Assembly: GCF_019916085.1 (NCBI RefSeq)
Contig: NZ_CP049834.1
Coordinates: 852,501 to 916,500 of the forward strand
DNA length: 64,000 nt
DNA from: Aquirufa lenticrescens
Lineage (GTDB): Bacteria > Bacteroidota > Bacteroidia > Cytophagales > Spirosomataceae
Reading direction: 5' to 3'
Positions within the stretch are counted from its first letter, which is position 1, and every line of letters begins with the position of its first letter. The translations under genes and the position numbers were made by a program. Below the pieces are notes generated by a model. That model was not told the DNA's origin, searched no databases, and worked only from the letters and a program-made list of their open reading frames with translations. Positions 1 to 64,000 of the stretch are shown here, piece by piece.

Positions 1-292
1 TCTACATTATTTAGTAGAGGTAGAACCTATCACAGGAAGACCACACCAAATTCGAGTACAATTAGCTTCTTTGAATTGCCCCATTCGTGGCGACATCAAA
101 TACGGTTACGATAAACCGAACGTAGATGCAAGCATTAATTTACACGCACGCCGTTTGTATTTCATCCATCCAATTAAGAAAACACCGATTATCTGCAAAG
201 CGTCTGTTCCGGAAAATCCATTCTGGGAAGAGTTTTTGGAATTAGATAACGATGAGTTCAAGATGAAAAACTTGGATCACTTATACGAATAA
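1..292 (+). CDS. RluA/RluD-family RNA pseudouridine synthase, C-terminal end (5' truncated by window)
   Basis: Only the last ~96 codons are present; the frame is open from base 2 to a TAA at 290-292. The fragment starts inside the family signature: the residues TGRPHQIRVQLA match the conserved TGRxHQIRxH segment of RluA/RluD pseudouridine synthases, which isomerise uridines in rRNA or tRNA. The following PIRGDIKYG segment matches the usual 'PIxGDxxYG' stretch, and LHARRLYF matches 'LHAxxLxF'. The catalytic aspartate (HRLD motif) lies upstream of the window, so which RNA is modified cannot be told. The ORF ends 10 bases before the tail of the Rrf2 gene on the other strand. Family assignment is firm; the subfamily is open. 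Confidence 0.9.
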   Translation, partial: LHYLVEVEPITGRPHQIRVQLASLNCPIRGDIKYGYDKPNVDASINLHARRLYFIHPIKKTPIICKASVPENPFWEEFLELDNDEFKMKNLDHLYE

Positions 293-315
293 AAAAAGGA
301 GCTTACATAAGCTCC
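291..315 (-). terminator. Intrinsic terminator of the Rrf2 gene
   Basis: An 8-bp perfect stem, GGAGCTTA (298-305) with TAAGCTCC (308-315), is followed on the minus strand by a run of seven T (297-291). The stop codon of the Rrf2 gene (305-303) lies inside the hairpin, so translation termination and the terminator overlap. Confidence 0.85.
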
Positions 316-710
316 TCTAGTGTCGTATTTTCTAAAACGGATAAGTTTGCATCCCTCCATTTTGTCAAGACCGTTCTCAGCTGACAGGTTTCCTCGTCAG
401 CGCAGTCATCGCATTTGCCATAGAAGTGAAGTGAAACACACAAAGCTGGTGCGATGGGACCATCCACAATCCGAATGATTTTCGCAAAAGTAACTTCCGC
501 TGGAGGAATGCGCAGGTAGTAACCGCCGCCTTTCCCTTTTTGGGACTGTAAAATTCCGTGATTACGTAACTCTAATAAAATCGCTTCGAGGAATTTCTTA
601 GGTATCTTCTCCGATTCCGCAATATGCGAAATCAATAAGGGGCCTTTCTCATAGGATTGCGCCAATACTTTTAAAGCCTTTAAAGCATATTTTGCCTTCT
701 TCGAAATCAT
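303..710 (-). CDS. Rrf2 family transcriptional regulator
   Basis: 135 aa, the usual size for Rrf2/IscR proteins. The N-terminal winged helix is recognisable from the start (MISKKAKYALKAL, then IPKKFLEAIL and the wing KGKGGGYYL). The family dimerisation helix and sensor loop follow. The loop carries four cysteines in the segment ALCVSLHFYGKCDDCADEETC; three-cysteine clusters at this place bind a Fe-S cluster in IscR and NsrR, so redox, iron or NO sensing is possible, but the spacing is not the exact IscR pattern. The gene is monocistronic: its own promoter-like TAGCTTTG lies at 737-730 and a terminator overlaps its stop. The target genes cannot be told from the window. Confidence 0.92.
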   Translation of the reverse strand: MISKKAKYALKALKVLAQSYEKGPLLISHIAESEKIPKKFLEAILLELRNHGILQSQKGKGGGYYLRIPPAEVTFAKIIRIVDGPIAPALCVSLHFYGKCDDCADEETCQLRTVLTKWRDANLSVLENTTLEELM

Positions 711-729
711 AGTGTTGTTGATTGTGAAT

Positions 730-758
730 CAAAGCTAAACAAAATTCAGGAATACTCC
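730..758 (-). promoter_or_regulatory. Promoter -7 element of the Rrf2 gene with an adjacent imperfect palindrome
   Basis: On the minus strand TAGCTTTG (737-730) fits the Bacteroidota -7 consensus TAnnTTTG, 19 bases before the start codon. Just upstream sits GGAGTATTCC (758-749), an imperfect palindrome in the core-promoter region that could be an operator for autoregulation. No good -33 TTTG is seen. Confidence 0.45.
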
Positions 759-791
759 ATTAGTCCGCTCGATTAAGTACTGAGTGGCCGC

Positions 792-826
792 AAAAAAAAA
801 GGCTAACTCGAAAGCTAGCCTTTTTA
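792..826 (-). terminator. Terminator after rpsG
   Basis: A stem of GGCTA/TAGCC with an inner CT/AG extension (801-820) is flanked by nine A on the plus side and five T on the other. Read on the minus strand it is a hairpin followed by nine T, 16 bases after the rpsG stop. It closes the rpsL-rpsG transcript, so fusA is not co-transcribed. Confidence 0.85.
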
Positions 827-841
827 CGTAATTCAAATGAA

Positions 842-1309
842 TTAGAAACGGAAGTGAGAGAACGCTTTGTTCGCTTCTGCCATTCTGTGTGTATCATCTT
901 TCTTCTTCACTGCTGCTCCCTCACCTTTCGATGCTGCAATGATTTCGTTCGCTAAGCGATCCATCATTGTTTTGTCACCACGCTTACGCGCGTAACCGAT
1001 TAACCACTTCATTCCCAATGAAACTTTACGTTCAGCTCGTACTTCTGTTGGTACTTGGAAGTTTGCTCCACCCACGCGACGGCTCTTAACCTCCACTGAT
1101 GGCATCACATTATTCAATGCTTTTTTCCAAGTTTCTAAACCGTTTTCTTTTGTACGTTCCTCTACTTTGTCTAACGCATCATAAAAGATGGTAAATGCTG
1201 TAGATTTCTTTCCATCGTACATTAAGTTGTTTACAAACTTAGTAACTAATACATCCTTAAATTTAGGATCTGGCAATACGTAGCGCTTTTTTGGTTTCGC
1301 CTTTCTCAT
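842..1309 (-). CDS. rpsG: 30S ribosomal protein S7
   Basis: 155 aa, normal bacterial S7 length. The start [17 protein letters not shown] and the [15 protein letters not shown] stretch are typical, as is [15 protein letters not shown]7 nucleates assembly of the 3' major domain of 16S rRNA and sits at the E-site side of the head. It is the second gene of an rpsL-rpsG pair, separated from rpsL by 70 bases that can fold into a two-part hairpin (1330-1365). In many bacteria fusA follows; here a strong terminator follows instead. Confidence 0.98.
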
Positions 1310-1329
1310 TTTGTTAGTTTTTTAAAATC

Positions 1330-1365
1330 GACCCAACCTTCTGCTTTAACGAAGCATACTGGATC
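1330..1365 (-). promoter_or_regulatory. Structured rpsL-rpsG intercistronic segment, possible S7 control site
   Basis: On the minus strand GATCC (1365-1361) can pair with GGGTC (1334-1330), with one G-U pair, enclosing a second stem TGCTT (1356-1352) with AAGCA (1346-1342) and a five-base loop. The two stems are separated by an asymmetric internal loop (4 and 7 bases). In E. coli the rpsL-rpsG intercistronic region binds S7 for feedback; similar use here is an inference from position and fold only. Confidence 0.35.
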
Positions 1366-1379
1366 TTTCTGTTAATAAA

Positions 1380-1784
1380 TTATTTCTTTTTACCTGTTGG
1401 AGCTGCTTGACCTGGTTTAGGACGTTTAGCACCATACTTCGAACGAGACTGTAAACGACCAGAAACACCGGCTGTATCTAAAGCTCCACGAATGATGTGA
1501 TAACGTACACCTGGTAAGTCTTTTACACGACCACCACGGATCAATACGATCGAGTGCTCTTGTAAGTTGTGACCTTCACCTGGAATGTAGGCATTCACCT
1601 CTTTTTGGTTTGTTAAGCGAACACGAGCTACTTTACGCATCGCTGAGTTTGGTTTTTTAGGAGTAGTCGTGTATACACGAGTACAAACCCCTCTTCTTTG
1701 TGGACAAGAATCCAAAGCTGGTGACTTAGATTTCCAAGTCATTTGCTCACGTCCCTTGCGCACTAATTGCTGAATAGTTGGCAT
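1380..1784 (-). CDS. rpsL: 30S ribosomal protein S12
   Basis: 134 aa. Near-identical core to other S12 proteins: [11 protein letters not shown] at the start, [20 protein letters not shown], and [13 protein letters not shown]. Lys43 and Lys88, the positions mutated in classical streptomycin resistance, are both wild type here. The C-terminal tail is basic and slightly longer than in E. coli (124 aa). S12 lines the decoding centre of the 30S subunit. It is first in the rpsL-rpsG transcript, with a good promoter about 96 bases upstream and an AT-rich leader. Confidence 0.98.
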
Positions 1785-1879
1785 TTTGGAATAATTACCG
1801 TTTAAAATTTAAAATTCTTTTAATCCCTTCAAGCGCGTCAAACTCAATAAGATAGAGTTATCCCACACTAATGGGGGTG

Positions 1880-1910
1880 CAAAGTTAGCAATAAGATATA
1901 GAAATCAAAA
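1880..1910 (-). promoter_or_regulatory. rpsL promoter (Bacteroidota -33/-7)
   Basis: On the minus strand TTTTG (1910-1906) is followed after 18 bases by TAACTTTG (1887-1880), matching TTTG-N19-TAnnTTTG. Transcription should begin near 1875. The resulting ~90-base leader contains two small sequential hairpins (CCCA/TGGG and AACTC/GAGTT). Confidence 0.75.
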
Positions 1911-1924
1911 GGGGAAAATGAAAA

Positions 1925-3115
1925 TTATTTCAAAAACCCGCGGATTCCCATTTCCAAACCACGTAACTCCGCTAAACCGCGCAAACGACCGATGGCCGTG
2001 TAGCCAGGATTTGTCTTCTTTCCTTCCTGCAAATCATCTAACATCCGATGGCCGTGATCTGGGCGGAATGGCAAACGGAAATCCCTGCGACCTGATGCAA
2101 TGCGTTTGTCCTGCTCATTCACTAATCCCTTCATTACTCCGAACATATCCACATCCCCATCTAAATGGTCTGCTTCGTGGAAATTTCCGTATTGATCGCG
2201 TCGCGTTGCGCGCAAGTGGATAAAATTAATGCGATGACCCAGGCGCTCAACCATGCCCACTAAATCGTTGTCTTCTCTAACGCCGTAACTTCCCGTGCAG
2301 AAACACAATCCATTTACGTTGCTTTCGTAGGCATTTAATAATTGAACCGCATCGCTTTCCGTACTCACCACGCGTGGCAAGCCCAAAATCGGATACGGAG
2401 GATCATCCGGGTGAATCGATAAATTGACCCCTGCCTCCTCGGCTGCTGGCGTGATGTCCCGAATGAATTCATATAAATTCTCGCGCAACTCCTTCTCTCC
2501 TACTTCGGAATAGGTATCTAACGCTTCTTGGAAAGACTTCAACGTGAAGCTTTCTTCTGAACCCGGTAAACCGGCGATGATATTGCGGATTAATTTCTCT
2601 TGTTGCGCGGGAGTGGATGCATCGAACCATTTTTGAGCTCTGGCAATTTGCTCGGCTGTGTAATGTTGTTCTGCTCCTGGACGCTTCAATAAGAACAATT
2701 CAAAAGCACAAAATTCTGCCGCATCAAAGCGCAATCCCGTACTTCCGTCTGGAAAACGAAAATCCAAATCCGTTCTTGTCCAGTCCAGAATAGGCATAAA
2801 ATTATAACATACTAGATCTAAACCCGCCTCGCCTACATTACGTAAAGACGTTTTGTAGTTTTCGATGTACTGCTTGTAGTTCCCTGAACGCGTTTTGATA
2901 TCCTCGTGCACTGGAATACTTTCGATCACAGACCAGCTCAATCCAGCCGCCTCGATGATGGCCTTGCGTTCCAAAATATCCTGTAACTCCCACACTTTCC
3001 CATTTGGAATTTGGTGTAGAGCACTCACAATACCCGTTGCGCCTGCTTGGCGTACGTCAGATAATTTTACCGGATCATTGGGGCCAAACCACCTCCACGT
3101 TTGTTCTAAAGCCAT
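1925..3115 (-). CDS. uxuA: Mannonate dehydratase
   Basis: 396 aa (E. coli UxuA is 394). UxuA removes water from D-mannonate to give 2-keto-3-deoxygluconate in D-glucuronate catabolism. It is a metal-dependent TIM-barrel enzyme. Expected metal and substrate residues are visible: SIHPDDPP (His), [10 protein letters not shown] (Cys), NFIHLRAT (His) and RPDHGHRM (Asp/His), in that order. The start [16 protein letters not shown] is typical. It stands alone: other glucuronate genes (uxaC, uxuB, kdgK) are not in the window. It ends only 15 bases before the rpsL promoter. Confidence 0.96.
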
Positions 3116-3181
3116 AGTTCTTTTGTTTACTACTTAATTAAAGTCCTTTAGCCCATAATTTTACCTATTATATGGCCAAAT

Positions 3182-3215
3182 AAAAAACCTTGCCTGGAAG
3201 CCGGGCAAGGTTTTT
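3182..3215 (-). terminator. Terminator after the DUF4301 gene (bidirectional form)
   Basis: A 10-bp stem AAACCTTGCC (3185-3194) with GGCAAGGTTT (3204-3213) is flanked by A and T runs on both sides. It lies between the DUF4301 stop and uxuA, both on the minus strand, so it separates these two transcripts. Confidence 0.85.
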
Positions 3216-3299
3216 GTAATCAAGCATTTATATACTTCCTTTAAAATCTCTTTCTTAGGGGCGACAAAAATAGGTAGTTTTTTACAAACAAAAAATAGC

Positions 3300-4763
3300 C
3301 TAGCCGTTTTGGTGTGCGGGCCTAACTAAATCGGTCACCGTTTTCACCGGGTTGAATGTTTCTAATGGCACTTCCACAAAAAGAGTGTTCCAATCTGACA
3401 TCGCTCCGTTCCAAAGTCCCGGCAACTCCATCGCCTTTAATTCTTTTCCGTCTTTGGTCTTATCTGTGATAAAACCTGTATTCATGTCTCGATAGTTCAA
3501 TAGATTCAAACCACGGGTAGCGCACACTAAATCTACCGGATTGAAGTGAGAGGCTTGGTGGAATTTCGCTTTTTGGTCTTCGTTCTTCATATCAATTTGA
3601 GCAGATTCCACGAGTTGAAGTGTGAAATTCCCATTCGCATCTTGACACCAGAATGGTCCTCCTCCCGGCTCTCCCGTATTTTTTACCACTCCACAAACGC
3701 GCGTAGGACGAGCTAAAACTTCCCTGATTTTTACCACTTTTTCCGTTTGCGATAATGCAGCAAAATTTGACGCAGGTACAAAGCCTAAATAGGTGGCCAT
3801 CTCATCTAATGCCTCTTCGATGGTAGTCTCAGATGGATTTTCTTGCAATTGCTTATCCAGGTGTTCTATACCTTCCAAAATCCACAACAACAACCCTCCT
3901 AAGGCCTTCTTGTATTCAATGGTCGGTTGTTTCAAAGCATCTGGAACCACATTATCAATATTTTTAATGAAGATCACATCGGCTTTCAAGTCATTTAAAT
4001 TCTCTAATAAAGCCCCATGACCAGCTGGTCTAAAGAGCAAGGATCCATCGACCTCACGGAACAGGGTATTGTCCGGATTGACGGCGATTGTATCTGTTGC
4101 AGGTTTTTGTTCTGAGAATGTAATCTCGAATTGGATACCGGTTTTCGTTGCCCATTTCGGTACGAGTTTTTTTACTAAATCCTCGAAACCGCTGCGATGT
4201 TCTGGGGAGACGGTGAAATGCAAGCGGGCTTTTTGGCCATTCGAAGCATAAGCCTCCGCTTCCACGATGTGTTCCTCTAGCGGAGTTCGTGCACCATCTG
4301 TATAAGAGTGGAAAGCGAGAAGACCTTTCGGTTTTTGGCCATAATTCATTCCCGCCGAACCGAGTAATTTATTCAGTATTTCGGCTGAGTCATCATTCGC
4401 TTCAATCAACTCTTTCAACTCTGGGTAAAAAGCAAAGTGATCTAGCTCATCGAAAAACTTCGTACATTCCTTGTTTTCCTCCCCTGTCGACAAGCATTCG
4501 AACAGTGATTTAAACATCCGCGTCGCCGCACCAGAGGCGGGAACCATCTTCAAAATGGAAAGTGCTGATTTTTGCTGATCAAAGCGTGCAATGAATTCCT
4601 GGAGTTGCTCTTCTGAAAACTGAAAAATCCCATTCCCGATCGAGGCAGATTTTTCCAAATTCATCCAAGGGAAGCCAGATTTAAAAAAATCAACTTGTTG
4701 ATTCATTTCTGCAGGCGTAATTCCGCGTTTCGATAATTGGGCTAAATCCTTCTCTGATAACAT
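3300..4763 (-). CDS. DUF4301 family protein
   Basis: 487 aa, a soluble protein of the Bacteroidota family DUF4301. Its function is not established. The segment KMVPASGAATRMFKSL near residue 70 resembles the glycine-rich nucleotide-binding loop (GxG/AATRM) of sugar-phosphate nucleotidyltransferases, and GEPGGGPFW later resembles a second substrate loop, so a nucleotidyltransferase-like fold is plausible. No signal peptide or membrane segment is seen. It is transcribed alone, divergent from recQ (99 bases between start codons) and closed by its own terminator. Family recognition is good; activity is inference. Confidence 0.8.
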   Translation of the reverse strand: MLSEKDLAQLSKRGITPAEMNQQVDFFKSGFPWMNLEKSASIGNGIFQFSEEQLQEFIARFDQQKSALSILKMVPASGAATRMFKSLFECLSTGEENKECTKFFDELDHFAFYPELKELIEANDDSAEILNKLLGSAGMNYGQKPKGLLAFHSYTDGARTPLEEHIVEAEAYASNGQKARLHFTVSPEHRSGFEDLVKKLVPKWATKTGIQFEITFSEQKPATDTIAVNPDNTLFREVDGSLLFRPAGHGALLENLNDLKADVIFIKNIDNVVPDALKQPTIEYKKALGGLLLWILEGIEHLDKQLQENPSETTIEEALDEMATYLGFVPASNFAALSQTEKVVKIREVLARPTRVCGVVKNTGEPGGGPFWCQDANGNFTLQLVESAQIDMKNEDQKAKFHQASHFNPVDLVCATRGLNLLNYRDMNTGFITDKTKDGKELKAMELPGLWNGAMSDWNTLFVEVPLETFNPVKTVTDLVRPAHQNG

Positions 4764-4846
4764 ATGCGCTTTCTTTTGTGTCTAAAAATTAGCATTTCTT
4801 CTCAGGAATTCCTAAAAATCCGGTGGAGGAGTTCATTCTTTTTTGG

Positions 4847-4854
4847 TAGATTTG
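4847..4854 (+). promoter_or_regulatory. recQ promoter -7 element, very close to the start codon
   Basis: TAGATTTG fits TAnnTTTG and ends only 8 bases before the recQ ATG. If transcription starts 5-7 bases downstream, the mRNA has almost no 5' untranslated region. No clear -33 TTTG is seen at the right spacing. Confidence 0.45.
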
Positions 4855-4862
4855 TTTAGACG

Positions 4863-6785
4863 ATGGTGGATATTCAGGACATATTACAAAAATACTGGGG
4901 GCATTCGGCTTTCAGGCCCCTGCAGGAGGAAATCATTCACTCGGTGCTGGATGGCAAGGATACCCTAGCTTTATTGCCCACCGGTGGTGGAAAGTCCATT
5001 TGTTTTCAAGTGCCAGCCCTCGCTTTGCCGGGAATATGTGTCGTCATCACGCCCCTAATTGCCTTGATGCAAGACCAGGTAGCGCAATTAAACCGCCGTG
5101 GCATTCCAGCGACCGCCCTATTTTCCGGCCTCCGCAAACGCCAAATCGACATCTTATTAGACAATTGCATTTACGGCAACACGAAATTTCTTTACGTTTC
5201 ACCTGAGCGTTTAAAAACGGATTTGTTCATTGAACGGGCGAAACAGATGAACATCAGCTTGTTGGTCATCGATGAGGCGCACTGTATTTCGCAATGGGGT
5301 CACGATTTCAGACCGCCCTATTTAGAGATTGCTGACTTTCGCGCGTTGATTCCAAGCGTTCCGTGTATCGCTTTGACGGCCTCCGCGAACGAAGAAGTAA
5401 AACAAGAAATTCAAGAAAAGCTGCAATTCAAGAACGCAGCCGTATTCCAAAAAAGTTTCAGCCGATCGAACCTCTCCTATTCTGTTCTCTATGAAGCGGA
5501 TAAGGAGAAGAAACTTTGCTCGATGCTGCAGCGGGTTCCCGGTTCTTCCATTGTCTATGTGCGGAATCGCCGACGAACCCAAGAGATTTCAGATCTGTTA
5601 TCTAAAGCCGGTTTATCCAGCACTTTTTACCATGCCGGTCTTCCAGGCGAGGTCAGAAGCGCACGCCAAAAAGACTGGATCGAGGGGAAAATCGATTGCA
5701 TCGTGGCGACCAATGCCTTTGGGATGGGAATCGACAAACCAGATGTTCGGCTGGTGGTGCACCTCGACTTACCCGATACTATCGAGGCTTATTACCAAGA
5801 GGCAGGCCGAGCGGGTCGAGACGAGAAAAAGGCCTATGCCGCCATTTTATACGAAGAGAAAGATGTGTTGGATTTAACGGCCCAATGGGAAAAATCATTT
5901 CCAACAGCGGAGACAATTAAACGCACCTACCAAGCCGTATCTAATTATCTGCAAGTAGCCGAAGGAAGTGGCGAGCTACAGAGTTACGATTTTGACTGGA
6001 TGGATTTGTGCAAGCGATTCAATTTACCCAGCTCTCAGACCTATTTTGCCTTAAAGACATTAGAAGCAGAGGGTCTATTATTATTAAACGAGGCCTTTCA
6101 AAATCCCTCCAAAATCCGCTTCATCGTCAGCTCCACCGAACTATACGATTTTCAAATCCGAAACGAGAAATTCGAATCCTTCCTAAAAGGGCTGCTACGA
6201 ATCTATGGGGGCAATTTATATACTCAATTCGTCAGTATCTCCGAAGCGGACTTCGCTCATCAGATAAAGATTCCTCCCGCAGAGGTGGAACGCAATTTAG
6301 CCTTGTTGGAGAAGTTCGAATTAATCGAATATGACAAACAAAATGGCCTGCCTAAATTGGTCTTTTTGACGCCTCGGGCGAACATCGAAAACCTACCTAT
6401 CATCTGGTCTGAATACTTGAAGAAGAAGGAGCGGTCGAAGAAAAAGATAGATGCGATGATTCACTATGTGACACATTCGGAGGCATGTAGAACGCTTTTG
6501 ATTACCTCGTATTTTGGCGAGTCGTTAAAGACTTCTTGTGGCATCTGCGATCATTGCTTGCAGCGCAAAAAAGAAGCCTCCGGGAAAAATATCCCCGAAG
6601 GCCTTGAAGCAGAACGCAAATTGATTCTGACTTATTTGAAAAACGGACCCTTATCCGTTCAAGATCTAGTGGAATGCCTCCGCCCTTTGGCTTCTGCTGA
6701 GGCGCTGCGCATCATTCAATTCAGTCTTGAATTAGGCGAAATTCACTATAATGCTGCAGAGGAGCTCGCTATCGGTTCTGCCTGA
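4863..6785 (+). CDS. recQ: ATP-dependent DNA helicase RecQ (short form without HRDC)
   Basis: 640 aa. Superfamily 2 helicase motifs are in order: motif I LLPTGGGKSICFQ (~residue 40), DEAHCISQWGHDFRP (motif II, DEAH, plus the RecQ aromatic loop), AFGMGIDKPDVR and YYQEAGRAGRDE (motifs V and VI). A zinc-binding region follows, with cysteines in EACRTLL and SCGICDHCLQRK near residues 545-575. The C-terminus after it is only ~65 aa and has no convincing HRDC domain, unlike E. coli RecQ. It unwinds 3'-tailed and branched DNA in recombination repair. Its last 40 bases overlap the end of lon on the other strand. Confidence 0.93.
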   Translation: MVDIQDILQKYWGHSAFRPLQEEIIHSVLDGKDTLALLPTGGGKSICFQVPALALPGICVVITPLIALMQDQVAQLNRRGIPATALFSGLRKRQIDILLDNCIYGNTKFLYVSPERLKTDLFIERAKQMNISLLVIDEAHCISQWGHDFRPPYLEIADFRALIPSVPCIALTASANEEVKQEIQEKLQFKNAAVFQKSFSRSNLSYSVLYEADKEKKLCSMLQRVPGSSIVYVRNRRRTQEISDLLSKAGLSSTFYHAGLPGEVRSARQKDWIEGKIDCIVATNAFGMGIDKPDVRLVVHLDLPDTIEAYYQEAGRAGRDEKKAYAAILYEEKDVLDLTAQWEKSFPTAETIKRTYQAVSNYLQVAEGSGELQSYDFDWMDLCKRFNLPSSQTYFALKTLEAEGLLLLNEAFQNPSKIRFIVSSTELYDFQIRNEKFESFLKGLLRIYGGNLYTQFVSISEADFAHQIKIPPAEVERNLALLEKFELIEYDKQNGLPKLVFLTPRANIENLPIIWSEYLKKKERSKKKIDAMIHYVTHSEACRTLLITSYFGESLKTSCGICDHCLQRKKEASGKNIPEGLEAERKLILTYLKNGPLSVQDLVECLRPLASAEALRIIQFSLELGEIHYNAAEELAIGSA

Positions 6786-9241
6786 AAAACAAACTTTACC
6801 GGATTCTTCACCTGCTCTTTTAAAAGCGCTAAAGCCAATACTTCTTTCGCGTCGTCTACGTAGTGGAAGCTCAAATCCGAAATATAATGCGCCTCGATTT
6901 CTTCCACATCTTTGCGGTTCTTCGAGCACATAATGATTTCTTTTATTCCCGCTCTTTTCGCCGCTAAAATTTTCTCCTTGATTCCACCCACTGGCAAAAC
7001 TTTGCCACGTAGTGTAATCTCGCCGGTCATCGCTAATTTCGATTTCACCTTGCGCTGCGTTAATGCCGATGCAATCGCCGTTAACATCGTAATACCCGCG
7101 GATGGACCATCTTTAGGTACCGCCCCAGCTGGAACGTGAATGTGTAAATTGTATTGATCAAAAATACGGTAATCAATGCCGTATTCATCCGAATGTGCCT
7201 TTAAGAAACTCAAAGCGGCCATCGCAGACTCTTTCATCACATCACCTAATTGACCAGAAAGTGTTAAGACGCCTTTCCCGCGGTTCAATAAGGTTTCAAT
7301 AAATAAGATATCTCCTCCAACGGGTGTCCACGCTAGACCTGTTACGACTCCAGCATATTCATTATTCTCGTAGGTATCCTTATCGAAGTGCTCTTGACCC
7401 AATAATTTCACGACATCTGTCGACGTGATTTTGTGTGGATAGTCTTGATCCATCGCAATGGATTTTGTGATCTTGCGCACCACGCGACCGATCTCTTGTT
7501 CTAATTTACGAACACCTGATTCGCGGGTATATCCTTCGATGACCTTTTGGATCGCTCCGTCGTTCATCGCAAATTCCGCTTTCTCTAAACCGTGCTCTTT
7601 CTTTTGCTTAGGCAATAAGTGTTTTTTCGCGATTTGGACTTTTTCCTCCATCGTGTAACCACTTACCTCGATGATCTCCATACGGTCGCGCAAAGCAGGA
7701 TGAATCGTATCTAAATTATTTGCGGTAGCGATGAACATCACTCGAGATAGATCGTAATCACATTCGAGGTAATTATCCATGAAGCTGCTGTTTTGTTCCG
7801 GGTCTAATACCTCCAACAAAGCAGACGACGGATCCCCACGGTGGTCCGAACCTACTTTATCAATCTCATCTAAAATGAAAACGGGATTAGAAGACCCTGC
7901 TTTTTTGATGCTTTGAATCACCTTGCCTGGCATCGCGCCCACATAGGTTTTGCGGTGGCCTCTGATTTCGGCCTCATCACGCAGACCACCTAAGGCCATA
8001 CGGACGTATTTTCTTCCCAAAGCTTTGGCAATCGAACGCCCCAAAGACGTCTTACCCACACCCGGAGGGCCATAAAGGCACAAGATAGGCGCTTTCATAT
8101 CACCTTTCATCTTCAATACCGCTAGGTATTCGATGATGCGTTCTTTGACTTTTTCTAATCCGAAATGATCCGCATCCAACACCTTCTTCGCCTTCACCAG
8201 ATCAAAATTGTCTTTCGTGAATTCTCCCCAAGGTAAATCCGCAATCAATTCCACGTAATTCATCAACATCGGGTATTCGCCAGACATCGAATTCGTGCGT
8301 TGAAGTTTGGAGAGTTCTTTTTGGAAGAAATCATTTACTTCTTTCGACCACTTCTTCTTTGCCCCTTTCGCACGCAGACCGTCCAATTCTTGCTCGGGAC
8401 TTTCCACTCCTAATTCCTCCTGCAAGACTTTAATCTGCTGGCGAATATAATAGTCCCGCTGCTGCTGGTCGATATCACTCGAAGCTTTACTCTGAATCTC
8501 GCGCTTCAACTCTAAGTGCTGGATGTCTTTCAACATGTGCTCCAGCAAATGCGTCGCCTGCTCAATCCCATCCAAGGTCTCTAACAAAGCCTGCTTTTCC
8601 TTTAATTCCGCATTAATATTCGAAGAAAGGAAATGCACTAAAAACGCAGAGGATTCGATGTTATCCAAGGCGATTTGCGCCTCCCGAGGAATCTCTGGAT
8701 TCAGGTTTAATATCTTCAAAGCACACTCTTTCAGCGTAGAAACGAGTGCTTTATTTTCCTTATTTAATTTTTTAGGGAACGTGTCCTCGATATAGGAAAC
8801 ACGCGCTAACAGATTCGGCTCCGTTTTGATGTATTCGTTTACTTCAAAACGTTTGCGGCCTTGCACGATGATGGTCGTGTTTCCTCCTGGCAGAACAAAC
8901 ATCTTCACAATGTGCGCAACCGTTCCGATTTTGTACAAATCATCTGGCGTAGGCTCGTCTTTAGAATTATTAGCTTGTACTAAAACACCAATCGTGCGAT
9001 CGCCTTTGTAGGCTTTCTTCACAAGGCGAACAGATTTTTGGCGAGATACCGTGATTGGAATCACCATACCCGGAAACAAAACGATATTTCGAATGGGAAG
9101 GATAGGCAATTGGTCTGACAAAACGCCCATTTTGTCATCATTGTCCATCCCTTCTGACCCGATTGGGATCAATTCTATATTTTCAAAATCAGACATCTCT
9201 GAAAGCTGTAAATGCTTAAAAAGGTCATTTGGATTATTCAT
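6746..9241 (-). CDS. lon: Lon protease (ATP-dependent serine protease)
   Basis: 831 aa. The N-terminal substrate-binding domain (LPILPIRNIVLFPGM near residue 45) is followed by a coiled linker, the AAA+ module with Walker A GPPGVGKT (~residue 391) and Walker B FILDEIDK, and the protease domain with catalytic Ser in PKDGPSAGI (~714) and Lys in GGIKEKILAAKRAG (~757). Lon degrades misfolded and regulatory proteins in the cytosol. It is monocistronic, with an ~80-base upstream region before the DUF6702 gene containing a TCAAGAT/ATCTTGA inverted repeat. A second in-frame ATG at codon 16 is a possible start. Its 3' end overlaps recQ tail to tail by 40 bases. Confidence 0.97.
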   Translation of the reverse strand: MNNPNDLFKHLQLSEMSDFENIELIPIGSEGMDNDDKMGVLSDQLPILPIRNIVLFPGMVIPITVSRQKSVRLVKKAYKGDRTIGVLVQANNSKDEPTPDDLYKIGTVAHIVKMFVLPGGNTTIIVQGRKRFEVNEYIKTEPNLLARVSYIEDTFPKKLNKENKALVSTLKECALKILNLNPEIPREAQIALDNIESSAFLVHFLSSNINAELKEKQALLETLDGIEQATHLLEHMLKDIQHLELKREIQSKASSDIDQQQRDYYIRQQIKVLQEELGVESPEQELDGLRAKGAKKKWSKEVNDFFQKELSKLQRTNSMSGEYPMLMNYVELIADLPWGEFTKDNFDLVKAKKVLDADHFGLEKVKERIIEYLAVLKMKGDMKAPILCLYGPPGVGKTSLGRSIAKALGRKYVRMALGGLRDEAEIRGHRKTYVGAMPGKVIQSIKKAGSSNPVFILDEIDKVGSDHRGDPSSALLEVLDPEQNSSFMDNYLECDYDLSRVMFIATANNLDTIHPALRDRMEIIEVSGYTMEEKVQIAKKHLLPKQKKEHGLEKAEFAMNDGAIQKVIEGYTRESGVRKLEQEIGRVVRKITKSIAMDQDYPHKITSTDVVKLLGQEHFDKDTYENNEYAGVVTGLAWTPVGGDILFIETLLNRGKGVLTLSGQLGDVMKESAMAALSFLKAHSDEYGIDYRIFDQYNLHIHVPAGAVPKDGPSAGITMLTAIASALTQRKVKSKLAMTGEITLRGKVLPVGGIKEKILAAKRAGIKEIIMCSKNRKDVEEIEAHYISDLSFHYVDDAKEVLALALLKEQVKNPVKFVFQAEPIASSSAAL

Positions 9242-9303
9242 ACCACATTTTTAAATTCTGCTCCACTTGAGCGGACGATATTAATCAATTTTTATGCCAA
9301 ACG

Positions 9304-9329
9304 TCAAGATGGCAGTATGATTATCTTGA
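9304..9329. repeat. Inverted repeat upstream of lon
   Basis: TCAAGAT (9304-9310) and ATCTTGA (9323-9329) form a perfect 7-bp inverted repeat with a 12-base spacer, between the end of the DUF6702 gene and lon. No T-run follows, so it is not a clear intrinsic terminator; an operator for lon is possible. Confidence 0.4.
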
Positions 9330-9800
9330 TAATTGTTGTACCTCTTGGCTTTTCCGAAAAAGGTAGGATTTTTTTGCGCCTTGAAAAGACCAGGAAACGA
9401 GATTCGTTTGGTCGTCAAATTCGTCTAAAAACAGCGAGTTCTCTAAGTAAGATCCCGCTAAGTCAGCGGTGGTAGGAATTTCTAGATACACCCAAATCGC
9501 GTCTTGCTGTTGCTCTGTTCCTAACCACCGATAGGGAGTTGAAAATTGCTTACCAGCACGAAAACCGAAATGCTTACGGACATAGGACTCTAACCCTTTT
9601 TCAGATGCCTCATCTCCCGGAATCATTCGAAATTTCTTTCCAGTCGCTGAGCTTAACGTTTGCTCCAAGTCATCTTGAAACAGGCGAATGCTGATTTCCC
9701 AGCTTTGGTCTTTCACATTATAACTCATCTCCGTCACCGAACTATGAAATGGGTGCAGATCAGGGAAAAACAGACCAAAAAATAGAACCAGCAGTTTCAA
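9321..9800 (-). CDS. DUF6702 family protein
   Basis: 159 aa with a short N-terminal hydrophobic signal-like segment (KLLVLFFGLFF), followed by HPFHSSVTEMSYN, the typical DUF6702 opening. DUF6702 proteins occur in Bacteroidota; their function is unknown and export is likely. The start is a TTG directly after the rseP stop (TAG-TTG with no gap), chosen because the only downstream ATG (codon 26) would remove the signal segment. It is the last gene of the nuoD-to-rseP operon, and coupling to rseP translation is likely. Confidence 0.72.
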   Translation of the reverse strand: MKLLVLFFGLFFPDLHPFHSSVTEMSYNVKDQSWEISIRLFQDDLEQTLSSATGKKFRMIPGDEASEKGLESYVRKHFGFRAGKQFSTPYRWLGTEQQQDAIWVYLEIPTTADLAGSYLENSLFLDEFDDQTNLVSWSFQGAKKSYLFRKSQEVQQLSR

Positions 9801-11192
9801 CTAGAAAAAGGCTTTGAAAATATCGTTACCAAATGTGTAAGCCATCAAAGCAAGCAAGATGAGCATACCTACCTGCTGCGCTTTTTCCAAGACCTTTTCG
9901 GATGCCGGCTTACCCGTAATCATCTCATAAATCAAGAAAATTGCGTGTCCGCCATCTAAAGCTGGAATAGGTAAGATATTCATAAAGGCCAAAGCCATTG
10001 ATAATAAACCCGTCAGCATCCAGAAACGATTCCAATCCCATACACCACCGAACATTTGGGCGATGCCAATAGGTCCACTCAAGGCTTTCGATGCCGAAAC
10101 ATCACCCGAAGCAATTTTCTTGAACCCTTTGATGTTATCCGAAATCACGGAAAAGGCACGACCCGTTCCGATGCTCGCTGCCTCCGCAAACGAATAATCT
10201 TCGTGCGAAACTTGAATCAACATCTCCGGAATAAATCCGATTTGGCCGGAAGCCGTCACCTCCATAGACAAGGTGTCCGCCACGCCTCCGCGTAAAATAC
10301 CTAAGCGAATAGGCTTACCCGCTTCCTTCGTAATTAATTCTTTTACCTCGTGGTAGAAATGAACCGGACTCGCGTTCACTGAAGTGATTACATCGCCCTT
10401 TTTCAATCCCGCCGCATAGGCTGGCAATAATTCCGCTGGCTTCGATGCAGAGAACTTATCAAAGAAACCTGGCTCTTCAGGAGCGGCCACTTCAGCTACT
10501 TTAAACGGAGCAATTGGCTCAATGAATCCCGCTTTCTTATCGCTTAATTTTTCGATGAAATTAGAAGGAATTTTGATCTCCAAAGTCTGGTCGCCACGTT
10601 GTACTGTATAGGAAGAATTCTCCCCTAATAACACATCAGAAGCGCGCAAATCAGACAATTGCTTGTAATCAGCGCCGTTTACGCGAATGATTTTATCCCC
10701 CGTCTTCAGGCCGATTTGTTTGCCTAAATCTAAGGCCACGATTCCATTCTTGTTTAATTCTTCTTTCGAAATAAAGTTGTTTCCGTTCGAATAGGTCAAG
10801 CAAACGAAAATCACCACGCCCGTAATGATGTTGACGATTACGCCACCTAACATCACGATCAGACGCTGCCAAGCGGGTTTAGCACGGAATTCCCAAGGTT
10901 CAGGGTCTTTCGCTAAAGTCGCTGCATCTTGTGTTTCATCAATCATTCCCGCGATGGAAACGTAGCCACCTAAGGGGAACCAGCCTAAACCATATTCGGT
11001 GTCGCCTACTTTCTTTTTAAACAAAGCGAAGTTTAATACCGTAGGAATCGGGAACATAAAGTCGAAGAAAAGGTAGAACTTTTCGACGCGCATCTTGAAC
11101 CATTTGGCGGTAATAAAGTGCCCAAACTCGTGCAATGTTACTAAAATCGACAATCCTAAAATCAATTGCCCTGCCATCACTAAACCTTCCAT
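9801..11192 (-). CDS. rseP: RIP metalloprotease RseP (site-2 protease family)
   Basis: 463 aa. An intramembrane zinc metalloprotease that cleaves single-pass proteins such as anti-sigma factors inside the membrane. The zinc site HEFGHF is in the first membrane segment (~residue 21), and the conserved NILPIPALDGGH, with the third metal ligand Asp, is near residue 415. Two PDZ-like regions lie between (GLKTGDKIIRVNG and GLKKGDVITSVNA). It is directly downstream of dxr (6 bases), an association also known from proteobacteria. An ECF sigma/anti-sigma pair is at the far end of this window, but nothing links them directly. Confidence 0.95.
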   Translation of the reverse strand: MEGLVMAGQLILGLSILVTLHEFGHFITAKWFKMRVEKFYLFFDFMFPIPTVLNFALFKKKVGDTEYGLGWFPLGGYVSIAGMIDETQDAATLAKDPEPWEFRAKPAWQRLIVMLGGVIVNIITGVVIFVCLTYSNGNNFISKEELNKNGIVALDLGKQIGLKTGDKIIRVNGADYKQLSDLRASDVLLGENSSYTVQRGDQTLEIKIPSNFIEKLSDKKAGFIEPIAPFKVAEVAAPEEPGFFDKFSASKPAELLPAYAAGLKKGDVITSVNASPVHFYHEVKELITKEAGKPIRLGILRGGVADTLSMEVTASGQIGFIPEMLIQVSHEDYSFAEAASIGTGRAFSVISDNIKGFKKIASGDVSASKALSGPIGIAQMFGGVWDWNRFWMLTGLLSMALAFMNILPIPALDGGHAIFLIYEMITGKPASEKVLEKAQQVGMLILLALMAYTFGNDIFKAFF

Positions 11193-11198
11193 AATTCG

Positions 11199-12359
11199 CT
11201 ATTTTCTATTTTTATTCACCCATTCCTGAGCCATGATTCTACTTAATTGATCACTTTTAATGTAATCCTCTAATGACGGATTCGCGATAAAAGTTCCCTG
11301 ATTCATACAATATTCGTTCAAATCAGACATCGCTAAAAATCCAATCTCATCTTCCAAAAAGGCCGCTACCGCCACCTCATTCGCCGCATTCAATAAACAC
11401 GCCTGATTTCCCCCTTTTTCCAAGGCCTGAAAAGCAAGCCCTAAATTACGGAAAGTCTGTGTATCTGCCTGCTCAAAAGTCAAGGACGGATACTGTCTAA
11501 AATCAAAACGAGGGAAACTCGCCTTCATCCGATTCGGGTACCCTAAAGCAAACTGAATAGGCAATTTCATATCCGGCAAACCAAGTTGCGCCTTGATCGA
11601 TCCATCCTCGAACTGCACTAAAGAGTGAACGATCGACTGTGGATGTACGACCACCTCGATTTCAGAAGGTTTCACGTCAAATAACCAAGCCGCCTCAATC
11701 ACCTCTAAACCCTTGTTCATCAAACTGGCCGAGTCGATGGTAATCTTCGCGCCCATCGACCAATTCGGGTGTTTCAAAGCTTGAGCCCGCGTTACTTGAG
11801 CTAATTGCTCGCGGCTAAAACCTCGAAAAGGTCCACCCGAAGCCGTTAATATCACTTTCTCGATGGGGTTATGTGACTCACCCATCAGGCATTGGAAAAT
11901 CGCCGAATGCTCTGAATCAACCGGCAAAATGGGCACACCCATTTCCCGCGCTAAAGGCATAATTAAGGCACCAGCCACCACTAAAGTTTCTTTATTCGCT
12001 AAGGCGATTGGCTTACCTGCCTTTATCGCTTTCACCGTGGGCAATAAACCAGCGTAACCCACTAAAGCTGTTAACACGATGTCGACAGAATCGAGGGTAA
12101 CCACTTCTTCTAGGGCTTTTGCCCCTGAATGCACTTGGATTTCAGTTCCGGCTAAAGCTGCTTTCACCTCCGAATATTTCGCTTCATTACCAATGACAAC
12201 ATGAGCCGGTTTCCAGGCTAAAGCTTGGGTGATGAGCAAATCAGCTTGGTTTTGGGCGGTTAAGACCTCAACAGAGAACTCAGAAGGATGCTCCGCAATC
12301 ACCTCCAAGGCCTGTGTCCCGATGGAACCCGTGCTACCTAAAATCGCTATTCTTTTCAT
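11199..12359 (-). CDS. dxr: 1-deoxy-D-xylulose 5-phosphate reductoisomerase
   Basis: 386 aa. The second enzyme of the MEP isoprenoid pathway; it converts DXP to 2-C-methyl-D-erythritol 4-phosphate with NADPH. The N-terminal NADPH loop is ILGSTGSIGTQAL; the catalytic and metal region PVDSEHSAIFQ (Asp, Glu) and the flexible-loop SASGGPFRG-type segment (here TASGGPFRG) are present, as are HPNWSMGAKITIDSA and the C-terminal LNAANEVAV. The ATG at 12359 is chosen because it forms an ATGA overlap with the rhomboid stop and puts MKRIAILGSTGS at the N-terminus; an upstream start would add 13 unlikely residues. Confidence 0.97.
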   Translation of the reverse strand: MKRIAILGSTGSIGTQALEVIAEHPSEFSVEVLTAQNQADLLITQALAWKPAHVVIGNEAKYSEVKAALAGTEIQVHSGAKALEEVVTLDSVDIVLTALVGYAGLLPTVKAIKAGKPIALANKETLVVAGALIMPLAREMGVPILPVDSEHSAIFQCLMGESHNPIEKVILTASGGPFRGFSREQLAQVTRAQALKHPNWSMGAKITIDSASLMNKGLEVIEAAWLFDVKPSEIEVVVHPQSIVHSLVQFEDGSIKAQLGLPDMKLPIQFALGYPNRMKASFPRFDFRQYPSLTFEQADTQTFRNLGLAFQALEKGGNQACLLNAANEVAVAAFLEDEIGFLAMSDLNEYCMNQGTFIANPSLEDYIKSDQLSRIMAQEWVNKNRK

Positions 12360-12970
12360 CGAAGCATGGCCGTTATTTGTTCTACAAAACTGATCCATAC
12401 TTGTGGATACAAAAGCGTCATCGCCACGATACCAAACAAGGCCCCATACAAATGCGCACTGTGATTCACGAAATCACGACTGCGTTTATCCATCTCTACG
12501 GAGTACCAGGTAAACAAACCAGCATAAATAAATCCAGGGATTCCAAAGAAGCCAAACAAGTAAATTTTTTCCATAGGGAAGAATAAAATTCCCGCAAAAA
12601 TCACGGCTGAAACCGCTCCTGATGCCCCTAAAGAGTTATAATTCGGATTATTTTTCTGTTTGAAAAAAGTAGGCAAATCTGCCACCACAATCGCTAACAC
12701 ATAAAAGAGAATGTATAATTCCGATGCGATCGACGGAAATAATTGATTAAAAATCTGTTCTAATTGAACCCCAAAAAAGAAGAAGGAAAACAAATTAAAA
12801 AACAGGTGCGTAAAGTCCGCATGGATAAATCCCGAGCTAACAAAACGCCAATATTCGTTTCTGTGTTGAATCCGGTACGGGTTCATGAGCATTTTTCCCA
12901 TCAAGTCTGGCTTTTGCCAAGCCACCAGGGAAATAATAATCGTCACAGCGATAAGTACAATCGAGACCAT
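12356..12970 (-). CDS. Rhomboid family intramembrane serine protease
   Basis: 204 aa with about six membrane segments. The catalytic serine is in the GASG motif (SLGASGAVSAVIF) and the catalytic histidine in HSAHLYGALFG. The HADFTHLFFNLFSF segment matches the conserved HxxxxHLxxN region of the oxyanion helix. Rhomboids cleave membrane proteins near the periplasmic face; the substrates here are unknown. It shares a 4-base ATGA overlap with dxr and lies 17 bases after the prenyl synthase gene, so it is part of the same operon. It is one of three rhomboids in the window. Confidence 0.92.
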   Translation of the reverse strand: MVSIVLIAVTIIISLVAWQKPDLMGKMLMNPYRIQHRNEYWRFVSSGFIHADFTHLFFNLFSFFFFGVQLEQIFNQLFPSIASELYILFYVLAIVVADLPTFFKQKNNPNYNSLGASGAVSAVIFAGILFFPMEKIYLFGFFGIPGFIYAGLFTWYSVEMDKRSRDFVNHSAHLYGALFGIVAMTLLYPQVWISFVEQITAMLR

Positions 12971-12987
12971 ATAAGAACAAAACTACG

Positions 12988-13965
12988 TTAAACTTCGCGA
13001 TCAACCAACCCGCTCATAAACTTTACCAAGGCTGATTTTTGCTCTTCGGAAATGGCCAGAGATTGAATTTCCATAAAGGCGGCATCGAAATAAGAGGCGA
13101 TAACCGCTTCGGTTTCAGCCTTCAGATTCAAGGAATCGTAGATCGCCGTGACCGCCTGCACTTTTTCTGTTGCATCGTAGTCGGTGGCAGCCACCCATTT
13201 TTCTAGCGAAGCGAGCGTAGAACCCGTTGCTTTTTCAAACGCTTTTATCAGTAAATAGGTTTTTTTATTCGCTAAAATATCTCCGCCGGGCTGCTTCCCA
13301 AATTTCTCCGGATCCCCATAAACGTCTAATAAATCATCCTTCAATTGAAATCCCAGACCGATGGTTTCTCCAATGCGATATAAGGAATCAGAAATCTGAG
13401 AAGGCGCTGCAGCGAGTAAACCGCCCATTTCCATCGAAAAGCCGATCAAAACCGACGTTTTCAAACGAATCATTTCGACGTATTCTTCCACCGTCACATC
13501 GTCACGGCTTTCGAAATTCATATCGAATTGCTGCCCTTCGCACACTTCTGCAGCGATACGGGAAAGGCGCCCCAATAAATGCTGAAAAGCATCAAGGCTT
13601 AATCCTTTGACCTTATTCAAGTATTGGTATGCATTCACTAACATCACGTCGCCGGATAATATGGCGATGTTGTCATTCCATTTTTCGTGGACCGTTTGCT
13701 TGCCACGGCGTAGAGGCGCTTTATCCATAATGTCGTCGTGCATCAAGGTGAAATTGTGGAAAATTTCGACGGATAAAGCGGCAGGAACTTGTTTTTCCCA
13801 GTCGGATTTGAACAAGGAATAGGTCAATAAACAAAGGACAGGGCGAATCCGCTTGCCACCTAAACTCAGGAGGTAATGGATGGGGTCGTAAAGTTCGGTA
13901 GGGTTTTGGCCTATATCTAAACGACTGATTTCCTCTTCGAGGGCTGCTAAAAATGCTTTGTTCAT
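12988..13965 (-). CDS. Trans-isoprenyl diphosphate synthase (polyprenyl synthetase family)
   Basis: 325 aa. Both aspartate-rich motifs are present: the first, MHDDIMDKAPLRRG (DDxxD without the two-residue insertion), and the second, FQLKDDLLDVYGD. The GGKRIRP segment near residue 35 binds diphosphate. The enzyme condenses isopentenyl diphosphate with allylic diphosphates. A Phe sits five residues before the first DDxxD, which in other enzymes limits chain length, so a short product (FPP or GGPP) is more likely than a long quinone side chain; this is an inference. It is 1 base after nuoD and upstream of dxr, an isoprenoid enzyme in the same operon. Confidence 0.93.
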   Translation of the reverse strand: MNKAFLAALEEEISRLDIGQNPTELYDPIHYLLSLGGKRIRPVLCLLTYSLFKSDWEKQVPAALSVEIFHNFTLMHDDIMDKAPLRRGKQTVHEKWNDNIAILSGDVMLVNAYQYLNKVKGLSLDAFQHLLGRLSRIAAEVCEGQQFDMNFESRDDVTVEEYVEMIRLKTSVLIGFSMEMGGLLAAAPSQISDSLYRIGETIGLGFQLKDDLLDVYGDPEKFGKQPGGDILANKKTYLLIKAFEKATGSTLASLEKWVAATDYDATEKVQAVTAIYDSLNLKAETEAVIASYFDAAFMEIQSLAISEEQKSALVKFMSGLVDREV

Positions 13966-13966
13966 C

Positions 13967-15181
13967 TTATCTATCTACTTCGCCCATCACTAAATCCAAG
14001 GATCCGATGATGGCTACTAAATCTGCTAAATACGTTCCTTTCGCCAAATAAGGCAACACGGAGAGGTGGTGGAAAGAGCAAGCGCGCACTTTCAAGCGTT
14101 GTGGAATATCCGAGCGACCATCCGTGCGAACATAGAAACCGAGTTCGCCTTTCGGATTTTCGGCCCTCACATAGGCATCCATCGCTTTAGGACGGATTTT
14201 TTTAGGGACCAAAGCCTGAGGATCAAACTCCCGCGTCCTTTTCTCATCGCCAAGCAAGGCCACGATACATTGTTCAATAATCCGAAGCGATTCCTCGCAT
14301 TCGCGAATCCTGACGTGATTTCGATCCCAGCAATCGCCCACCGCACCCATCGCACCCTCTCCTACTGGAATATCAAATTCTAATTCCGGATAGACTGAAT
14401 AACCATCAATGCGGCGCAGGTCAAAAGGCAAACCAGAACCCCGTAGTACCGGACCGGTACATCCATAATTAATCGCCGCATTCAGGGGTAAAACACCCAC
14501 ATTCGCGGTCCTCTTGATGAATATACTATTATCTTCTACTAATTGTTTTACTTCTTTAATGGTGTTCTTGATGACCGGCACTAATTCCTGCACCTTCTCT
14601 TCAAAGCCCAAAGGCAAATCATAGAACAACCCACCAACCCACACATAATTATACAACATCCTAGCACCCGAAAGCCATTCTAACATCCGTTGAATGTCTT
14701 CCCGATCCCGCATCAACCATAAAAAAGGGGTATACGCACCAATATCCAAACCATAGGTCCCAATCGCCACAAAGTGCGAGGCAATCCGGTTTAATTCTGC
14801 TACGAGGACACGAATGTATTCAATACGTTTGGGCAACTTACCAGTCAAATCCAGCATCTTCTCAACCGCCATTACATAGGCATGCTCTGAGTTCATCGCC
14901 GCCATATAGTCCAAGCGATCCACATAAGGGATGATTTGGTTAAAAGGCAAGGCTTCAGCATGCTTCTCAAAACAACGGTGTAAATAACCCAGATGTGGAA
15001 CGACTTCTTTGATCCATTCGCCGTCCGAAATCACTTCTAAACGAAGGACCCCATGGGTCGAAGGGTGTTGAGGTCCCAACGAAATAATCATTTCTTCTGA
15101 TTTCAGATCCTCTACCCGAAATTTATTAGGGTCCGAGTTCTCGAAATTTTCTGGAAGAAATTGATACTGGATGGGATTCAT
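13967..15181 (-). CDS. nuoD: NADH-quinone oxidoreductase subunit D (49 kDa subunit)
   Basis: 404 aa. NuoD forms the quinone-binding pocket of complex I together with NuoB. Conserved segments are visible: LGPQHPSTHGVLR (~residue 35), PHLGYLHRCFEK and PYVDRLDY, and the C-terminal LGSLDLVMGEVDR ending. It is not next to other nuo genes; it is the first gene of an operon continuing with prenyl synthase, rhomboid, dxr, rseP. nuoKLMN are 23 kb away on the other strand. Upstream, on the minus strand, a possible TTTG-N21-TATTTTTA promoter shares the intergenic region with the divergent rpmG promoter. Confidence 0.97.
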   Translation of the reverse strand: MNPIQYQFLPENFENSDPNKFRVEDLKSEEMIISLGPQHPSTHGVLRLEVISDGEWIKEVVPHLGYLHRCFEKHAEALPFNQIIPYVDRLDYMAAMNSEHAYVMAVEKMLDLTGKLPKRIEYIRVLVAELNRIASHFVAIGTYGLDIGAYTPFLWLMRDREDIQRMLEWLSGARMLYNYVWVGGLFYDLPLGFEEKVQELVPVIKNTIKEVKQLVEDNSIFIKRTANVGVLPLNAAINYGCTGPVLRGSGLPFDLRRIDGYSVYPELEFDIPVGEGAMGAVGDCWDRNHVRIRECEESLRIIEQCIVALLGDEKRTREFDPQALVPKKIRPKAMDAYVRAENPKGELGFYVRTDGRSDIPQRLKVRACSFHHLSVLPYLAKGTYLADLVAIIGSLDLVMGEVDR

Positions 15182-15243
15182 TAAGCAAAAATGAGAAATC
15201 TAATGGGTAAAAATAAATTTTTCTATCTATTTTTAGCAAAGGC

Positions 15244-15274
15244 TTTGGGAAAAAAAGAAATTCTTCTACCTTTG
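15244..15274 (+). promoter_or_regulatory. rpmG promoter (near-consensus)
   Basis: TTTG (15244-15247), 19 bases, then TACCTTTG (15267-15274). This is an exact match to the Bacteroidota -33/-7 promoter. The leader of about 35 bases ends with a GATAAA/TTTATC hairpin (15299-15313) just before the rpmG ATG. Confidence 0.85.
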
Positions 15275-15315
15275 CATTCCGTTTCGAGCAGAGGCGGATA
15301 AAAGATTTATCTATT

Positions 15316-15498
15316 ATGGCAAAGAAAGGAAATCGCATTCAAGTAATCTTAGAATGCACTGAGCACAAAGAAACTGGTTTACCAGGAATGTCTCGCTACA
15401 TCACTACGAAAAATCGTAAAAACACAACAGCACGTATTGAGTTGAAAAAATACAACCCTGTTTTGAAAAAAGTTACTTTACATAAAGAAATTAAATAG
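15316..15498 (+). CDS. rpmG: 50S ribosomal protein L33
   Basis: 60 aa. [21 protein letters not shown] and [11 protein letters not shown] are diagnostic for L33. The usual zinc-ribbon cysteine pairs of C+ L33 are absent; only one Cys is present. L33 binds 23S rRNA near the E site. It is followed 8 bases later by the DUF4295 gene, the normal order in Bacteroidota. The L28 gene (rpmB), which commonly precedes it, is not here. Confidence 0.97.
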
Positions 15499-15506
15499 GT
15501 TGACCC

Positions 15507-15659
15507 ATGGCTAAGAAAGTAGTTGCAACTCTGAAGAAAGAAGGCGGCGTTAAGTACGCTAAGATCATTAAGGCGGTTAAGAATCCTACAACAGGAGCTT
15601 ATACCTTCAAAGAAGAAATCATCCTTCAAGATGAAGTTAACGCTGCATTGAAAAACTAA
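15507..15659 (+). CDS. DUF4295 domain-containing small protein
   Basis: 50 aa, basic: MAKKVVATLKKEGGVKYAKI at the start and ending ALKN. DUF4295 is a small conserved Bacteroidota family encoded directly after rpmG; a ribosome-associated role is suspected from this linkage but is not proven. It is co-transcribed with rpmG and closed by a strong terminator before ftsY. Confidence 0.9.
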   Translation: MAKKVVATLKKEGGVKYAKIIKAVKNPTTGAYTFKEEIILQDEVNAALKN

Positions 15660-15695
15660 TTTTTCAATACCCGTTTACCTATCTTAAAAAAATTG

Positions 15696-15722
15696 AAGTC
15701 CCTTCTTGAAGGGACTTTTTTT
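15696..15722 (+). terminator. Terminator after rpmG-DUF4295
   Basis: A 10-bp stem, AAGTCCCTTC (15696-15705) with GAAGGGACTT (15708-15717), and a run of seven T. It separates the ribosomal transcript from ftsY. Confidence 0.9.
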
Positions 15723-15730
15723 ATTTTGCG

Positions 15731-15738
15731 TACCTTCG
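15731..15738 (+). promoter_or_regulatory. ftsY promoter -7 element
   Basis: TACCTTCG, one mismatch from TAnnTTTG, lies 21 bases before the ftsY ATG and immediately after the preceding terminator. Confidence 0.5.
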
Positions 15739-15759
15739 CATTGAAATACAACAAACCCC

Positions 15760-16737
15760 ATGGGATTATTCGATTTTTTTAAAAAGAAACCAGAACCACA
15801 GCAGCAAGAAGAAATTCAAGCATTAGAGCAAGGTTTAGAGAAAACATCCTCGGGATTATTCTCTAAAATCGGCCGTGCGGTAGTGGGAAAATCGAAAGTA
15901 GATGAGGAGGTATTAGACGAATTAGAAGAAATCTTATTGACATCTGATGTGGGTGTAGCCACCACATTGAAGATCATTGAGCGTATTGAGCGTCGTGTAG
16001 AACGTGATAAATACGTTTCCACAGAAGAATTAGACAAGGTTTTACGCGAAGAAGTGGCAGCCCTTTTAGAGGAAAACCAATCGTCTTCTTTAGAAAATGC
16101 TTTCGCTGAGCCGAAACAAAAACCCTATGTCATCATGGTGGTAGGGGTGAATGGAGTGGGAAAAACTACCACCATCGGTAAATTAGCTTCCCAGTTTCAT
16201 CAAAATGGATTGAAGGTCGTACTAGGCGCCGCGGATACTTTCCGTGCAGCAGCAGTAGACCAATTGAAGCTATGGGGCGAACGCGTAGGTATTCCCGTGA
16301 TTGATCACGGAATGAATACGGATCCAGCAGCCGTAGCCTATGATGCCGTAAAACAAGCGGTGGAGATGAATGCGGACATCGTGATTATCGATACCGCAGG
16401 ACGTTTACATACAAAAGTCAACTTGATGACTGAGCTAGGTAAAATCAAGCGCGTCATCCAAAAATTTATTCCTGAAGCACCGCACGAAGTAATGTTAGTA
16501 TTGGACGGATCAACAGGACAAAATGCGTTCATCCAAGCCCAAGAGTTCACTAAAGTAACAGAGATTACCTCCTTAGCGATTACAAAGCTAGACGGCACAG
16601 CCAAAGGCGGGGTGGTGATCGGTATTTCGGATCAGTTCAAGATTCCGGTCAAATACATTGGAGTGGGAGAAAAAATCTCCGATCTCCAAGTATTCAACAA
16701 GACCACGTTCGTGGATTCGCTTTTCGCGAAGAAGTAA
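15760..16737 (+). CDS. ftsY: Signal recognition particle receptor FtsY
   Basis: 325 aa. An SRP-type GTPase that docks SRP-ribosome complexes at the membrane. The acidic A domain is short (~20 aa), followed by the N domain helices and the G domain with P-loop GVNGVGKTTTIGKLA (~residue 130), DTFRAAAVDQL, DTAGRLHT, and TKLDGTAKGG. The family-typical IGVGEKISDLQVF is near the end. It has its own promoter and ends exactly abutting the glnS stop on the other strand with no spacer. Confidence 0.97.
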   Translation: MGLFDFFKKKPEPQQQEEIQALEQGLEKTSSGLFSKIGRAVVGKSKVDEEVLDELEEILLTSDVGVATTLKIIERIERRVERDKYVSTEELDKVLREEVAALLEENQSSSLENAFAEPKQKPYVIMVVGVNGVGKTTTIGKLASQFHQNGLKVVLGAADTFRAAAVDQLKLWGERVGIPVIDHGMNTDPAAVAYDAVKQAVEMNADIVIIDTAGRLHTKVNLMTELGKIKRVIQKFIPEAPHEVMLVLDGSTGQNAFIQAQEFTKVTEITSLAITKLDGTAKGGVVIGISDQFKIPVKYIGVGEKISDLQVFNKTTFVDSLFAKK

Positions 16738-18408
16738 TTATTTAGCCTTTTCTTTGGCCCAAGTATCTTTCAAGGTAACCGTGCGGTTAAATACGAGCTT
16801 ATCTGAGGTAGAATCTGCATCTAAGCTATAATAGCCTTTACGGATAAACTGTAACGCTTGACCCTCTTTCGCTTCTTTCAAACCTGGCTCCACATAGACC
16901 TTAGGTACAATTTGAAGTGATTCCGGATTGATAAATTTCAAGAAATCGTCGCCTAATTCCGACGCATCTTCTACAATCAGTAAGCGATCGAAGTTACGAA
17001 CCTCCGCTTCTACTGCGTGAGCGACAGAAACCCAGTGAATCGTTCCTTTCACGGAAATACCACTCGTATCTTGACCTGACTTACTTTCAAGAATGTATTC
17101 CGCATGCACTTCCGTCACATTGCCTTCTGCATCTGTTTTGAAATCGGTGCAAGTAACGATGTAAGCTCCTTTCAAACGCACCTGCAATCCTACGCCTAAA
17201 CGGAAGAATTTCTTAGGCGGATCAATCATAAAATCATCGCGCTCGATGTATAATTCATTGGAGAATGGAACCGAACGCTTCGTGATTACCTCGGCTTCTG
17301 GATTATTTTCAATGAGTAAATCTTCTGTTTTATCCGATGGATAATTCGTGATTACTAGTTTAATCGGATCAAGAACTGCCATCACGCGGTCTGCGGACTT
17401 GTTTAAATCTTCGCGAATACAGAACTCTAATAAACTCAAGTCAATCAAATTATCACGCTTCGCTACCCCGATACGCTCGCAGAAGTTGCGAATCGAAGCC
17501 GGCGTAAAGCCACGTCTGCGTAAACCTGAAATCGTAGGCATGCGGGGATCATCCCAGCCACTGACTACTTTTTCATTCACTAATTGCAATAATTTACGCT
17601 TACTCATCACCGTATGGGACAAGTTCAAACGAGCGAATTCATATTGATGAGAAGGGAAAATCCCTAATTTATCTAAGAACCAATCGTATAATGGACGGTG
17701 AACGTCGAATTCTAAGGTACAAATAGAGTGGGTGATTTCTTCGATGGAATCACTTTGGCCGTGTGCAAAATCGTACATCGGATAGATGCACCATTTGTCT
17801 CCTGAACGGTGGTGTTTCACGTGGCGAATACGGTACATTAACGGATCACGCATGTGCATGTTCGGATGCGCCATGTCGATTTTAGCGCGTAATACTTTTT
17901 CGCCATCGGCATATTTTCCCGCTCGCATATCACGGAATAGGGTCAAATTCTCCTCTACACTTCGGTTTCTGAAAGGACTGTGCGTCCCAGGTGTGGTAGG
18001 CGTTCCTTTTTGAGCTGCGATCTCTGCTGCCGTAGAATCGTCTACGTAAGCGAAAGAAAGTGTGATTAACTTCTCCGCGAATTGGTATAAATCTTCGAAA
18101 TAGTCTGACGTATACAATTCGTTCGCCCAGGTAAATCCTAACCAGGAAACGTCCTTCTTAATCGACTCCACATATTCTGTCTCCTCTGTCACTGGGTTCG
18201 TATCATCAAAACGCAAATTCGTCCCTCCGCCAAAACGCTGAGCTAACCCAAAATTCAAGCAAATACTCTTCGCGTGACCGATGTGCAAGTAGCCATTCGG
18301 CTCAGGTGGAAAACGAGTCAAAATACCTTGTGGATATTTTCCTGACGCGATGCCTTCCTGAACGATTTCTTCTAAGAAATTAAGGGATTTGGGTTTTAAT
18401 TCTTCCAT
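16738..18408 (-). CDS. glnS: Glutamine--tRNA ligase
   Basis: 556 aa, the size of E. coli GlnRS (554). Class I signatures: PPEPNGYLHIGHAKS (HIGH motif, ~residue 36) and VMSKRKL (KMSKS variant). LRFDDTNP and the C-terminal anticodon-binding beta-barrels match GlnRS rather than GluRS. It charges tRNA-Gln directly. It is monocistronic, with a TATTTTTG promoter element at 18459-18452. Confidence 0.97.
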   Translation of the reverse strand: MEELKPKSLNFLEEIVQEGIASGKYPQGILTRFPPEPNGYLHIGHAKSICLNFGLAQRFGGGTNLRFDDTNPVTEETEYVESIKKDVSWLGFTWANELYTSDYFEDLYQFAEKLITLSFAYVDDSTAAEIAAQKGTPTTPGTHSPFRNRSVEENLTLFRDMRAGKYADGEKVLRAKIDMAHPNMHMRDPLMYRIRHVKHHRSGDKWCIYPMYDFAHGQSDSIEEITHSICTLEFDVHRPLYDWFLDKLGIFPSHQYEFARLNLSHTVMSKRKLLQLVNEKVVSGWDDPRMPTISGLRRRGFTPASIRNFCERIGVAKRDNLIDLSLLEFCIREDLNKSADRVMAVLDPIKLVITNYPSDKTEDLLIENNPEAEVITKRSVPFSNELYIERDDFMIDPPKKFFRLGVGLQVRLKGAYIVTCTDFKTDAEGNVTEVHAEYILESKSGQDTSGISVKGTIHWVSVAHAVEAEVRNFDRLLIVEDASELGDDFLKFINPESLQIVPKVYVEPGLKEAKEGQALQFIRKGYYSLDADSTSDKLVFNRTVTLKDTWAKEKAK

Positions 18409-18451
18409 GTATACTTTTTCGTGTCGACGAATAAATTTGAGCTGTAAGGTT

Positions 18452-18459
18452 CAAAAATA
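18452..18459 (-). promoter_or_regulatory. glnS promoter -7 element
   Basis: On the minus strand TATTTTTG fits TAnnTTTG, 43 bases upstream of the glnS ATG. A TTTTG at 18476-18472 is present, but its 12-base spacing is short for a -33 element. Confidence 0.45.
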
Positions 18460-18502
18460 AACATTATTTGCCAAAATCCGTAATTTGCAGACCGATATAC
18501 CT

Positions 18503-19540
18503 ATGAGAAAACACATCCTACTCTTCGTCCTTCTATTTTTAGGTGCTTTCCAAAGCTTCAGCCAATGGAATTCCCTCACCCTTGACACCAAAGCCTCGTT
18601 TAGAGCCATTCGATCCTTCGGTTCGCACATTTGGATAGGCGGAACACGCGGCACCGTCCTTCACTCGAGCGATGGAGGCGAACACTTCAGCGTTTCACAG
18701 ATTCCGGGGGCTGATTCCTTGGACTTCCGAGATCTGGCGATACTTGACGAAAATACGATCTTATTGATGAGCGCAGGCCCAGCAGAGAATGGGGCTGCGA
18801 AGGTTTTTCGCACAGAGAATGGAGGTAAAAGCTGGGGATTAGCCTTCCAAATCAAGGAGAAGGGCTATTTCTTTGATGCCATTCTTTGGGAGGGCAAACA
18901 AGGATTGATTTTATCCGACCCAGCAGGTCCATTCTATGGTTTGATTCGCATCAGCGATAAAGGACGAAACTACGAATTATTGACCCCCACGAACCATCCC
19001 GCTTTACAAAAAGGAGAAGCCGCTTTCGCAGCGAGTGGATCTAGCTTACAGAAGACAAAAAAGGGCTATTACATTGTCACCGGAGGAGGTGAAAAGGCGC
19101 GGGTCTTATTTAGCGCAGATGTATTGAATTGGGAAAGCAGGTACGCCGAAATTCCAGGCGGCGAGGGAACCGGATTTTTCAGTCTAGGTGTTCGAGACGC
19201 GAAGAATTTATGGGTCGCCGGAGGAAATTATTCCCGCATCAAAGAGGGGCCCGTACCTGTTTTAGAAAGCAAGGATGGGGGCACGACATGGTCGCCAGTG
19301 GCTGGTGCACCTGGGTATTATGTGGAAAAAATTCTGTGGGCAGCGCCGTATTGGATTTTATCAGGGCCGGCGGAGAGCTCGGCATTTGACCCTAAAACGA
19401 AGCGTTGGATTAGCTTAGGCAAAAGTCCTTACCATAACATTTGTCAGGTGGGAGATCGCGTATATGGTGTAGGTGGAAGAGGCCAAATCGGTTACATTAG
19501 CCTCTCCCAAATACAGCAACTATTTCTTTCTAAAGAATAA
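18503..19540 (+). CDS. Exported beta-propeller (BNR/Ycf48-like) protein
   Basis: 345 aa with a signal peptide (MRKHILLFVLLFLGAFQSFS). The mature part shows several propeller blades with Asp-box-like turns: HSSDGGEHF, RTENGGKSW, ESKDGGTTW. Such proteins are commonly labelled 'oxidoreductase' or Ycf48-like, but no catalytic residues can be assigned; a binding or assembly role outside the cytoplasm is more likely. No type IX sorting domain is visible at its end. The start at 18503 (ATG) puts the signal peptide first; a TTG six codons earlier is possible but less likely. It overlaps der tail to tail by 21 bases. Confidence 0.8.
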   Translation: MRKHILLFVLLFLGAFQSFSQWNSLTLDTKASFRAIRSFGSHIWIGGTRGTVLHSSDGGEHFSVSQIPGADSLDFRDLAILDENTILLMSAGPAENGAAKVFRTENGGKSWGLAFQIKEKGYFFDAILWEGKQGLILSDPAGPFYGLIRISDKGRNYELLTPTNHPALQKGEAAFAASGSSLQKTKKGYYIVTGGGEKARVLFSADVLNWESRYAEIPGGEGTGFFSLGVRDAKNLWVAGGNYSRIKEGPVPVLESKDGGTTWSPVAGAPGYYVEKILWAAPYWILSGPAESSAFDPKTKRWISLGKSPYHNICQVGDRVYGVGGRGQIGYISLSQIQQLFLSKE

Positions 19541-20842
19541 AGAAATAGGCGTTCCTTCTAAATCGAATGCTTTACGCATTTGATTCTCTAAGTAACGCTC
19601 GTAACTTTCCTTGATGTACTGCGGTAAATTGCAGAAGAAAATGAAGGTCGGATACGGAGTCGAAACCTGTGTACAATATTTAATCTTGATGTATTTTCCT
19701 TTCCAAGCGGGTGGCGGATAACTCGCGATCACATCTAACATCACATCATTTAATTTCGATGTTGAAATCTTCTGTGTACGGTTTTCGTATACTTTAAGCA
19801 TTAATTCTAACGCTTGGAAGATACGCTTCTTCTCCATGACCGAAGTAAAGATCACTGGCATGTAATTCAACGGCGCCATACGTTCTTTAATCGCTTTCTC
19901 TAATTGAATAGCAGTATTCGTGTCTTTCGCCACTAAATCCCACTTATTTATCATCAAGACAATTCCTTTCTTCGCCTTGTCCGCCATGCTGACAATGTTC
20001 ATATCCTGCGCCTCTAATCCCGTTAATGGATCGATTGTCGTCGCATCAATGATAATAATCGCCACATCGCATTCCTCCAAAGCTTTCATCGAACGCAAAA
20101 CCGAGTAATACTCGATGTTATCGTCGATACGCGCTTTTCGGCGAATACCGGCTGTATCTGTGATGATAAAATCCTTCCCAAACATGGTATAGTGATTTTG
20201 AATTGCATCCCGTGTGGTTCCCGCTTCATCTGTCACAATAGAGCGATCTTTCCCTAGGATTGAATTCAAGAAAGAAGATTTTCCTACGTTAGGACGACCT
20301 AAGATCGCCACGCGAGGAATCCCTAATTCTGGATTTTCGATTCCTTCATCCTTGAAATGAGAAACCATCGCATCGAGCATATCACCCGTACCGCTTCCAC
20401 TTTCAGCCGCAATCGCAAAGGGATCACCTAAACCTAATTCATAAAATTCAGCCGCAGCATAAGCCTTCTCGTGTGTATCGGCTTTATTAGCAATCAAAAT
20501 AACCGGCTTCTTTGAACGACGTAAAACGTTCGCAAAATCCTTATCTAAATCCGTTAAACCTGTAGAACAATCGACCACAAACAATAAAACTGCCGCTTCT
20601 TCAATCGCTAGTTCTACTTGTTCTCTGATGGCTCCCTCAAATTTATCTTCAGATCCATGTACGTATCCTCCCGTATCAATCACGGTGAAGAAACGTCCAA
20701 TCCATTGACCGTAACCATAATGGCGGTCGCGCGTCACCCCGGACACATTGTCCATGATAGCCTTCTTTTGTTCAATCAAGCGATTGAACAAAGTAGATTT
20801 CCCTACATTGGGACGCCCCACAATTGCAATAATATTTGACAT
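19520..20842 (-). CDS. der: Ribosome biogenesis GTPase Der (EngA)
   Basis: 440 aa with two tandem GTPase domains and a C-terminal KH-like domain. G1 motifs are GRPNVGKSTLFNRL (residues ~8-21) and GRPNVGKSSFLNSIL (~183-197); G4 motifs are NKAD and NKWD; DTGGY and DTAGIRRK are the two G3 motifs. Der acts in maturation of the 50S subunit. It is co-transcribed downstream of era (11-base gap), so two ribosome-assembly GTPases form one operon. Confidence 0.98.
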   Translation of the reverse strand: MSNIIAIVGRPNVGKSTLFNRLIEQKKAIMDNVSGVTRDRHYGYGQWIGRFFTVIDTGGYVHGSEDKFEGAIREQVELAIEEAAVLLFVVDCSTGLTDLDKDFANVLRRSKKPVILIANKADTHEKAYAAAEFYELGLGDPFAIAAESGSGTGDMLDAMVSHFKDEGIENPELGIPRVAILGRPNVGKSSFLNSILGKDRSIVTDEAGTTRDAIQNHYTMFGKDFIITDTAGIRRKARIDDNIEYYSVLRSMKALEECDVAIIIIDATTIDPLTGLEAQDMNIVSMADKAKKGIVLMINKWDLVAKDTNTAIQLEKAIKERMAPLNYMPVIFTSVMEKKRIFQALELMLKVYENRTQKISTSKLNDVMLDVIASYPPPAWKGKYIKIKYCTQVSTPYPTFIFFCNLPQYIKESYERYLENQMRKAFDLEGTPISLFFRKK

Positions 20843-20853
20843 TCTATGTTAAA

Positions 20854-21756
20854 TTAATCGAGCGAATACCCGAATGAACGCAGTTTGTCCGTCTTCGCAC
20901 GCCAATCAGGCTCCACTTTGACAAACTGCTCTAAAAATACTTTTTTACCAAAAAACTTCTCTAAATCCTCTCTCGCTTGGATACCCACTTTCTTGATATT
21001 TTCCCCTTTATGCCCAAGGATAATCGCACGCTGCGATACCCTTTCGACATATATCTCCGTAGCGATACGTAAAATGGTAGGTTCCTCTTTAAAGGAAGTC
21101 ACCACTACCTCGCACGAATAAGGAATCTCTTTTTTATAATTCAAGAAAATCTTCTCTCTAACAATCTCGGAGGCAAAAAACTTTTCCGGCTTATCTGTCA
21201 GTTCCTCCTTATCAAAAAAGGGTGGATGAACTGGCAAATGCTCCATGAGGTGGCTAAAGATTTGGTCCAAATGAACCGATTCTAAAGCCGAAATAGGGAT
21301 AATCGGCTTGCCAGGAAAAATCCCCTGCCAATACGCGACCTTCTCCTCTAACTTTTCCATGGTCACTAAATCGATCTTGTTTAACAAAACAAGAATAGGC
21401 GTCTCTGTGAAATCTTTCCAATTGGTCAAAAAGTCCAAATCTTCAAATTCATCAAACACATCCGTCACATACAACACTACATCCGCATCCTCAAGAGAGC
21501 TTTTCACGAACTGCATCATGGATTTATGCAATTCATATTTAGGTAACAGAACCCCAGGTGTATCTGAGTAAACAATCTGGTATTCAGTACCCTTATGCTC
21601 TCCATTTAACATCCCCAAAATCCGGTGACGCGTCGTCTGCGCCTTCGAACTCACAATCGAAAGTCGCTCCCCTACCAACGCATTCATCAGCGTACTCTTA
21701 CCCACATTGGGTTTTCCAATAATGCTGATAAAGCCTGCTTTGTGTTCCGGGGTCAT
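20854..21756 (-). CDS. era: GTPase Era
   Basis: 300 aa. The N-terminal GTPase domain has GKPNVGKSTLMNAL (~residue 15), the switch region SSKAQTTRHRI, DTPGV and NKID; the C-terminal KH domain contains HKGENIKKVGIQAREDLE. Era binds the 3' end of 16S rRNA and is needed for 30S maturation. It is the first gene of era-der, divergent from the initiator tRNA gene. Confidence 0.98.
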   Translation of the reverse strand: MTPEHKAGFISIIGKPNVGKSTLMNALVGERLSIVSSKAQTTRHRILGMLNGEHKGTEYQIVYSDTPGVLLPKYELHKSMMQFVKSSLEDADVVLYVTDVFDEFEDLDFLTNWKDFTETPILVLLNKIDLVTMEKLEEKVAYWQGIFPGKPIIPISALESVHLDQIFSHLMEHLPVHPPFFDKEELTDKPEKFFASEIVREKIFLNYKKEIPYSCEVVVTSFKEEPTILRIATEIYVERVSQRAIILGHKGENIKKVGIQAREDLEKFFGKKVFLEQFVKVEPDWRAKTDKLRSFGYSLD

Positions 21757-21815
21757 AAAATGTAAGTAAATTCTGCCTCAAAAAGGATAGGCAAGAATAA
21801 TTTCTACAAAGATAC

Positions 21816-21846
21816 TTGTTTTTTCTGAAAGAAACGTGCATCTTTG
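21816..21846 (+). promoter_or_regulatory. Promoter of the initiator tRNA gene
   Basis: TTG (21816-21818), 20 bases, then CATCTTTG (21839-21846), one base off TAnnTTTG. It ends 15 bases before the tRNA 5' end. Confidence 0.6.
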
Positions 21847-21861
21847 CACTCCCAATTATAT

Positions 21862-21934
<73 letters not shown>

Positions 21935-21940
21935 CATCGA

Positions 21941-21970
21941 AAAGAGGTCTTGCAAAAGACCTCTTTTTTT
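21941..21970 (+). terminator. Terminator after tRNA-fMet
   Basis: An 11-bp stem AAAGAGGTCTT (21941-21951) with AAGACCTCTTT (21956-21966), a GCAA tetraloop and a T-run of seven, beginning 7 bases after the tRNA. Confidence 0.92.
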
Positions 21971-21995
21971 ATGCCCTGCACCCAAGTGCTTGATG

Positions 21996-22059
21996 ACCGC
22001 TAAATAAATACACTAACCGCTAAATAATTCTTTCTCATAGCTTTAATTCAAATACACTA
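21996..22059 (+). promoter_or_regulatory. Phased direct repeats upstream of the LytTR gene
   Basis: The 12-mer ACCGCTAAATAA occurs at 21996-22007 and 22016-22027, a period of exactly 20 bases (about two helical turns). The 10-mer AAATACACTA occurs at 22006-22015 and 22050-22059. LytTR domains bind pairs of short direct repeats with about 21-base periodicity, so these are candidate autoregulatory sites. A TAGGTTTA element (22058-22065) could be the -7 box. Confidence 0.55.
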
Positions 22060-22085
22060 GGTTTACAGGAAGTAAATACGTGCTA

Positions 22086-22400
22086 ATGAGAAAAACTTTG
22101 AAAATTCCCGGAATTGATCAGTGTCCAGTAGATGACATTGTCAGCATTGAAGGCAAGGGAAACTACACAACGATTTTTTTAAAGAACGGCCAAAGTATCT
22201 TAATGGCCAAGACACTAAAAAAGTTTGAATCGCAATTGCGCTTAGGCACCTTTCTTCGCATCCACAAGTCGTATCTTGTTAACAAGGTGAATGTAACTGG
22301 CCACGATTTACTTGAGACTAAGACGGTCAAAACAATCCTGAACCAATCACTCCCTGTTTCTCGCAGAAAATTAGATTTAGTCAGAGGGCAATTAGCCTAA
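22086..22400 (+). CDS. Stand-alone LytTR-type DNA-binding protein
   Basis: 104 aa consisting almost entirely of one LytTR domain: IVSIEGKGNYTTIFLKNG, then KTLKKFE, FLRIHKSYLVN and LPVSRRK, the characteristic strand-helix order. There is no receiver domain, membrane segment or histidine kinase neighbour, so the signal input is unknown; it may act constitutively or with a separate partner. The ATG at 22086 is chosen; a GTG two codons earlier (22080) is also possible. Direct repeats lie 27-90 bases upstream. It ends in a terminator shared with the OmpA-like gene on the other strand. Confidence 0.88.
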   Translation: MRKTLKIPGIDQCPVDDIVSIEGKGNYTTIFLKNGQSILMAKTLKKFESQLRLGTFLRIHKSYLVNKVNVTGHDLLETKTVKTILNQSLPVSRRKLDLVRGQLA

Positions 22401-22410
22401 AGTATCCCAT

Positions 22411-22446
22411 AAAAAAAGGGCCTCGATTTTCATCGAGGCCCTTTTC
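22411..22446. terminator. Bidirectional terminator between the LytTR gene and the OmpA-like gene
   Basis: A 10-bp GC-rich stem GGGCCTCGAT (22418-22427) with ATCGAGGCCC, with A-run before and T-run after, lies between two convergent genes and can serve both. Confidence 0.92.
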
Positions 22447-22463
22447 ATTTGTCTTCTACTTTT

Positions 22464-23363
22464 TTATTTCGCTTGTGGCGCCATTAAGCTAAAGAACTGA
22501 TCTAATTTAGGCGTTACAATGATCTCCGTACGGCGATTTTGCTTACGTCCCTTAGATGTTTTGTTTGCTGATGCTGGCTCATACTCTCCACGGCCACCGG
22601 CTGTTAAGCGCTCTGGATCCACATCAAATTTAGTTTGCAATACACGAACCACAGAAGTAGCACGCTTAGCAGATAAATCCCAGTTATCTTGAATACAATC
22701 AGTAGAGATAGGCACAGTATCTGTGTGACCTTCTACTAATACATCAAGTTCTTTGTGATCGTTTAACACTTTCGCAACTTTCGCTAATACAGCTACTGCT
22801 TTCGCGTTTACAACTGCACTACCTGAAGCAAACATCAAGTTATCAGAGATCGAGATATAAACAACCCCTTTCTTCACTTCTACCGTTACATCTTCATCAT
22901 TCACATCTGCTAATGAACGCTTCAAGTTCATTACTAATGATAAATTCATTGAATCCTTACGTTGGATAGATGAATTCAAGTCTTTGATGTATTTTCCTTG
23001 TTCGTTCAACGCATCTAATGACTTGCGGATACTTTCCGCACCTGATTTGTTGATTACTGAAAGATCAGATAAACGATCTAATAAGTTTGTATTTGTCTTT
23101 TTGAAGTAATCTAATTGCTCTTGTAAAGCTTTCAATTGACCATTCTTTGCTTCTAAATCTGTATCTCTCTTTTTCAATTCACCTTGAAGGCTAGCTGTTA
23201 AAGATTGGCAATCTGATAAATCTGCTTTTGATTTAGATAAAGCTGAGCTACTAGATGCTTGTAATTGAGTTAATTGTGATTCCAAATCCGCTAATTTCTT
23301 CTTTCCTACACAAGAGGTAAATAAGAAGGGCATCATTGCGAATACCAAGAGTAGTTTTTTCAT
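22464..23363 (-). CDS. OmpA-family lipoprotein with coiled coil
   Basis: 299 aa. The signal peptide ends in the lipobox LFTSC (Cys ~18), so it is a lipoprotein. A long heptad-rich region (residues ~24-130, with LADLESQLTQLQ and LQGELKKRD) follows, then an OmpA C-terminal domain (~160-285) with the peptidoglycan-binding motif VEGHTDTVPI and NRRTEIIV. It probably tethers the outer membrane to the cell wall, or forms a MotB-like anchor. It is monocistronic with a TATTTTTG promoter element at 23397-23390. The exact role within the OmpA family is not determinable. Confidence 0.9.
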   Translation of the reverse strand: MKKLLLVFAMMPFLFTSCVGKKKLADLESQLTQLQASSSSALSKSKADLSDCQSLTASLQGELKKRDTDLEAKNGQLKALQEQLDYFKKTNTNLLDRLSDLSVINKSGAESIRKSLDALNEQGKYIKDLNSSIQRKDSMNLSLVMNLKRSLADVNDEDVTVEVKKGVVYISISDNLMFASGSAVVNAKAVAVLAKVAKVLNDHKELDVLVEGHTDTVPISTDCIQDNWDLSAKRATSVVRVLQTKFDVDPERLTAGGRGEYEPASANKTSKGRKQNRRTEIIVTPKLDQFFSLMAPQAK

Positions 23364-23389
23364 AACGCAGTTTTTGTTTAATTATCGAG

Positions 23390-23397
23390 CAAAAATA
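23390..23397 (-). promoter_or_regulatory. Promoter -7 element of the OmpA-like lipoprotein gene
   Basis: On the minus strand TATTTTTG matches TAnnTTTG, 26 bases before the start codon. A clear -33 TTTG is not seen. Confidence 0.5.
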
Positions 23398-23438
23398 AGG
23401 ATCTCCTTTAATAAACGTATCCCGAAATACGTTTTTTT

Positions 23439-23885
23439 CTAGATTGTTTTTAAAATTTCTCCGGCATCTTCCTCCATCACTTGATTTACGGTGGACATCA
23501 CCTCAAAAAATACGGCTAATTTTTCAGGCTCTACGCGATCGTAGATTAACTTATTGAAGGCAATTACTCCCTTCCGGGCTTGGTCGCGTTTCTTTTTGCC
23601 TATTTCTGTTAAAAAGATTTTCACCACCCGCTTATCTTCATAATTCGCAGAACGCTCAATCCACTTCTTTTCTTCCAAGGTTTTTAACATACGGGTTAAC
23701 GATCTTGCCTCTAATCCGAGTGCCGGGGCAATCTTCGTGGCAGGGGTTCCATCTTTATCAATATGCAAAAGCACATATCCGATGGCCATCGTCATATCAA
23801 ACTGAGCAGAATAGGTGTTGTACATTCGGCTGATGGCGTACCAACCGGTCTTTATGTGAAAATCAATCGTTTCTTCTGCTTTCAT
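23439..23885 (-). CDS. MarR family transcriptional regulator
   Basis: 148 aa. A winged-helix regulator: LGLEARSLTRMLKTLEEKKWIERS is the recognition-helix region and NYEDKRVVKIFLTEIGKK the wing (the D-K-R feature of MarR proteins), with dimerisation helices at both ends. It probably represses its own or nearby genes in response to a small ligand; the ligand is unknown. It lies between the OmpA-like gene and the atpDC operon, all on the minus strand, but has its own promoter with an AGGTA-N8-TACCT inverted repeat over the -7 element. A BLAST-type comparison would be needed to name a subfamily. Confidence 0.93.
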   Translation of the reverse strand: MKAEETIDFHIKTGWYAISRMYNTYSAQFDMTMAIGYVLLHIDKDGTPATKIAPALGLEARSLTRMLKTLEEKKWIERSANYEDKRVVKIFLTEIGKKKRDQARKGVIAFNKLIYDRVEPEKLAVFFEVMSTVNQVMEEDAGEILKTI

Positions 23886-23908
23886 AGGAATCCCGCATTT
23901 GTATACTA

Positions 23909-23938
23909 ATAAGGTATGCTACCCTACCTTTGGACAAA
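23909..23938 (-). promoter_or_regulatory. marR-like promoter with overlapping inverted repeat
   Basis: On the minus strand TTTG (23938-23935), 18 bases, then TACCTTAT (23916-23909), a fair -33/-7 match. An inverted repeat AGGTA (23912-23916) with TACCT (23925-23929) covers the -7 box, a good position for repression. Confidence 0.45.
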
Positions 23939-23946
23939 AATGAACT

Positions 23947-23977
23947 AAAAAAAAATAGGATGCAAGCATCCTATTTT
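23947..23977 (-). terminator. Terminator of the atpD-atpC-lipoprotein operon
   Basis: A 9-bp stem AATAGGATG (23954-23962) with CATCCTATT (23967-23975), followed on the minus strand by nine T, 24 bases after the lipoprotein stop. Confidence 0.88.
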
Positions 23978-24000
23978 CAAATTCCGATAAAACCAACCGA

Positions 24001-24573
24001 TTATTGAACTCGATTACCCTTCATTCTTTTCGAATTAACCTTTAAGCCATTCAAAGAAGATTTCATAATCATCAAACGAACTCTTGGCGTTTTCGTCACC
24101 GACTTCGTCAAACCCTCATACTTTTCATTATAAACTAGGTATTTGCTACCTTCAAAGTTCAAACGAGAGATAGATGAGTTTCCTGTTTCATCAACCAACT
24201 GATAGAAATACTCTCCGCGTTCCCCTAAAACAGGCGCAAAGATCAAGCTATTCGACTCTTTCGCTGGATTGTCAAAAGAAACATACAATTTGTCTCCTTC
24301 TTCCTTTAATAAAGCACCCGGAGTTTGTTTCTCTAAACTAACACGATTAATTGACTTACCGTTTTTGAAAACCAACGCCCCCGCTTTCACGTTAGCATCC
24401 GTCGAACTCATTTCTCTTTCTAAAATCAAGCCATTGTCATTGTAGAACTGAATCTTCTGCAACGGAATATTACTTTCCTTCACGGTTGCTAAAATAGATC
24501 CTGTTAAAAAGGCCTTCTCCGAGCAGGAGCTAAATAAGACCGTTGCAAACAATAAAATGGCCAGTTTTTTCAT
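24001..24573 (-). CDS. Hypothetical lipoprotein downstream of atpC
   Basis: 190 aa. N-terminal signal with lipobox LFSSC (Cys ~17). The rest is a beta-rich, basic-ended protein with no domain I recognise; the tail is rich in Lys and Arg (SKRMKGNRVQ). It starts 8 bases after atpC and shares its terminator, so it is co-transcribed with the F1 subunits, but nothing in the protein points to ATP synthase. It is not a fragment of another gene as far as I can see. Confidence 0.75.
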   Translation of the reverse strand: MKKLAILLFATVLFSSCSEKAFLTGSILATVKESNIPLQKIQFYNDNGLILEREMSSTDANVKAGALVFKNGKSINRVSLEKQTPGALLKEEGDKLYVSFDNPAKESNSLIFAPVLGERGEYFYQLVDETGNSSISRLNFEGSKYLVYNEKYEGLTKSVTKTPRVRLMIMKSSLNGLKVNSKRMKGNRVQ

Positions 24574-24580
24574 GAGAATG

Positions 24581-24811
24581 TTAGTTAACGCCTTCGGCTA
24601 AAACAAGTACTCGATTATTCAAAACTTCAACAACTCCTCCTTCGATTTGGAAGACCTCTTTATCAGCCGTTAATTCTCCTTTAGCTAAAGTAGAAACGAT
24701 GGCTGCGTGGTCATTTAAAATTTGGAAGGAACCATTAACGCCAGGCAAAGTCACTACAGATGCTTCTGCAGAGAAAACTTTACTATCCGGTGTAATAATT
24801 TCTACAAACAT
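24581..24811 (-). CDS. atpC: F0F1 ATP synthase subunit epsilon (beta-sandwich only)
   Basis: 76 aa: VEIITPDSKVFSAEASVVTLPG and QILNDHAAIVSTLAKGELT are typical of the epsilon N-terminal beta sandwich. E. coli epsilon is 139 aa; the C-terminal helical domain, which inhibits ATP hydrolysis there, is wholly missing. A short epsilon is common in Bacteroidota, so this is unlikely to be a truncation artefact. It follows atpD by 8 bases. Confidence 0.95.
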   Translation of the reverse strand: MFVEIITPDSKVFSAEASVVTLPGVNGSFQILNDHAAIVSTLAKGELTADKEVFQIEGGVVEVLNNRVLVLAEGVN

Positions 24812-24819
24812 AATTTTCT

Positions 24820-26352
<1,533 letters not shown>

Positions 26353-26373
26353 TTAGCTAAAAAACTACGATTT

Positions 26374-26403
26374 TGTATTAGTTCACGAATGCTAATACAT
26401 TCG
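26374..26403 (-). promoter_or_regulatory. atpD 5' leader with interleaved complementary segments
   Basis: On the minus strand CGAATG (26403-26398) can pair with CATTCG (26391-26386), and the loop between them, TATTAG, is complementary to CTAATA (26381-26376); the second pairing extends to 8 bp as TGTATTAG/CTAATACA. The first stem begins within a base or two of the predicted transcription start. This gives either a tight H-type pseudoknot or two competing hairpins. Confidence 0.45.
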
Positions 26404-26408
26404 GACTG

Positions 26409-26441
26409 CAAAATTAGCCTCTTAATTCGAATTTACCAAAA
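26409..26441 (-). promoter_or_regulatory. atpD promoter
   Basis: On the minus strand TTTTG (26441-26437), 20 bases, then TAATTTTG (26416-26409). A good Bacteroidota promoter; transcription should begin near 26403. Confidence 0.75.
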
Positions 26442-26543
26442 CAGAAATTAGTATTTTTCAACTATTTTTTGCCAAAATCAGGCAATTTCTTTGAATGAAT
26501 CGTAGTTTGTGTGAAATTTAGGAATTCATTTTTGAACCAAAAT

Positions 26544-28646
26544 ATGCGCTTGTCTATCCCCGCGTTTTCGAAAGGCCTTTTTTACATGACTGCTGTGGTG
26601 CTCGTGGTTATTTGCGGGCTGTGGACATCAGGGGGTATGGCGGCTTTCACGTGGGTCGAAGTTTCGGAAATGATCCCCTATAACAAGGTGGTCGACACAC
26701 AAGCCGGCCAGGATTTACACACGAACGTCTATTTCATTCGTCAAAACTTTCAAATTCAAGCGGCAGCTCTCAGCGCAACTCCCGAAATTATTGGATTCGT
26801 CCTGGCTTTGCTTGGTTTAGGGGTGGCACTGTTTTCATTTTTACCGGTTTGGCAGGCCGTATTGGGTGCCACGCTGTGGCTTGGAATCGTCGCTTTCACT
26901 TTGACTGACCCTTCTTTTTCTGCGTTATCGCAGATCATCAGTGGACAGATTTTCAGCTTGAGCCTTTTAGCTCTTGCAGGCCTATCCGTTTTGAGCGCAG
27001 CATCGATTCCTTCCTTTCTATTAGGTTTGTCGCATAGTTCTACTACTGCCAGCTCGAAAAAGAATCGCACTATTTTAGGTTTAGTTTGGGGGATCAATTT
27101 GCTGTTGACGTTCAGCAATCAGCGCTTTGACGTGGGCTTTCGCACGGCGATTCCGGCTTTTATCTGGGTGATTTTAGCTTTGGGTTTATATGTATACCAA
27201 AACAAAGACAACAAACCCCTGCTTGGGATTAGCCTATTAGGCTTTTCATCCCTGATTCCACTCTTGTGGCACGCAAACACGCCGGGAATTCAGGCGATTG
27301 AAAGCTGGAATTTGATTAACCAGGTACTGATGGGACTGCTTTTTCCGCTATTTATTTACCGGAATTTTGGCCCTCTTCTAGTACAAAATCTTCCCATACA
27401 TAAAGTCATACACAAGGCCGTAACGCTTCCGCTACACTTAATTCAGATCGGAGTACTCCTTTTGAGTGTGGGCACCGTCTTTGCATTTAATGCTGGCGCC
27501 TATCATCTAGGAATGGCGGCGAAAGAGAATTATGCGGGTGATGTATCTTCTTTAGTGGGGGACAAACAGATGGCAGAAATCCATTACAAGAACGCCACGT
27601 TGCACAGTCGCTTAAATACTAAAAGCAACTTGAGTCTTGCTGCCCTCGCGCAGCAAGCGGGAGACACGGAAACCTTTGCTTATTACGTGGCTGCGAGCCA
27701 AAGTGTCCATCGTGATCCCGCTCTTTCCGTAGCGCTTGCGAATGTATTCGCCACTGAAAACCGTCCTTTTGATGCGTTATTCACCTTACAAAAAAGTGAT
27801 CTAACAGATCCACGCATCGCTACACAACTGGCTTTGCAATACGAAAGACTGGCTGTTCCTGATTCAGCGGTGTATTTTTACGATCGCGCTCTTTCTTTAG
27901 ATTCAGAAAATCCAATTTACATCGCCAATAAGTTATACGCAGAATCCACCTATTTAAAACGAAAACCTGAATTCAACCCGTCAGAAGATTTAGCCATCCA
28001 AGCGAATTTAGTAGCTGCAGGAATTCCTACGGCACCGATGAATCCTGCTTTTGTTCCGAGTGCGGATTTGCGCGATTTGGTATACCTATATAATGGGTTG
28101 CTGTTTTGGAAAGGGAAAGCACCCCTGTATGACCTGACTGGCTGGCAAAAATCTCTAGGTGAAATGTTCCCTGAATTAGAACTTTTGAAGTCTTGGCAGT
28201 CCTTTTATCACGCCAAACCTTTAGTCGCTTTAAACCAATTGAATGTAGCCATCGCGGCGGATACAACGCAGAGATCGGGAATGACAGGGATTTTAGCTTT
28301 TTGGAAATATGGGACGGCTTTCCCGGTCAAAACACCTCCAGTTTCACGAGCGAATGCGCTGGGGATGTTAGAAAAATATCCTTTTCAAATTCCGGTTTTG
28401 CAACAGGCCCTTCCGCTCGTACCCGCGAAAAAGGGATACGAGGCCGCGCTGGCCGCATTGCAGTGGAACGAACAAAATCCAGCCTACTACCCAATTTATG
28501 CTTTGCAAGCACTCAAAATGGGTGAAATAAACTATGCGGATGAGGCGATGGAAAAATTAAGAACACTGAATTCTGCCCTTTACCAAGCTTCGCATGCGAG
28601 CTATTTAGCTGAAAAACAACGCGCTCTACAAAAAACTAAATTTTAG
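26544..28646 (+). CDS. Unknown polytopic membrane protein with C-terminal TPR-like repeats
   Basis: 700 aa from the ATG. I do not recognise the family. The N-terminal half (to ~residue 330) has about nine to ten hydrophobic segments, e.g. LFYMTAVVLVVICGLW, FVLALLGLGVALFSFLPVW, TLWLGIVAFTL, and LHLIQIGVLLLSVGTVFAF. The C-terminal half is soluble and helical, with TPR-like pairs (GDKQMAEIHYKNATL, PDSAVYFYDRALSLDSENP, INYADEAMEKLRTL). Architecture suggests a membrane-bound scaffold or a protein processing periplasmic partners; no catalytic motif is visible. A GTG at 26511 would add 11 residues; the ATG is preferred because an A-rich leader precedes it and a promoter-like TAGTTTG (26503-26509) overlaps the GTG region. 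Confidence 0.75.
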   Translation: MRLSIPAFSKGLFYMTAVVLVVICGLWTSGGMAAFTWVEVSEMIPYNKVVDTQAGQDLHTNVYFIRQNFQIQAAALSATPEIIGFVLALLGLGVALFSFLPVWQAVLGATLWLGIVAFTLTDPSFSALSQIISGQIFSLSLLALAGLSVLSAASIPSFLLGLSHSSTTASSKKNRTILGLVWGINLLLTFSNQRFDVGFRTAIPAFIWVILALGLYVYQNKDNKPLLGISLLGFSSLIPLLWHANTPGIQAIESWNLINQVLMGLLFPLFIYRNFGPLLVQNLPIHKVIHKAVTLPLHLIQIGVLLLSVGTVFAFNAGAYHLGMAAKENYAGDVSSLVGDKQMAEIHYKNATLHSRLNTKSNLSLAALAQQAGDTETFAYYVAASQSVHRDPALSVALANVFATENRPFDALFTLQKSDLTDPRIATQLALQYERLAVPDSAVYFYDRALSLDSENPIYIANKLYAESTYLKRKPEFNPSEDLAIQANLVAAGIPTAPMNPAFVPSADLRDLVYLYNGLLFWKGKAPLYDLTGWQKSLGEMFPELELLKSWQSFYHAKPLVALNQLNVAIAADTTQRSGMTGILAFWKYGTAFPVKTPPVSRANALGMLEKYPFQIPVLQQALPLVPAKKGYEAALAALQWNEQNPAYYPIYALQALKMGEINYADEAMEKLRTLNSALYQASHASYLAEKQRALQKTKF

Positions 28647-28649
28647 GGC

Positions 28650-28680
28650 TTGTATAATTAAGTGACATTCTGTACTTTTG
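28650..28680 (+). promoter_or_regulatory. rpsJ promoter
   Basis: TTG (28650-28652), 20 bases, then TACTTTTG (28673-28680). A good Bacteroidota promoter lying just after the preceding gene; the leader to the rpsJ ATG is ~66 bases. Confidence 0.75.
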
Positions 28681-28694
28681 CAGTCCTAATTAAT

Positions 28695-28746
28695 TTAAGT
28701 AGCGGAGTAAATGGTTCTTTCGCTGCTTAATCATTTAAAGAACCAT
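28695..28746 (+). promoter_or_regulatory. rpsJ leader: two interleaved 10-bp stems, candidate pseudoknot control element
   Basis: Stem A pairs TTAAGTAGCG (28695-28704) with CGCTGCTTAA (28721-28730), ten pairs with one G-U. Stem B pairs ATGGTTCTTT (28711-28720) with AAAGAACCAT (28737-28746), ten perfect pairs. The order is A1-B1-A2-B2, the arrangement of an H-type pseudoknot, with connecting loops of 6, 0 and 6 bases. B2 ends five bases before the rpsJ ATG, so folding would bury the translation start region. The pairing is read directly from the sequence; a regulatory role (for example autogenous control by a ribosomal protein) is inference. Confidence 0.6.
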
Positions 28747-28751
28747 CTTAT

Positions 28752-29057
28752 ATGAATCAAAAAATTCGCATTAAGCTGAAGTCATTTGACCACTCATTGG
28801 TAGACAAATCAGCAGAGAAAATCGTTAAAGCGGTAAAAGCTACAGGAGCAGTTGTTTCTGGCCCTATCCCTCTTCCAACAAAAATTGAGAAATTCACTGT
28901 TTTACGTTCACCACACGTAAACAAGAAAGCACGTGAGCAATTCCAATTATGTACTTACAAGCGCCTAATCGACATCTTCTCTTCTTCTGCTAAAACAGTA
29001 GATGCTTTGATGAAATTAGAATTGCCTTCAGGAGTAGACGTAGAAATCAAGGTTTAA
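28752..29057 (+). CDS. rpsJ: 30S ribosomal protein S10
   Basis: 101 aa. [21 protein letters not shown] at the start and [28 protein letters not shown] are diagnostic for S10. S10 is a 30S head protein and also NusE, the partner of NusB in antitermination. In most bacteria it opens the S10 ribosomal operon (rplC and so on follow) or ends the str operon. Here it stands alone between an unknown membrane protein and rpmH, with its own promoter and a strongly structured leader. Confidence 0.98.
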
Positions 29058-29091
29058 GGACCTGTCAGGTGAAGGCCTAAAAGCTGAATCC

Positions 29092-29121
29092 TTGATGAAT
29101 AAATATTTTGTTTTACCTTTG
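29092..29121 (+). promoter_or_regulatory. rpmH promoter
   Basis: TTG (29092-29094), 19 bases, then TACCTTTG (29114-29121). Near-consensus; it starts the rpmH-rnpA-protease-tsaB transcript. Confidence 0.8.
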
Positions 29122-29164
29122 CAAGTCCTAATCGATATGATGGGCTGCTTTAACAAATAAAGAA

Positions 29165-29320
29165 ATGAAAAGAACTTTTCAACCCTCTGTACGTAAGAGA
29201 AAAAACAAACACGGATTCCGTGAGCGTATGTCTACGGCAAACGGTCGTCGCGTATTGACAAACCGTCGTGCTAAAGGACGTCATAAGTTGACTGTTTCAG
29301 ACGAAAAAAGAGGCAAATAA
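29165..29320 (+). CDS. rpmH: 50S ribosomal protein L34
   Basis: 51 aa, very basic. [20 protein letters not shown] and [20 protein letters not shown] are diagnostic for L34. L34 is a late-assembly component of the 50S subunit. As in nearly all bacteria it is next to rnpA (62-base gap). The usual neighbour dnaA is not here. Confidence 0.97.
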
Positions 29321-29382
29321 GCCATAGATCTTAGAAAAGAAGATTTCTGGTTTGCTATTGTTGTACACTTAGTATTCCTGCT

Positions 29383-29787
29383 TTGAAATTTACATTTTCT
29401 AAATCGGAGCGTCTAACGCACATAAAGATTATTGATTCCTTATTCGAGAAGGATAGCCGAGTCGTTGAAGAACGATTTGTCTATCCTTTTCGTGTTTTAT
29501 ACATCCGCCAGAATCCCTATGAAGCGGATCAGGCGAATCCACAGATTTTAATTTCGGTGCCAAAGCGCAAATTTTCAAAAGCCGTGGACCGAAATACCCT
29601 CAAGCGTCGCATCCGCGAGGCCTACCGCCTGAACAAACCTCATTTTCAAGTAGAAGGAAAAGCAAAACTTCCAGATGTATTGGCTTTTGTCTATATTGGT
29701 TCTACGATTGAACCCTCAGATAAAATCCATAAGAAAATGGCTGCCATTTTAGACAAATTCACCCAAGCGAATGAAGAAGCTAATTAA
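29383..29787 (+). CDS. rnpA: Ribonuclease P protein component
   Basis: 134 aa. The protein subunit of RNase P, which matures tRNA 5' ends. TFSKSERL at the start and the RNR helix (DRNTLKRRIREAYRL, ~residues 68-82) are the family hallmarks. The start is a TTG at 29383, which gives the standard N-terminus FTFSKSERL; no ATG is available. Its end overlaps the next gene by 17 bases. Confidence 0.93.
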   Translation: MKFTFSKSERLTHIKIIDSLFEKDSRVVEERFVYPFRVLYIRQNPYEADQANPQILISVPKRKFSKAVDRNTLKRRIREAYRLNKPHFQVEGKAKLPDVLAFVYIGSTIEPSDKIHKKMAAILDKFTQANEEAN

Positions 29788-31348
29788 AATAAGCCTTTTC
29801 GTGTTTTTGGGTATGGGCTTATGGGCTTTTAGTCGAGCGGACCAATTATTTGACCTTGCTAAAAACCTGGATATTTACGCCAGCGTCATCAAAGAACTCA
29901 ATCAATTCTACGTGGATCCGATCGACCCCAACAAGGTCGTTCAAAACTCCATCGACGGAATGCTGGATCAATTAGACCCTTACACGGTGTATTATCCGGA
30001 AGAAGATTTGGACGAATTCACCACCCTCACCACCGGAAAATACGAAGGAATCGGCATTCGAGCCTCTTGGGTGGACAAAGGCTATTACATTACGTATGTA
30101 GACGAATCGAGTCTTGCCTTGCAAGCTGGATTGCAAATAGGCGACCAACTGCTTTCCATCAACGGAAATAAGATTACAGAAGATTCAGACCCGGGTTTAT
30201 TAATCAAAGGACCTAAAGACAGTAAATTAGTCGCTGAAATTAAACGTGGGGATTCGCAGCTGACATTGAGTGTCAACCGGTCCACCGTTCAAATCAAGAA
30301 TGTAGGCTATGCGGGCATCATCCGTCCGGGCATCGGCTACATCGAATTAGAAGAATTCAATCAATCGGCTACCAAAGAAATGAAGGCGGCCCTCGTTCAA
30401 TTGAAGAAAGAGGGGATGAAGAAATTGATTTTGGATTTACGCAATAACCCAGGGGGCTTACTTACGCAGGCGGTAGATATTTGCAATCTATTTTTAAATA
30501 AAGAAACGCCCATCGTGAGTACGAAAGGCAAATTACAAGAGTGGAACGCGACCTATAAGGCCTTGAATCCGAGCTGGGATACGTCGATGCCTATCATTGT
30601 TTTGATCAATCAAAACTCCGCTTCCGCAGCCGAAATTGTGGCGGGAGTTTTACAAGATTATGATCGGGCGACGATTGTGGGGCAACGGAGTTTTGGGAAA
30701 GGTCTCGTTCAGGTGACACGTGATTTACCTTACCGCGCGAAAATCAAGATTACCACGGCGAAATATTATATCCCAAGTGGTCGATGCATTCAAGCCATCG
30801 AATATTCTGGAAACAAAGACACCACCAAACAGGAATTTAAAACACGCAACGGCAGAAAAGTCAATGCGGGGGGAGGAATTGAACCGGATGTGTTAGTGGG
30901 ACGTCCACAGGCGAACAGTTTGACGCAGCAATTATTGAAAGAGAAAATCTTCTTCCAATATGCACGCCTATTTAAATTAAAGCACGCTTCGATCGCGACA
31001 GCAGCTAACTTCCATTTAACGGAAGCTGAATTCGAGGAATTCGTGCAATGGGTAAAAGCGAGCAAATTCAAATACGAGAGTCCGTTAGAGAAACAGATGC
31101 GCGATGTATTAAAGGAAACGCAAAAAGATCCTTTGTATGCGAACTTGACGGCGACGTTGGAGAAGATCAAGCCGGAATGGGATTCTTCGGTCGCGAAGGA
31201 AATAACAGCGAACAAAAAAGTGATTTCGGCGTTATTAGAACAAGAAATAGTACACCATTATTACCTGAAAAAAGGGATTAATGAATGGTCTTTTGAACAC
31301 GATCCTAGCCTTTTGAAAGGTGTGGAATTAATTACCAATTTGAAATGA
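29771..31348 (+). CDS. S41 family C-terminal processing peptidase (CtpA/Prc type)
   Basis: 525 aa. The N-terminal hydrophobic anchor (IKISLFVFLGMGLWAF) is followed by a cap, a PDZ domain (~residues 95-170, GLQIGDQLLSINGNKI) and the S41 protease core with catalytic Ser in NQNSASAAEIVAG and Lys in QRSFGKGLVQ. It acts in the periplasm on protein C-termini. It is translationally linked: 17-base overlap with rnpA upstream and an ATGA overlap with tsaB downstream. Confidence 0.94.
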   Translation: MKKLIKISLFVFLGMGLWAFSRADQLFDLAKNLDIYASVIKELNQFYVDPIDPNKVVQNSIDGMLDQLDPYTVYYPEEDLDEFTTLTTGKYEGIGIRASWVDKGYYITYVDESSLALQAGLQIGDQLLSINGNKITEDSDPGLLIKGPKDSKLVAEIKRGDSQLTLSVNRSTVQIKNVGYAGIIRPGIGYIELEEFNQSATKEMKAALVQLKKEGMKKLILDLRNNPGGLLTQAVDICNLFLNKETPIVSTKGKLQEWNATYKALNPSWDTSMPIIVLINQNSASAAEIVAGVLQDYDRATIVGQRSFGKGLVQVTRDLPYRAKIKITTAKYYIPSGRCIQAIEYSGNKDTTKQEFKTRNGRKVNAGGGIEPDVLVGRPQANSLTQQLLKEKIFFQYARLFKLKHASIATAANFHLTEAEFEEFVQWVKASKFKYESPLEKQMRDVLKETQKDPLYANLTATLEKIKPEWDSSVAKEITANKKVISALLEQEIVHHYYLKKGINEWSFEHDPSLLKGVELITNLK

Positions 31349-32019
31349 GTCTGATCCTAAGTCTAGATACTTCGACCCAAAACTGTTCCGTTGCCCTCCA
31401 CGAAAATGGCCAATTGGTTACGCAGGAATTAGTGGATGAGGAGGGTTCTCATTCCAAATCGCTGACCCTTTTGATTGAAAAAGTACTGAAGACGGCTGGT
31501 CGCGCGTTAGCTGAATTATCCGCCGTGGCTGTTTCAAACGGACCCGGATCTTATACTGGCTTACGTATCGGTTTAGCGACGGCGAAAGGAATTTGCTTCG
31601 CTTTGGACAAGCCATTGATCTGTTTACCGACCTTGCAGGTGTTAGCCTCCGCAGTCGACGCACCTGAGGGATCGTTGCTTTTACCCATGTTAGACGCGCG
31701 TAGAATGGAAGTTTATGCGGCCGTTTTCACATCATCACTTCAGGAAGTGTCTCCACAAGAGGCACACATTCTAAACCAGGAGTCATTTCAAAGTTTTACT
31801 CCTGTAGTGGCCTTTGGGAATGGATCTGCGAAATGGCAAGAAAGCTGCACGCATCCATCTATCACATTCCTCGATGGGCCTTTATTACCTGAGGCTCAAT
31901 TTATGGGGAAATTAGCCCACGAGGCATTTTTGAAACAAACATTCGAGAACCTCGTTACCAAAGAGCCCGACTATTTAAAGGAATATATGGGCACCAAACC
32001 GAAACTTAAATCCTTGTAA
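31345..32019 (+). CDS. tsaB: tRNA threonylcarbamoyladenosine biosynthesis protein TsaB
   Basis: 224 aa. An ASKHA-fold protein with LSLDTSTQNCSVAL at the start and the signature NGPGSYTGLRIGLATAKG (~residues 66-83). TsaB partners TsaD and TsaE to make t6A37 in tRNAs reading ANN codons. Its ATG overlaps the stop of the S41 protease gene (ATGA). Confidence 0.96.
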   Translation: MSLILSLDTSTQNCSVALHENGQLVTQELVDEEGSHSKSLTLLIEKVLKTAGRALAELSAVAVSNGPGSYTGLRIGLATAKGICFALDKPLICLPTLQVLASAVDAPEGSLLLPMLDARRMEVYAAVFTSSLQEVSPQEAHILNQESFQSFTPVVAFGNGSAKWQESCTHPSITFLDGPLLPEAQFMGKLAHEAFLKQTFENLVTKEPDYLKEYMGTKPKLKSL

Positions 32020-32020
32020 G

Positions 32021-32527
32021 ATGGCAGAGGAAATCATCAACCGTGTAAACCAAAGTGGACTGACGCAAATCGATTTAGAAGATTTACGCGTTCCGGGTGA
32101 GCGTGTTTTCATCGATATCAAAGATCAATTATTCCAAAGCATCGCCTTGCGTGAGAAGGATTTCAGAGAATTTATCGGTGGCCACGATTGGTCGAGCTAT
32201 GCAGGAAAACACGTGGCGGTGGGTTGTAGTGAGGATGCGATTATTCCTACCTGGGCTTATATGTTATTGGGCGTACAGTTGACTCCATATGCGAAAACAC
32301 TCGTATTTGGGAATCTAGCAGATCTAGAGAAGACTTTGTTTGAACAGGCTTTAACGAAAATAAAGCCGGAAGATTTTCAGGATGCCAAAATCGTTATCAA
32401 AGGTTGCTCGAAAGAATCCGTTCCTACGGAGGCCTATTTGAAAATCACGCAATTATTGCAACCGGTGGCGAAGAGCCTATTTTTTGGAGAACCTTGCAGT
32501 ACGGTTCCGCTTTTTAAAAGAAAATAA
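32021..32527 (+). CDS. DUF2480 family protein
   Basis: 168 aa, a soluble protein conserved in Bacteroidota with unknown function. IDLEDLRVPGERVFIDIKDQL, the GCSEDAIIPTWAYMLL segment and the C-terminal FFGEPCSTVPLFKR are typical of the family. Conserved cysteines (GCSEDA, GCSKES, EPCSTVP) might bind metal or a cofactor; that is speculation. It begins 1 base after tsaB and is clearly in the same operon. Confidence 0.85.
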   Translation: MAEEIINRVNQSGLTQIDLEDLRVPGERVFIDIKDQLFQSIALREKDFREFIGGHDWSSYAGKHVAVGCSEDAIIPTWAYMLLGVQLTPYAKTLVFGNLADLEKTLFEQALTKIKPEDFQDAKIVIKGCSKESVPTEAYLKITQLLQPVAKSLFFGEPCSTVPLFKRK

Positions 32528-32529
32528 GG

Positions 32530-32537
32530 TAATTTTG
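32530..32537 (+). promoter_or_regulatory. Possible leaderless promoter of the fructosamine-kinase-like gene
   Basis: TAATTTTG matches TAnnTTTG and ends four bases before the ATG at 32542, so the transcript would start at or beside the start codon. It sits in the 14-base gap after DUF2480, so readthrough from the operon is also possible. Confidence 0.4.
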
Positions 32538-32541
32538 TCCT

Positions 32542-33429
32542 ATGTCCACGGAAACGCAAGCACAATACCAGTTTATTGATAAAATTATCCAGCATCATTT
32601 AGGGGAGAACACCGAGGTGAAGGACCTAGAATTTTTCTACGGGGGAAATTTTAACTTGGCAGTGCGTGTGCAATTGAAAAATGCGGACGAATACTTCATC
32701 AAATGGAACCAAGGAGATCACCAAGGCCTGTTTGACGCTGAAGCAAAAAACTTAGATTTAATCGGAAATACCTCCTCTATTTCGGTGCCTCGCGTCATCG
32801 GCACGGGAACGATGGAAGAGAAAGAATACTTGATGATGGAATGTATTCCATCGGGAGAAAAAGCAGCAAATTACTGGGTGGATTTTGGGGAGAAGCTGGC
32901 TCGATTGCACAAAAATACGTCGGATAAGGGTCACGGACTCGATTATACGAATTACATTGGAGCTGCTCCGCAAATCAATACTTGGAATCAAAATGGCATC
33001 GCCTTTTTCATCGAACATCGCTTGCGCAACCAATTAGCCAGAGCGATCTATGATCGTAAAATCGATGCTGACTTAGAGGCCAAATTTGAAAACTTGTTTG
33101 AAAAATTACCCTCTCTCCTACCGAATGAAAAATCGGCTTTAATCCACGGGGATCTATGGTCTGGAAATGCCATGACGAATCCGCAAGGTTTGATTACGCT
33201 AGTGGACCCGGCTTGTTATTTTGGATTCAGAGAGGCAGAACTTGCCTTTACGACGATGTTTGGTGGATTTGATGAGGCCTTTTACGAAGCTTATCATGCT
33301 AATTTCCCCATTGAAAAAGGATTCCATGAACGCATTCCTTTGTACAATCTGTATCCACTCTTAGTGCACGTGAATTTATTCGGTGAGGGTTACTTGCCTG
33401 CCGTTAAGAAGATTGTAGATTCGTATTAA
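32542..33429 (+). CDS. Fructosamine kinase family protein (APH-fold kinase)
   Basis: 295 aa. A small-molecule kinase of the aminoglycoside phosphotransferase fold, closest in pattern to fructosamine-3-kinases. The catalytic loop IHGDLWSGNAM (HGDxxxxN, ~residue 205), the metal Asp in LVDPACYFG and the FREAELAFTTMFGGF segment fit FN3K. Such enzymes phosphorylate sugars on glycated proteins for deglycation; the substrate here is not known. It overlaps the ispH tail by 26 bases. Confidence 0.88.
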   Translation: MSTETQAQYQFIDKIIQHHLGENTEVKDLEFFYGGNFNLAVRVQLKNADEYFIKWNQGDHQGLFDAEAKNLDLIGNTSSISVPRVIGTGTMEEKEYLMMECIPSGEKAANYWVDFGEKLARLHKNTSDKGHGLDYTNYIGAAPQINTWNQNGIAFFIEHRLRNQLARAIYDRKIDADLEAKFENLFEKLPSLLPNEKSALIHGDLWSGNAMTNPQGLITLVDPACYFGFREAELAFTTMFGGFDEAFYEAYHANFPIEKGFHERIPLYNLYPLLVHVNLFGEGYLPAVKKIVDSY

Positions 33430-34639
33430 CCACTTCCTCCACGTCTTTCGCTCCCGGGAAAAAGGAAACTAGCTTGCGCAAGATTTCTTCCATCACCGCG
33501 TCTGGGCAAGAAGCTCCGCAGGTTAACAAAACCCGAACCTTTTCTTTTGTGGGGATAAACGCCTGTTTAAGCTTTTCTTCTTTGGCCACGTTATCAAAAT
33601 GCAAGACCTGATCTTCCGAAATTAGCTTTTCAGCATTCTTAATGAAATAAGTCGGCAATTTCTCGACACATAAATCCACTAAGTGGGCTGTATTAGAGGA
33701 ATTATAACCTCCAGCAACGATGGCGAAATCGGCCTCCTCGGCTAATAAACCATAGGTAGCGCTTTGGTTATCATTCGTGGCGTAACACAGCGTATCGCGC
33801 GTATCTGCGAAATAATCTTTGATATTTTCAGGGGATAATTGGAAGTGCAGGCGAATGATTTGACGTAAATAATCCACAATTTCTTGAGTATCCGTCGCTA
33901 ACATCGTTGTCTGATTGACAACACCAATGCGTTTTAAATCTTTCGCCGGATTAAATCCAGCTGAATATTGTCCTTCAAATTCTACAAAGAATTCTTCCGG
34001 TGTTTTTTCTTCTTTAATATAAGCCGCTAAAGCAATCGCTTGCTTGATATCTTTGATAATCAACGTGGGTGTCACGGATTGAGAATGCGAAAACGTCGCT
34101 TTCGTCTCCTCATGACTTGGTTTCCCGTGCACAATCACGGTATAATCTTTTTTACCAATGGCGTCTGCACGATTCCACACCTTTTCCACAAAAGGACAGG
34201 TCGTATCGTACGCGTAGGGATCAATTCCGCGCGATTGCAAGATGGCCTGCGTCTCTAAAGTCGTCCCAAAAGCTGGCACTATCACCACATCATTCGAGCT
34301 CAACTCCGACCAGTCCACTATTTGATTTCCGTGCGTATCTTGAATAAAACGCACCCCACGATCTAATAAATCCGCATTAACCGCTGGATTATGAATCATT
34401 TCAGATAACAAGAAAATGCGTTTATCTGGATTTTCATCGATAATCTGATAGGCTGTTTCTACGGCATTTTCAACTCCATAGCAGAATCCAAAATGACGGG
34501 ACAGCAACACCTCCACTGGGCCAAAATCCAGGTGTGTAGGCGTGAAATCTTTCTTTAATTTATCTTGAACTCGACGAGCCTCTTTAATCCGACCGATCAA
34601 ATTACTCTTAAATAAAGAGGGGATGGAAAAGGATTTCAT
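33404..34639 (-). CDS. ispH: 4-hydroxy-3-methylbut-2-enyl diphosphate reductase
   Basis: 411 aa from the chosen ATG, longer than E. coli IspH (316) as is usual in Bacteroidota. The last enzyme of the MEP pathway, a [4Fe-4S] protein making IPP and DMAPP. The three cluster cysteines are in HFGFCYGVENAV, DTTCPFVEKVW and LTCGASCPDAV. MKSFSIPSLFKS is the expected N-terminus of Bacteroidota forms; an in-frame ATG at 34705 adds 22 residues and cannot be excluded, because a TAATTTTG promoter lies at 34744-34737. It overlaps the fructosamine-kinase-like gene tail to tail. Confidence 0.94.
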   Translation of the reverse strand: MKSFSIPSLFKSNLIGRIKEARRVQDKLKKDFTPTHLDFGPVEVLLSRHFGFCYGVENAVETAYQIIDENPDKRIFLLSEMIHNPAVNADLLDRGVRFIQDTHGNQIVDWSELSSNDVVIVPAFGTTLETQAILQSRGIDPYAYDTTCPFVEKVWNRADAIGKKDYTVIVHGKPSHEETKATFSHSQSVTPTLIIKDIKQAIALAAYIKEEKTPEEFFVEFEGQYSAGFNPAKDLKRIGVVNQTTMLATDTQEIVDYLRQIIRLHFQLSPENIKDYFADTRDTLCYATNDNQSATYGLLAEEADFAIVAGGYNSSNTAHLVDLCVEKLPTYFIKNAEKLISEDQVLHFDNVAKEEKLKQAFIPTKEKVRVLLTCGASCPDAVMEEILRKLVSFFPGAKDVEEVVNTNLQSS

Positions 34640-34736
34640 TTTTTTAAAGGTTCGTTTAAGGGGAGGTTGAGTAATGAATGTACGCTTATGTACAATTGAA
34701 TGCATTTTATAAACTAATTTTTTGGTTATTGGTTTT

Positions 34737-34744
34737 CAAAATTA
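34737..34744 (-). promoter_or_regulatory. ispH promoter -7 element
   Basis: On the minus strand TAATTTTG matches TAnnTTTG. The predicted transcript start (~34731) leaves 25 bases to the upstream ATG (34705) or ~90 bases to the preferred ATG (34639). Confidence 0.5.
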
Positions 34745-34808
34745 CGACATCTACGGCAATTAATCATTTTTTGTGGCTAATTTGCATCTCATTAAATTCA
34801 ACCCCTTT

Positions 34809-35174
34809 ATGGAATTCGAGCCGATAGTAGTGAAAGAAGAATGGGAGATGATTCTCGATTTTTTCGAAAACTCGTTTGGTAAGCGTCCCACAGAAATGGA
34901 ACCGATCTTGTTGATGATTGGGGTACAAGAATTAGGACAAGGACACGCGCATTTTACCAAAGAACAAAAGCAAGATCTCCTACACATCGCCACTTGTAAA
35001 GTGTTGAGCTATAGCGATTTTTACCGTTTGGATGGCTTGGATGAAGAAGGTTGGCCACATTGGGAGAATGTACAAGGAATTCCATCGCTTCCTTTAAAAG
35101 AGCAAGAAATCCTCTTAAAAGCACACATCATTCATTATTTCAAAACCGAGGTATTCCCGAATGAAGATCATTAG
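34809..35174 (+). CDS. Conserved hypothetical protein upstream of xth
   Basis: 121 aa, acidic and soluble. I do not recognise a named domain. Visible features are MEFEPIVVKEEWEMIL, the motif GVQELGQGHAHFTKEQK, and a C-terminal helix LKEQEILLKAHIIHYFK. The ATG at 34809 is chosen over a GTG at 34773, because a TAATTTGC promoter-like box lies at 34778-34785, inside the longer ORF. It overlaps the exonuclease III gene by 14 bases, so the two are translationally coupled; this suggests, but does not show, a link to DNA metabolism. Confidence 0.7.
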   Translation: MEFEPIVVKEEWEMILDFFENSFGKRPTEMEPILLMIGVQELGQGHAHFTKEQKQDLLHIATCKVLSYSDFYRLDGLDEEGWPHWENVQGIPSLPLKEQEILLKAHIIHYFKTEVFPNEDH

Positions 35175-35925
35175 TTATAACGTGAACGGCATTCGTGCCG
35201 CGATGACAAAAGGTTTCGTTTCTTGGCTTCAAGAAGAAAATCCAGATATCGTCTGCATTCAAGAATTGAAGGCGGAAGTGGAACAAGTGGATTTAAGCGA
35301 AATTTTCGCTTTAGGCTACGAGGTATATTGGCATTCCGCACAGAAAAAAGGCTATTCTGGTGTAGCTATTTTCAGTAAAATTAGGCCAAATAACGTATCA
35401 GTGGGTTGCGGTATCGATAAATACGATGCTGAAGGTCGCGTGTTACGTGCTGATTATGACGGATTTTCCGTGATGAGTGTGTATATGCCATCCGGCTCTA
35501 GCGGTGATGAAAGACAAGCTTTCAAAATGGATTGGTTAAGCGATTTCCAAAACTACATCAATGCCCTGAAGATTGAATTCCCGAATTTAGTCATCGCAGG
35601 CGATTACAATATTTGCCATAAAGCGATTGACATTCATAACCCGAAAGGCAACGCGAATAGTTCTGGTTTCCTACCGGAAGAACGCGAATGGATGGACGGA
35701 TTTGTGAGCCGCGGATTTGTAGATTCATTTAGAGCCATTAATTCCGAACCACACCACTACAGTTGGTGGTCCTACCGCGCGGGAGCTCGAGGGAAGAATT
35801 TGGGCTGGCGAATAGATTACCAGATGGTGTCTGAGGCTTTGGCAGAAAAAATCCAACACGCCTCTATCCTTCCGGATGTCAAACATTCCGATCATTGCCC
35901 TATTGTACTACTTTTAAATAGCTAA
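35161..35925 (+). CDS. xth: Exodeoxyribonuclease III (AP endonuclease)
   Basis: 254 aa. MKIISYNVNGIRAAM (Asn), IQELKAE (catalytic Glu ~34), GDYNICH (Asp, Asn), SWWSYRAGARGKNLGWRIDY and HSDHCPI (catalytic His near the end) are all expected for the ExoIII/APE1 family. It cleaves DNA 5' of abasic sites in base excision repair and removes 3' blocks. The start ATG lies inside the end of the upstream gene. It is second in a four-gene set ending with a RecB-like nuclease. Confidence 0.96.
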   Translation: MKIISYNVNGIRAAMTKGFVSWLQEENPDIVCIQELKAEVEQVDLSEIFALGYEVYWHSAQKKGYSGVAIFSKIRPNNVSVGCGIDKYDAEGRVLRADYDGFSVMSVYMPSGSSGDERQAFKMDWLSDFQNYINALKIEFPNLVIAGDYNICHKAIDIHNPKGNANSSGFLPEEREWMDGFVSRGFVDSFRAINSEPHHYSWWSYRAGARGKNLGWRIDYQMVSEALAEKIQHASILPDVKHSDHCPIVLLLNS

Positions 35926-35929
35926 ATCT

Positions 35930-36232
35930 ATGCACTTCGAAAAACACGTATTTATCTGCGCTAACGACAAAGATGCCCCTAAAAAATGTTGCGGTTCTGG
36001 TCACGGAACGGAATTAGTCGACGCTTTCCGCGCGAGCTATGCCGCTCAAGGCGGAACAGCAAAAATACGCGTCCAAAAATCAGGCTGCCTTGATTTCTGC
36101 GGAAAAGGCCCCACCATGGTCGTTTATCCAGAGGGCGTTTTCTACGGTAATGTACAAGTGGAAGATGTAGCAGAGATCACTAAATTGCATTTAATCGAAG
36201 ACGAAATTGTGACTCGCCTCCAAATTCAATAA
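35930..36232 (+). CDS. Thioredoxin-like (2Fe-2S) ferredoxin
   Basis: 100 aa. The segments HVFICAND, KKCCGSGHG and QKSGCLDFCGKGPTMVVYP place cysteines in the C-x(~10)-C ... C-x3-C pattern of thioredoxin-fold [2Fe-2S] ferredoxins (NuoE-like and Shethna-like small proteins). It is a small electron carrier in the cytosol; the redox partner is unknown. It lies 4 bases after xth and 8 bases before the RecB-like gene, so is likely co-transcribed. Confidence 0.88.
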   Translation: MHFEKHVFICANDKDAPKKCCGSGHGTELVDAFRASYAAQGGTAKIRVQKSGCLDFCGKGPTMVVYPEGVFYGNVQVEDVAEITKLHLIEDEIVTRLQIQ

Positions 36233-36240
36233 ATTGCGTT

Positions 36241-36864
36241 ATGATTTACCGCTTATATCCTACGCTTTTAAATTCCTTTAACCTTTATGTGAGCCAATCC
36301 CGTGATGGAAATGGCAAAATCATCGTGGATGAAATCGAGCTAATCGATCGCATCAACCGCGTGCGTAAACCTACGACGAATGCGCAACAAAAAGGGATTG
36401 ATTTTGAACGAGCGGTAACTTTGGGTGAAAACGAAGAAGCATTTGCGGAGGGAATCATCGATCAAGCGCGTGAATTATTACCCGCCAAATACAAGACCCA
36501 GTTTTATGTAGAATCGCGCTACAAGAACGCGCAGATCTACGGCTACATTGATGGCGTAGGTGATTCGGTGGCTTTTGACCTAAAAAGTACGGCCTATTAC
36601 GAGCCAAATCGCTTTTTGACTAACCACCAAAACCTGTATTTATTAGGTCTACAGAAATACGGTATTGAGCGCCTAGACTACGTTATTACGGACTTCAAAC
36701 AGGTGTATGTGGAATCTTACGATGTGAAAAATATCGATTTCAGCTTTCAATACGACCAGATCGAAAAGTTCATTTTGTTCTTAGAGGAGAACAAGAAATT
36801 CATTCGAGACAAAAAGATTTTTGACCGTAAATCGAGCGATAATCAATTATCGATTTTCGAGTAA
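36241..36864 (+). CDS. Putative RecB-like PD-(D/E)XK nuclease with C-terminal clamp-binding-like motif
   Basis: 207 aa. No named family is recognised, but the catalytic pattern of RecB/Cas4-type nucleases is visible: Glu56 in GIDFERAV, Asp104 in GYIDGVGD, Asp113 and Lys115 in AFDLKST, and Gln130-x-x-Tyr133 in HQNLYLLG. The last residues, QLSIFE (202-207), resemble the sliding-clamp-binding consensus QLxLF. It therefore may be a DNA nuclease recruited by the replication clamp; this is inference. It follows xth and a ferredoxin in one transcript. The end overlaps the yjjG-like gene by 18 bases on the other strand. Confidence 0.7.
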   Translation: MIYRLYPTLLNSFNLYVSQSRDGNGKIIVDEIELIDRINRVRKPTTNAQQKGIDFERAVTLGENEEAFAEGIIDQARELLPAKYKTQFYVESRYKNAQIYGYIDGVGDSVAFDLKSTAYYEPNRFLTNHQNLYLLGLQKYGIERLDYVITDFKQVYVESYDVKNIDFSFQYDQIEKFILFLEENKKFIRDKKIFDRKSSDNQLSIFE

Positions 36865-37530
36865 GCTCCTCAATTGATCCAAATGCTGGATTTCGTGTGG
36901 CAAATCCGTTGCTACAGAAAAGGGATTGTAATGAATCGCTGGAATTCCCACGTTCATCGCTCCCCTGACATCAGCCTCTACGTGATCCCCGATCATCAAA
37001 GCGTCCTCCGCTTGAATCCCAGCACGAGATAAGGCATATTCAAAAAACAAAGGACTCGGCTTCTTCGTCCCCACTTGCTGGGACGTAATAATCTCTTTGA
37101 AAAAGGAGCGCATCCCAGCGCCTTCAATCTTCACATATTGGATATCGTCGAAGCCATTCGTCAAAATGTACAAAGGAAAATGGGCCGCTAAATCTTGAAT
37201 GATTTCAAATGCGCCCGGCATCAAATTCGTCTTCCGGGGTGCACGCTCGAGGTATTTATCGCCAAATTCTTCGGCAGGACCTTCGACGCCCAATTCTTGA
37301 AAAAAGCGCACAAAGCGCGTTTCCCTTAATTCCGCCTGCGAGATTTCGCCTGCCGCATATTGGTCCCACAAACCATTATTGATTTTTTCAAAGGTCGCCC
37401 AGTAGCTTAAGGGTTCAATGGTTAGTGCGTATTCGGCGGCTAAATCCAGTAAAACTTCTTTGGCATTTAGGTCGTGATCCCACAGCGTGTGATCCCAGTC
37501 AAAAAAAAGTGCTTTCGGGCTAAAATTCAT
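36847..37530 (-). CDS. YjjG family noncanonical pyrimidine nucleotidase (HAD hydrolase)
   Basis: 227 aa. HAD motif I is FFDWDHTLWD (nucleophile Asp11, Asp13), motif II ILTNGFD, motif III Lys in VGTKKPSP, and motif IV MIGDHVEADVRGA. The overall pattern matches YjjG, which dephosphorylates unusual pyrimidine nucleotides. It is monocistronic; its promoter box TACCTTTG ends only four bases before the ATG, so the mRNA may be leaderless. The substrate assignment is by family only. Confidence 0.9.
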   Translation of the reverse strand: MNFSPKALFFDWDHTLWDHDLNAKEVLLDLAAEYALTIEPLSYWATFEKINNGLWDQYAAGEISQAELRETRFVRFFQELGVEGPAEEFGDKYLERAPRKTNLMPGAFEIIQDLAAHFPLYILTNGFDDIQYVKIEGAGMRSFFKEIITSQQVGTKKPSPLFFEYALSRAGIQAEDALMIGDHVEADVRGAMNVGIPAIHYNPFSVATDLPHEIQHLDQLRSLLENR

Positions 37531-37534
37531 GTAA

Positions 37535-37542
37535 CAAAGGTA
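37535..37542 (-). promoter_or_regulatory. Possible leaderless promoter of the yjjG-like gene
   Basis: On the minus strand TACCTTTG (37542-37535) is four bases upstream of the ATG (37530). It lies nearly back to back with the plus-strand TACCTTTG at 37552-37559. Confidence 0.5.
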
Positions 37543-37551
37543 ATAATAACT

Positions 37552-37559
37552 TACCTTTG
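37552..37559 (+). promoter_or_regulatory. Promoter -7 element of the DnaQ-type exonuclease gene
   Basis: TACCTTTG, 24 bases before the ATG at 37584. It is divergent from the yjjG-like promoter, with only nine bases between the two -7 boxes. Confidence 0.55.
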
Positions 37560-37583
37560 CTTTAGCCCATTTTAAAATATCCT

Positions 37584-38393
37584 ATGGAACATCAATTACA
37601 GCTAAAGAGACCTCTCGCATTTTTCGATTTAGAGACGACGGGTATACAGATTAACCGCGATCGCATAGTCGAGATTTCGATTGCCAAAGCCAATCTAGAC
37701 GGAACCGTGGAGGTAAAAACGCGTCGCGTGAATCCAGGCATTCCCATTCCTTTGGAGGCTTCTTTAGTGCACGGCATCTACGATGATGATGTGAAAGAGG
37801 AACCTACTTTTCGAATGGTGGCTCGCTCACTTTCCACCTTTTTAGATGGTTGCGATCTTGCGGGATTTAATTCCAATCGTTTCGATGTGCCTATGCTGGT
37901 AGAGGAAATGCTACGCGCTGAGGTAGATTTCGATATGAAAAACAGAAAATTAGTGGATGCGCAACGCATTTTCCATTTAATGGAGCCGCGTAATTTAACC
38001 GCTGCCTACCAATTTTACTGTGGCAAAGAATTAATCGGAGCACACGGAGCTGAGGCGGATGTGTTAGCGACTTTAGAAGTACTGAACGCGCAGGTGAAAC
38101 ACTATGCGAACAAGTCGATCAAGGATGCAGAAGGAAAAGAAGTATTCCCGATCCAAAACGACATGGACAAGCTACACGAACTAAGTGCCTCGAATTCAAT
38201 TGACTACGCTAATCGTATGGCCTATAATAAAGACCGAGTGGCTTGCTTTAATTTTGGCAAACACATAGGTAGACCTGTGCTCGAAGTATTGAAGTCTGAC
38301 CCATCCTATTACGACTGGATGATGAAGGGTGATTTCCCGATGGATACCAAGCGCAAACTGACCGAAATAAAATTGCAAGGTTTTCAGCGTTAA
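37584..38393 (+). CDS. DnaQ-family 3'-5' exonuclease with C-terminal DUF3820-like segment
   Basis: 269 aa. ExoI FFDLETTGI (Asp15, Glu17), ExoII AGFNSNRFDVPML (Asp) and ExoIII HGAEADVLATL (His, Asp) are the DEDDh residues of DnaQ exonucleases. The C-terminal ~60 aa (FNFGKHIGRP through MKGDFPMDTK) resembles the DUF3820 module that often follows such domains. It is not a full PolIII epsilon equivalent by itself; a DNA or RNA trimming role is likely. It has its own promoter divergent from the yjjG-like gene. Confidence 0.9.
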   Translation: MEHQLQLKRPLAFFDLETTGIQINRDRIVEISIAKANLDGTVEVKTRRVNPGIPIPLEASLVHGIYDDDVKEEPTFRMVARSLSTFLDGCDLAGFNSNRFDVPMLVEEMLRAEVDFDMKNRKLVDAQRIFHLMEPRNLTAAYQFYCGKELIGAHGAEADVLATLEVLNAQVKHYANKSIKDAEGKEVFPIQNDMDKLHELSASNSIDYANRMAYNKDRVACFNFGKHIGRPVLEVLKSDPSYYDWMMKGDFPMDTKRKLTEIKLQGFQR

Positions 38394-38428
38394 GGCATTT
38401 TTGATGTCGAGGCTATCAGATATTTTCG

Positions 38429-38436
38429 TATTTTTG
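38429..38436 (+). promoter_or_regulatory. nuoK promoter -7 element
   Basis: TATTTTTG matches TAnnTTTG, 62 bases before the nuoK ATG. It would start the nuoKLMN transcript. Confidence 0.5.
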
Positions 38437-38498
38437 CCTCGCATAAATGCATTTTTTGGACGGGCTTTTGCCTGAAGCCTTTGTTATTATTTAAGACT

Positions 38499-38828
38499 AT
38501 GCAATCAATACCAGAAATTATCCGTACGATTCCATTGACCCATTACATTATGCTGAGCTCAGCTTTGTTTTGCATTGGTATTATGGGCGTATTAACACGT
38601 AGAAATGCGATCATCGTTTTTATGGCGATCGAATTAATGCTAAATGCTGTTAACTTATTGTTAGCCGCCTTTTCTTCCTACTATTCTGACCCAGCAGGTC
38701 AAATTTTCGTATTCTTCATTATGGCCGTGGCCGCAGCAGAAGTCGCTGTAGGTTTAGCCATTATTGTGATGATTTACCGAAATATTCAAAGCATCGATAT
38801 CGGTGTTCTTAACAAATTGAAAAACTAA
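38499..38828 (+). CDS. nuoK: NADH-quinone oxidoreductase subunit K
   Basis: 109 aa with three membrane segments. [14 protein letters not shown] and [15 protein letters not shown] carry the two conserved membrane glutamates of the proton path. The ATG at 38499 is used; a TTG six codons upstream is possible but adds an odd MLLFKT. It is the first gene of nuoKLMN, with 27 bases to nuoL. nuoJ and the earlier nuo genes do not precede it. Confidence 0.95.
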
Positions 38829-38855
38829 TTAAGCGCCCTATTCCGCCCAATTAAT

Positions 38856-40739
38856 ATGTCTTTACTATTCCTCATTCCACTATTACCCTTATTAGGCTTT
38901 GCTATTAATGGTTTAGCGCACCCGAAATTACCGAAGCAAATCGCGGGCATCATTGGAACTATTCCTCCCTTGGTTGCCTTCGCTTTATCACTTCAGTTAT
39001 TCTTGAATTTTGACGGTCAGGCACAGATCCTTCCCATAGCGGATTGGATCAAAGTAAGTTCTTTAGAGATCCCATTTGCCTTCCAAATCGATCAATTATC
39101 GATTTTAATGCTCTTAGTAATCACGGGAGTGGGCACCTTGATTCACGTGTATTCGATCGGGTATATGTCCCACGATGCGGGTTTTGGCAAGTTTTTTGCC
39201 TTTTTGAACCTGTTCGTCTTCTTTATGTTGATCCTCGTTTTAGGGGCTAACTTCACAGTCTTGTTCATCGGTTGGGAAGGCGTAGGTTTGTGCTCTTATC
39301 TATTGATCGGATTCTGGAACCAAAAGAATTCTTACGGAGATGCAGCGCGCAAGGCCTTCATTATGAACCGTATTGGTGACTTAGGTTTCTTAGTGGGGAT
39401 CTTTTTATTGATCCAGGATTTTGGCACAACCGATTACCAAACGATTTTCACTGCCATCCAAAGTGGCGATTATACGACTGATTTAAGCATCATCGCTTTC
39501 TGTTTATTCATCGGTGCGATGGGTAAATCAGCACAAATTCCTTTGTTTACTTGGCTTCCAGATGCGATGGCGGGTCCTACACCGGTTTCGGCTTTGATTC
39601 ACGCGGCGACGATGGTGACAGCGGGTATTTACATGGTGATTCGTGCGAATGCCTTGTTTGAATTAAGCCCTGAAGTATTGCATTTTGTAGGTTGGATTGG
39701 TCTAGCAACGGCCTTGTTAGGCGCAGCGATTGGTCTTTTCCAGAACGATATCAAGAAAGTCCTTGCCTATTCAACGGTATCTCAATTAGGATACATGTTT
39801 ATGGGCTTAGGCGCCTCAGCTTACACGGCCTCATTCTTCCATGTGATGACACACGCGTTCTTCAAGGCCCTTCTTTTCTTAGGAGCGGGTTCTGTGATTC
39901 ACGCCATGTCAGACGAACAAGATATTCGCCGCATGGGTGGATTGAAATCGAAGATGCCTATCACGTTCATCACGTTTATGTTAGGAACCATCGCGATTGC
40001 GGGTATTCCTCCATTTGCCGGTTTCTTCTCGAAAGATGAGATCCTAGCGAGCCTTTACCACCACGATCCTATCATGTGGAGTTTAGCGATTTTGGGTTCT
40101 GCTTTGACATCCTTCTATATGTTCCGTGTATTCATTTTGACATTCTACGGAGAGTTCAGAGGAACGGAAAAACAAGCGCATCATTTACATGAATCGCCTA
40201 TCACGATGACCTTACCGTTGATTATTTTAGCGGTATTCTCTGTGGGTGGCGGTTTAATCAACTTACCTCACTTCGCGGGAGGAAATGAATTCTTAGCGCA
40301 TTGGTTAGCGCCCTTATTGCCAGAAGCTGGAGAAGCGGGAGAAGTCAACTTCTTGAGTTTAGAAGGTGGCGCACCACTTTTAGCAGCATTCTTGCCAGCC
40401 TTCTTAGCCATCTACGTTTTTGGCATGCAGAAATCAGTACCATCTGAAGACTCGGAGATTTCCGGTATTCAAAAGATCATCTACCACAAATTCTATATCG
40501 ATGAATTGTACGACATGCTTTTTGTGAAGCCTATCGCTTTCTTATCGAACTTCTTCTTCCAAGTGATCGACTTCTTAGTGATCGACTTGTTCGTAGAAGG
40601 TTTAGGACGTTTTGTGAAATATGCTTCGAGCGAGTTCCGTAGAGTCCAAACAGGAAACGTAGGCATCTACCTATTCTGTATGGTCGCGGCCATCGTTGTC
40701 ATCTTATTTGTTAGTTTAAAAAGTACGATCCTTCAATAA
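38856..40739 (+). CDS. nuoL: NADH-quinone oxidoreductase subunit L
   Basis: 627 aa, the largest proton-pumping subunit of complex I, with about 16 membrane segments and a C-terminal lateral helix. Key residues: Glu in GWEGVGLCSYLLIGFW (~residue 144), Lys in GAMGKSAQIPLFTWLPDAM, His-rich SALIHAATMVTAGIYM. Its relatives in Mrp antiporters lack the nuoK/M/N neighbours seen here, which confirms nuoL. 18 bases to nuoM. Confidence 0.97.
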   Translation: MSLLFLIPLLPLLGFAINGLAHPKLPKQIAGIIGTIPPLVAFALSLQLFLNFDGQAQILPIADWIKVSSLEIPFAFQIDQLSILMLLVITGVGTLIHVYSIGYMSHDAGFGKFFAFLNLFVFFMLILVLGANFTVLFIGWEGVGLCSYLLIGFWNQKNSYGDAARKAFIMNRIGDLGFLVGIFLLIQDFGTTDYQTIFTAIQSGDYTTDLSIIAFCLFIGAMGKSAQIPLFTWLPDAMAGPTPVSALIHAATMVTAGIYMVIRANALFELSPEVLHFVGWIGLATALLGAAIGLFQNDIKKVLAYSTVSQLGYMFMGLGASAYTASFFHVMTHAFFKALLFLGAGSVIHAMSDEQDIRRMGGLKSKMPITFITFMLGTIAIAGIPPFAGFFSKDEILASLYHHDPIMWSLAILGSALTSFYMFRVFILTFYGEFRGTEKQAHHLHESPITMTLPLIILAVFSVGGGLINLPHFAGGNEFLAHWLAPLLPEAGEAGEVNFLSLEGGAPLLAAFLPAFLAIYVFGMQKSVPSEDSEISGIQKIIYHKFYIDELYDMLFVKPIAFLSNFFFQVIDFLVIDLFVEGLGRFVKYASSEFRRVQTGNVGIYLFCMVAAIVVILFVSLKSTILQ

Positions 40740-40757
40740 TCCGATCGCAACATAGCT

Positions 40758-42203
40758 ATGTATCTACTATTTATACTTTTATTTCCGCTTTTGATTGGGT
40801 CAGCATTGTTGATCTTCAAGCCAAAGAACGCGTTCGCTATTTCCCTAGCGGCATCCATTATTGAATTAGCGGCCACCGCCTTTGTATTAAAAGAAGCTAG
40901 CCTTAACCCTGTTTCCTTTTCTGCTCCTTGGGTAGCGGAAGCGGGTTTATCCTTCTCATTGTATGTGGATGGAATCAGCGGGGTTTTAATCGGACTTTGT
41001 GCCTTGTTAGTTCCTTTCATCGTAGCAACAACAGCTAATACGGATCGTGCAAACAACTCCCAATTCCAGGGTTTAATGTTAGCGATGCAAACAGCTTTAA
41101 TGGGAGCGTTTTTAGCAAAAGATGCGTTCTTGTTCTATTTCTTCTTCGAAGCATCCTTATTACCGATCTATTTCTTAGCAGCAATTTATGGTGGCGAAAA
41201 CAAGAATGCGATTACGTTTAAGTTCTTTGTATACACCTTGTTTGGCTCTTTATTCTTCTTAATCGCCTTAGTTTATGTGTATTTACAAACACCGGGCGAG
41301 TTTCACACAGCAGATATCGAGGTTTTATACCAAACAGCGAAAGGCTTAAGCGCTGATCAACAAGGGTATTTATTTGCTGCTTTCTTCTTGGCATTCGCCA
41401 TTAAGATGCCTGTATTCCCATTCCACACGTGGCAACCAGATACTTATACCGTGGCTCCTGCGCAAGGAACGATGTTATTATCGGGTATTATGTTGAAAAT
41501 GGGTACGTACGGAGTAATTCGTTTGGTCTTACCTATGTTCCCTTTAGGCGTAGCGACTTGGGGTTTAACGGCATCGATCTTATCGGTGATTGGTGTGATT
41601 TACGGTTCGATTATCGCTATTCAGCAAAAAGACGCGAAACGCTTATTAGCTTATTCGTCTTTTGCGCACGTGGGCTTGATGTCTGCCGGTATTTTATCTG
41701 GAAGCATCGAAGGTATTCAAGGCGCCTTGTACCAAATGTTATCGCACGGTATAAACATCATCGGTTTATTCTTCGTGATTGAAATCATCGAACGCAGAAC
41801 AAAATCGAGAGAGATCGCACAATTAGGCGGTATCACCCAATTCTCGTATCCTTTGACGGTCACTTTCGTGATCTTGAGTTTAGGATCAGTGGCGTTACCA
41901 TTAACGAATGGTTTCATCGGGGAGTTCTTGTTATTGAAAAGTGTATTCGACCAAAATCTAGTTCTAGGCATCATCGCCGGGATCACCATCATCTTAGGTG
42001 CTGTGTATACGTTGCGTTTGATTCAGAAATCGATGTTCGGAAATGTATCACGTATTACGGCTGATTTTGCAGACCTAACGTTTGCAGAGAAAGCGGTGTT
42101 AATTCCCTTGAGCGCCTTGGTTATCGTAGGCGGAATTTTCCCTTCAACAGTTTTAGGTTTTAGTGAGCCAGCGGTTCAGCAATTAATCCAATGGTTCAAA
42201 TAA
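40758..42203 (+). CDS. nuoM: NADH-quinone oxidoreductase subunit M
   Basis: 481 aa, about 14 membrane segments, antiporter-like proton-pumping subunit. Conserved Glu in FEASLLPIYFLAA, Lys in AIKMPVFPFHTWQPDTY, and LLSGIMLKMGTYGVIR. It lies between nuoL (18-base gap) and nuoN (19-base gap). Confidence 0.97.
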   Translation: MYLLFILLFPLLIGSALLIFKPKNAFAISLAASIIELAATAFVLKEASLNPVSFSAPWVAEAGLSFSLYVDGISGVLIGLCALLVPFIVATTANTDRANNSQFQGLMLAMQTALMGAFLAKDAFLFYFFFEASLLPIYFLAAIYGGENKNAITFKFFVYTLFGSLFFLIALVYVYLQTPGEFHTADIEVLYQTAKGLSADQQGYLFAAFFLAFAIKMPVFPFHTWQPDTYTVAPAQGTMLLSGIMLKMGTYGVIRLVLPMFPLGVATWGLTASILSVIGVIYGSIIAIQQKDAKRLLAYSSFAHVGLMSAGILSGSIEGIQGALYQMLSHGINIIGLFFVIEIIERRTKSREIAQLGGITQFSYPLTVTFVILSLGSVALPLTNGFIGEFLLLKSVFDQNLVLGIIAGITIILGAVYTLRLIQKSMFGNVSRITADFADLTFAEKAVLIPLSALVIVGGIFPSTVLGFSEPAVQQLIQWFK

Positions 42204-42222
42204 AATAGTATTAAAAAGCATT

Positions 42223-43620
42223 ATGACGGCTATCATTGCATTATCACTTCTAGGTATTTTAAATTTATTCTTAGGCTTTTGGCTTTCGAGAAAAACTATC
42301 CAAGCGGCGACCCTATTGTTCTTAGCGGGCAGTATGGCTTTGACGGCTATGGATTGGAACCACGAAATGTTATGGTATGGACACATGTTCCACACCACGA
42401 ATACCTCCATCAGCTTCAGCTTAATCATTCAATTAGCGGCCTTTATGGTGGTTAGTTTTTCCAAAGGCTTTGGCATCGACGAAGAGCATACGCATCCCGC
42501 AGAATACTATGCGATTCTATTGTTCTCGGTTGTAGGGGCTATTTTAATGGTTTCATTCGATCACTTGATCATGTTCTTTGTGGGCTTAGAAATCCTTTCC
42601 GTAGCGATGTATGTGTTAACGGGTTCAGATAAACGTAATTTGCGTTCGAACGAGGCGGCCTTGAAGTACTTCTTAATGGGTTCCTTCGCGACAGGTATTT
42701 TACTGTTCGGAATCACTTTAGTTTACGGCGCAACACGTTCTTTCTATCTTGCGAACATTGCGGTAGCCATCGCCAATACACCACCAGAATCAACTCCGGT
42801 ATTTTTATCAATCGGGGTATTATTGATTTTAGTCGGTTTCTTATTCAAGATTTCAGCAGCACCTTTCCACTTCTGGACTCCAGATGTATACGAAGGAGCG
42901 CCTACGATCTTCACGATGTTTATGTCGACGGTGGTGAAGGCCGCTAGTTTTGCTGCCTTGTTCCAATTGCTTTCGGGTCCTTTCGGTACGATGTACGGAA
43001 CATGGGTATATCCTATCTATTATGTTAGTATGTTGACGCTTTTAGTCGGAAATGTCACGGCAGCTTATCAACAATCGGCGAAACGTATGTTAGCTTATTC
43101 GAGTATTTCGCACGCGGGTTATATGTTGTTAACGGTGAGTGCAAATCAAGCGAGCACTCAATCGACTATCTTATATTATTCATTATCCTATACTTTAGCG
43201 ACGATTGTGGCTTTTGGAGTAGTGATGTTAGTAGCGGAGTACCAAACAGGGCGCACCGAGAAACCAGAGAACTTCAGTTCTTTCGAAGGTTTAGCGAAGC
43301 AAAATCCGGGTTTAGCTTTCTGCTTTACCATCGCCTTATTGTCTTTAGCGGGGATTCCGTTAACGGCTGGGTTTTGGGGTAAATTCTTCGTCTTCTCTGA
43401 CATCTTTAATCGCCACGTTTACTACCCAGTGATCTTAGCAATTGTCATGTCTGCGGTAGGTGTATATTATTACTTCAAAGGAATCATCGCGATCTACTTC
43501 AAAGAAGGAGATATCGAACGCATCGAATTACCGGGATTAGTGAAGTTCGCGATGTGGGCTTGTACCCTAGGTACCTTGTTATTAGGCGTGTATCCAAGCA
43601 TCGTAAAAAACCTCTTTTAA
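42223..43620 (+). CDS. nuoN: NADH-quinone oxidoreductase subunit N
   Basis: 465 aa, about 14 membrane segments, the third antiporter-like subunit. VGLEILSVAMYVLTG carries the membrane Glu; FKISAAPFHFWTPDVYEGAP and STVVKAASFAAL carry the lysines. It is the last nuo gene of this cluster; a GtrA-like gene follows 9 bases later. Confidence 0.97.
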   Translation: MTAIIALSLLGILNLFLGFWLSRKTIQAATLLFLAGSMALTAMDWNHEMLWYGHMFHTTNTSISFSLIIQLAAFMVVSFSKGFGIDEEHTHPAEYYAILLFSVVGAILMVSFDHLIMFFVGLEILSVAMYVLTGSDKRNLRSNEAALKYFLMGSFATGILLFGITLVYGATRSFYLANIAVAIANTPPESTPVFLSIGVLLILVGFLFKISAAPFHFWTPDVYEGAPTIFTMFMSTVVKAASFAALFQLLSGPFGTMYGTWVYPIYYVSMLTLLVGNVTAAYQQSAKRMLAYSSISHAGYMLLTVSANQASTQSTILYYSLSYTLATIVAFGVVMLVAEYQTGRTEKPENFSSFEGLAKQNPGLAFCFTIALLSLAGIPLTAGFWGKFFVFSDIFNRHVYYPVILAIVMSAVGVYYYFKGIIAIYFKEGDIERIELPGLVKFAMWACTLGTLLLGVYPSIVKNLF

Positions 43621-43629
43621 GCTAGGCCT

Positions 43630-44124
43630 TTGAGCGACAAGAAAGCCCCCCTCTTTAATCAGAAAGACTTATTCGCCTACTTCGTGGTGGCTGGATTAGG
43701 GGCTTGTGTTCAACTGCTCGCTGGCGGATTAATCAAGGATTGGTTCCGCGTCTCATATGAGGATTCCATTCTCCCTGCTTATTTCATTGCCTTAGTGGTG
43801 GGTTTTTTCCTAACCAAACTGTTTGCTTTTAACGCACGCCAAAGTCAGCAAACCAGACGCGAGATGTTCAAGTATGTCCTAGTGGCCAGCTTTTCAGGCA
43901 TCATTACCTGGCTTTTCAGTACGATTCCTTACGAATTCATTCACTCGCATCATCCTGATCTCTTTTTTGCCATTCCCTATTCGGTCAAAAAACTAAATAT
44001 CACACAGATAGCGACAACCCTTCATGGGATGGGTTATAGTTTTGTCTCGAATTACATCTTGCACAAGACCTTTACCTTCAAATCAAGCGGCTTTTACGAT
44101 CGCTTCAAAGACCTAATAAAATAG
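43630..44124 (+). CDS. GtrA-like family protein
   Basis: 164 aa with four membrane segments (LFAYFVVAGLGACVQLLAG, YFIALVVGFFLTKLFAF, MFKYVLVASFSGIITWLFS and the last segment NYILHKTFTF). The ending SNYILHKTFTF is the GtrA/DPMS-family signature; GtrA proteins help move polyprenol-linked sugars across the membrane. The start is a TTG, chosen because no ATG precedes the first membrane segment. It follows nuoN by 9 bases but is functionally unrelated to complex I as far as known. Confidence 0.82.
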   Translation: MSDKKAPLFNQKDLFAYFVVAGLGACVQLLAGGLIKDWFRVSYEDSILPAYFIALVVGFFLTKLFAFNARQSQQTRREMFKYVLVASFSGIITWLFSTIPYEFIHSHHPDLFFAIPYSVKKLNITQIATTLHGMGYSFVSNYILHKTFTFKSSGFYDRFKDLIK

Positions 44125-44257
44125 GACTTATCTAATTTAGACCTTTTCTAAGGTCGCAATTCTTAAGAATTCCTAAGCCGATTAGAGCATCTAGAAGCTG
44201 TTTTTCAAAAAAAATAAACCATTCCTTAAAAAAATCTTAAAAATTTATTTGCATTTA

Positions 44258-44288
44258 TTTGTACTTATAAAATAATGCCGTAGATTTG
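44258..44288 (+). promoter_or_regulatory. Strong promoter of the Ala-rich lipoprotein gene
   Basis: TTTG (44258-44261), exactly 19 bases, then TAGATTTG (44281-44288): a full consensus match, in an AT-rich region after the GtrA-like gene. The leader to the ATG at 44316 is ~22 bases. Confidence 0.85.
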
Positions 44289-44315
44289 TAGCTCAAACCT
44301 TAAACAAAATAAGAA

Positions 44316-44492
44316 ATGAAAAAAGTATTCGCTCTAGCTTTCGTTGCTGCAATGGTAACTTTAGCATCTTGTGGTGAGAAGAAAGCAGAAGCTTCTGCTG
44401 ACACTGTTGCTGTTGATTCTGCTGCTGCTGCTGCTCCAGCTGATTCTGCTGCTGCTGACACTGCTGCTGCTGACACTGCTGCTGCTAAATAA
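44316..44492 (+). CDS. Very small Ala/Asp/Ser-rich lipoprotein
   Basis: 58 aa. MKKVFALAFVAAMVTLASCG is a clear lipoprotein signal (lipobox LASC, Cys19). The mature ~40 aa are low complexity: EKKAEASADT followed by repeats of (D)SAAA and DTAAA units, ending in Lys. The DNA here is runs of GCT. It has a consensus promoter and a perfect terminator of its own, so it is an independent, probably abundant, transcript. Function is unknown; small envelope lipoproteins of this type occur in Bacteroidota, but I cannot name a family. Confidence 0.88.
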   Translation: MKKVFALAFVAAMVTLASCGEKKAEASADTVAVDSAAAAAPADSAAADTAAADTAAAK

Positions 44493-44510
44493 TTTTAGCA
44501 CAACGATCAG

Positions 44511-44543
44511 AAAAAAGTCCTTCGCATGCGAAGGACTTTTTTT
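44511..44543 (+). terminator. Terminator after the small lipoprotein gene
   Basis: A perfect palindrome: AAAAAAGTCCTTCGC paired with GCGAAGGACTTTTTT, with only AT-GC turn bases in the middle, and a T-run at its end. It lies 18 bases after the lipoprotein stop and overlaps a possible upstream ATG of the SprT-like gene. Confidence 0.93.
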
Positions 44544-45173
44544 ATGTCTAAAATCCGGATGAAGAATAAAAAGATTGATTCCTTTTTTGATCACTTCCCA
44601 CCCAAAGTTGCGGAGTACTGCTTTCAACTTTGGCATGATTATTCTTTTGACTTTATTGTCAGCAAATCGCGCGATTCTAAATTAGGCGATTACCGTTTCA
44701 GCCCAACGAAAGGCCACCAAGTCACGGTTAATCACAACCTGAACCCATACGCCTTCCTGGTCACCTACATCCACGAAGTCGCCCATTTAACCACTTACCT
44801 AGCTCACAAGAACAAGGTCCTTCCGCATGGACAGGAGTGGAAGACGGAATTCTACAACCTCTTCGAGCCCATCTTGGATGAAGACTTGCTACCCGCTGAT
44901 TTAGTTAAGGTGCTCAGAGCCTATTTAAAAAATCCGGCAGCCTCCTCGAACGGCTACCAGCCTTTAGTTGACATCCTCAAAAGCTTCGACTCAGAACCGC
45001 CCGCAGGAACTCCGTTAATCGAATTAGCAGAAGGCGCACACTTTGCCTTAAAAAACCTACGCTTCATCAAAGGGAAACTTCGCCGAACCCGTTACATTTG
45101 CAAAGAATTAAATTCAGGCAGAAACTACCTGGTGGCAAAGAATGCGTACGTGTTACCGATTGAGATTTCTTAG
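44544..45173 (+). CDS. SprT-like zinc metalloprotease-fold protein
   Basis: 209 aa. The zinc-binding motif HEVAHLTTY (HExxH) with a third His in LPHGQEW is typical of SprT/Spartan-type proteins. Lineages of this fold include DNA-protein crosslink proteases; the role in this organism is unknown. The ATG at 44544 is used because an earlier ATG at 44526 lies inside the preceding terminator hairpin. It overlaps porU by 32 bases in another frame. Confidence 0.85.
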   Translation: MSKIRMKNKKIDSFFDHFPPKVAEYCFQLWHDYSFDFIVSKSRDSKLGDYRFSPTKGHQVTVNHNLNPYAFLVTYIHEVAHLTTYLAHKNKVLPHGQEWKTEFYNLFEPILDEDLLPADLVKVLRAYLKNPAASSNGYQPLVDILKSFDSEPPAGTPLIELAEGAHFALKNLRFIKGKLRRTRYICKELNSGRNYLVAKNAYVLPIEIS

Positions 45174-48100
45174 CATTTCCCTTTTCCTGCTTTTGGCGGC
45201 ATTTGCAGGACGTGCCCAAAACTCTGTCCTAGCCAGTGGCCAATGGCTGAAAGTGGGGATCACACAATCCGGCATTTACCAAATCACACCTACTTGGCTT
45301 TCCTCATTAGGCTTAAAAGCAAGTTCAATCGGTGTCTATGGACACGAATTAGGCGAATTACCCCAGGCAAACTCCGCTGCTAGGCCCATCGATTTACAAG
45401 CGATTCCCTTCCTGAAACAAGGAGATAAAATCTTGTTTTATGGAGAGAAATTTATTCACCACTACAGCGATACTACTTTCTATTTCATCCGCTTAGATGA
45501 TCCGGCGCCTAAAGGTATTACGGATTTTCCGTCGGTCACGGCTAGCACAACAGCTTTAGATTATGGCTATAGTCGTTTTCACTACGAGCCAGAAACGTAC
45601 AATCTCTTGCAATCAGGCCGAGAATGGCTGGGAGATGGCTTTTTTGGCAATGTGAACCGAACGATTCAATATCCTTTAGCAGACTACAAAACGGGGATTC
45701 CGAGCTTGCTCTCAGGCAGATTAGCCTCCTCCTCTGTCGCACCGGGCACGTTTACGTTCAGTATTCCAGGGAACACCATTGCACCCATTCGTTTTCCTGC
45801 CACAACAGGCGGTCGTTATGACCAAAAAGCTTTTTTACAAACCTTTTCCGCTTCCGTAAATCCAGAGATTAAGGACCAAAGCTGGACCTGGAATTTAGCT
45901 TATAGCAATACCACAGGTTCCGGCTATATCGATTATATCGACCTTCACTACCCTCGAAAATTCAATGCCACGATCGAGAATCCGCATTATTTTTTACCTA
46001 ATAAAACCGATTCTACTTTCAGCATCAGTATTCAAAATCGCCAAGCAAACCACTTAGTATGGATCAAGCTCGCCGGCAAAAGCTGGCAAAATGTAAGCTC
46101 TCTCGCTTTTAACAAAGTAGCCCCTGGCGCTGAATTGTTGATTTTTGATCCGGCAAAAGCGGCAGACCCGAAAACGGGCGAAAACCTAGCGAATCAAAAC
46201 ATTCGGGCTGACGCCTCCGCGGATTTATTAATCCTTTCTAGCCCTTCCATCCTTCCAGCTGCAAAACTGCTAGCATCCTATAAAAACTCCAAAGGCATTG
46301 CTACCAAGGCCTATTCTACAAAAGAAATCTACAACGAATTCTCTGCGGGTAAAACAGACGTGACGGCAATTCGCGATTTCATTCGGGTTAAAAAACCTCG
46401 ATATGTCCTATTATTAGGCGATGCTACGGTGGATTATAAAGGAATCAACAAAGTCGCCACCGCCATTGAAAGACAGAATTATGTACCGAGCTATGAAAGT
46501 CGCGAGTCCTTGCAACCATTGCAGACCTATGTTTCGGATGATTATTTCGGCTTGATTGCTGACAACCAAGGCGAGTGGCTCGAAGGCAATGAGGCGATGA
46601 ACGAACCAATAGCAGTAGGAATTGGCCGTATACCGGCTAGGTCATTTGAAGAGGCGAATACAGTAGTCAATAAATTAATCAGTTACGAGACGCGCGCTCA
46701 GCTGCAACCCTATCGCTTTGCTTGGCTAGCCGATGACGGCGACGCTAACATTCACGTGCAAGATGCGGAAGACTTTGCGCGCTTGATCCCTGAAGCCTAT
46801 CAAGTCCAAAAAACTTACCTCGATCAGTTTCCTCAGGAAGTGAATAACGGATTTTATACCTCAGCAGCTGGCAAAAAAGCCAGCTTAGCACTATTTAACC
46901 GCGATGCCGACTTTATCCATTTCTTAGGCCACGGATCAGAGTCCGCCTGGACAGACGAGAAAATCATCACGAATAACGAGATTCAAACGCTCAAAAACAG
47001 CCGACATCTTCCCCTTTTGTTAACAGCGACTTGCCAGTTTGGCCGTTTTGACGACCCTAACCAATTGTCTGGAGCAGAATTGAGCCTCTTATCAAATCAG
47101 GGTGGGGCAATCGGACTTATTTCTACAACACGACCTGTCTTTCAGAGCAGCAATTACCTATTCGGCCAAGCCTTTTATAGACAATTAGCTAACCATCTAA
47201 CAGATAAAAACTACCGACTCGGAGATTTATTCAAGGATGCGAAAAACGATAGTCAATCAGGTGTGATTAATCGCAATATCACGCTATTGGGCGACCCTAC
47301 GTATGCACTTCCGTGGAATCAGCAGGCACTTACAATCCGACTAGACACCTTGGCTTCAGGAATCATTCAAGGTCAAACGACACCCAGCATTGATGGGGAG
47401 ATTCGCTTGTTTTATTTTGGAGAAGATACGCCTATGCAGACGTTGGGAACCAAAACGGATAAATTCAGCTATCTCATTTCAGGGGATTTAGTGGCCATCA
47501 ACAGTGCAAAGGTCGAAAAAGGTAAATTTAGCCTGGGGAATGTGCCAGCAGCTAGATTAAAATGGACCGCACGAACAACGGCGGAAACGTATGGCGGAGG
47601 AATGAAAAGTGTTTTAAAAACGACTTCAGAGGCAAAAGAAGTAAACGCGCCGGTACTGACAGCCAGCCTTCTGAATGAATCTGATCCACTGGCATGCTCT
47701 CCTAATCCGTTATTGCAAATCAAGATTAGCGATGCGAGTTCCCTACGACTCGTAGGCCCTAAAGGCGAAAAAGCGCTGATCTCCATCAACGATACCTTGG
47801 AAATTCCCTTCTCTGATATATTTACCCCCGAGCCAGGAAATAGCAAACAAGGCACCGTTACCTTCCCATTTGAATCACTAGCTCCCGGGTTGTATAAAAT
47901 CAAGGCAAATGTGTTCGACGTACATACGAATCAAGGATTTTGTTCGTTTGAATTCCGGGTTTCGGCAGATGCAAAAGAGCAAGGTTCGCTCCGAATTTAC
48001 CCGAATCCGATAACAGAGCGGACGAGCTTTTCATTTTTACAAGAGAAACGCTGGACAAGCTATCGTTACAAGCTAAAAATTTATAGTAACTTAGGGAAGC

Positions 48101-48282
48101 AAATGCTCGAAAAGTCGGGAACGGTCCTAGGAAGTGATTCCTTAAACCAAACTTTCACGATCGATTGGAGTACGGCAGAAAAGAGCCAATTAGATTTTAT
48201 TAACTATTACCAAATAGAGATTACGTACGACGATGGAACTCCATTTAGAAGCTTCAGCGGTCGTATTGGAAATATAAAATAA
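45142..48282 (+). CDS. porU: Type IX secretion system sortase PorU
   Basis: 1046 aa. A C25 (gingipain-fold) cysteine protease that removes the C-terminal sorting signal of T9SS cargo at the cell surface and attaches cargo to A-LPS. Signal peptide (FLSISLFLLLAAFAGRAQ), an N-terminal beta domain, then the C25 core with catalytic His597 in FLGHGSESAW and Cys631 in TATCQFGRFDD, spaced as in gingipain R. The C-terminal part has an Ig-like region and YPNPITERTSF, similar to sorting-domain starts. It precedes porV by 3 bases, the usual pairing. The start overlaps the SprT-like gene; a TTG six codons later is an alternative. Confidence 0.92.
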   Translation: MRTCYRLRFLSISLFLLLAAFAGRAQNSVLASGQWLKVGITQSGIYQITPTWLSSLGLKASSIGVYGHELGELPQANSAARPIDLQAIPFLKQGDKILFYGEKFIHHYSDTTFYFIRLDDPAPKGITDFPSVTASTTALDYGYSRFHYEPETYNLLQSGREWLGDGFFGNVNRTIQYPLADYKTGIPSLLSGRLASSSVAPGTFTFSIPGNTIAPIRFPATTGGRYDQKAFLQTFSASVNPEIKDQSWTWNLAYSNTTGSGYIDYIDLHYPRKFNATIENPHYFLPNKTDSTFSISIQNRQANHLVWIKLAGKSWQNVSSLAFNKVAPGAELLIFDPAKAADPKTGENLANQNIRADASADLLILSSPSILPAAKLLASYKNSKGIATKAYSTKEIYNEFSAGKTDVTAIRDFIRVKKPRYVLLLGDATVDYKGINKVATAIERQNYVPSYESRESLQPLQTYVSDDYFGLIADNQGEWLEGNEAMNEPIAVGIGRIPARSFEEANTVVNKLISYETRAQLQPYRFAWLADDGDANIHVQDAEDFARLIPEAYQVQKTYLDQFPQEVNNGFYTSAAGKKASLALFNRDADFIHFLGHGSESAWTDEKIITNNEIQTLKNSRHLPLLLTATCQFGRFDDPNQLSGAELSLLSNQGGAIGLISTTRPVFQSSNYLFGQAFYRQLANHLTDKNYRLGDLFKDAKNDSQSGVINRNITLLGDPTYALPWNQQALTIRLDTLASGIIQGQTTPSIDGEIRLFYFGEDTPMQTLGTKTDKFSYLISGDLVAINSAKVEKGKFSLGNVPAARLKWTARTTAETYGGGMKSVLKTTSEAKEVNAPVLTASLLNESDPLACSPNPLLQIKISDASSLRLVGPKGEKALISINDTLEIPFSDIFTPEPGNSKQGTVTFPFESLAPGLYKIKANVFDVHTNQGFCSFEFRVSADAKEQGSLRIYPNPITERTSFSFLQEKRWTSYRYKLKIYSNLGKQMLEKSGTVLGSDSLNQTFTIDWSTAEKSQLDFINYYQIEITYDDGTPFRSFSGRIGNIK

Positions 48283-48285
48283 CCC

Positions 48286-49437
48286 ATGAAAAGAGTCCTA
48301 ACCCTTTTATTTATTACTGTTGGATTCACGTCCTACGCTCAAACAACCTTAGTTTCTGGCCAAATCAATGCCGGCCGCATACCCACTCCTACCCTCTTAT
48401 TCTTAAACGTAGCTCCTGATGCTCGTTCGGCGGCAATGGGTGATGCTGGGGTCGCTTTATCAGTGGATGCAAATGCGATTCACTGGAATACCGCAAAGTT
48501 AGCTACCACTGAGAAAAAAATGGGTTTTTCCTTGTCTTACACGCCATGGTTGCGAAACCTGGTAAACGATATGGCGCTTTACAATGTGGCGGGATATACA
48601 GTGACGAAAAAGAACTTGGTGTTTGGGTTCTCTGTTGATTATTTCGATCAAGGGATGTTCCAAGCCACGTTAGATAATGGTACAAGTGCAGGTAATTTTA
48701 ATTCCAAAGAATTCGCCTTAGGCATCTCTCACGCTAGAAAATTATCCCCAGCCCTTTCATTAGGGATGAATTTAAAATACATTAACTCGAACTTATTAGG
48801 TAATTACCAAGGGAGCGGTGGATTGAACAATGCCTTAAAACCTGCTGAAACGGTGGCGGCCGACATTTCAGTGTTTTATTCGAAACCGACCACGGCTCCA
48901 TGGAAATACAGCTACGGCTTGACCCTTTCAAACATCTCGGGTAAGGTAACGTATGGCGGAACAGAGAAAAACTTCATTCCTACGAATTTACGTATCGGAA
49001 TGGCGGCGACGCATGAAATCGATGACCTGAACAAATTGACCTTTACGGTTGATTTAAACAAATTAATGGTCCCTACGCCTCCTGCTTACGTGAATGGAAA
49101 AATGGTCGGAACTGATCCGGCGACGGTTTCGGCGATTGGTGGTATTTTTGGTTCCCTAGGGGATGCACCTGATGGCATCAGCGAAGAGATGAAAGAGGTG
49201 ACTACGTCTGTGGGCGCGGAATATTTGTTCAATAATGCCTTTGCGTTAAGAACGGGTTATTTTCACGAGAGTGAAATGAAGGGAAATCGCAAGTACTTTA
49301 CCTTTGGTTTAGGCTTTAAGATGGACCAAAAATACGGCTTGGACTTCGCCTACCTCGTTCCAAGTGGACAAGGAAGTCCCTTAGCGAACACCTTACGTTT
49401 AACGCTCATTGCGGGCATTAATCAGCCAGTAAAATAA
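48286..49437 (+). CDS. porV: Type IX secretion system outer-membrane protein PorV
   Basis: 383 aa. Signal peptide (KRVLTLLFITVGFTSYAQ) then a beta-barrel of the FadL-like PorV/LptO type. PTPTLLFLNVAPDARSAAMGDAGVAL is the hallmark N-terminal plug-like segment, and NAIHWNTAKLA follows. PorV collects cargo from the translocon and presents it to PorU. It is directly downstream of porU and directly upstream of the M16-like gene. Confidence 0.94.
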   Translation: MKRVLTLLFITVGFTSYAQTTLVSGQINAGRIPTPTLLFLNVAPDARSAAMGDAGVALSVDANAIHWNTAKLATTEKKMGFSLSYTPWLRNLVNDMALYNVAGYTVTKKNLVFGFSVDYFDQGMFQATLDNGTSAGNFNSKEFALGISHARKLSPALSLGMNLKYINSNLLGNYQGSGGLNNALKPAETVAADISVFYSKPTTAPWKYSYGLTLSNISGKVTYGGTEKNFIPTNLRIGMAATHEIDDLNKLTFTVDLNKLMVPTPPAYVNGKMVGTDPATVSAIGGIFGSLGDAPDGISEEMKEVTTSVGAEYLFNNAFALRTGYFHESEMKGNRKYFTFGLGFKMDQKYGLDFAYLVPSGQGSPLANTLRLTLIAGINQPVK

Positions 49438-49439
49438 GT

Positions 49440-50705
49440 ATGTTAGATCGCAGCGTCGCACCAGCCGCCTTTCCGGTGGAGAAAGTTTTATTTCCCAAAC
49501 CCCTGCAGTATACCTTAGCCAACGGCATTGAAGTGTGGGTGGTTTCTGCAGGAGAGCAAGAAGTTTTTAAATTTGAATTAAGTACGAAAGCGGGGGCGAT
49601 TCATAGTTCTTTGGCGGGATTAGCTGGAATGACAGCGTCTTTAATGAAGCGCGGAACTAGTACTCGCACAGCGCAGGAAATTCACCAGGATTTTGATTTT
49701 TTCGGAGCCTTCTGGGATATACAAGCGAATCTTGATCACGGTACGTTTACCGTATATGGATTATCGAAGCACTTTAATTCCCTTATTCCGCTCGTTTCTG
49801 AAATACTTCAGGATGCGACTTTCCCAGCGGAAGAAGTCGAAAAAGAGATTGAGATCGAACGTCAAAAAACGAAACTGAACTGGGAGAAAACCTCCTATTC
49901 TGCTAGCCAGAAATTTCGTGCTCAAGTTTTCCCAAACGACCCCTATGGCCGTTTTACGGTGGCAGAGGATTTTGACAAATTAGACCGTGCAGCACTTATC
50001 CAGCAGTATGCAACAACGTGGGCATCTCAAAAACCGGTCATTTTCCTTTCTGGTAAGATCTCCGAAGAGCAAATCGCTTATTTAGATCAGACGCTTGGAA
50101 AAATTAAGTATGCAAGCTCAGAACTAACAATTCCAGCACTTTCAATCGCTTTGAATCCCATCAAAATTCGGGAAGAAAAAGAGGGATCCGTGCAAAGCTC
50201 TATTCGATTTGGTTTGCCTGCGATTTCCAGAACGCATCCTGATTATTTTAAGTTTAGCTTAATGAATACGGTCTTGGGCGGATATTTCGGTTCGAGATTA
50301 CAGAAAAATATTCGAGAAGATAAAGGTTTCACCTACGGCATTTCGTCTAGCCTTGCACCTTATCCACGCGGTGGGTATTGGGTGGTTGGTACGGATGTGA
50401 ATGGGGAGAATGTGGATGCGACTTTGGCAGAAATTAAAAAGGAAATCACCATTCTTCAAACTGAATTGATACCGCAGGAAGAACTTGAAATCGTCCAAAA
50501 TTACCTGATGGGCAGCTTCACAGGAGAACTGACGCAGGCTTTTGACATCGCTGAAAAAGTGCGCGTGATTCAATTAAACGGGTTAGCGCCTGATTTTTAT
50601 GATCAATTTCAGGACCAGGTACTAAAAATCCAGGCCCAGGATATTAGAGACATGGCTACTAAATACCTGAACCTGGATTTGATGCACGAGGTGATCGTGG
50701 GGTAA
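49440..50705 (+). CDS. M16 family peptidase homologue lacking the zinc motif
   Basis: 421 aa with the two-domain M16B layout. The place of the zinc motif HxxEH (~residue 60) reads LAGMTASLM, so all three ligands are replaced. The second-domain R/Y segment is kept (NIREDKGFTYGISS). In two-gene M16B systems one partner carries HxxEH and the other carries R/Y; this looks like the R/Y, non-catalytic partner, but no catalytic M16 gene lies nearby. It has no signal peptide and is in the porV operon (2 bases apart). Confidence 0.88.
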   Translation: MLDRSVAPAAFPVEKVLFPKPLQYTLANGIEVWVVSAGEQEVFKFELSTKAGAIHSSLAGLAGMTASLMKRGTSTRTAQEIHQDFDFFGAFWDIQANLDHGTFTVYGLSKHFNSLIPLVSEILQDATFPAEEVEKEIEIERQKTKLNWEKTSYSASQKFRAQVFPNDPYGRFTVAEDFDKLDRAALIQQYATTWASQKPVIFLSGKISEEQIAYLDQTLGKIKYASSELTIPALSIALNPIKIREEKEGSVQSSIRFGLPAISRTHPDYFKFSLMNTVLGGYFGSRLQKNIREDKGFTYGISSSLAPYPRGGYWVVGTDVNGENVDATLAEIKKEITILQTELIPQEELEIVQNYLMGSFTGELTQAFDIAEKVRVIQLNGLAPDFYDQFQDQVLKIQAQDIRDMATKYLNLDLMHEVIVG

Positions 50706-50708
50706 GAA

Positions 50709-51617
50709 TTAGAACGTAGCTAACTCTCTGAATTCATTCACACGGCTCGCTAAATCAGCTTCCGTGATTTCGAATAAACGCTCTGTACCGAATTTCTCCA
50801 CACAGAAAGAAGCCATCGCAGATCCGTGAACGATCGCGCGGCGCATGTTTTCAAACGAAATATCGTCCGTCTTTGCTAGGTAACCAATGAATCCTCCTAC
50901 GAACGTATCGCCCGCGCCAGTCGGATCGAAAACATCCTCTAATGGAAGTGCAGGGCAATAGAACATGCGATCTCCTTGGAACAATAAGGCACCGTGCTCC
51001 CCTTTCTTAATAATCAAGGTCTTAGGTCCCATCGCCATAATCATCTTAGCAGCAGTGCGAAGAGAGTATTGCTCAGATAATTGACGAGCTTCCTCATCAT
51101 TAATGCAAAGCACATCCACCATCGTCAACACACGCTTCAAATCGTCCATCGCCACATCCATCCAGAAGTTCATGGTGTCCATTACGACTAATTTGGGGCG
51201 TTTGTTTAGCCCTTGAATCGCCTCGATTTGCACTTGTGGCGTCAGGTTTCCTAACATTAAATAATCACAATCTTGGTAAGACGCAGGTATTTCTGGTTTG
51301 AAATCAGCTAACACGTTCAATTCCGTCACTAAAGTGTCACGTGAATTCATGTTGTTGTGGTATTTACCTGCCCAAAAGAACGATTTCTCCCCTTTCTTGA
51401 TTTGTAAACCGTCCAAATTGATGCCGCGAGACGTCAAAGTGTCCATGTATTCTTGTGGAAAATCATCTCCCACTACGGCTACTACATTCACCTTTGGCAA
51501 AAAGAAAGCCGCAGATAAAGCGATGTACGTACAAGATCCACCGATGATTTTATCGGTCTTTCCGTAAGGGGTTTCTAAGGCGTCGAACGCAACGGTTCCA
51601 ATAGATAATAAGCTCAT
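50709..51617 (-). CDS. PfkB family carbohydrate/nucleoside kinase
   Basis: 302 aa. The ribokinase fold: GGSCTYIALSAAF near the N-terminus and the anion-hole/catalytic segment DPTGAGDTFVGGF (~residue 245, Asp the base). MDTMNFWM and CINDEEARQLS are typical of the branch containing sugar and adenosine-type kinases found in Bacteroidota. The substrate cannot be told from sequence alone. It is second in a two-gene minus-strand operon with the GNAT-like gene, and its end is 3 bases from the M16-like gene on the other strand. Confidence 0.9.
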   Translation of the reverse strand: MSLLSIGTVAFDALETPYGKTDKIIGGSCTYIALSAAFFLPKVNVVAVVGDDFPQEYMDTLTSRGINLDGLQIKKGEKSFFWAGKYHNNMNSRDTLVTELNVLADFKPEIPASYQDCDYLMLGNLTPQVQIEAIQGLNKRPKLVVMDTMNFWMDVAMDDLKRVLTMVDVLCINDEEARQLSEQYSLRTAAKMIMAMGPKTLIIKKGEHGALLFQGDRMFYCPALPLEDVFDPTGAGDTFVGGFIGYLAKTDDISFENMRRAIVHGSAMASFCVEKFGTERLFEITEADLASRVNEFRELATF

Positions 51618-51627
51618 AATTAATTAT

Positions 51628-52803
51628 TTAACCTACTTTAGGACAACGACTAAAGGGTTGATTTGGATTGAAAAATTTACGGTATGTAATAAAAGTTTTA
51701 TCATTTGTGGCTCCTAATTGGGAGACAAAGCGAAGCATTTTAGGATTAAAGTCACCCACCCAGTTCATGTCCATGGTGGTATACGGATAGAATGGATTCG
51801 TACGAGCAACTTCGCGGAAACGTAGCGCAATAGCGGATTCGACCCCTTTACCCTGGTGATCTGGAGTTACCCCAAAAATCACCCCACACGTACGGGTCAA
51901 GGTTCCTTTTAATTTCAATAAAAGGAATTTAATCATGCCCCACCAATTCAATTTGCCATTTAGGTGTTTCACGATTTGGTTTAAATCGGGAATCACAATG
52001 AAGAATGCCACCGGCGTTCCGTCTGTTGTATAGGCAAACCAGAGTAATTGCTCATCGATGATAGGCTTCATGGTTTTCACGAGTTTTTGAGCCGATTCCG
52101 AACTCATCTCCTTGACTCCTGGGAATTTCGCCCAAGCGGCATTGAAAATGAAACGAAAATCTTCCGCATATTTAGACAGATTACTCTTCTCAATGTGCTG
52201 AAAAACGTAGTCTGGATTCTCAAAAATACGCTGGGCTTTCTCCTCGATTCCCTGCGTCACATTAGCGCCAGCGATGGGCGAAACAAACACATATTGCTGG
52301 AAATAGTCTTGAAAACCATAGTTTTCGAAGAACGGAATGTAATAAGGCTTCGTCCAAGGCATTTTATAAGTGGGCTCAAACTCCCAACCTTTGACCATCA
52401 AACCCCAGAAACTATCGCGCTCCCCAAAATTAATCGGGCCATCCATCCCCTCCATTCCTCGCTCCGCTAGCCAATTTTGACATGCCTCAAATAGCATAAA
52501 CGCTGCTTTCTCGTCTTCGATACACTCAAAGAAACCCATTCCACCCACGGGAACTTCGCCCTCTTTCGTGTTTCGCTCATAAAAGGCCGCCACACGACCG
52601 ATGGCCTCTCCCGATTCCGAAAACAAAATCCAACGGATCGCCTCCCCTTGCTTGAAATGAGGATTCTTACGCGGATCGAATACCGATGAAATATCGTTAT
52701 CTAAGGGACGAATCCAATTAGGATCGCTGGCATAGAGCTGAACCGGGAATTCCAAAAAGGTCTTTTTTAGTCGAGCGTCGTCTCCTACTTCTCTCAAAAA
52801 CAT
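51628..52803 (-). CDS. GNAT-like conserved protein
   Basis: 391 aa from ATG 52803. A conserved protein, about twice the length of a single GNAT domain, with acyltransferase-like features in the second half (GVTPDHQGKGVESAIALRF resembles the acetyl-CoA loop QxxGxG/A). The first half contains WIRPLDNDISSVFDP, typical of a family of ~380-aa Bacteroidota/proteobacterial proteins whose function I cannot state. The start is fixed by the promoter: TACCTTTG (52841-52834) overlaps the longer TTG start. 10 bases to the PfkB gene. Confidence 0.8.
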   Translation of the reverse strand: MFLREVGDDARLKKTFLEFPVQLYASDPNWIRPLDNDISSVFDPRKNPHFKQGEAIRWILFSESGEAIGRVAAFYERNTKEGEVPVGGMGFFECIEDEKAAFMLFEACQNWLAERGMEGMDGPINFGERDSFWGLMVKGWEFEPTYKMPWTKPYYIPFFENYGFQDYFQQYVFVSPIAGANVTQGIEEKAQRIFENPDYVFQHIEKSNLSKYAEDFRFIFNAAWAKFPGVKEMSSESAQKLVKTMKPIIDEQLLWFAYTTDGTPVAFFIVIPDLNQIVKHLNGKLNWWGMIKFLLLKLKGTLTRTCGVIFGVTPDHQGKGVESAIALRFREVARTNPFYPYTTMDMNWVGDFNPKMLRFVSQLGATNDKTFITYRKFFNPNQPFSRCPKVG

Positions 52804-52833
52804 GCGAATAACGTTAGAATGCGAAAAAACATA

Positions 52834-52841
52834 CAAAGGTA
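52834..52841 (-). promoter_or_regulatory. Promoter -7 element of the GNAT-like gene
   Basis: On the minus strand TACCTTTG lies 30 bases upstream of the ATG at 52803. A TTG start codon at 52836 would be part of this box, which argues against the longer reading. Confidence 0.55.
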
Positions 52842-52931
52842 ATGAATTGCGTTTGGGTTTGGTGAATTAAAAGAATCCAATTAATTTTAATTCCTTATTA
52901 TCCCCTTTCGATCAGAAACGATCCGCTTACC

Positions 52932-54422
52932 ATGCAGCCCTTAAAGATATACAATACCTTGAGTCGTGAAAAAGAACTTTTCACCCCGATACACGAAAAT
53001 CACGTCGGACTTTATGTCTGCGGACCCACGGTATACAATTATGCCCACTTGGGCAATGTGCGCACGTTTACGTCTTTTGACATCTTAAATCGCTATTTAT
53101 TGCATATCGGATATAAGGTGCGTTATGTACGTAACATTACGGACGTAGGTCACTTAGTGGGTGACGGCGATGAGGGCGAGGATAAGATTGGGAAGATGGC
53201 CAAATTGGAAAAATTAGAGCCGATGGAAATCGTTCATCGCTTTACCCAAGACTTCCACCAAGTATTAGAAAAGTTCAATCTGCTCCCTCCTAACATAGAG
53301 CCTACGGCAACAGGACATATCGTGGAGCAAATCGAGACCACAAAATCCTTAATTGAAAAAGGTTTAGCTTACGAATCGAATGGTTCGGTGTATTTTGACA
53401 TTGAAACCTATAATAATAATGGCGGCAATTATGGACATCTGTCTGGCCGCGTGATTGAAGACTTATTAACTGAAACGCGTGACTTAGATGGTGTGGGGGA
53501 AAAGCGCAGTCCATTGGATTTTGCGCTATGGAAAAAAGCCGCTCCGGAACATATCATGCGCTGGCCATCTCCTTGGGGAGAGGGTTTCCCAGGCTGGCAC
53601 TTAGAATGTACTTGCATGAGCCACAAATACTTAGGCGACACATTTGACATTCATGGCGGTGGAATGGATTTAAAATTCCCGCACCACGAATGTGAAATTG
53701 CACAAGCAAAAGGGGCCTATGACCGCGCTCCGGTACGTTACTGGATGCACACAAATATGTTAACCGTTAATGGCCAAAAAATGAGTAAATCCCTGGGGAA
53801 CTCGTTTTTACCGGCTGAGTTAATTGCCGGAAATCACCCGCTATTAGATCAAGCTTACAGCCCCATGACGGTACGTTTCTTTATGTTGCAGTCACAATAC
53901 CGCAGCACTTTGGACTTCTCAAACGATGCCTTAAAAGCAGCCCAAAAAGGATACAAGAAGATTGCAAACGGTTTGCGCATCATTAAAAAGTTAGCTTATC
54001 CTGCAGATATTACCGCGAACCCGGATGCTGCCCAAGAAAAGGAAATTAAAGACGCCATTCAAGGTTGTTACGACGGAATGAATGATGACTTGAACACGGC
54101 AGTAGCGATTGCGCACTTGTTTACCTTGTTGAAGAAAATCAATTCGCTTTACACGGGAGCATTGGCCTTCGAATCTATTTCTGCTGAAACATTTTCGAAT
54201 TTACAGCGTTCTTATATCAGCATTTTAGAAGACGTCCTTGGGATTATTGAAGAGGTCCCTGCTGAGATGAATGGTTTGACAGAGGAACTTCTTCAGCTCT
54301 ACAAGGGTTTCAAGGAAAGTAGACAATACGACAAAGTAGACGAAATCCGCGGCGCCTTCAAATCTGCTGGATTATTGATTAAAGACATGAAAAACTCCAT
54401 CGACTGGGGTTACGAAGAATAA
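52932..54422 (+). CDS. cysS: Cysteine--tRNA ligase
   Basis: 496 aa. A class I synthetase: VCGPTVYNYAHLGNVRT (HIGH-type motif with zinc Cys) and KMSKSLGN, plus the zinc-site segment HLECTCMSHKYLG and HHECEIAQ. It charges tRNA-Cys. Two rhomboid genes follow at 4 and 1-base spacing, so all three form one operon, although no functional link is obvious. Confidence 0.98.
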   Translation: MQPLKIYNTLSREKELFTPIHENHVGLYVCGPTVYNYAHLGNVRTFTSFDILNRYLLHIGYKVRYVRNITDVGHLVGDGDEGEDKIGKMAKLEKLEPMEIVHRFTQDFHQVLEKFNLLPPNIEPTATGHIVEQIETTKSLIEKGLAYESNGSVYFDIETYNNNGGNYGHLSGRVIEDLLTETRDLDGVGEKRSPLDFALWKKAAPEHIMRWPSPWGEGFPGWHLECTCMSHKYLGDTFDIHGGGMDLKFPHHECEIAQAKGAYDRAPVRYWMHTNMLTVNGQKMSKSLGNSFLPAELIAGNHPLLDQAYSPMTVRFFMLQSQYRSTLDFSNDALKAAQKGYKKIANGLRIIKKLAYPADITANPDAAQEKEIKDAIQGCYDGMNDDLNTAVAIAHLFTLLKKINSLYTGALAFESISAETFSNLQRSYISILEDVLGIIEEVPAEMNGLTEELLQLYKGFKESRQYDKVDEIRGAFKSAGLLIKDMKNSIDWGYEE

Positions 54423-54426
54423 GAAT

Positions 54427-55167
54427 ATGCTAAGAAATTTAACACCCACCGTGCGAAATTTGATTTTCGTGAATGTTGCTATCTTCTTAGGATCAGCCTT
54501 CATTCCGGATGACTTATTTGCCTTGTATTTTTTCCAATCAAGTAAATTCCATTATTTCCAAATCATCAGCTATATGTTCGTTCATGCGAACTTTATGCAC
54601 TTATTGATGAATATGTTTGGACTCTATATGTTTGGATCTATTCTAGAGCGCATTTGGGGAGGACCACGCTTCTTGTTCTTCTTCCTTTTCTGCGGCGTCG
54701 GAGCAGGCTTATTACACGAAGCCATTCAGTATTTCCACGATTACGCGAGCATTCGTAAAGCGTTGGAATTAGCCTTATCGAACCCAAATTCGGACTTCTT
54801 AATGGACTATTTTAACCGTTTTGACGGAAGTACATCGATTAACGAGGGCAGATTAAACGCCTTAGGGGCGATTGATCATTACAAAGATTACACCACTCAA
54901 AACCCAGTGGTAGGAGCTTCAGGAGGCGTTTTCGGTATTTTGATGGCTTACGGTTATTTATTCCCAAACTCGGAGATGTTTGTCTTCCCTATTCCGATTC
55001 CAGTCAAAGCGAAATACCTGGTGATGGGCTTTGCCTTTTATGAATTATGGGCGGGGAAAGCAGCTGCAGAAGGAGATAACGTAGCCCATTTTGCCCACTT
55101 AGGAGGAATGCTTTTTGCGGTGATTTTATTGTTGATTTGGAGACAAAAACGCGATAGCTTCTATTAA
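54427..55167 (+). CDS. Rhomboid family intramembrane serine protease (first of a tandem pair)
   Basis: 246 aa. HANFMHLLMNMFGLYMFG is the H-x-x-x-H-L-x-x-N element; the catalytic Ser is in VGASGGVFG (~residue 165) and the His in VAHFAHLGGML. Six membrane segments with a large loop between segments 3 and 4 (~residues 100-155), which contains FNRFDGSTSIN. Encoded directly upstream of a second rhomboid gene; substrates unknown. Confidence 0.93.
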   Translation: MLRNLTPTVRNLIFVNVAIFLGSAFIPDDLFALYFFQSSKFHYFQIISYMFVHANFMHLLMNMFGLYMFGSILERIWGGPRFLFFFLFCGVGAGLLHEAIQYFHDYASIRKALELALSNPNSDFLMDYFNRFDGSTSINEGRLNALGAIDHYKDYTTQNPVVGASGGVFGILMAYGYLFPNSEMFVFPIPIPVKAKYLVMGFAFYELWAGKAAAEGDNVAHFAHLGGMLFAVILLLIWRQKRDSFY

Positions 55168-55168
55168 G

Positions 55169-56023
55169 ATGCGCAGCATTCTAACCGATATAAAAAACAT
55201 TATTCAACAGCCTGGGCAGGGCTTACTGAAGATCATTATAGCTAATGGAGCCCTATTTGTGGCTTTAATGATCGCACGGGTAGGTCTTCTGATTGCAGGA
55301 AAATCGGAATTATTTGATGCCTTTTTTACGCAGGTTTCCCTTCCTTCCGCACTCGATTTATTGATCCAAAGACCCTGGAGCCTGATTACCTATTTTTTCT
55401 TGCACATCGAGGTATTCCACCTCATCTTCAATATGATGTTCCTTTATTGGTTCGGGATCATAATCCAAGATTTCATTGGGAATAGACGACTGGTTCAGCT
55501 CTATTTCTATGGAGGTTTAGCAGGCGCTTTGGCCTTTCTTTTAGCGATGAATACGGTAAGTTTTTTCATTGCCAAAGGCCCTACATTCCTTAATGGTGCA
55601 TCTGCAGGCGTATTTGCGGTAGTGGTGGCGGCAGCGACCATTCGACCTAATTACCAAGTGCATTTGTTATTATTGGGTCCGGTTCGCATAAAATACATTT
55701 CGGCTTTTTATATCCTATGGTCTTTTATTGAAACGACTGGGGCAAACGCAGGAGGCAATATTGCGCACTTAGGTGGAGCGGTATTGGGATTTATTTTTGC
55801 CAAAAACTTCTTAGCCGCCTCCCGCCCCCAAGCCATTTTTGAAATAAAAATTAAAGAGTTTGCGCAGGCTGTACATCAAAAAGTGCAACCTAGAAAAGAA
55901 CTCGAAACCGTACCGGAGGAAGAGTTGAATGCCATTTTGGACAAAATATCACAGTCCGGATATGACAGTCTAACGGACTTCGAACAAAAAAGATTATTTA
56001 AAGCGAGTCAAAAAAATGACTAA
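55169..56023 (+). CDS. Rhomboid family intramembrane serine protease with C-terminal tail (second of pair)
   Basis: 284 aa. HIEVFHLIFNMMFLYWFG, catalytic Ser in GASAGVFAVVV (~residue 146) and His in NIAHLGGAVLG. The C-terminal cytosolic tail (~60 aa) ends in a conserved segment, EELNAILDKISQSGYDSLTDFEQKRLF-like (shortened here), known at the end of many Bacteroidota rhomboids. The pair may work on different substrates; no experimental clue is visible. Confidence 0.93.
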   Translation: MRSILTDIKNIIQQPGQGLLKIIIANGALFVALMIARVGLLIAGKSELFDAFFTQVSLPSALDLLIQRPWSLITYFFLHIEVFHLIFNMMFLYWFGIIIQDFIGNRRLVQLYFYGGLAGALAFLLAMNTVSFFIAKGPTFLNGASAGVFAVVVAAATIRPNYQVHLLLLGPVRIKYISAFYILWSFIETTGANAGGNIAHLGGAVLGFIFAKNFLAASRPQAIFEIKIKEFAQAVHQKVQPRKELETVPEEELNAILDKISQSGYDSLTDFEQKRLFKASQKND

Positions 56024-56039
56024 GGCTTAAAAACATTTT

Positions 56040-56047
56040 TACCTTTG
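56040..56047 (+). promoter_or_regulatory. dxs promoter -7 element
   Basis: TACCTTTG matches TAnnTTTG, 34 bases before the dxs ATG and shortly after the rhomboid stop. Confidence 0.55.
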
Positions 56048-56081
56048 TAAGGTTAATCTTTCACCATCATCACAAGCGTCT

Positions 56082-58034
56082 ATGCAATTTGAAGCCGGTC
56101 CTTTACTTAGCCAGATCACCACTCCGGAGGATTTGCGCAAGTTGCCGAAATCAGACTTACCTCAAGTCTGTTCTGAATTGCGTCAATTTATCATTGACAA
56201 CGTATCGGTGAATGGAGGCCATTTTGGCGCCTCTTTAGGTGTAACCGAACTAACCGTAGCCTTACATTATGTTTTTAATACACCCGATGACCAATTGGTT
56301 TGGGATGTAGGGCACCAGGCTTATGGCCACAAAATCTTAACTGGACGCCGAGAAAATTTCCATACGAATCGCTTAATGGGCGGCATTTCTGGCTTTCCGA
56401 AACGTTCCGAAAGTCCCTTCGACACGTTTGGTGTAGGACACTCCTCTACTTCCATCTCAGCAGCGTTGGGTATGGCTGTGGCTTCCGGTTACAAAAAAGA
56501 AACGCACAGACAACACATCGCGGTGATTGGCGATGGATCGATGACAGCAGGGATGGCTTTCGAAGCCATGAACCATGCTGGCGATATTCCAAACAACATG
56601 CTGATTATCTTGAACGATAACTGCATGGCGATCGACCCGAATGTGGGTGCCCTAAAAGAATATTTAACAGATATCACCACTTCACACACCTATAACAAGG
56701 TAAAAGACGATGTGTGGAATCTGTTAGGCAAAATGTCCAAGTTTGGAAAAACGGCACAAGAGATCGTTTCTAAAATCGAGAATGGACTGAAAGCCACCTT
56801 ATTAAAGCAAAGTAACCTGTTCGAATCCTTGAATTTGCGGTATTTTGGCCCGATCGACGGACACGATATTGATAATTTAACGACGGTTCTAAACGACTTA
56901 AAAGATATTCCTGGCCCTAAAATCTTGCATTGCATCACAACGAAAGGCAAAGGATACTCACTGGCGGAAAAGGATCAAACATTATGGCATGCTCCAGGCA
57001 AATTCGATAAGACGACTGGAGAGATTCACAAAAAGACCTACGATGATCCTCAGCCCCCTAAATACCAGGAGGTTTTTGGCCATACCTTATTAGAATTAGC
57101 CGAGAAGAATCCGAAAATCATGGGTATCACCCCAGCGATGCCTTCAGGATCTTCCTTGAACATTATGATGCGGGCGATGCCAGATCGCGCGTTTGACGTA
57201 GGAATCGCAGAACAACATGCGGTTACTTTCTCTGCTGGATTAGCGACTCAGGGATTGACCGTTTTCTGTAATATCTATAGTTCGTTCATGCAACGCGGTT
57301 ACGACCAAGTCGTACACGACGTCTGTTTGCAAAAATTACCCGTCATTTTCTGCCTAGACCGCGCTGGTTTAGCGGGAGCTGATGGACCGACGCACCATGG
57401 TCTATTGGATTTAGCCTTCATGCGTTGTGTGCCAAACATGATTGTGGCAGCTCCTCGAAATGAGCAAGAGCTACGAAATATCATGTATACGGCGTCCTTA
57501 GACTCTTTCAAAAACCACGAAAAGGCGATTACTATTCGTTATCCTCGTGGAGAAGGTGTGATGCCAGCTTGGAGAACCAACTTCGAAGAAATTGAAATCG
57601 GGAAAGGGATTCAATTGGTAGAGGGTGAGGAAATTGCGATCTTATCGATTGGTCATATTGGAAATGAGGCGATAGCTGCTTGTGAAGCAGCGCGCGAACT
57701 TGGCTTGAAACCAGCCCTATTCGATATGCGCTTTGTGAAACCATTGGACGAAGAGTTATTGCACCGCGTATTTGCACAATTCAAGAAGGTGATTACGGTA
57801 GAAGACGCAGCGATTCAGGGTGGATTTGGATCAGCGATTGCGGAATTTATGGTAGATCACAACTATACTTCACAACTTATTCGCCTCGGAATTCCAGATG
57901 AAATCGTCGAGCACGGGGAGCAAAAAGAATTGTACGCCCTATGCGGAATCGACGCAAACGGCATTTTAGCAAAAATCCAAGCGAACGTCACCACACAAAC
58001 GGCGAAAAATAATCCGAAAGCAATGATTTCTTAA
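56082..58034 (+). CDS. dxs: 1-deoxy-D-xylulose-5-phosphate synthase
   Basis: 650 aa. A thiamine-diphosphate enzyme, first in the MEP isoprenoid pathway (pyruvate + glyceraldehyde 3-phosphate). GHQAYGHKILTGR and VIGDGSMTAGMAFEAMNHAG are the ThDP/metal region (GDG...N); GIAEQHAVTFSAGLA and DRAGLAGADGPTHHG lie in the pyrimidine domain, and the C-terminal transketolase domain is complete. Monocistronic with its own promoter. dxr and ispH of the same pathway are elsewhere in the window. Confidence 0.98.
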   Translation: MQFEAGPLLSQITTPEDLRKLPKSDLPQVCSELRQFIIDNVSVNGGHFGASLGVTELTVALHYVFNTPDDQLVWDVGHQAYGHKILTGRRENFHTNRLMGGISGFPKRSESPFDTFGVGHSSTSISAALGMAVASGYKKETHRQHIAVIGDGSMTAGMAFEAMNHAGDIPNNMLIILNDNCMAIDPNVGALKEYLTDITTSHTYNKVKDDVWNLLGKMSKFGKTAQEIVSKIENGLKATLLKQSNLFESLNLRYFGPIDGHDIDNLTTVLNDLKDIPGPKILHCITTKGKGYSLAEKDQTLWHAPGKFDKTTGEIHKKTYDDPQPPKYQEVFGHTLLELAEKNPKIMGITPAMPSGSSLNIMMRAMPDRAFDVGIAEQHAVTFSAGLATQGLTVFCNIYSSFMQRGYDQVVHDVCLQKLPVIFCLDRAGLAGADGPTHHGLLDLAFMRCVPNMIVAAPRNEQELRNIMYTASLDSFKNHEKAITIRYPRGEGVMPAWRTNFEEIEIGKGIQLVEGEEIAILSIGHIGNEAIAACEAARELGLKPALFDMRFVKPLDEELLHRVFAQFKKVITVEDAAIQGGFGSAIAEFMVDHNYTSQLIRLGIPDEIVEHGEQKELYALCGIDANGILAKIQANVTTQTAKNNPKAMIS

Positions 58035-58067
58035 AGTGCAATTAGTACTTTTCAAAGAAATTATCCC

Positions 58068-58075
58068 TACCTTTG
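58068..58075 (+). promoter_or_regulatory. typA promoter -7 element
   Basis: TACCTTTG matches TAnnTTTG. The 54-base leader that follows contains a 6-bp TTCGTT/AACGAA hairpin near the ATG. Confidence 0.55.
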
Positions 58076-58129
58076 CACCTTGAATTTCCCAATTAAAGGA
58101 ATTTCGTTTCATTCAACGAATACATTTTT

Positions 58130-59938
58130 ATGCAAAGCATTCGCAACATTGCCATTATTGCCCACGTTGACCACGGTAAAACGACCCTAGTTGACAAAAT
58201 CATTCATGCATCCAAAATTTTTAGAGAAAATCAAGAATTTGGAGATTTGATCCTTGACAATAACGACTTAGAGAGAGAAAGAGGGATTACGATTACGTCT
58301 AAAAACGTATCTGTTCGTTATAATGGAGTAAAAATCAACATTATCGATACACCTGGTCACGCCGACTTTGGCGGTGAGGTAGAACGTGTTCTACGTATGG
58401 CGGATGGCGTTATCTTGTTAGTGGATGCTTTCGAAGGCCCAATGCCTCAAACACGTTTCGTTTTATCTAAAGCGATTGCTTTAGGATTAAAGCCTATCGT
58501 GATTGTTAATAAAGTAGATAAAGAAAACTGTCGTCCAGACGAAGTACACGAAAGTGTATTCGACTTGATGTTTAACTTAGAGGCAACAGAAGATCAATTA
58601 GACTTCCCTTGTATCTATGGTTCATCTAAGCAAGGATGGATGAGTACTGATTGGAAAAAACCAACGGATAATATCATTCCATTGTTAGATGCGATCATCG
58701 AGCACATTCCTGCTTCTAAAGTACAAGAAGGTACTCCGCAAATGCAGATCACGTCGTTAGACTACTCTTCATTCGTAGGTCGTATCGCGATCGGTCGTTT
58801 AGAGCGTGGAACTTTGACAGAAGGGATGCAAATCTCGCTTTGCAAAGCAGATGGTACAACGAAGAAAATGCGTATTAAAGAACTTCAAGTTTTCGAAGGT
58901 CTAGGAAAAGTAAAAGTAGAGAAAGTAGAGTGTGGTGAAATTTGCGCGGTAACAGGTATCGAAGATTTCGAAATCGGTGACACGATTGCAGATGCAGAAA
59001 ATCCAGAGGCATTAGCGCGTATCGCGATTGATGAGCCTACGATGAATATGTTGTTCACGATTAACAACTCTCCATTCTTTGGTAAAGAAGGTAAATTAGT
59101 GACGTCTCGTCACATCCGTGATCGTCTGTTCAAAGAGACAGAGAAAAACTTAGCCTTGAAAGTGGTTACAACGGAAAGCGAAGATAAATTCTTAGTGTTT
59201 GGCCGTGGTATTCTTCACTTGTCTGTATTGATCGAAACGATGCGTCGTGAAGGATATGAGTTACAAGTAGGTCAACCTCAGGTTATCTTTAAAGAAGGAG
59301 AAAACGGAGAGCGTTTAGAACCAGTGGAATCATTGGTAGTAGACGTTCCAGCAGAGGTAGCAGGTAAAGTAATCGAATTAGCAACTCAAGGTAAAGGTGA
59401 GTTGTTGATTATGGAACCTAAAGGTGATTTACAACACTTAGAATTCAACATTCCATCTCGTGGTTTGATTGGTTTACGTTCTAAAGTATTGACAGCGACT
59501 TTTGGAGAGGCGATTATGGCACACCGTTTCATCGCTTACGAACCATTCAAAGGTCCTATCCCAGGCCGTATCAACGGATCATTGATCTCGATGAACACAG
59601 GTCCTGCGATTCCTTACGCGATTGATAAATTACAAGATAGAGGGGTGTTCTTCATCGATCCAGGTGAAGAAGTATACACAGGTATGGTTGTAGGTGAGCA
59701 CAATCGCCAAAACGATATCGAAGTGAACCTTCAAGCTGCGAAGCAATTAACAAATATGCGTGCTTCAGGTACGGATTCGAATACCAAAATTGCTCCTAAA
59801 TTAAACTTCTCATTAGAAGAGTGTATGGAATTTATCCAAAAGGATGAATACTTAGAAATCACTCCTAAGTCATTACGTATGCGTAAAATTTGGTTAGACC
59901 CGAACGAACGTAAGCGTAACGAAAAAAAGCCAAGCTAA
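58130..59938 (+). CDS. typA: Translational GTPase TypA/BipA
   Basis: 602 aa. G1 AHVDHGKTTLVDKI, G3 DTPGHADFGGEVER, G4 NKVDKENCRP, then the OB and alpha/beta domains and the TypA-specific C-terminus. RGIITITSKN-type switch (here ERERGITITSKNVSV) distinguishes it from EF-G and LepA, as do length and the end LRMRKIWLDPNERKR. It helps 50S assembly and stress adaptation. It has its own promoter and a strong terminator. Confidence 0.97.
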   Translation: MQSIRNIAIIAHVDHGKTTLVDKIIHASKIFRENQEFGDLILDNNDLERERGITITSKNVSVRYNGVKINIIDTPGHADFGGEVERVLRMADGVILLVDAFEGPMPQTRFVLSKAIALGLKPIVIVNKVDKENCRPDEVHESVFDLMFNLEATEDQLDFPCIYGSSKQGWMSTDWKKPTDNIIPLLDAIIEHIPASKVQEGTPQMQITSLDYSSFVGRIAIGRLERGTLTEGMQISLCKADGTTKKMRIKELQVFEGLGKVKVEKVECGEICAVTGIEDFEIGDTIADAENPEALARIAIDEPTMNMLFTINNSPFFGKEGKLVTSRHIRDRLFKETEKNLALKVVTTESEDKFLVFGRGILHLSVLIETMRREGYELQVGQPQVIFKEGENGERLEPVESLVVDVPAEVAGKVIELATQGKGELLIMEPKGDLQHLEFNIPSRGLIGLRSKVLTATFGEAIMAHRFIAYEPFKGPIPGRINGSLISMNTGPAIPYAIDKLQDRGVFFIDPGEEVYTGMVVGEHNRQNDIEVNLQAAKQLTNMRASGTDSNTKIAPKLNFSLEECMEFIQKDEYLEITPKSLRMRKIWLDPNERKRNEKKPS

Positions 59939-59942
59939 TTTT

Positions 59943-59972
59943 AAAGGCTGCCCTCACCGGCAGCCTTTTTTT
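59943..59972 (+). terminator. Terminator after typA
   Basis: A 10-bp stem AAAGGCTGCC (59943-59952) with GGCAGCCTTT (59959-59968) and T-run of seven. The comEC stop codon on the other strand abuts it (59971), so it may serve both genes. Confidence 0.92.
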
Positions 59973-61914
59973 ATAATACGATTGCCGATTGTTCGTCCAA
60001 AAAATAATATTTCTGAGGTAAATAGGGCTTTAGCTCCCCTAGCCAATAGGCTGAAGGTTTCTTCAGAAAATACCAGGTGGCCTTCTGCCAGCTTATTAAC
60101 CATTCTTTATCGCGGTATTTTACTTCTTTACCTAAGATCAAATATTGCTGCCCAGTAGCTTCTGTGGGTTCGCGAACATAAGCGTACGTTTCACTTCTGT
60201 ATTTCCATTGTAGATTACCTTTCTCCGGCCATCGTCGCGTCAGCGTATCGGTCACGCCCACGTTTGCCCACATCGGACTTAAGTGCGCTTGAATCCAGGC
60301 AGGATCCGTACTCGCAGGCAAAGAAGCGAAAGATTTCTCGCCTTTATTCTCAACCCATACCGCTTCCCCTTTTACCGAACTGAGATATGACTGAGGTATC
60401 GTTTCAGGTGTTTGCCAAAAAATTAGCGTGATGAACGCGCACACTTTCCAGCGACGCGGCGCCCAAACCAATAGGGCAATCACAGTGAAATAAGATCCCA
60501 TTTCAAACCATGAAATCCGCAAAAAAGGCATAACTGAGGTGACCCGCTCCACCCAGCTAAACATCAAACCATGCAACAATTGAAAACTTGTCTTCAGTAA
60601 ATACGCCAATGGCTGAAAGGCCCATTCCGGCAAAAAAGAACCAATCGCCAACAGCAAAAAACCCAGAAATAAGGCAATAGAAGAGAACAAAATCAAAAAG
60701 GGGTTCAATAGGAAAAAGGAAATCGGATGAGGCAATTGATGAAAATAATACACAATCAAGGGCCAAGTAAAAATTTGAGCAGCTAAGGCTACGCAGGTTA
60801 ATTCCCAAATCTGGGTCAGCGGCCAGCGTAGCCATCCAGAGAATTGAAAAACAGAAGCCCAGCGCTGTTGAAACGCAATTAATCCCCAAACCGCTAAATA
60901 GGACAGCTGAAATCCTGCATCAAACAAGGAGGCTGGATGCAAGAACAATAGAACGAAGGCGCTAAAAGCCAAGGTATTCAGGCTTTCCTGTCTGCGAAGA
61001 AAGGTTTTAGCAAACAAAATCACCGAAAACATCCAAGCTGACCTCAACACTGGCAAAGAAAAACCGCTAATCCCCGCATAGCACCATAACAAGGCCATCA
61101 TTAAGCCAAAAAATACGTAAGGACCGGCCGGCCTCCGTTTAAGCAAAAATCCCAATAAAAGGCTTAATCCCATATACAATAGCCCCACGTGAAGACCCGA
61201 AACAGACAAAATGTGAATAGCTCCTAAAGCCGAATAAGCAGACAAGGTCTCAAAATCGATCTTTGTCTTCACGCCTAACAGCATCGCTTCGGCCACATCC
61301 CGATCTCGCCCCGGCTCGAAGGCACGTTCAAGGAGCCCAACGAAATGACCCTGCGCCTTTTCGAAAAAAGTTGATTCTACCGTTCCCTTTTTCAATAATC
61401 GAATTCGATCTAACGAAACAAAGGCTGTCCCTCCTATCCCCTTTTGGGTGAAATAAGCACCCCAATCCTTTTCATATGGAAAGAGTGGTAAGGGAAATGG
61501 CTTAACCACTTGTCTCACCGCATATAGATCCCCAGAGGCTGGTTTAGGTAGTTGTTTGGCGAGATATAAGCGTATCAACCCTGACATAGGAGTCCACGAA
61601 CCAGATGAATCCCTGATACCTTTACCTCTAGCTAACACAGACCAAGACTTCGGTTTCTCCTCTACAGATCCACCGACTCGAAACACAAAACCATCGCCCG
61701 GCAGCACTGGCAACACGGGCTTCAAATAAGCAGCCCAAGACATTGCAAAAACAACAATCAAGGAAGAGATGCCGACACTTTTACCAACTCTCCCTGGAAG
61801 CAGAAAACCCAAACAACCCAACAGAAGCCAGTAGTCAAATCCGGAAAGCAAAATTCCGATCATCCAAAACAGCAAAATTCGGACAAAAGGGAACCGAGAA
61901 AAATAGGAGATCAT
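59971..61914 (-). CDS. ComEC/Rec2 family competence membrane protein
   Basis: 647 aa. An N-terminal segment with an OB-fold/DUF4131 region (~residues 60-190), followed by the Competence channel domain (GAIHILSVSGLHVGLLYMGLSLLL, LLWCYAGISGFSLPVLRS, LHPASLFDAGFQLSYLAVWGL). There is no metallo-beta-lactamase domain at the C-terminus, unlike B. subtilis ComEC. It is predicted to carry DNA strands across the inner membrane during natural transformation; the function here is inferred from the family. Last gene of the sigma-factor operon (17 bases after nadD). Confidence 0.9.
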   Translation of the reverse strand: MISYFSRFPFVRILLFWMIGILLSGFDYWLLLGCLGFLLPGRVGKSVGISSLIVVFAMSWAAYLKPVLPVLPGDGFVFRVGGSVEEKPKSWSVLARGKGIRDSSGSWTPMSGLIRLYLAKQLPKPASGDLYAVRQVVKPFPLPLFPYEKDWGAYFTQKGIGGTAFVSLDRIRLLKKGTVESTFFEKAQGHFVGLLERAFEPGRDRDVAEAMLLGVKTKIDFETLSAYSALGAIHILSVSGLHVGLLYMGLSLLLGFLLKRRPAGPYVFFGLMMALLWCYAGISGFSLPVLRSAWMFSVILFAKTFLRRQESLNTLAFSAFVLLFLHPASLFDAGFQLSYLAVWGLIAFQQRWASVFQFSGWLRWPLTQIWELTCVALAAQIFTWPLIVYYFHQLPHPISFFLLNPFLILFSSIALFLGFLLLAIGSFLPEWAFQPLAYLLKTSFQLLHGLMFSWVERVTSVMPFLRISWFEMGSYFTVIALLVWAPRRWKVCAFITLIFWQTPETIPQSYLSSVKGEAVWVENKGEKSFASLPASTDPAWIQAHLSPMWANVGVTDTLTRRWPEKGNLQWKYRSETYAYVREPTEATGQQYLILGKEVKYRDKEWLISWQKATWYFLKKPSAYWLGELKPYLPQKYYFLDEQSAIVL

Positions 61915-61931
61915 CGATTAGGCGGAAAAGC

Positions 61932-62504
61932 CTAAAGGTAGAATTTTTTAACAGAGATGAGGGACTCTACCTCATCAGGAACTAGATATTTTATGGACTG
62001 TCCTTGTTGAATACAGGCCCTGATATAAGTCGCAGAAATATGTAAAACAGGCGCCTCAATACGTTGAACATTCTTATGCGCCCATAAGTCAGACGTTGGC
62101 TCCTCTCCCCGCGGATACACGTAGAGACCATAATAATCAAGTATTTGGTTATAGTTTTTCCAGCTCTTGAACTGCTCTAAATTATCTCCACCTATGATTA
62201 GCTTGAACTCTGTCTCCGGATGACGCTCCGCTAAATGCACGAGCGTGTCAATGGTATAAGAAGGCCGAGGTAAATTAAACTCGATATCTGATGATTTGAA
62301 GGCATAATTATCGGATATGGCCCGTTCTACTAAATCCAAACGATCAAATTCGTGCAGTAGGGATTTACTTTTCTTATGGGGATTTTGGGGAGAAACGACG
62401 AACCAAATTTGGTCTACTTCTGTCTGATTCAAAACCGCCTGCGCAATGATCAAATGACCCTGATGAATCGGGTTAAACGAACCAAAAAACAGGCCTACCT
62501 TCAT
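61932..62504 (-). CDS. nadD: Nicotinate-nucleotide adenylyltransferase
   Basis: 190 aa. The nucleotidyltransferase motif FGSFNPIHQGHL (GxFxPxHxGH) at residues 7-18 and the conserved ISATYIRACIQQG-type end (here HISATYIRA) fit NadD. It makes deamido-NAD from NaMN and ATP. It starts in a TAATG overlap with the gmk stop. Confidence 0.94.
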   Translation of the reverse strand: MKVGLFFGSFNPIHQGHLIIAQAVLNQTEVDQIWFVVSPQNPHKKSKSLLHEFDRLDLVERAISDNYAFKSSDIEFNLPRPSYTIDTLVHLAERHPETEFKLIIGGDNLEQFKSWKNYNQILDYYGLYVYPRGEEPTSDLWAHKNVQRIEAPVLHISATYIRACIQQGQSIKYLVPDEVESLISVKKFYL

Positions 62505-63070
62505 TATTTTGTTAATTTATCGAACAATTGCTGCGCTTCAGCGACCGCATCTTCTAGCTTATCATTCACTAAAATCACATCGAATTGTTCTTGGAAAGAC
62601 CACTCAAATTTCATCTTGAAGATACGCTTAGACAAGGCCTCCTCATCTTCTGTACCACGAGATCGCAAACGCTCCTCTAGGATTTCTAATGTAGGGACTT
62701 TAACAAAAACAGCTAAGGCGCGATCACCATAATACTTCTTCAAGGCCAATCCTCCGCGGACATCTACATCAAAAATGACGTGTTTCCCCGAAGCCCAAAT
62801 GCGTTCAATTTCCGACTTTAAGGTGCCATAATACGCCCCTGCATACACTTCTTCCCATTCCACAAACTCGTCATTAGCGATTCTTTCCCGAAAATCATCC
62901 GGCGTTAAAAAATAATAGTCCTTTCCGTGTTCTTCGTGACGACCACGTTTATCGCGGGTACACGCAGAAATCGAGAATCCTAAATTAGCATTGCGCGCTA
63001 ATAATTCTTTAACGATGGTGGTTTTACCAGAGCCCGAAGGGGCCGAAAATATGATGAGTTTACCTTCCAA
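62504..63070 (-). CDS. gmk: Guanylate kinase
   Basis: 188 aa. P-loop [14 protein letters not shown] at the N-terminus, the GMP-binding segments [20 protein letters not shown] and [15 protein letters not shown]. Converts GMP to GDP. It is in the operon downstream of the sigma/anti-sigma pair (12 bases after the anti-sigma stop). Confidence 0.97.
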
Positions 63071-63082
63071 AAATTTCGATGA

Positions 63083-63364
63083 TTAAATGAACCAACAAAA
63101 TAAGGGAATTAAGATCAATATAAGGAGTAGAATGGATGATATTTTTGAACGAATACTTTCAAGTAAACCGGAAGGACAGCTTGATGTGCAGTTGGATTTC
63201 AACGCATTGCGAAGGGCAATTTCCAATTTATACCCTTCTTGACAAGGCATACATTTATCTATATTAGCTAAAAAACGCGCTTCCTCCTCAGCAGACGCCT
63301 CTTTATCCAAGATACGCTGGATCAGCTTCATGCAATCAGGTTGATGGGAACAATTCGTCTTCAT
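63083..63364 (-). CDS. Small tail-anchored putative anti-sigma factor (degenerate ZAS)
   Basis: 93 aa. LDKEASAEEEARFLANIDKCMPCQEGYKLE is the region of a zinc-binding anti-sigma (ZAS) motif, H-x3-C-x2-C. Here the His position is Asn (NIDKCMPC), although other Cys and His (Cys5, His7, Cys11) are near the start. SCPSGLLESIRSKI matches the usual ZAS end. Unlike most short Bacteroidota ZAS proteins, it ends in a hydrophobic segment (ISSILLLILILIPLFCWFI), so it is probably tail-anchored. It is 38 bases downstream of the sigma factor gene; acting as its regulator is the natural inference. Confidence 0.75.
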   Translation of the reverse strand: MKTNCSHQPDCMKLIQRILDKEASAEEEARFLANIDKCMPCQEGYKLEIALRNALKSNCTSSCPSGLLESIRSKISSILLLILILIPLFCWFI

Positions 63365-63402
63365 AGTGTTTTTAACATCGATGGTAAAAAAATAGTTCCG
63401 AG

Positions 63403-64000
63403 CTAGGCTGACAACATGTCAGTTTTGTAGCCTTTTTTAGCAGCATAAGAGGCTAAGGTTTCTTTTAGCAAAGTTCTCGCACGGTGAAGTCGTGATCGCA
63501 CGGTACCGATGGGAATATTCAGAATTTTGGCCATCTCTTCGTAGCTAAATTCCTCTAAATCACATAGAATAATGATCATTCTGAAATCGACAGGCAACGC
63601 TTGAATAGCAGAGGTAATCTCATCCCCTAACATCTCATTAACTGTCTCAGCTTGCAAATCCGCCTGGAAGGCAGGCTCTGGATCGTCATCACCCGCAAAG
63701 GATTGCTCCACCCACTCGAATTCAACTTTGGATGGACCGCGGGATTTCTTGCGGTAATCATTGATGAAATTATTCTTGAGGATGCGGAACAACCAGGCTT
63801 TGGCATACGTCCCAGGCTCAAAGGACCCAATAAAACGAAACGCGCGCATACACGTGTCCTGCACTAAATCATGCGCATCATCCTCGTCATTCGTCAGTCG
63901 AAGGGCAAAATTATACATCGCATCCATATGGGGCACAAACTCCTTTTCGAAGAGGGCTCTGGCTTGCGATTCTGTCAGCGCAACGGCTGAACTTATTTCT
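63403..64000 (-). CDS. ECF RNA polymerase sigma factor (5' end beyond window)
   Basis: At least 199 codons. The frame is open to the window edge (EISSAVALTESQARALFEKE precedes the internal GTG at 63936), so the true start is outside. Region 2 is YNFALRLTNDEDDAHDLVQ through KAWLFRILKNNFINDYR; region 4 is PVDFRMIIILCDLEEFSYEEMAK and the helix-turn-helix IPIGTVRSRLHRARTLLK. It is a SigR/RpoE-like extracytoplasmic-function sigma factor and first in this minus-strand operon. Its regulon cannot be told here. Confidence 0.93.
   Translation of the reverse strand, partial: EISSAVALTESQARALFEKEFVPHMDAMYNFALRLTNDEDDAHDLVQDTCMRAFRFIGSFEPGTYAKAWLFRILKNNFINDYRKKSRGPSKVEFEWVEQSFAGDDDPEPAFQADLQAETVNEMLGDEITSAIQALPVDFRMIIILCDLEEFSYEEMAKILNIPIGTVRSRLHRARTLLKETLASYAAKKGYKTDMLSA

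What the first reader, a model, noticed from the sequence alone, without database searches (positions are those of the whole stretch)
28695..28746. Interleaved 10-bp stems in the rpsJ leader: candidate pseudoknot regulator of S10
Two perfect or near-perfect 10-bp pairings occur in the order A1-B1-A2-B2 (28695-28704 with 28721-28730; 28711-28720 with 28737-28746), with loops of 6, 0 and 6 bases, between a good promoter and the start codon. The second strand of stem B ends 5 bases before the ATG, so the fold would block initiation. Two such pairings in 52 bases are very unlikely by chance. rpsJ is transcribed alone here, so a dedicated control element would make sense. I do not know of a described S10 leader of this form, but I cannot search.
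Basis: partly seen in the sequence, partly recalled or inferred. Interest (0 to 1): 0.72.

Follow-up and report, generated by a model that had tools for sequence, protein, structure and literature searches.

The report
Conserved RNA pseudoknot before S10 gene
The messenger RNA for ribosomal protein S10 in this bacterium begins with a small knotted RNA fold that relatives have kept through compensating mutations and that sits on the gene's start signal, so it is probably a switch that sets how much S10 is made.

Summary
Two interleaved stems fill 28695-28746 of the rpsJ leader; 0 of 3000 shuffles equal them. In 87 distinct leaders of the family (f1, Spirosomaceae-like) stem A changes sequence but stays paired (80% of cells; 35-47% when slid). 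Stem B has four versions, each with its own partner in 86 of 87. A model of the hairpin hits 180 of 181 family genomes. The same architecture recurs in Sphingobacteriaceae and in five families of another order, with the start codon itself as partner. Best reading: a translational leader, probably autogenous. The loop resembles boxA, the NusB-S10 site, and boxA-like sites are enriched before rpsJ in other Bacteroidia (11 of 181, shuffle mean 0.95); but the rpsJ core does not track rRNA boxA. Ligand, and any effect on translation, are untested. No Rfam match; no description found in the papers searched.

The parts
28650..28680 (+). Promoter-like pair: TTG 28650-28652, 20 nt, TACTTTTG 28673-28680
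   Evidence: Read; similar TTG...TAnnTTTG upstream of many family leaders. The Bacteroidota consensus is recalled, no start site was mapped.
28695..28707 (+). Stem A, 5' strand: 28695-28704 (variable, covarying) plus GAG 28705-28707 (conserved RAG)
28708..28711 (+). Loop 1, UAAA (family YNAA)
28712..28717 (+). Stem B, 5' strand, UGGUUC (the A at 28711 can add a seventh pair here)
28714..28720 (+). boxA-like GUUCUUU inside the pseudoknot
   Evidence: GYTCTTT in 76 of 87 distinct family cores
28718..28730 (+). Stem A, 3' strand: UUU 28718-28720 (pairs with GAG) plus 28721-28730
28731..28739 (+). Loop 3, 9 nt here (at least 8 nt from the 10-bp A2 in the family)
28740..28745 (+). Stem B, 3' strand, GAACCA, ending 6 nt before the AUG
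28752..29057 (+). rpsJ, ribosomal protein S10 (NusE), the only S10 gene found in the genome
28754..28759 (+). Alternative partner of UGGUUC: GAAUCA of the start region (6 of 6 with one G-U)

Best explanation
The rpsJ mRNA begins with an H-type pseudoknot that works as a translational switch for S10. Hairpin A presents a 10-nt loop; the last six loop bases pair with a hexamer just before the AUG (this family) or with the start codon region (other Bacteroidota). With this second stem closed, the start region is in a duplex and 30S binding is blocked; with it open, S10 is made. Free surplus S10, alone or with NusB, most likely recognises the invariant junction (RAG/UUU pairs, AA, boxA-like core) and favours the blocked state, which is negative feedback. 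Shown here: sequence, both stems, covariation, position at the start, spread. Inferred: effect on translation, S10 as ligand, direction of the effect.
For: Stem A: 80.1% of cells paired against 35.2-47.0% slid by 1-3, changes on both sides at all 10 pairs, covariation 0.713 against 0.229, 0 of 500 shuffles as high. Stem B: 71/71, 8/8, 5/5 and 2/2 leaders carry the complement of their own version, other versions' complements 0-2 times; 86 of 86 with a pick that ignores complementarity. The B version changes 8 times on an rpsJ tree, which is only moderately resolved (24 of 84 inner branches starred). RAG/UUU pairs 87 of 87. Model hit in 180 of 181 family genomes. Stem B ends 0-17 nt before the AUG; the 13 leaders whose genes start AUGUC or AUGGC have it 0-2 nt away. 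Same geometry on the start codon outside the family, 11 of 186 distinct leaders against a shuffle mean of 0.41, maximum 2. One model match in the own genome, at rpsJ.
Against: No probing, binding or expression data. In 58 of 86 family leaders the loop could instead pair with the start region, so the upstream hexamer might also act as an anti-sequester that frees the start codon; the sign of the effect is not fixed by the sequence. The element was not found before rpsJ in most other Bacteroidia sampled, so S10 can be controlled without it. No 16S-like sequence was seen (one 16S, sequence only).
Confidence: 0.55

Rival explanations
1. Nus-type autoregulation: the loop is a true boxA bound as single strand by NusB-S10. 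The pseudoknot hides boxA, so NusB-S10 binding and closure of stem B exclude each other, and the bound complex (with RNA polymerase) decides whether rpsJ is translated.
For: Core GYTCTTT in 76 of 87 family leaders; GYTCTTT in the 60 nt before rpsJ in 11 of 181 distinct non-family leaders (10 linear, one the pseudoknot L296) against shuffle mean 0.95, maximum 5, reversed pattern 0, complement 1. A NusB family match is in the genome. rRNA leaders carry GYTCTTT in 9 of the 14 family genomes where I could read one. boxA represses suhB and occurs before rpsJ in three gammaproteobacterial genera (PMC5725501, passages and one section).
Against: The rpsJ core does not track rRNA boxA: G038 and G042 have GTTCTTTGA but rpsJ GGTAC; G043 and G067 have GTTC but rpsJ GGCTC; G057, G058, G070, G080 and G084 have GTTCATT, GTTCCTT or GTTCATA but rpsJ GGTTCTTTC; G085 has GCTC in both. 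11 of 87 cores are not GYTCTTT. The AANA half of the published consensus GYTCTTTAANA is absent from the core.
Confidence: 0.3
2. Sensor of something else (ribosome availability, magnesium, temperature, an sRNA or another protein): the same start-site pseudoknot without S10 as ligand.
For: The structure and position would be the same; no ligand was tested.
Against: The model matches once in the own genome, at rpsJ, and of 25 non-family loci fetched from the class search only one has the match directly before a gene for S10, the others looking like chance hits; a general sensor would be expected at other genes.
Confidence: 0.15
3. Upstream ORF: AUG 28711 starts a 14-codon leader peptide (28711-28755) whose stop overlaps the rpsJ start, giving translational coupling.
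For: GGAG lies 3 nt before this AUG and AUG is kept in 87 of 87 family leaders; stop overlaps the rpsJ start in 31 of 87.
Against: Frame and length are not kept: 27 of 87 stop before rpsJ, 13 inside it, 16 run in frame into it. GGAG is replaced by GAAG and others in about a quarter. The AUG is UAG or AUA-like (AAUAGC) in the Sphingobacteriaceae form.
Confidence: 0.03
4. Chance pairing in an AT-rich leader, or a DNA repeat without RNA function.
For: None found.
Against: 0 of 3000 shuffles; covariation; 180 of 181 family genomes.
Confidence: 0.01

Closest known systems
BoxA-mediated Nus-factor autoregulation (E. coli suhB; putative boxA before rpsJ in three gammaproteobacterial genera; PMC5725501)
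   Same: A boxA-like sequence close to the start codon of a Nus-factor gene, here rpsJ itself.
   Different: Published sites are linear; here the sequence is paired inside a pseudoknot, lacks the AANA half, and does not track rRNA boxA.
Pseudoknot leaders of ribosomal proteins (E. coli S15 rpsO and S4 alpha operon; recalled)
   Same: H-type pseudoknot over the translation start of an r-protein gene.
   Different: Different gene, no recognisable sequence relation, loop can read the start codon itself; ligand not shown. Comparison is from memory.
S10 r-leader of Firmicutes/Clostridia (named in PMC7247131, passages only)
   Same: A predicted leader of the S10 unit.
   Different: Its structure was not seen here, so no structural comparison was made; no Rfam family matched this leader or 12 relatives.
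L4-controlled S10 operon leader of E. coli (PMC10931766, passages)
   Same: Controls the unit that contains rpsJ.
   Different: Regulator is uL4 and the leader is long; in this genome rplD lies in the rplC cluster, not with rpsJ.

Membership tests
Autogenous ribosomal-protein leader RNA | Conserved RNA structure in the 5' leader of an r-protein gene, supported by covariation | tested here: met
Autogenous ribosomal-protein leader RNA | Placed so that it can affect initiation or termination | tested here: met
   Stem B ends 0-17 nt before AUG in 86 of 87; start codon region as partner in others. Placement only.
Autogenous ribosomal-protein leader RNA | The encoded protein binds the RNA and represses | not testable with these tools
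   No binding or expression data
H-type pseudoknot | Two interleaved stems, both supported by comparison | tested here: met
   Stem A; stem B. That both form at once in one molecule was not tested.
boxA / NusB-S10 site | Core GYTCTTT | tested here: met
   Window core GUUCUUU 28714-28720; 76 of 87 family cores, 11 not
boxA / NusB-S10 site | Extended gammaproteobacterial consensus GYTCTTTAANA | tested here: not met
   Core is followed by CGCTG in the window and mostly by CG in the family; consensus
boxA / NusB-S10 site | Same sequence as boxA of the rRNA leaders of the same genome | tested here: not met
   Differs in 9 of the 14 family genomes with a readable rRNA leader, same GYTCTTT in 5 (G022, G048, G078, G085, G086); the window's own rRNA leader could not be found
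boxA / NusB-S10 site | Single-stranded and bound by NusB-S10 | not testable with these tools
   In the proposed fold it is paired
Any Rfam 15 family | Score at or above a gathering threshold | tested here: not met
   Window: only a tRNA; 12 relatives: none
E. coli L4-controlled S10 operon leader | L4 gene in the regulated unit | tested here: not met
   rplD follows rplC at L260, away from rpsJ

The most novel reading that the evidence does not exclude
A widespread S10 (NusE) riboregulator of Bacteroidota in which the NusB-S10 recognition sequence, boxA, is hidden inside a pseudoknot that closes on the rpsJ start codon, so that one short RNA measures free NusB-S10 and ties S10 synthesis to rRNA antitermination. 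The start-codon-pairing form would be ancestral, with Ser codon 2 (AGC or AGU) fitted to the loop, and the Spirosomaceae form derived by moving the partner a few nucleotides upstream.
Probability: 0.27. Interest if true: 0.85.

Novelty: new variant of a known kind. Interest (0 to 1): 0.7.

Why it matters
No S10 leader for Bacteroidota is listed in the passages read of the r-leader survey PMC7247131, and no Rfam family matches. The element is a compact, testable case of how Bacteroidota set r-protein levels, and a possible direct link between S10 as ribosome part and S10 as NusE. It also shows a hairpin loop that reads the start codon, with the partner sitting on the codon in some lineages and just upstream of it in others.

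Tried and rejected
Upstream ORF: rejected, frame and AUG not kept. 16S mimicry: best match of an 18-nt core to one 16S (L140) is 11 of 18, shuffled mean 11.2. Rfam: nothing at gathering score; a lax scan of 161 bases gave seven hits far below gathering, mostly microRNA and similar families. Strict boxA membership: not accepted, see membership test. Other genes under the model: class search, 49 of 396 genomes matched at E up to 0.05, 5 of f1 and 44 others; of the 25 non-f1 loci fetched (L295-L319) only L296 has the match directly before rpsJ, L308 has rpsJ about 1.2 kb away, the other 23 show no S10 in the locus. The best of those, L295 at 36 bits, was not explained. 16S searches in the own genome found nothing, perhaps because such stretches are withheld.

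A first pseudoknot detector that wants contiguous stems recovered the family or start-codon fold as best in 7 of 16 leaders with S10 (L001, L042, L183, L048, L296, L370, L383) and not in 9 (L036, L110, L111, L115, L119, L120, L121, L122, L124), because of mismatches in stem A or one A-C in stem B. The later 10-nt-loop detector was written after seeing those leaders, so its hits are not an independent discovery; its shuffles control the geometry only. It misses L119.

Choices behind the counts: 37 of 38 genus genomes gave S10; G006 and G034 have only fragments and were not used for leaders. L082 and L083 were put into the family set after I had seen the motif in them; the other 99 of the 101 loci were not chosen that way. 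The 101 loci hold duplicates (87 distinct). Enrichment counts L296, which is a pseudoknot, among the 11. The 189 non-family loci are a sample weighted to records found by S10 similarity and to one per family.

Full report
WHAT IS THERE. The window lies in a 2.5-Mb, one-contig genome. Its S10 is 100% identical to that of Aquirufa ecclesiirivi and of a Cytophagaceae MAG, so I take it for an Aquirufa-like member of the Spirosomaceae; the family name is recalled, the tools call it f1. rpsJ (28752-29057) is the only S10 gene found. It follows a 711-aa ORF and precedes genes that read by eye as rpmH and rnpA. rplC, rplD and rplW stand elsewhere, with no rpsJ or fusA directly in front of rplC (L260). 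A promoter of Bacteroidota type (TTG, 20 nt, TACTTTTG; consensus recalled) lies before the leader.

IS IT AN RNA STRUCTURE? I gathered rpsJ leaders of the genus, of the family f1 and of named genomes: 101 loci, 87 distinct leaders, all with the core. Aligned without gaps (81 distinct 40-mers, A1), the ten pairs of stem A form in 80.1% of cells against 35.2-47.0% when slid by 1-3 bases; all ten have changes on both sides; covariation is 0.713 against 0.229 in shuffles, 0 of 500 as high. On an rpsJ tree with modest support, pairs 2-8 change type 24-38 times each. Stem B has four versions: GGTTC (71), GGTAC (8), GGCTC (5), GGTCC (2). Each leader carries the reverse complement of its own version downstream (71/71, 8/8, 5/5, 2/2); complements of other versions occur 0-2 times per group. 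When the 3' strand is picked as the last GnnCC before the ATG, without regard to complementarity, all five pairs are Watson-Crick in 86 of 86; L048 has no such site. The version changes 8 times on the tree, L048 included. A covariance model of the hairpin (R1) hits 180 of 181 family genomes, and the own genome once.

THE CONSERVED FORM. The loop bases RAG and the UUU after stem B's first strand also pair: G-U or A-U, A-U, G-U or A-U in 86 of 87 leaders, and with a U-A swap in L048. With them stem A has up to 13 pairs and 84.7% paired cells, as in the nested MFE. That leaves a 10-nt loop: four bases, usually ending AA, and UGGUUC. Stem B of six pairs then follows with no linker. Loop 3 has at least 8 nt, and stem B ends 0-17 nt before the AUG. 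A 4-nt loop 1 over a 6-bp stem is usual H-type geometry (recalled). Hairpin A alone is worth -14.1 kcal/mol, the B helix -6.3 (6 bp) to -10.8 (10 bp), loop costs not counted.

BEYOND THE FAMILY. L048, an f1 leader without GAACC, can pair its UGAUUC with GAAUCA of its start AUGAAUCA. The class search with R1 gave L296 (family f74) with the same core, whose UGGCUC fits AUGAGCCA. Reading rpsJ leaders of other families showed the same 10-nt loop in f51 (UGACUC with AUGAGUCA; L370, L383), and in the seven records named Sphingobacterium, Mucilaginibacter or Olivibacter (UAGCUC with AUGAGCCA, five of six pairs with one A-C; L110, L111, L115, L119-L122), and in two MAGs (L109, L124). A MAG named Sphingobacteriia (L100) lacks it. 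A pattern asking only for the loop and a compatible start matched 9 of 393 genomes of the order of f51 (probably Bacteroidales; not named by the tools). Five of the nine are S10 genes (L385, L388, L389, L390, L391; families f88, f132, f74 and f195 twice; L389 is the genome of L296), and all five have the hairpin; the other four are not S10 genes. A detector of geometry alone finds 11 of 186 distinct non-family leaders against a shuffle mean of 0.41 (maximum 2), and all 11 carry an AA-ending loop 1 and URRCUC, which it did not require. The perfect combinations GGCUC with Ser codon AGC (f74, f88) and GACUC with AGU (f51, f132) each occur in two families, and no crossed pair was seen among S10 genes; numbers are small. 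In f1, 58 of 86 leaders could pair the loop with the start region six of six, G-U allowed; the 13 whose genes start AUGUC or AUGGC cannot, and there the upstream partner is 0-2 nt from the AUG. What is constant is that the loop reads sequence at the translation start.

HOW IT MAY WORK. The simplest reading is a translational switch: stem B closed, start in duplex, no initiation. As in other r-protein leaders the expected signal is the free protein. Two facts point to the NusE role of S10. The core is GUUCUUU (GYTCTTT in 76 of 87), and GYTCTTT is enriched just upstream of rpsJ in other Bacteroidia: 11 of 181 distinct 60-nt regions (10 linear, one L296), shuffle mean 0.95 and maximum 5, reversed pattern 0, complement 1, next 60 nt upstream 2. 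BoxA is the NusB-S10 site; it represses suhB in E. coli and was found before rpsJ in three gammaproteobacterial genera (PMC5725501, passages and one section). Against this, the rpsJ core does not track rRNA boxA. Of 14 family genomes with a readable rRNA leader, 9 carry GYTCTTT; only 5 have the same GYTCTTT in both places, while G038 and G042 (rpsJ GGTAC), G043 and G067 (rpsJ GGCTC) and G057, G058, G070, G080, G084 (rRNA GTTCATT, GTTCCTT or GTTCATA) do not. I rate S10 as ligand somewhat more likely than not and NusB-S10 through boxA at about 0.3. The direction is inferred from homeostasis; the possible second partner at the start codon leaves room for the opposite sign.

ALTERNATIVES. The upstream ORF is not kept in frame or length and lacks its AUG in the Sphingobacteriaceae form. 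A sensor of something other than S10 is possible. Chance is excluded for the fold.

KNOWN OR NEW. Rfam 15 has no family at gathering score in this leader (lax scan) or in 12 related loci. Passages of the r-leader survey PMC7247131 list S4, S15, S16 and L13 leaders for Bacteroidota lineages and an S10 leader for Firmicutes/Clostridia only. The uS10 section of the review PMC10931766 names boxA and an sRNA, no such leader. Passages of PMC8040213 and PMC2864571 mention none. Searches of open-licence papers gave no description; subscription papers and supplements were not searched. I file it as a new variant of a known kind: an r-protein leader, with a start-reading pseudoknot and a boxA-like core.

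Noticed in passing
L112, L113, L130, L131, L211, L308, L325, L360, L373, L375 (last 60 nt before rpsJ): Linear GTTCTTT, often CGTTCTTT, shortly before rpsJ in Bacteroidia without the pseudoknot: a possible plain boxA.
   Followed up: partly
L212, L252, L253, L254, L255 (last 60 nt before rpsJ): Another conserved stretch, about GGC/GGACGGCTAA with flanking changes, before rpsJ in order-level family f17; may be a different leader element.
   Followed up: no
28679-28690 and about 29119-29131: The starts of the rpsJ and rpmH transcripts look alike: TGCAGTCCTAAT and TGCAAGTCCTAAT right after the promoter-like motifs.
   Followed up: no
L260:2041-2790: About 750 nt without a convincing ORF before rplC in the own genome: room for a leader of the detached rplC cluster.
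   Followed up: no
L143, L146, L148, L152, L140 (rRNA leaders of G080, G070, G057, G058, G084): In these family genomes the boxA-like site of the rRNA leader reads GTTCATT, GTTCATA or GTTCCTT instead of GTTCTTT.
   Followed up: partly
L083: A record named Flavobacterium sp. SUN052 whose rpsJ and leader group with family f1; wrong name or foreign contig.
   Followed up: no
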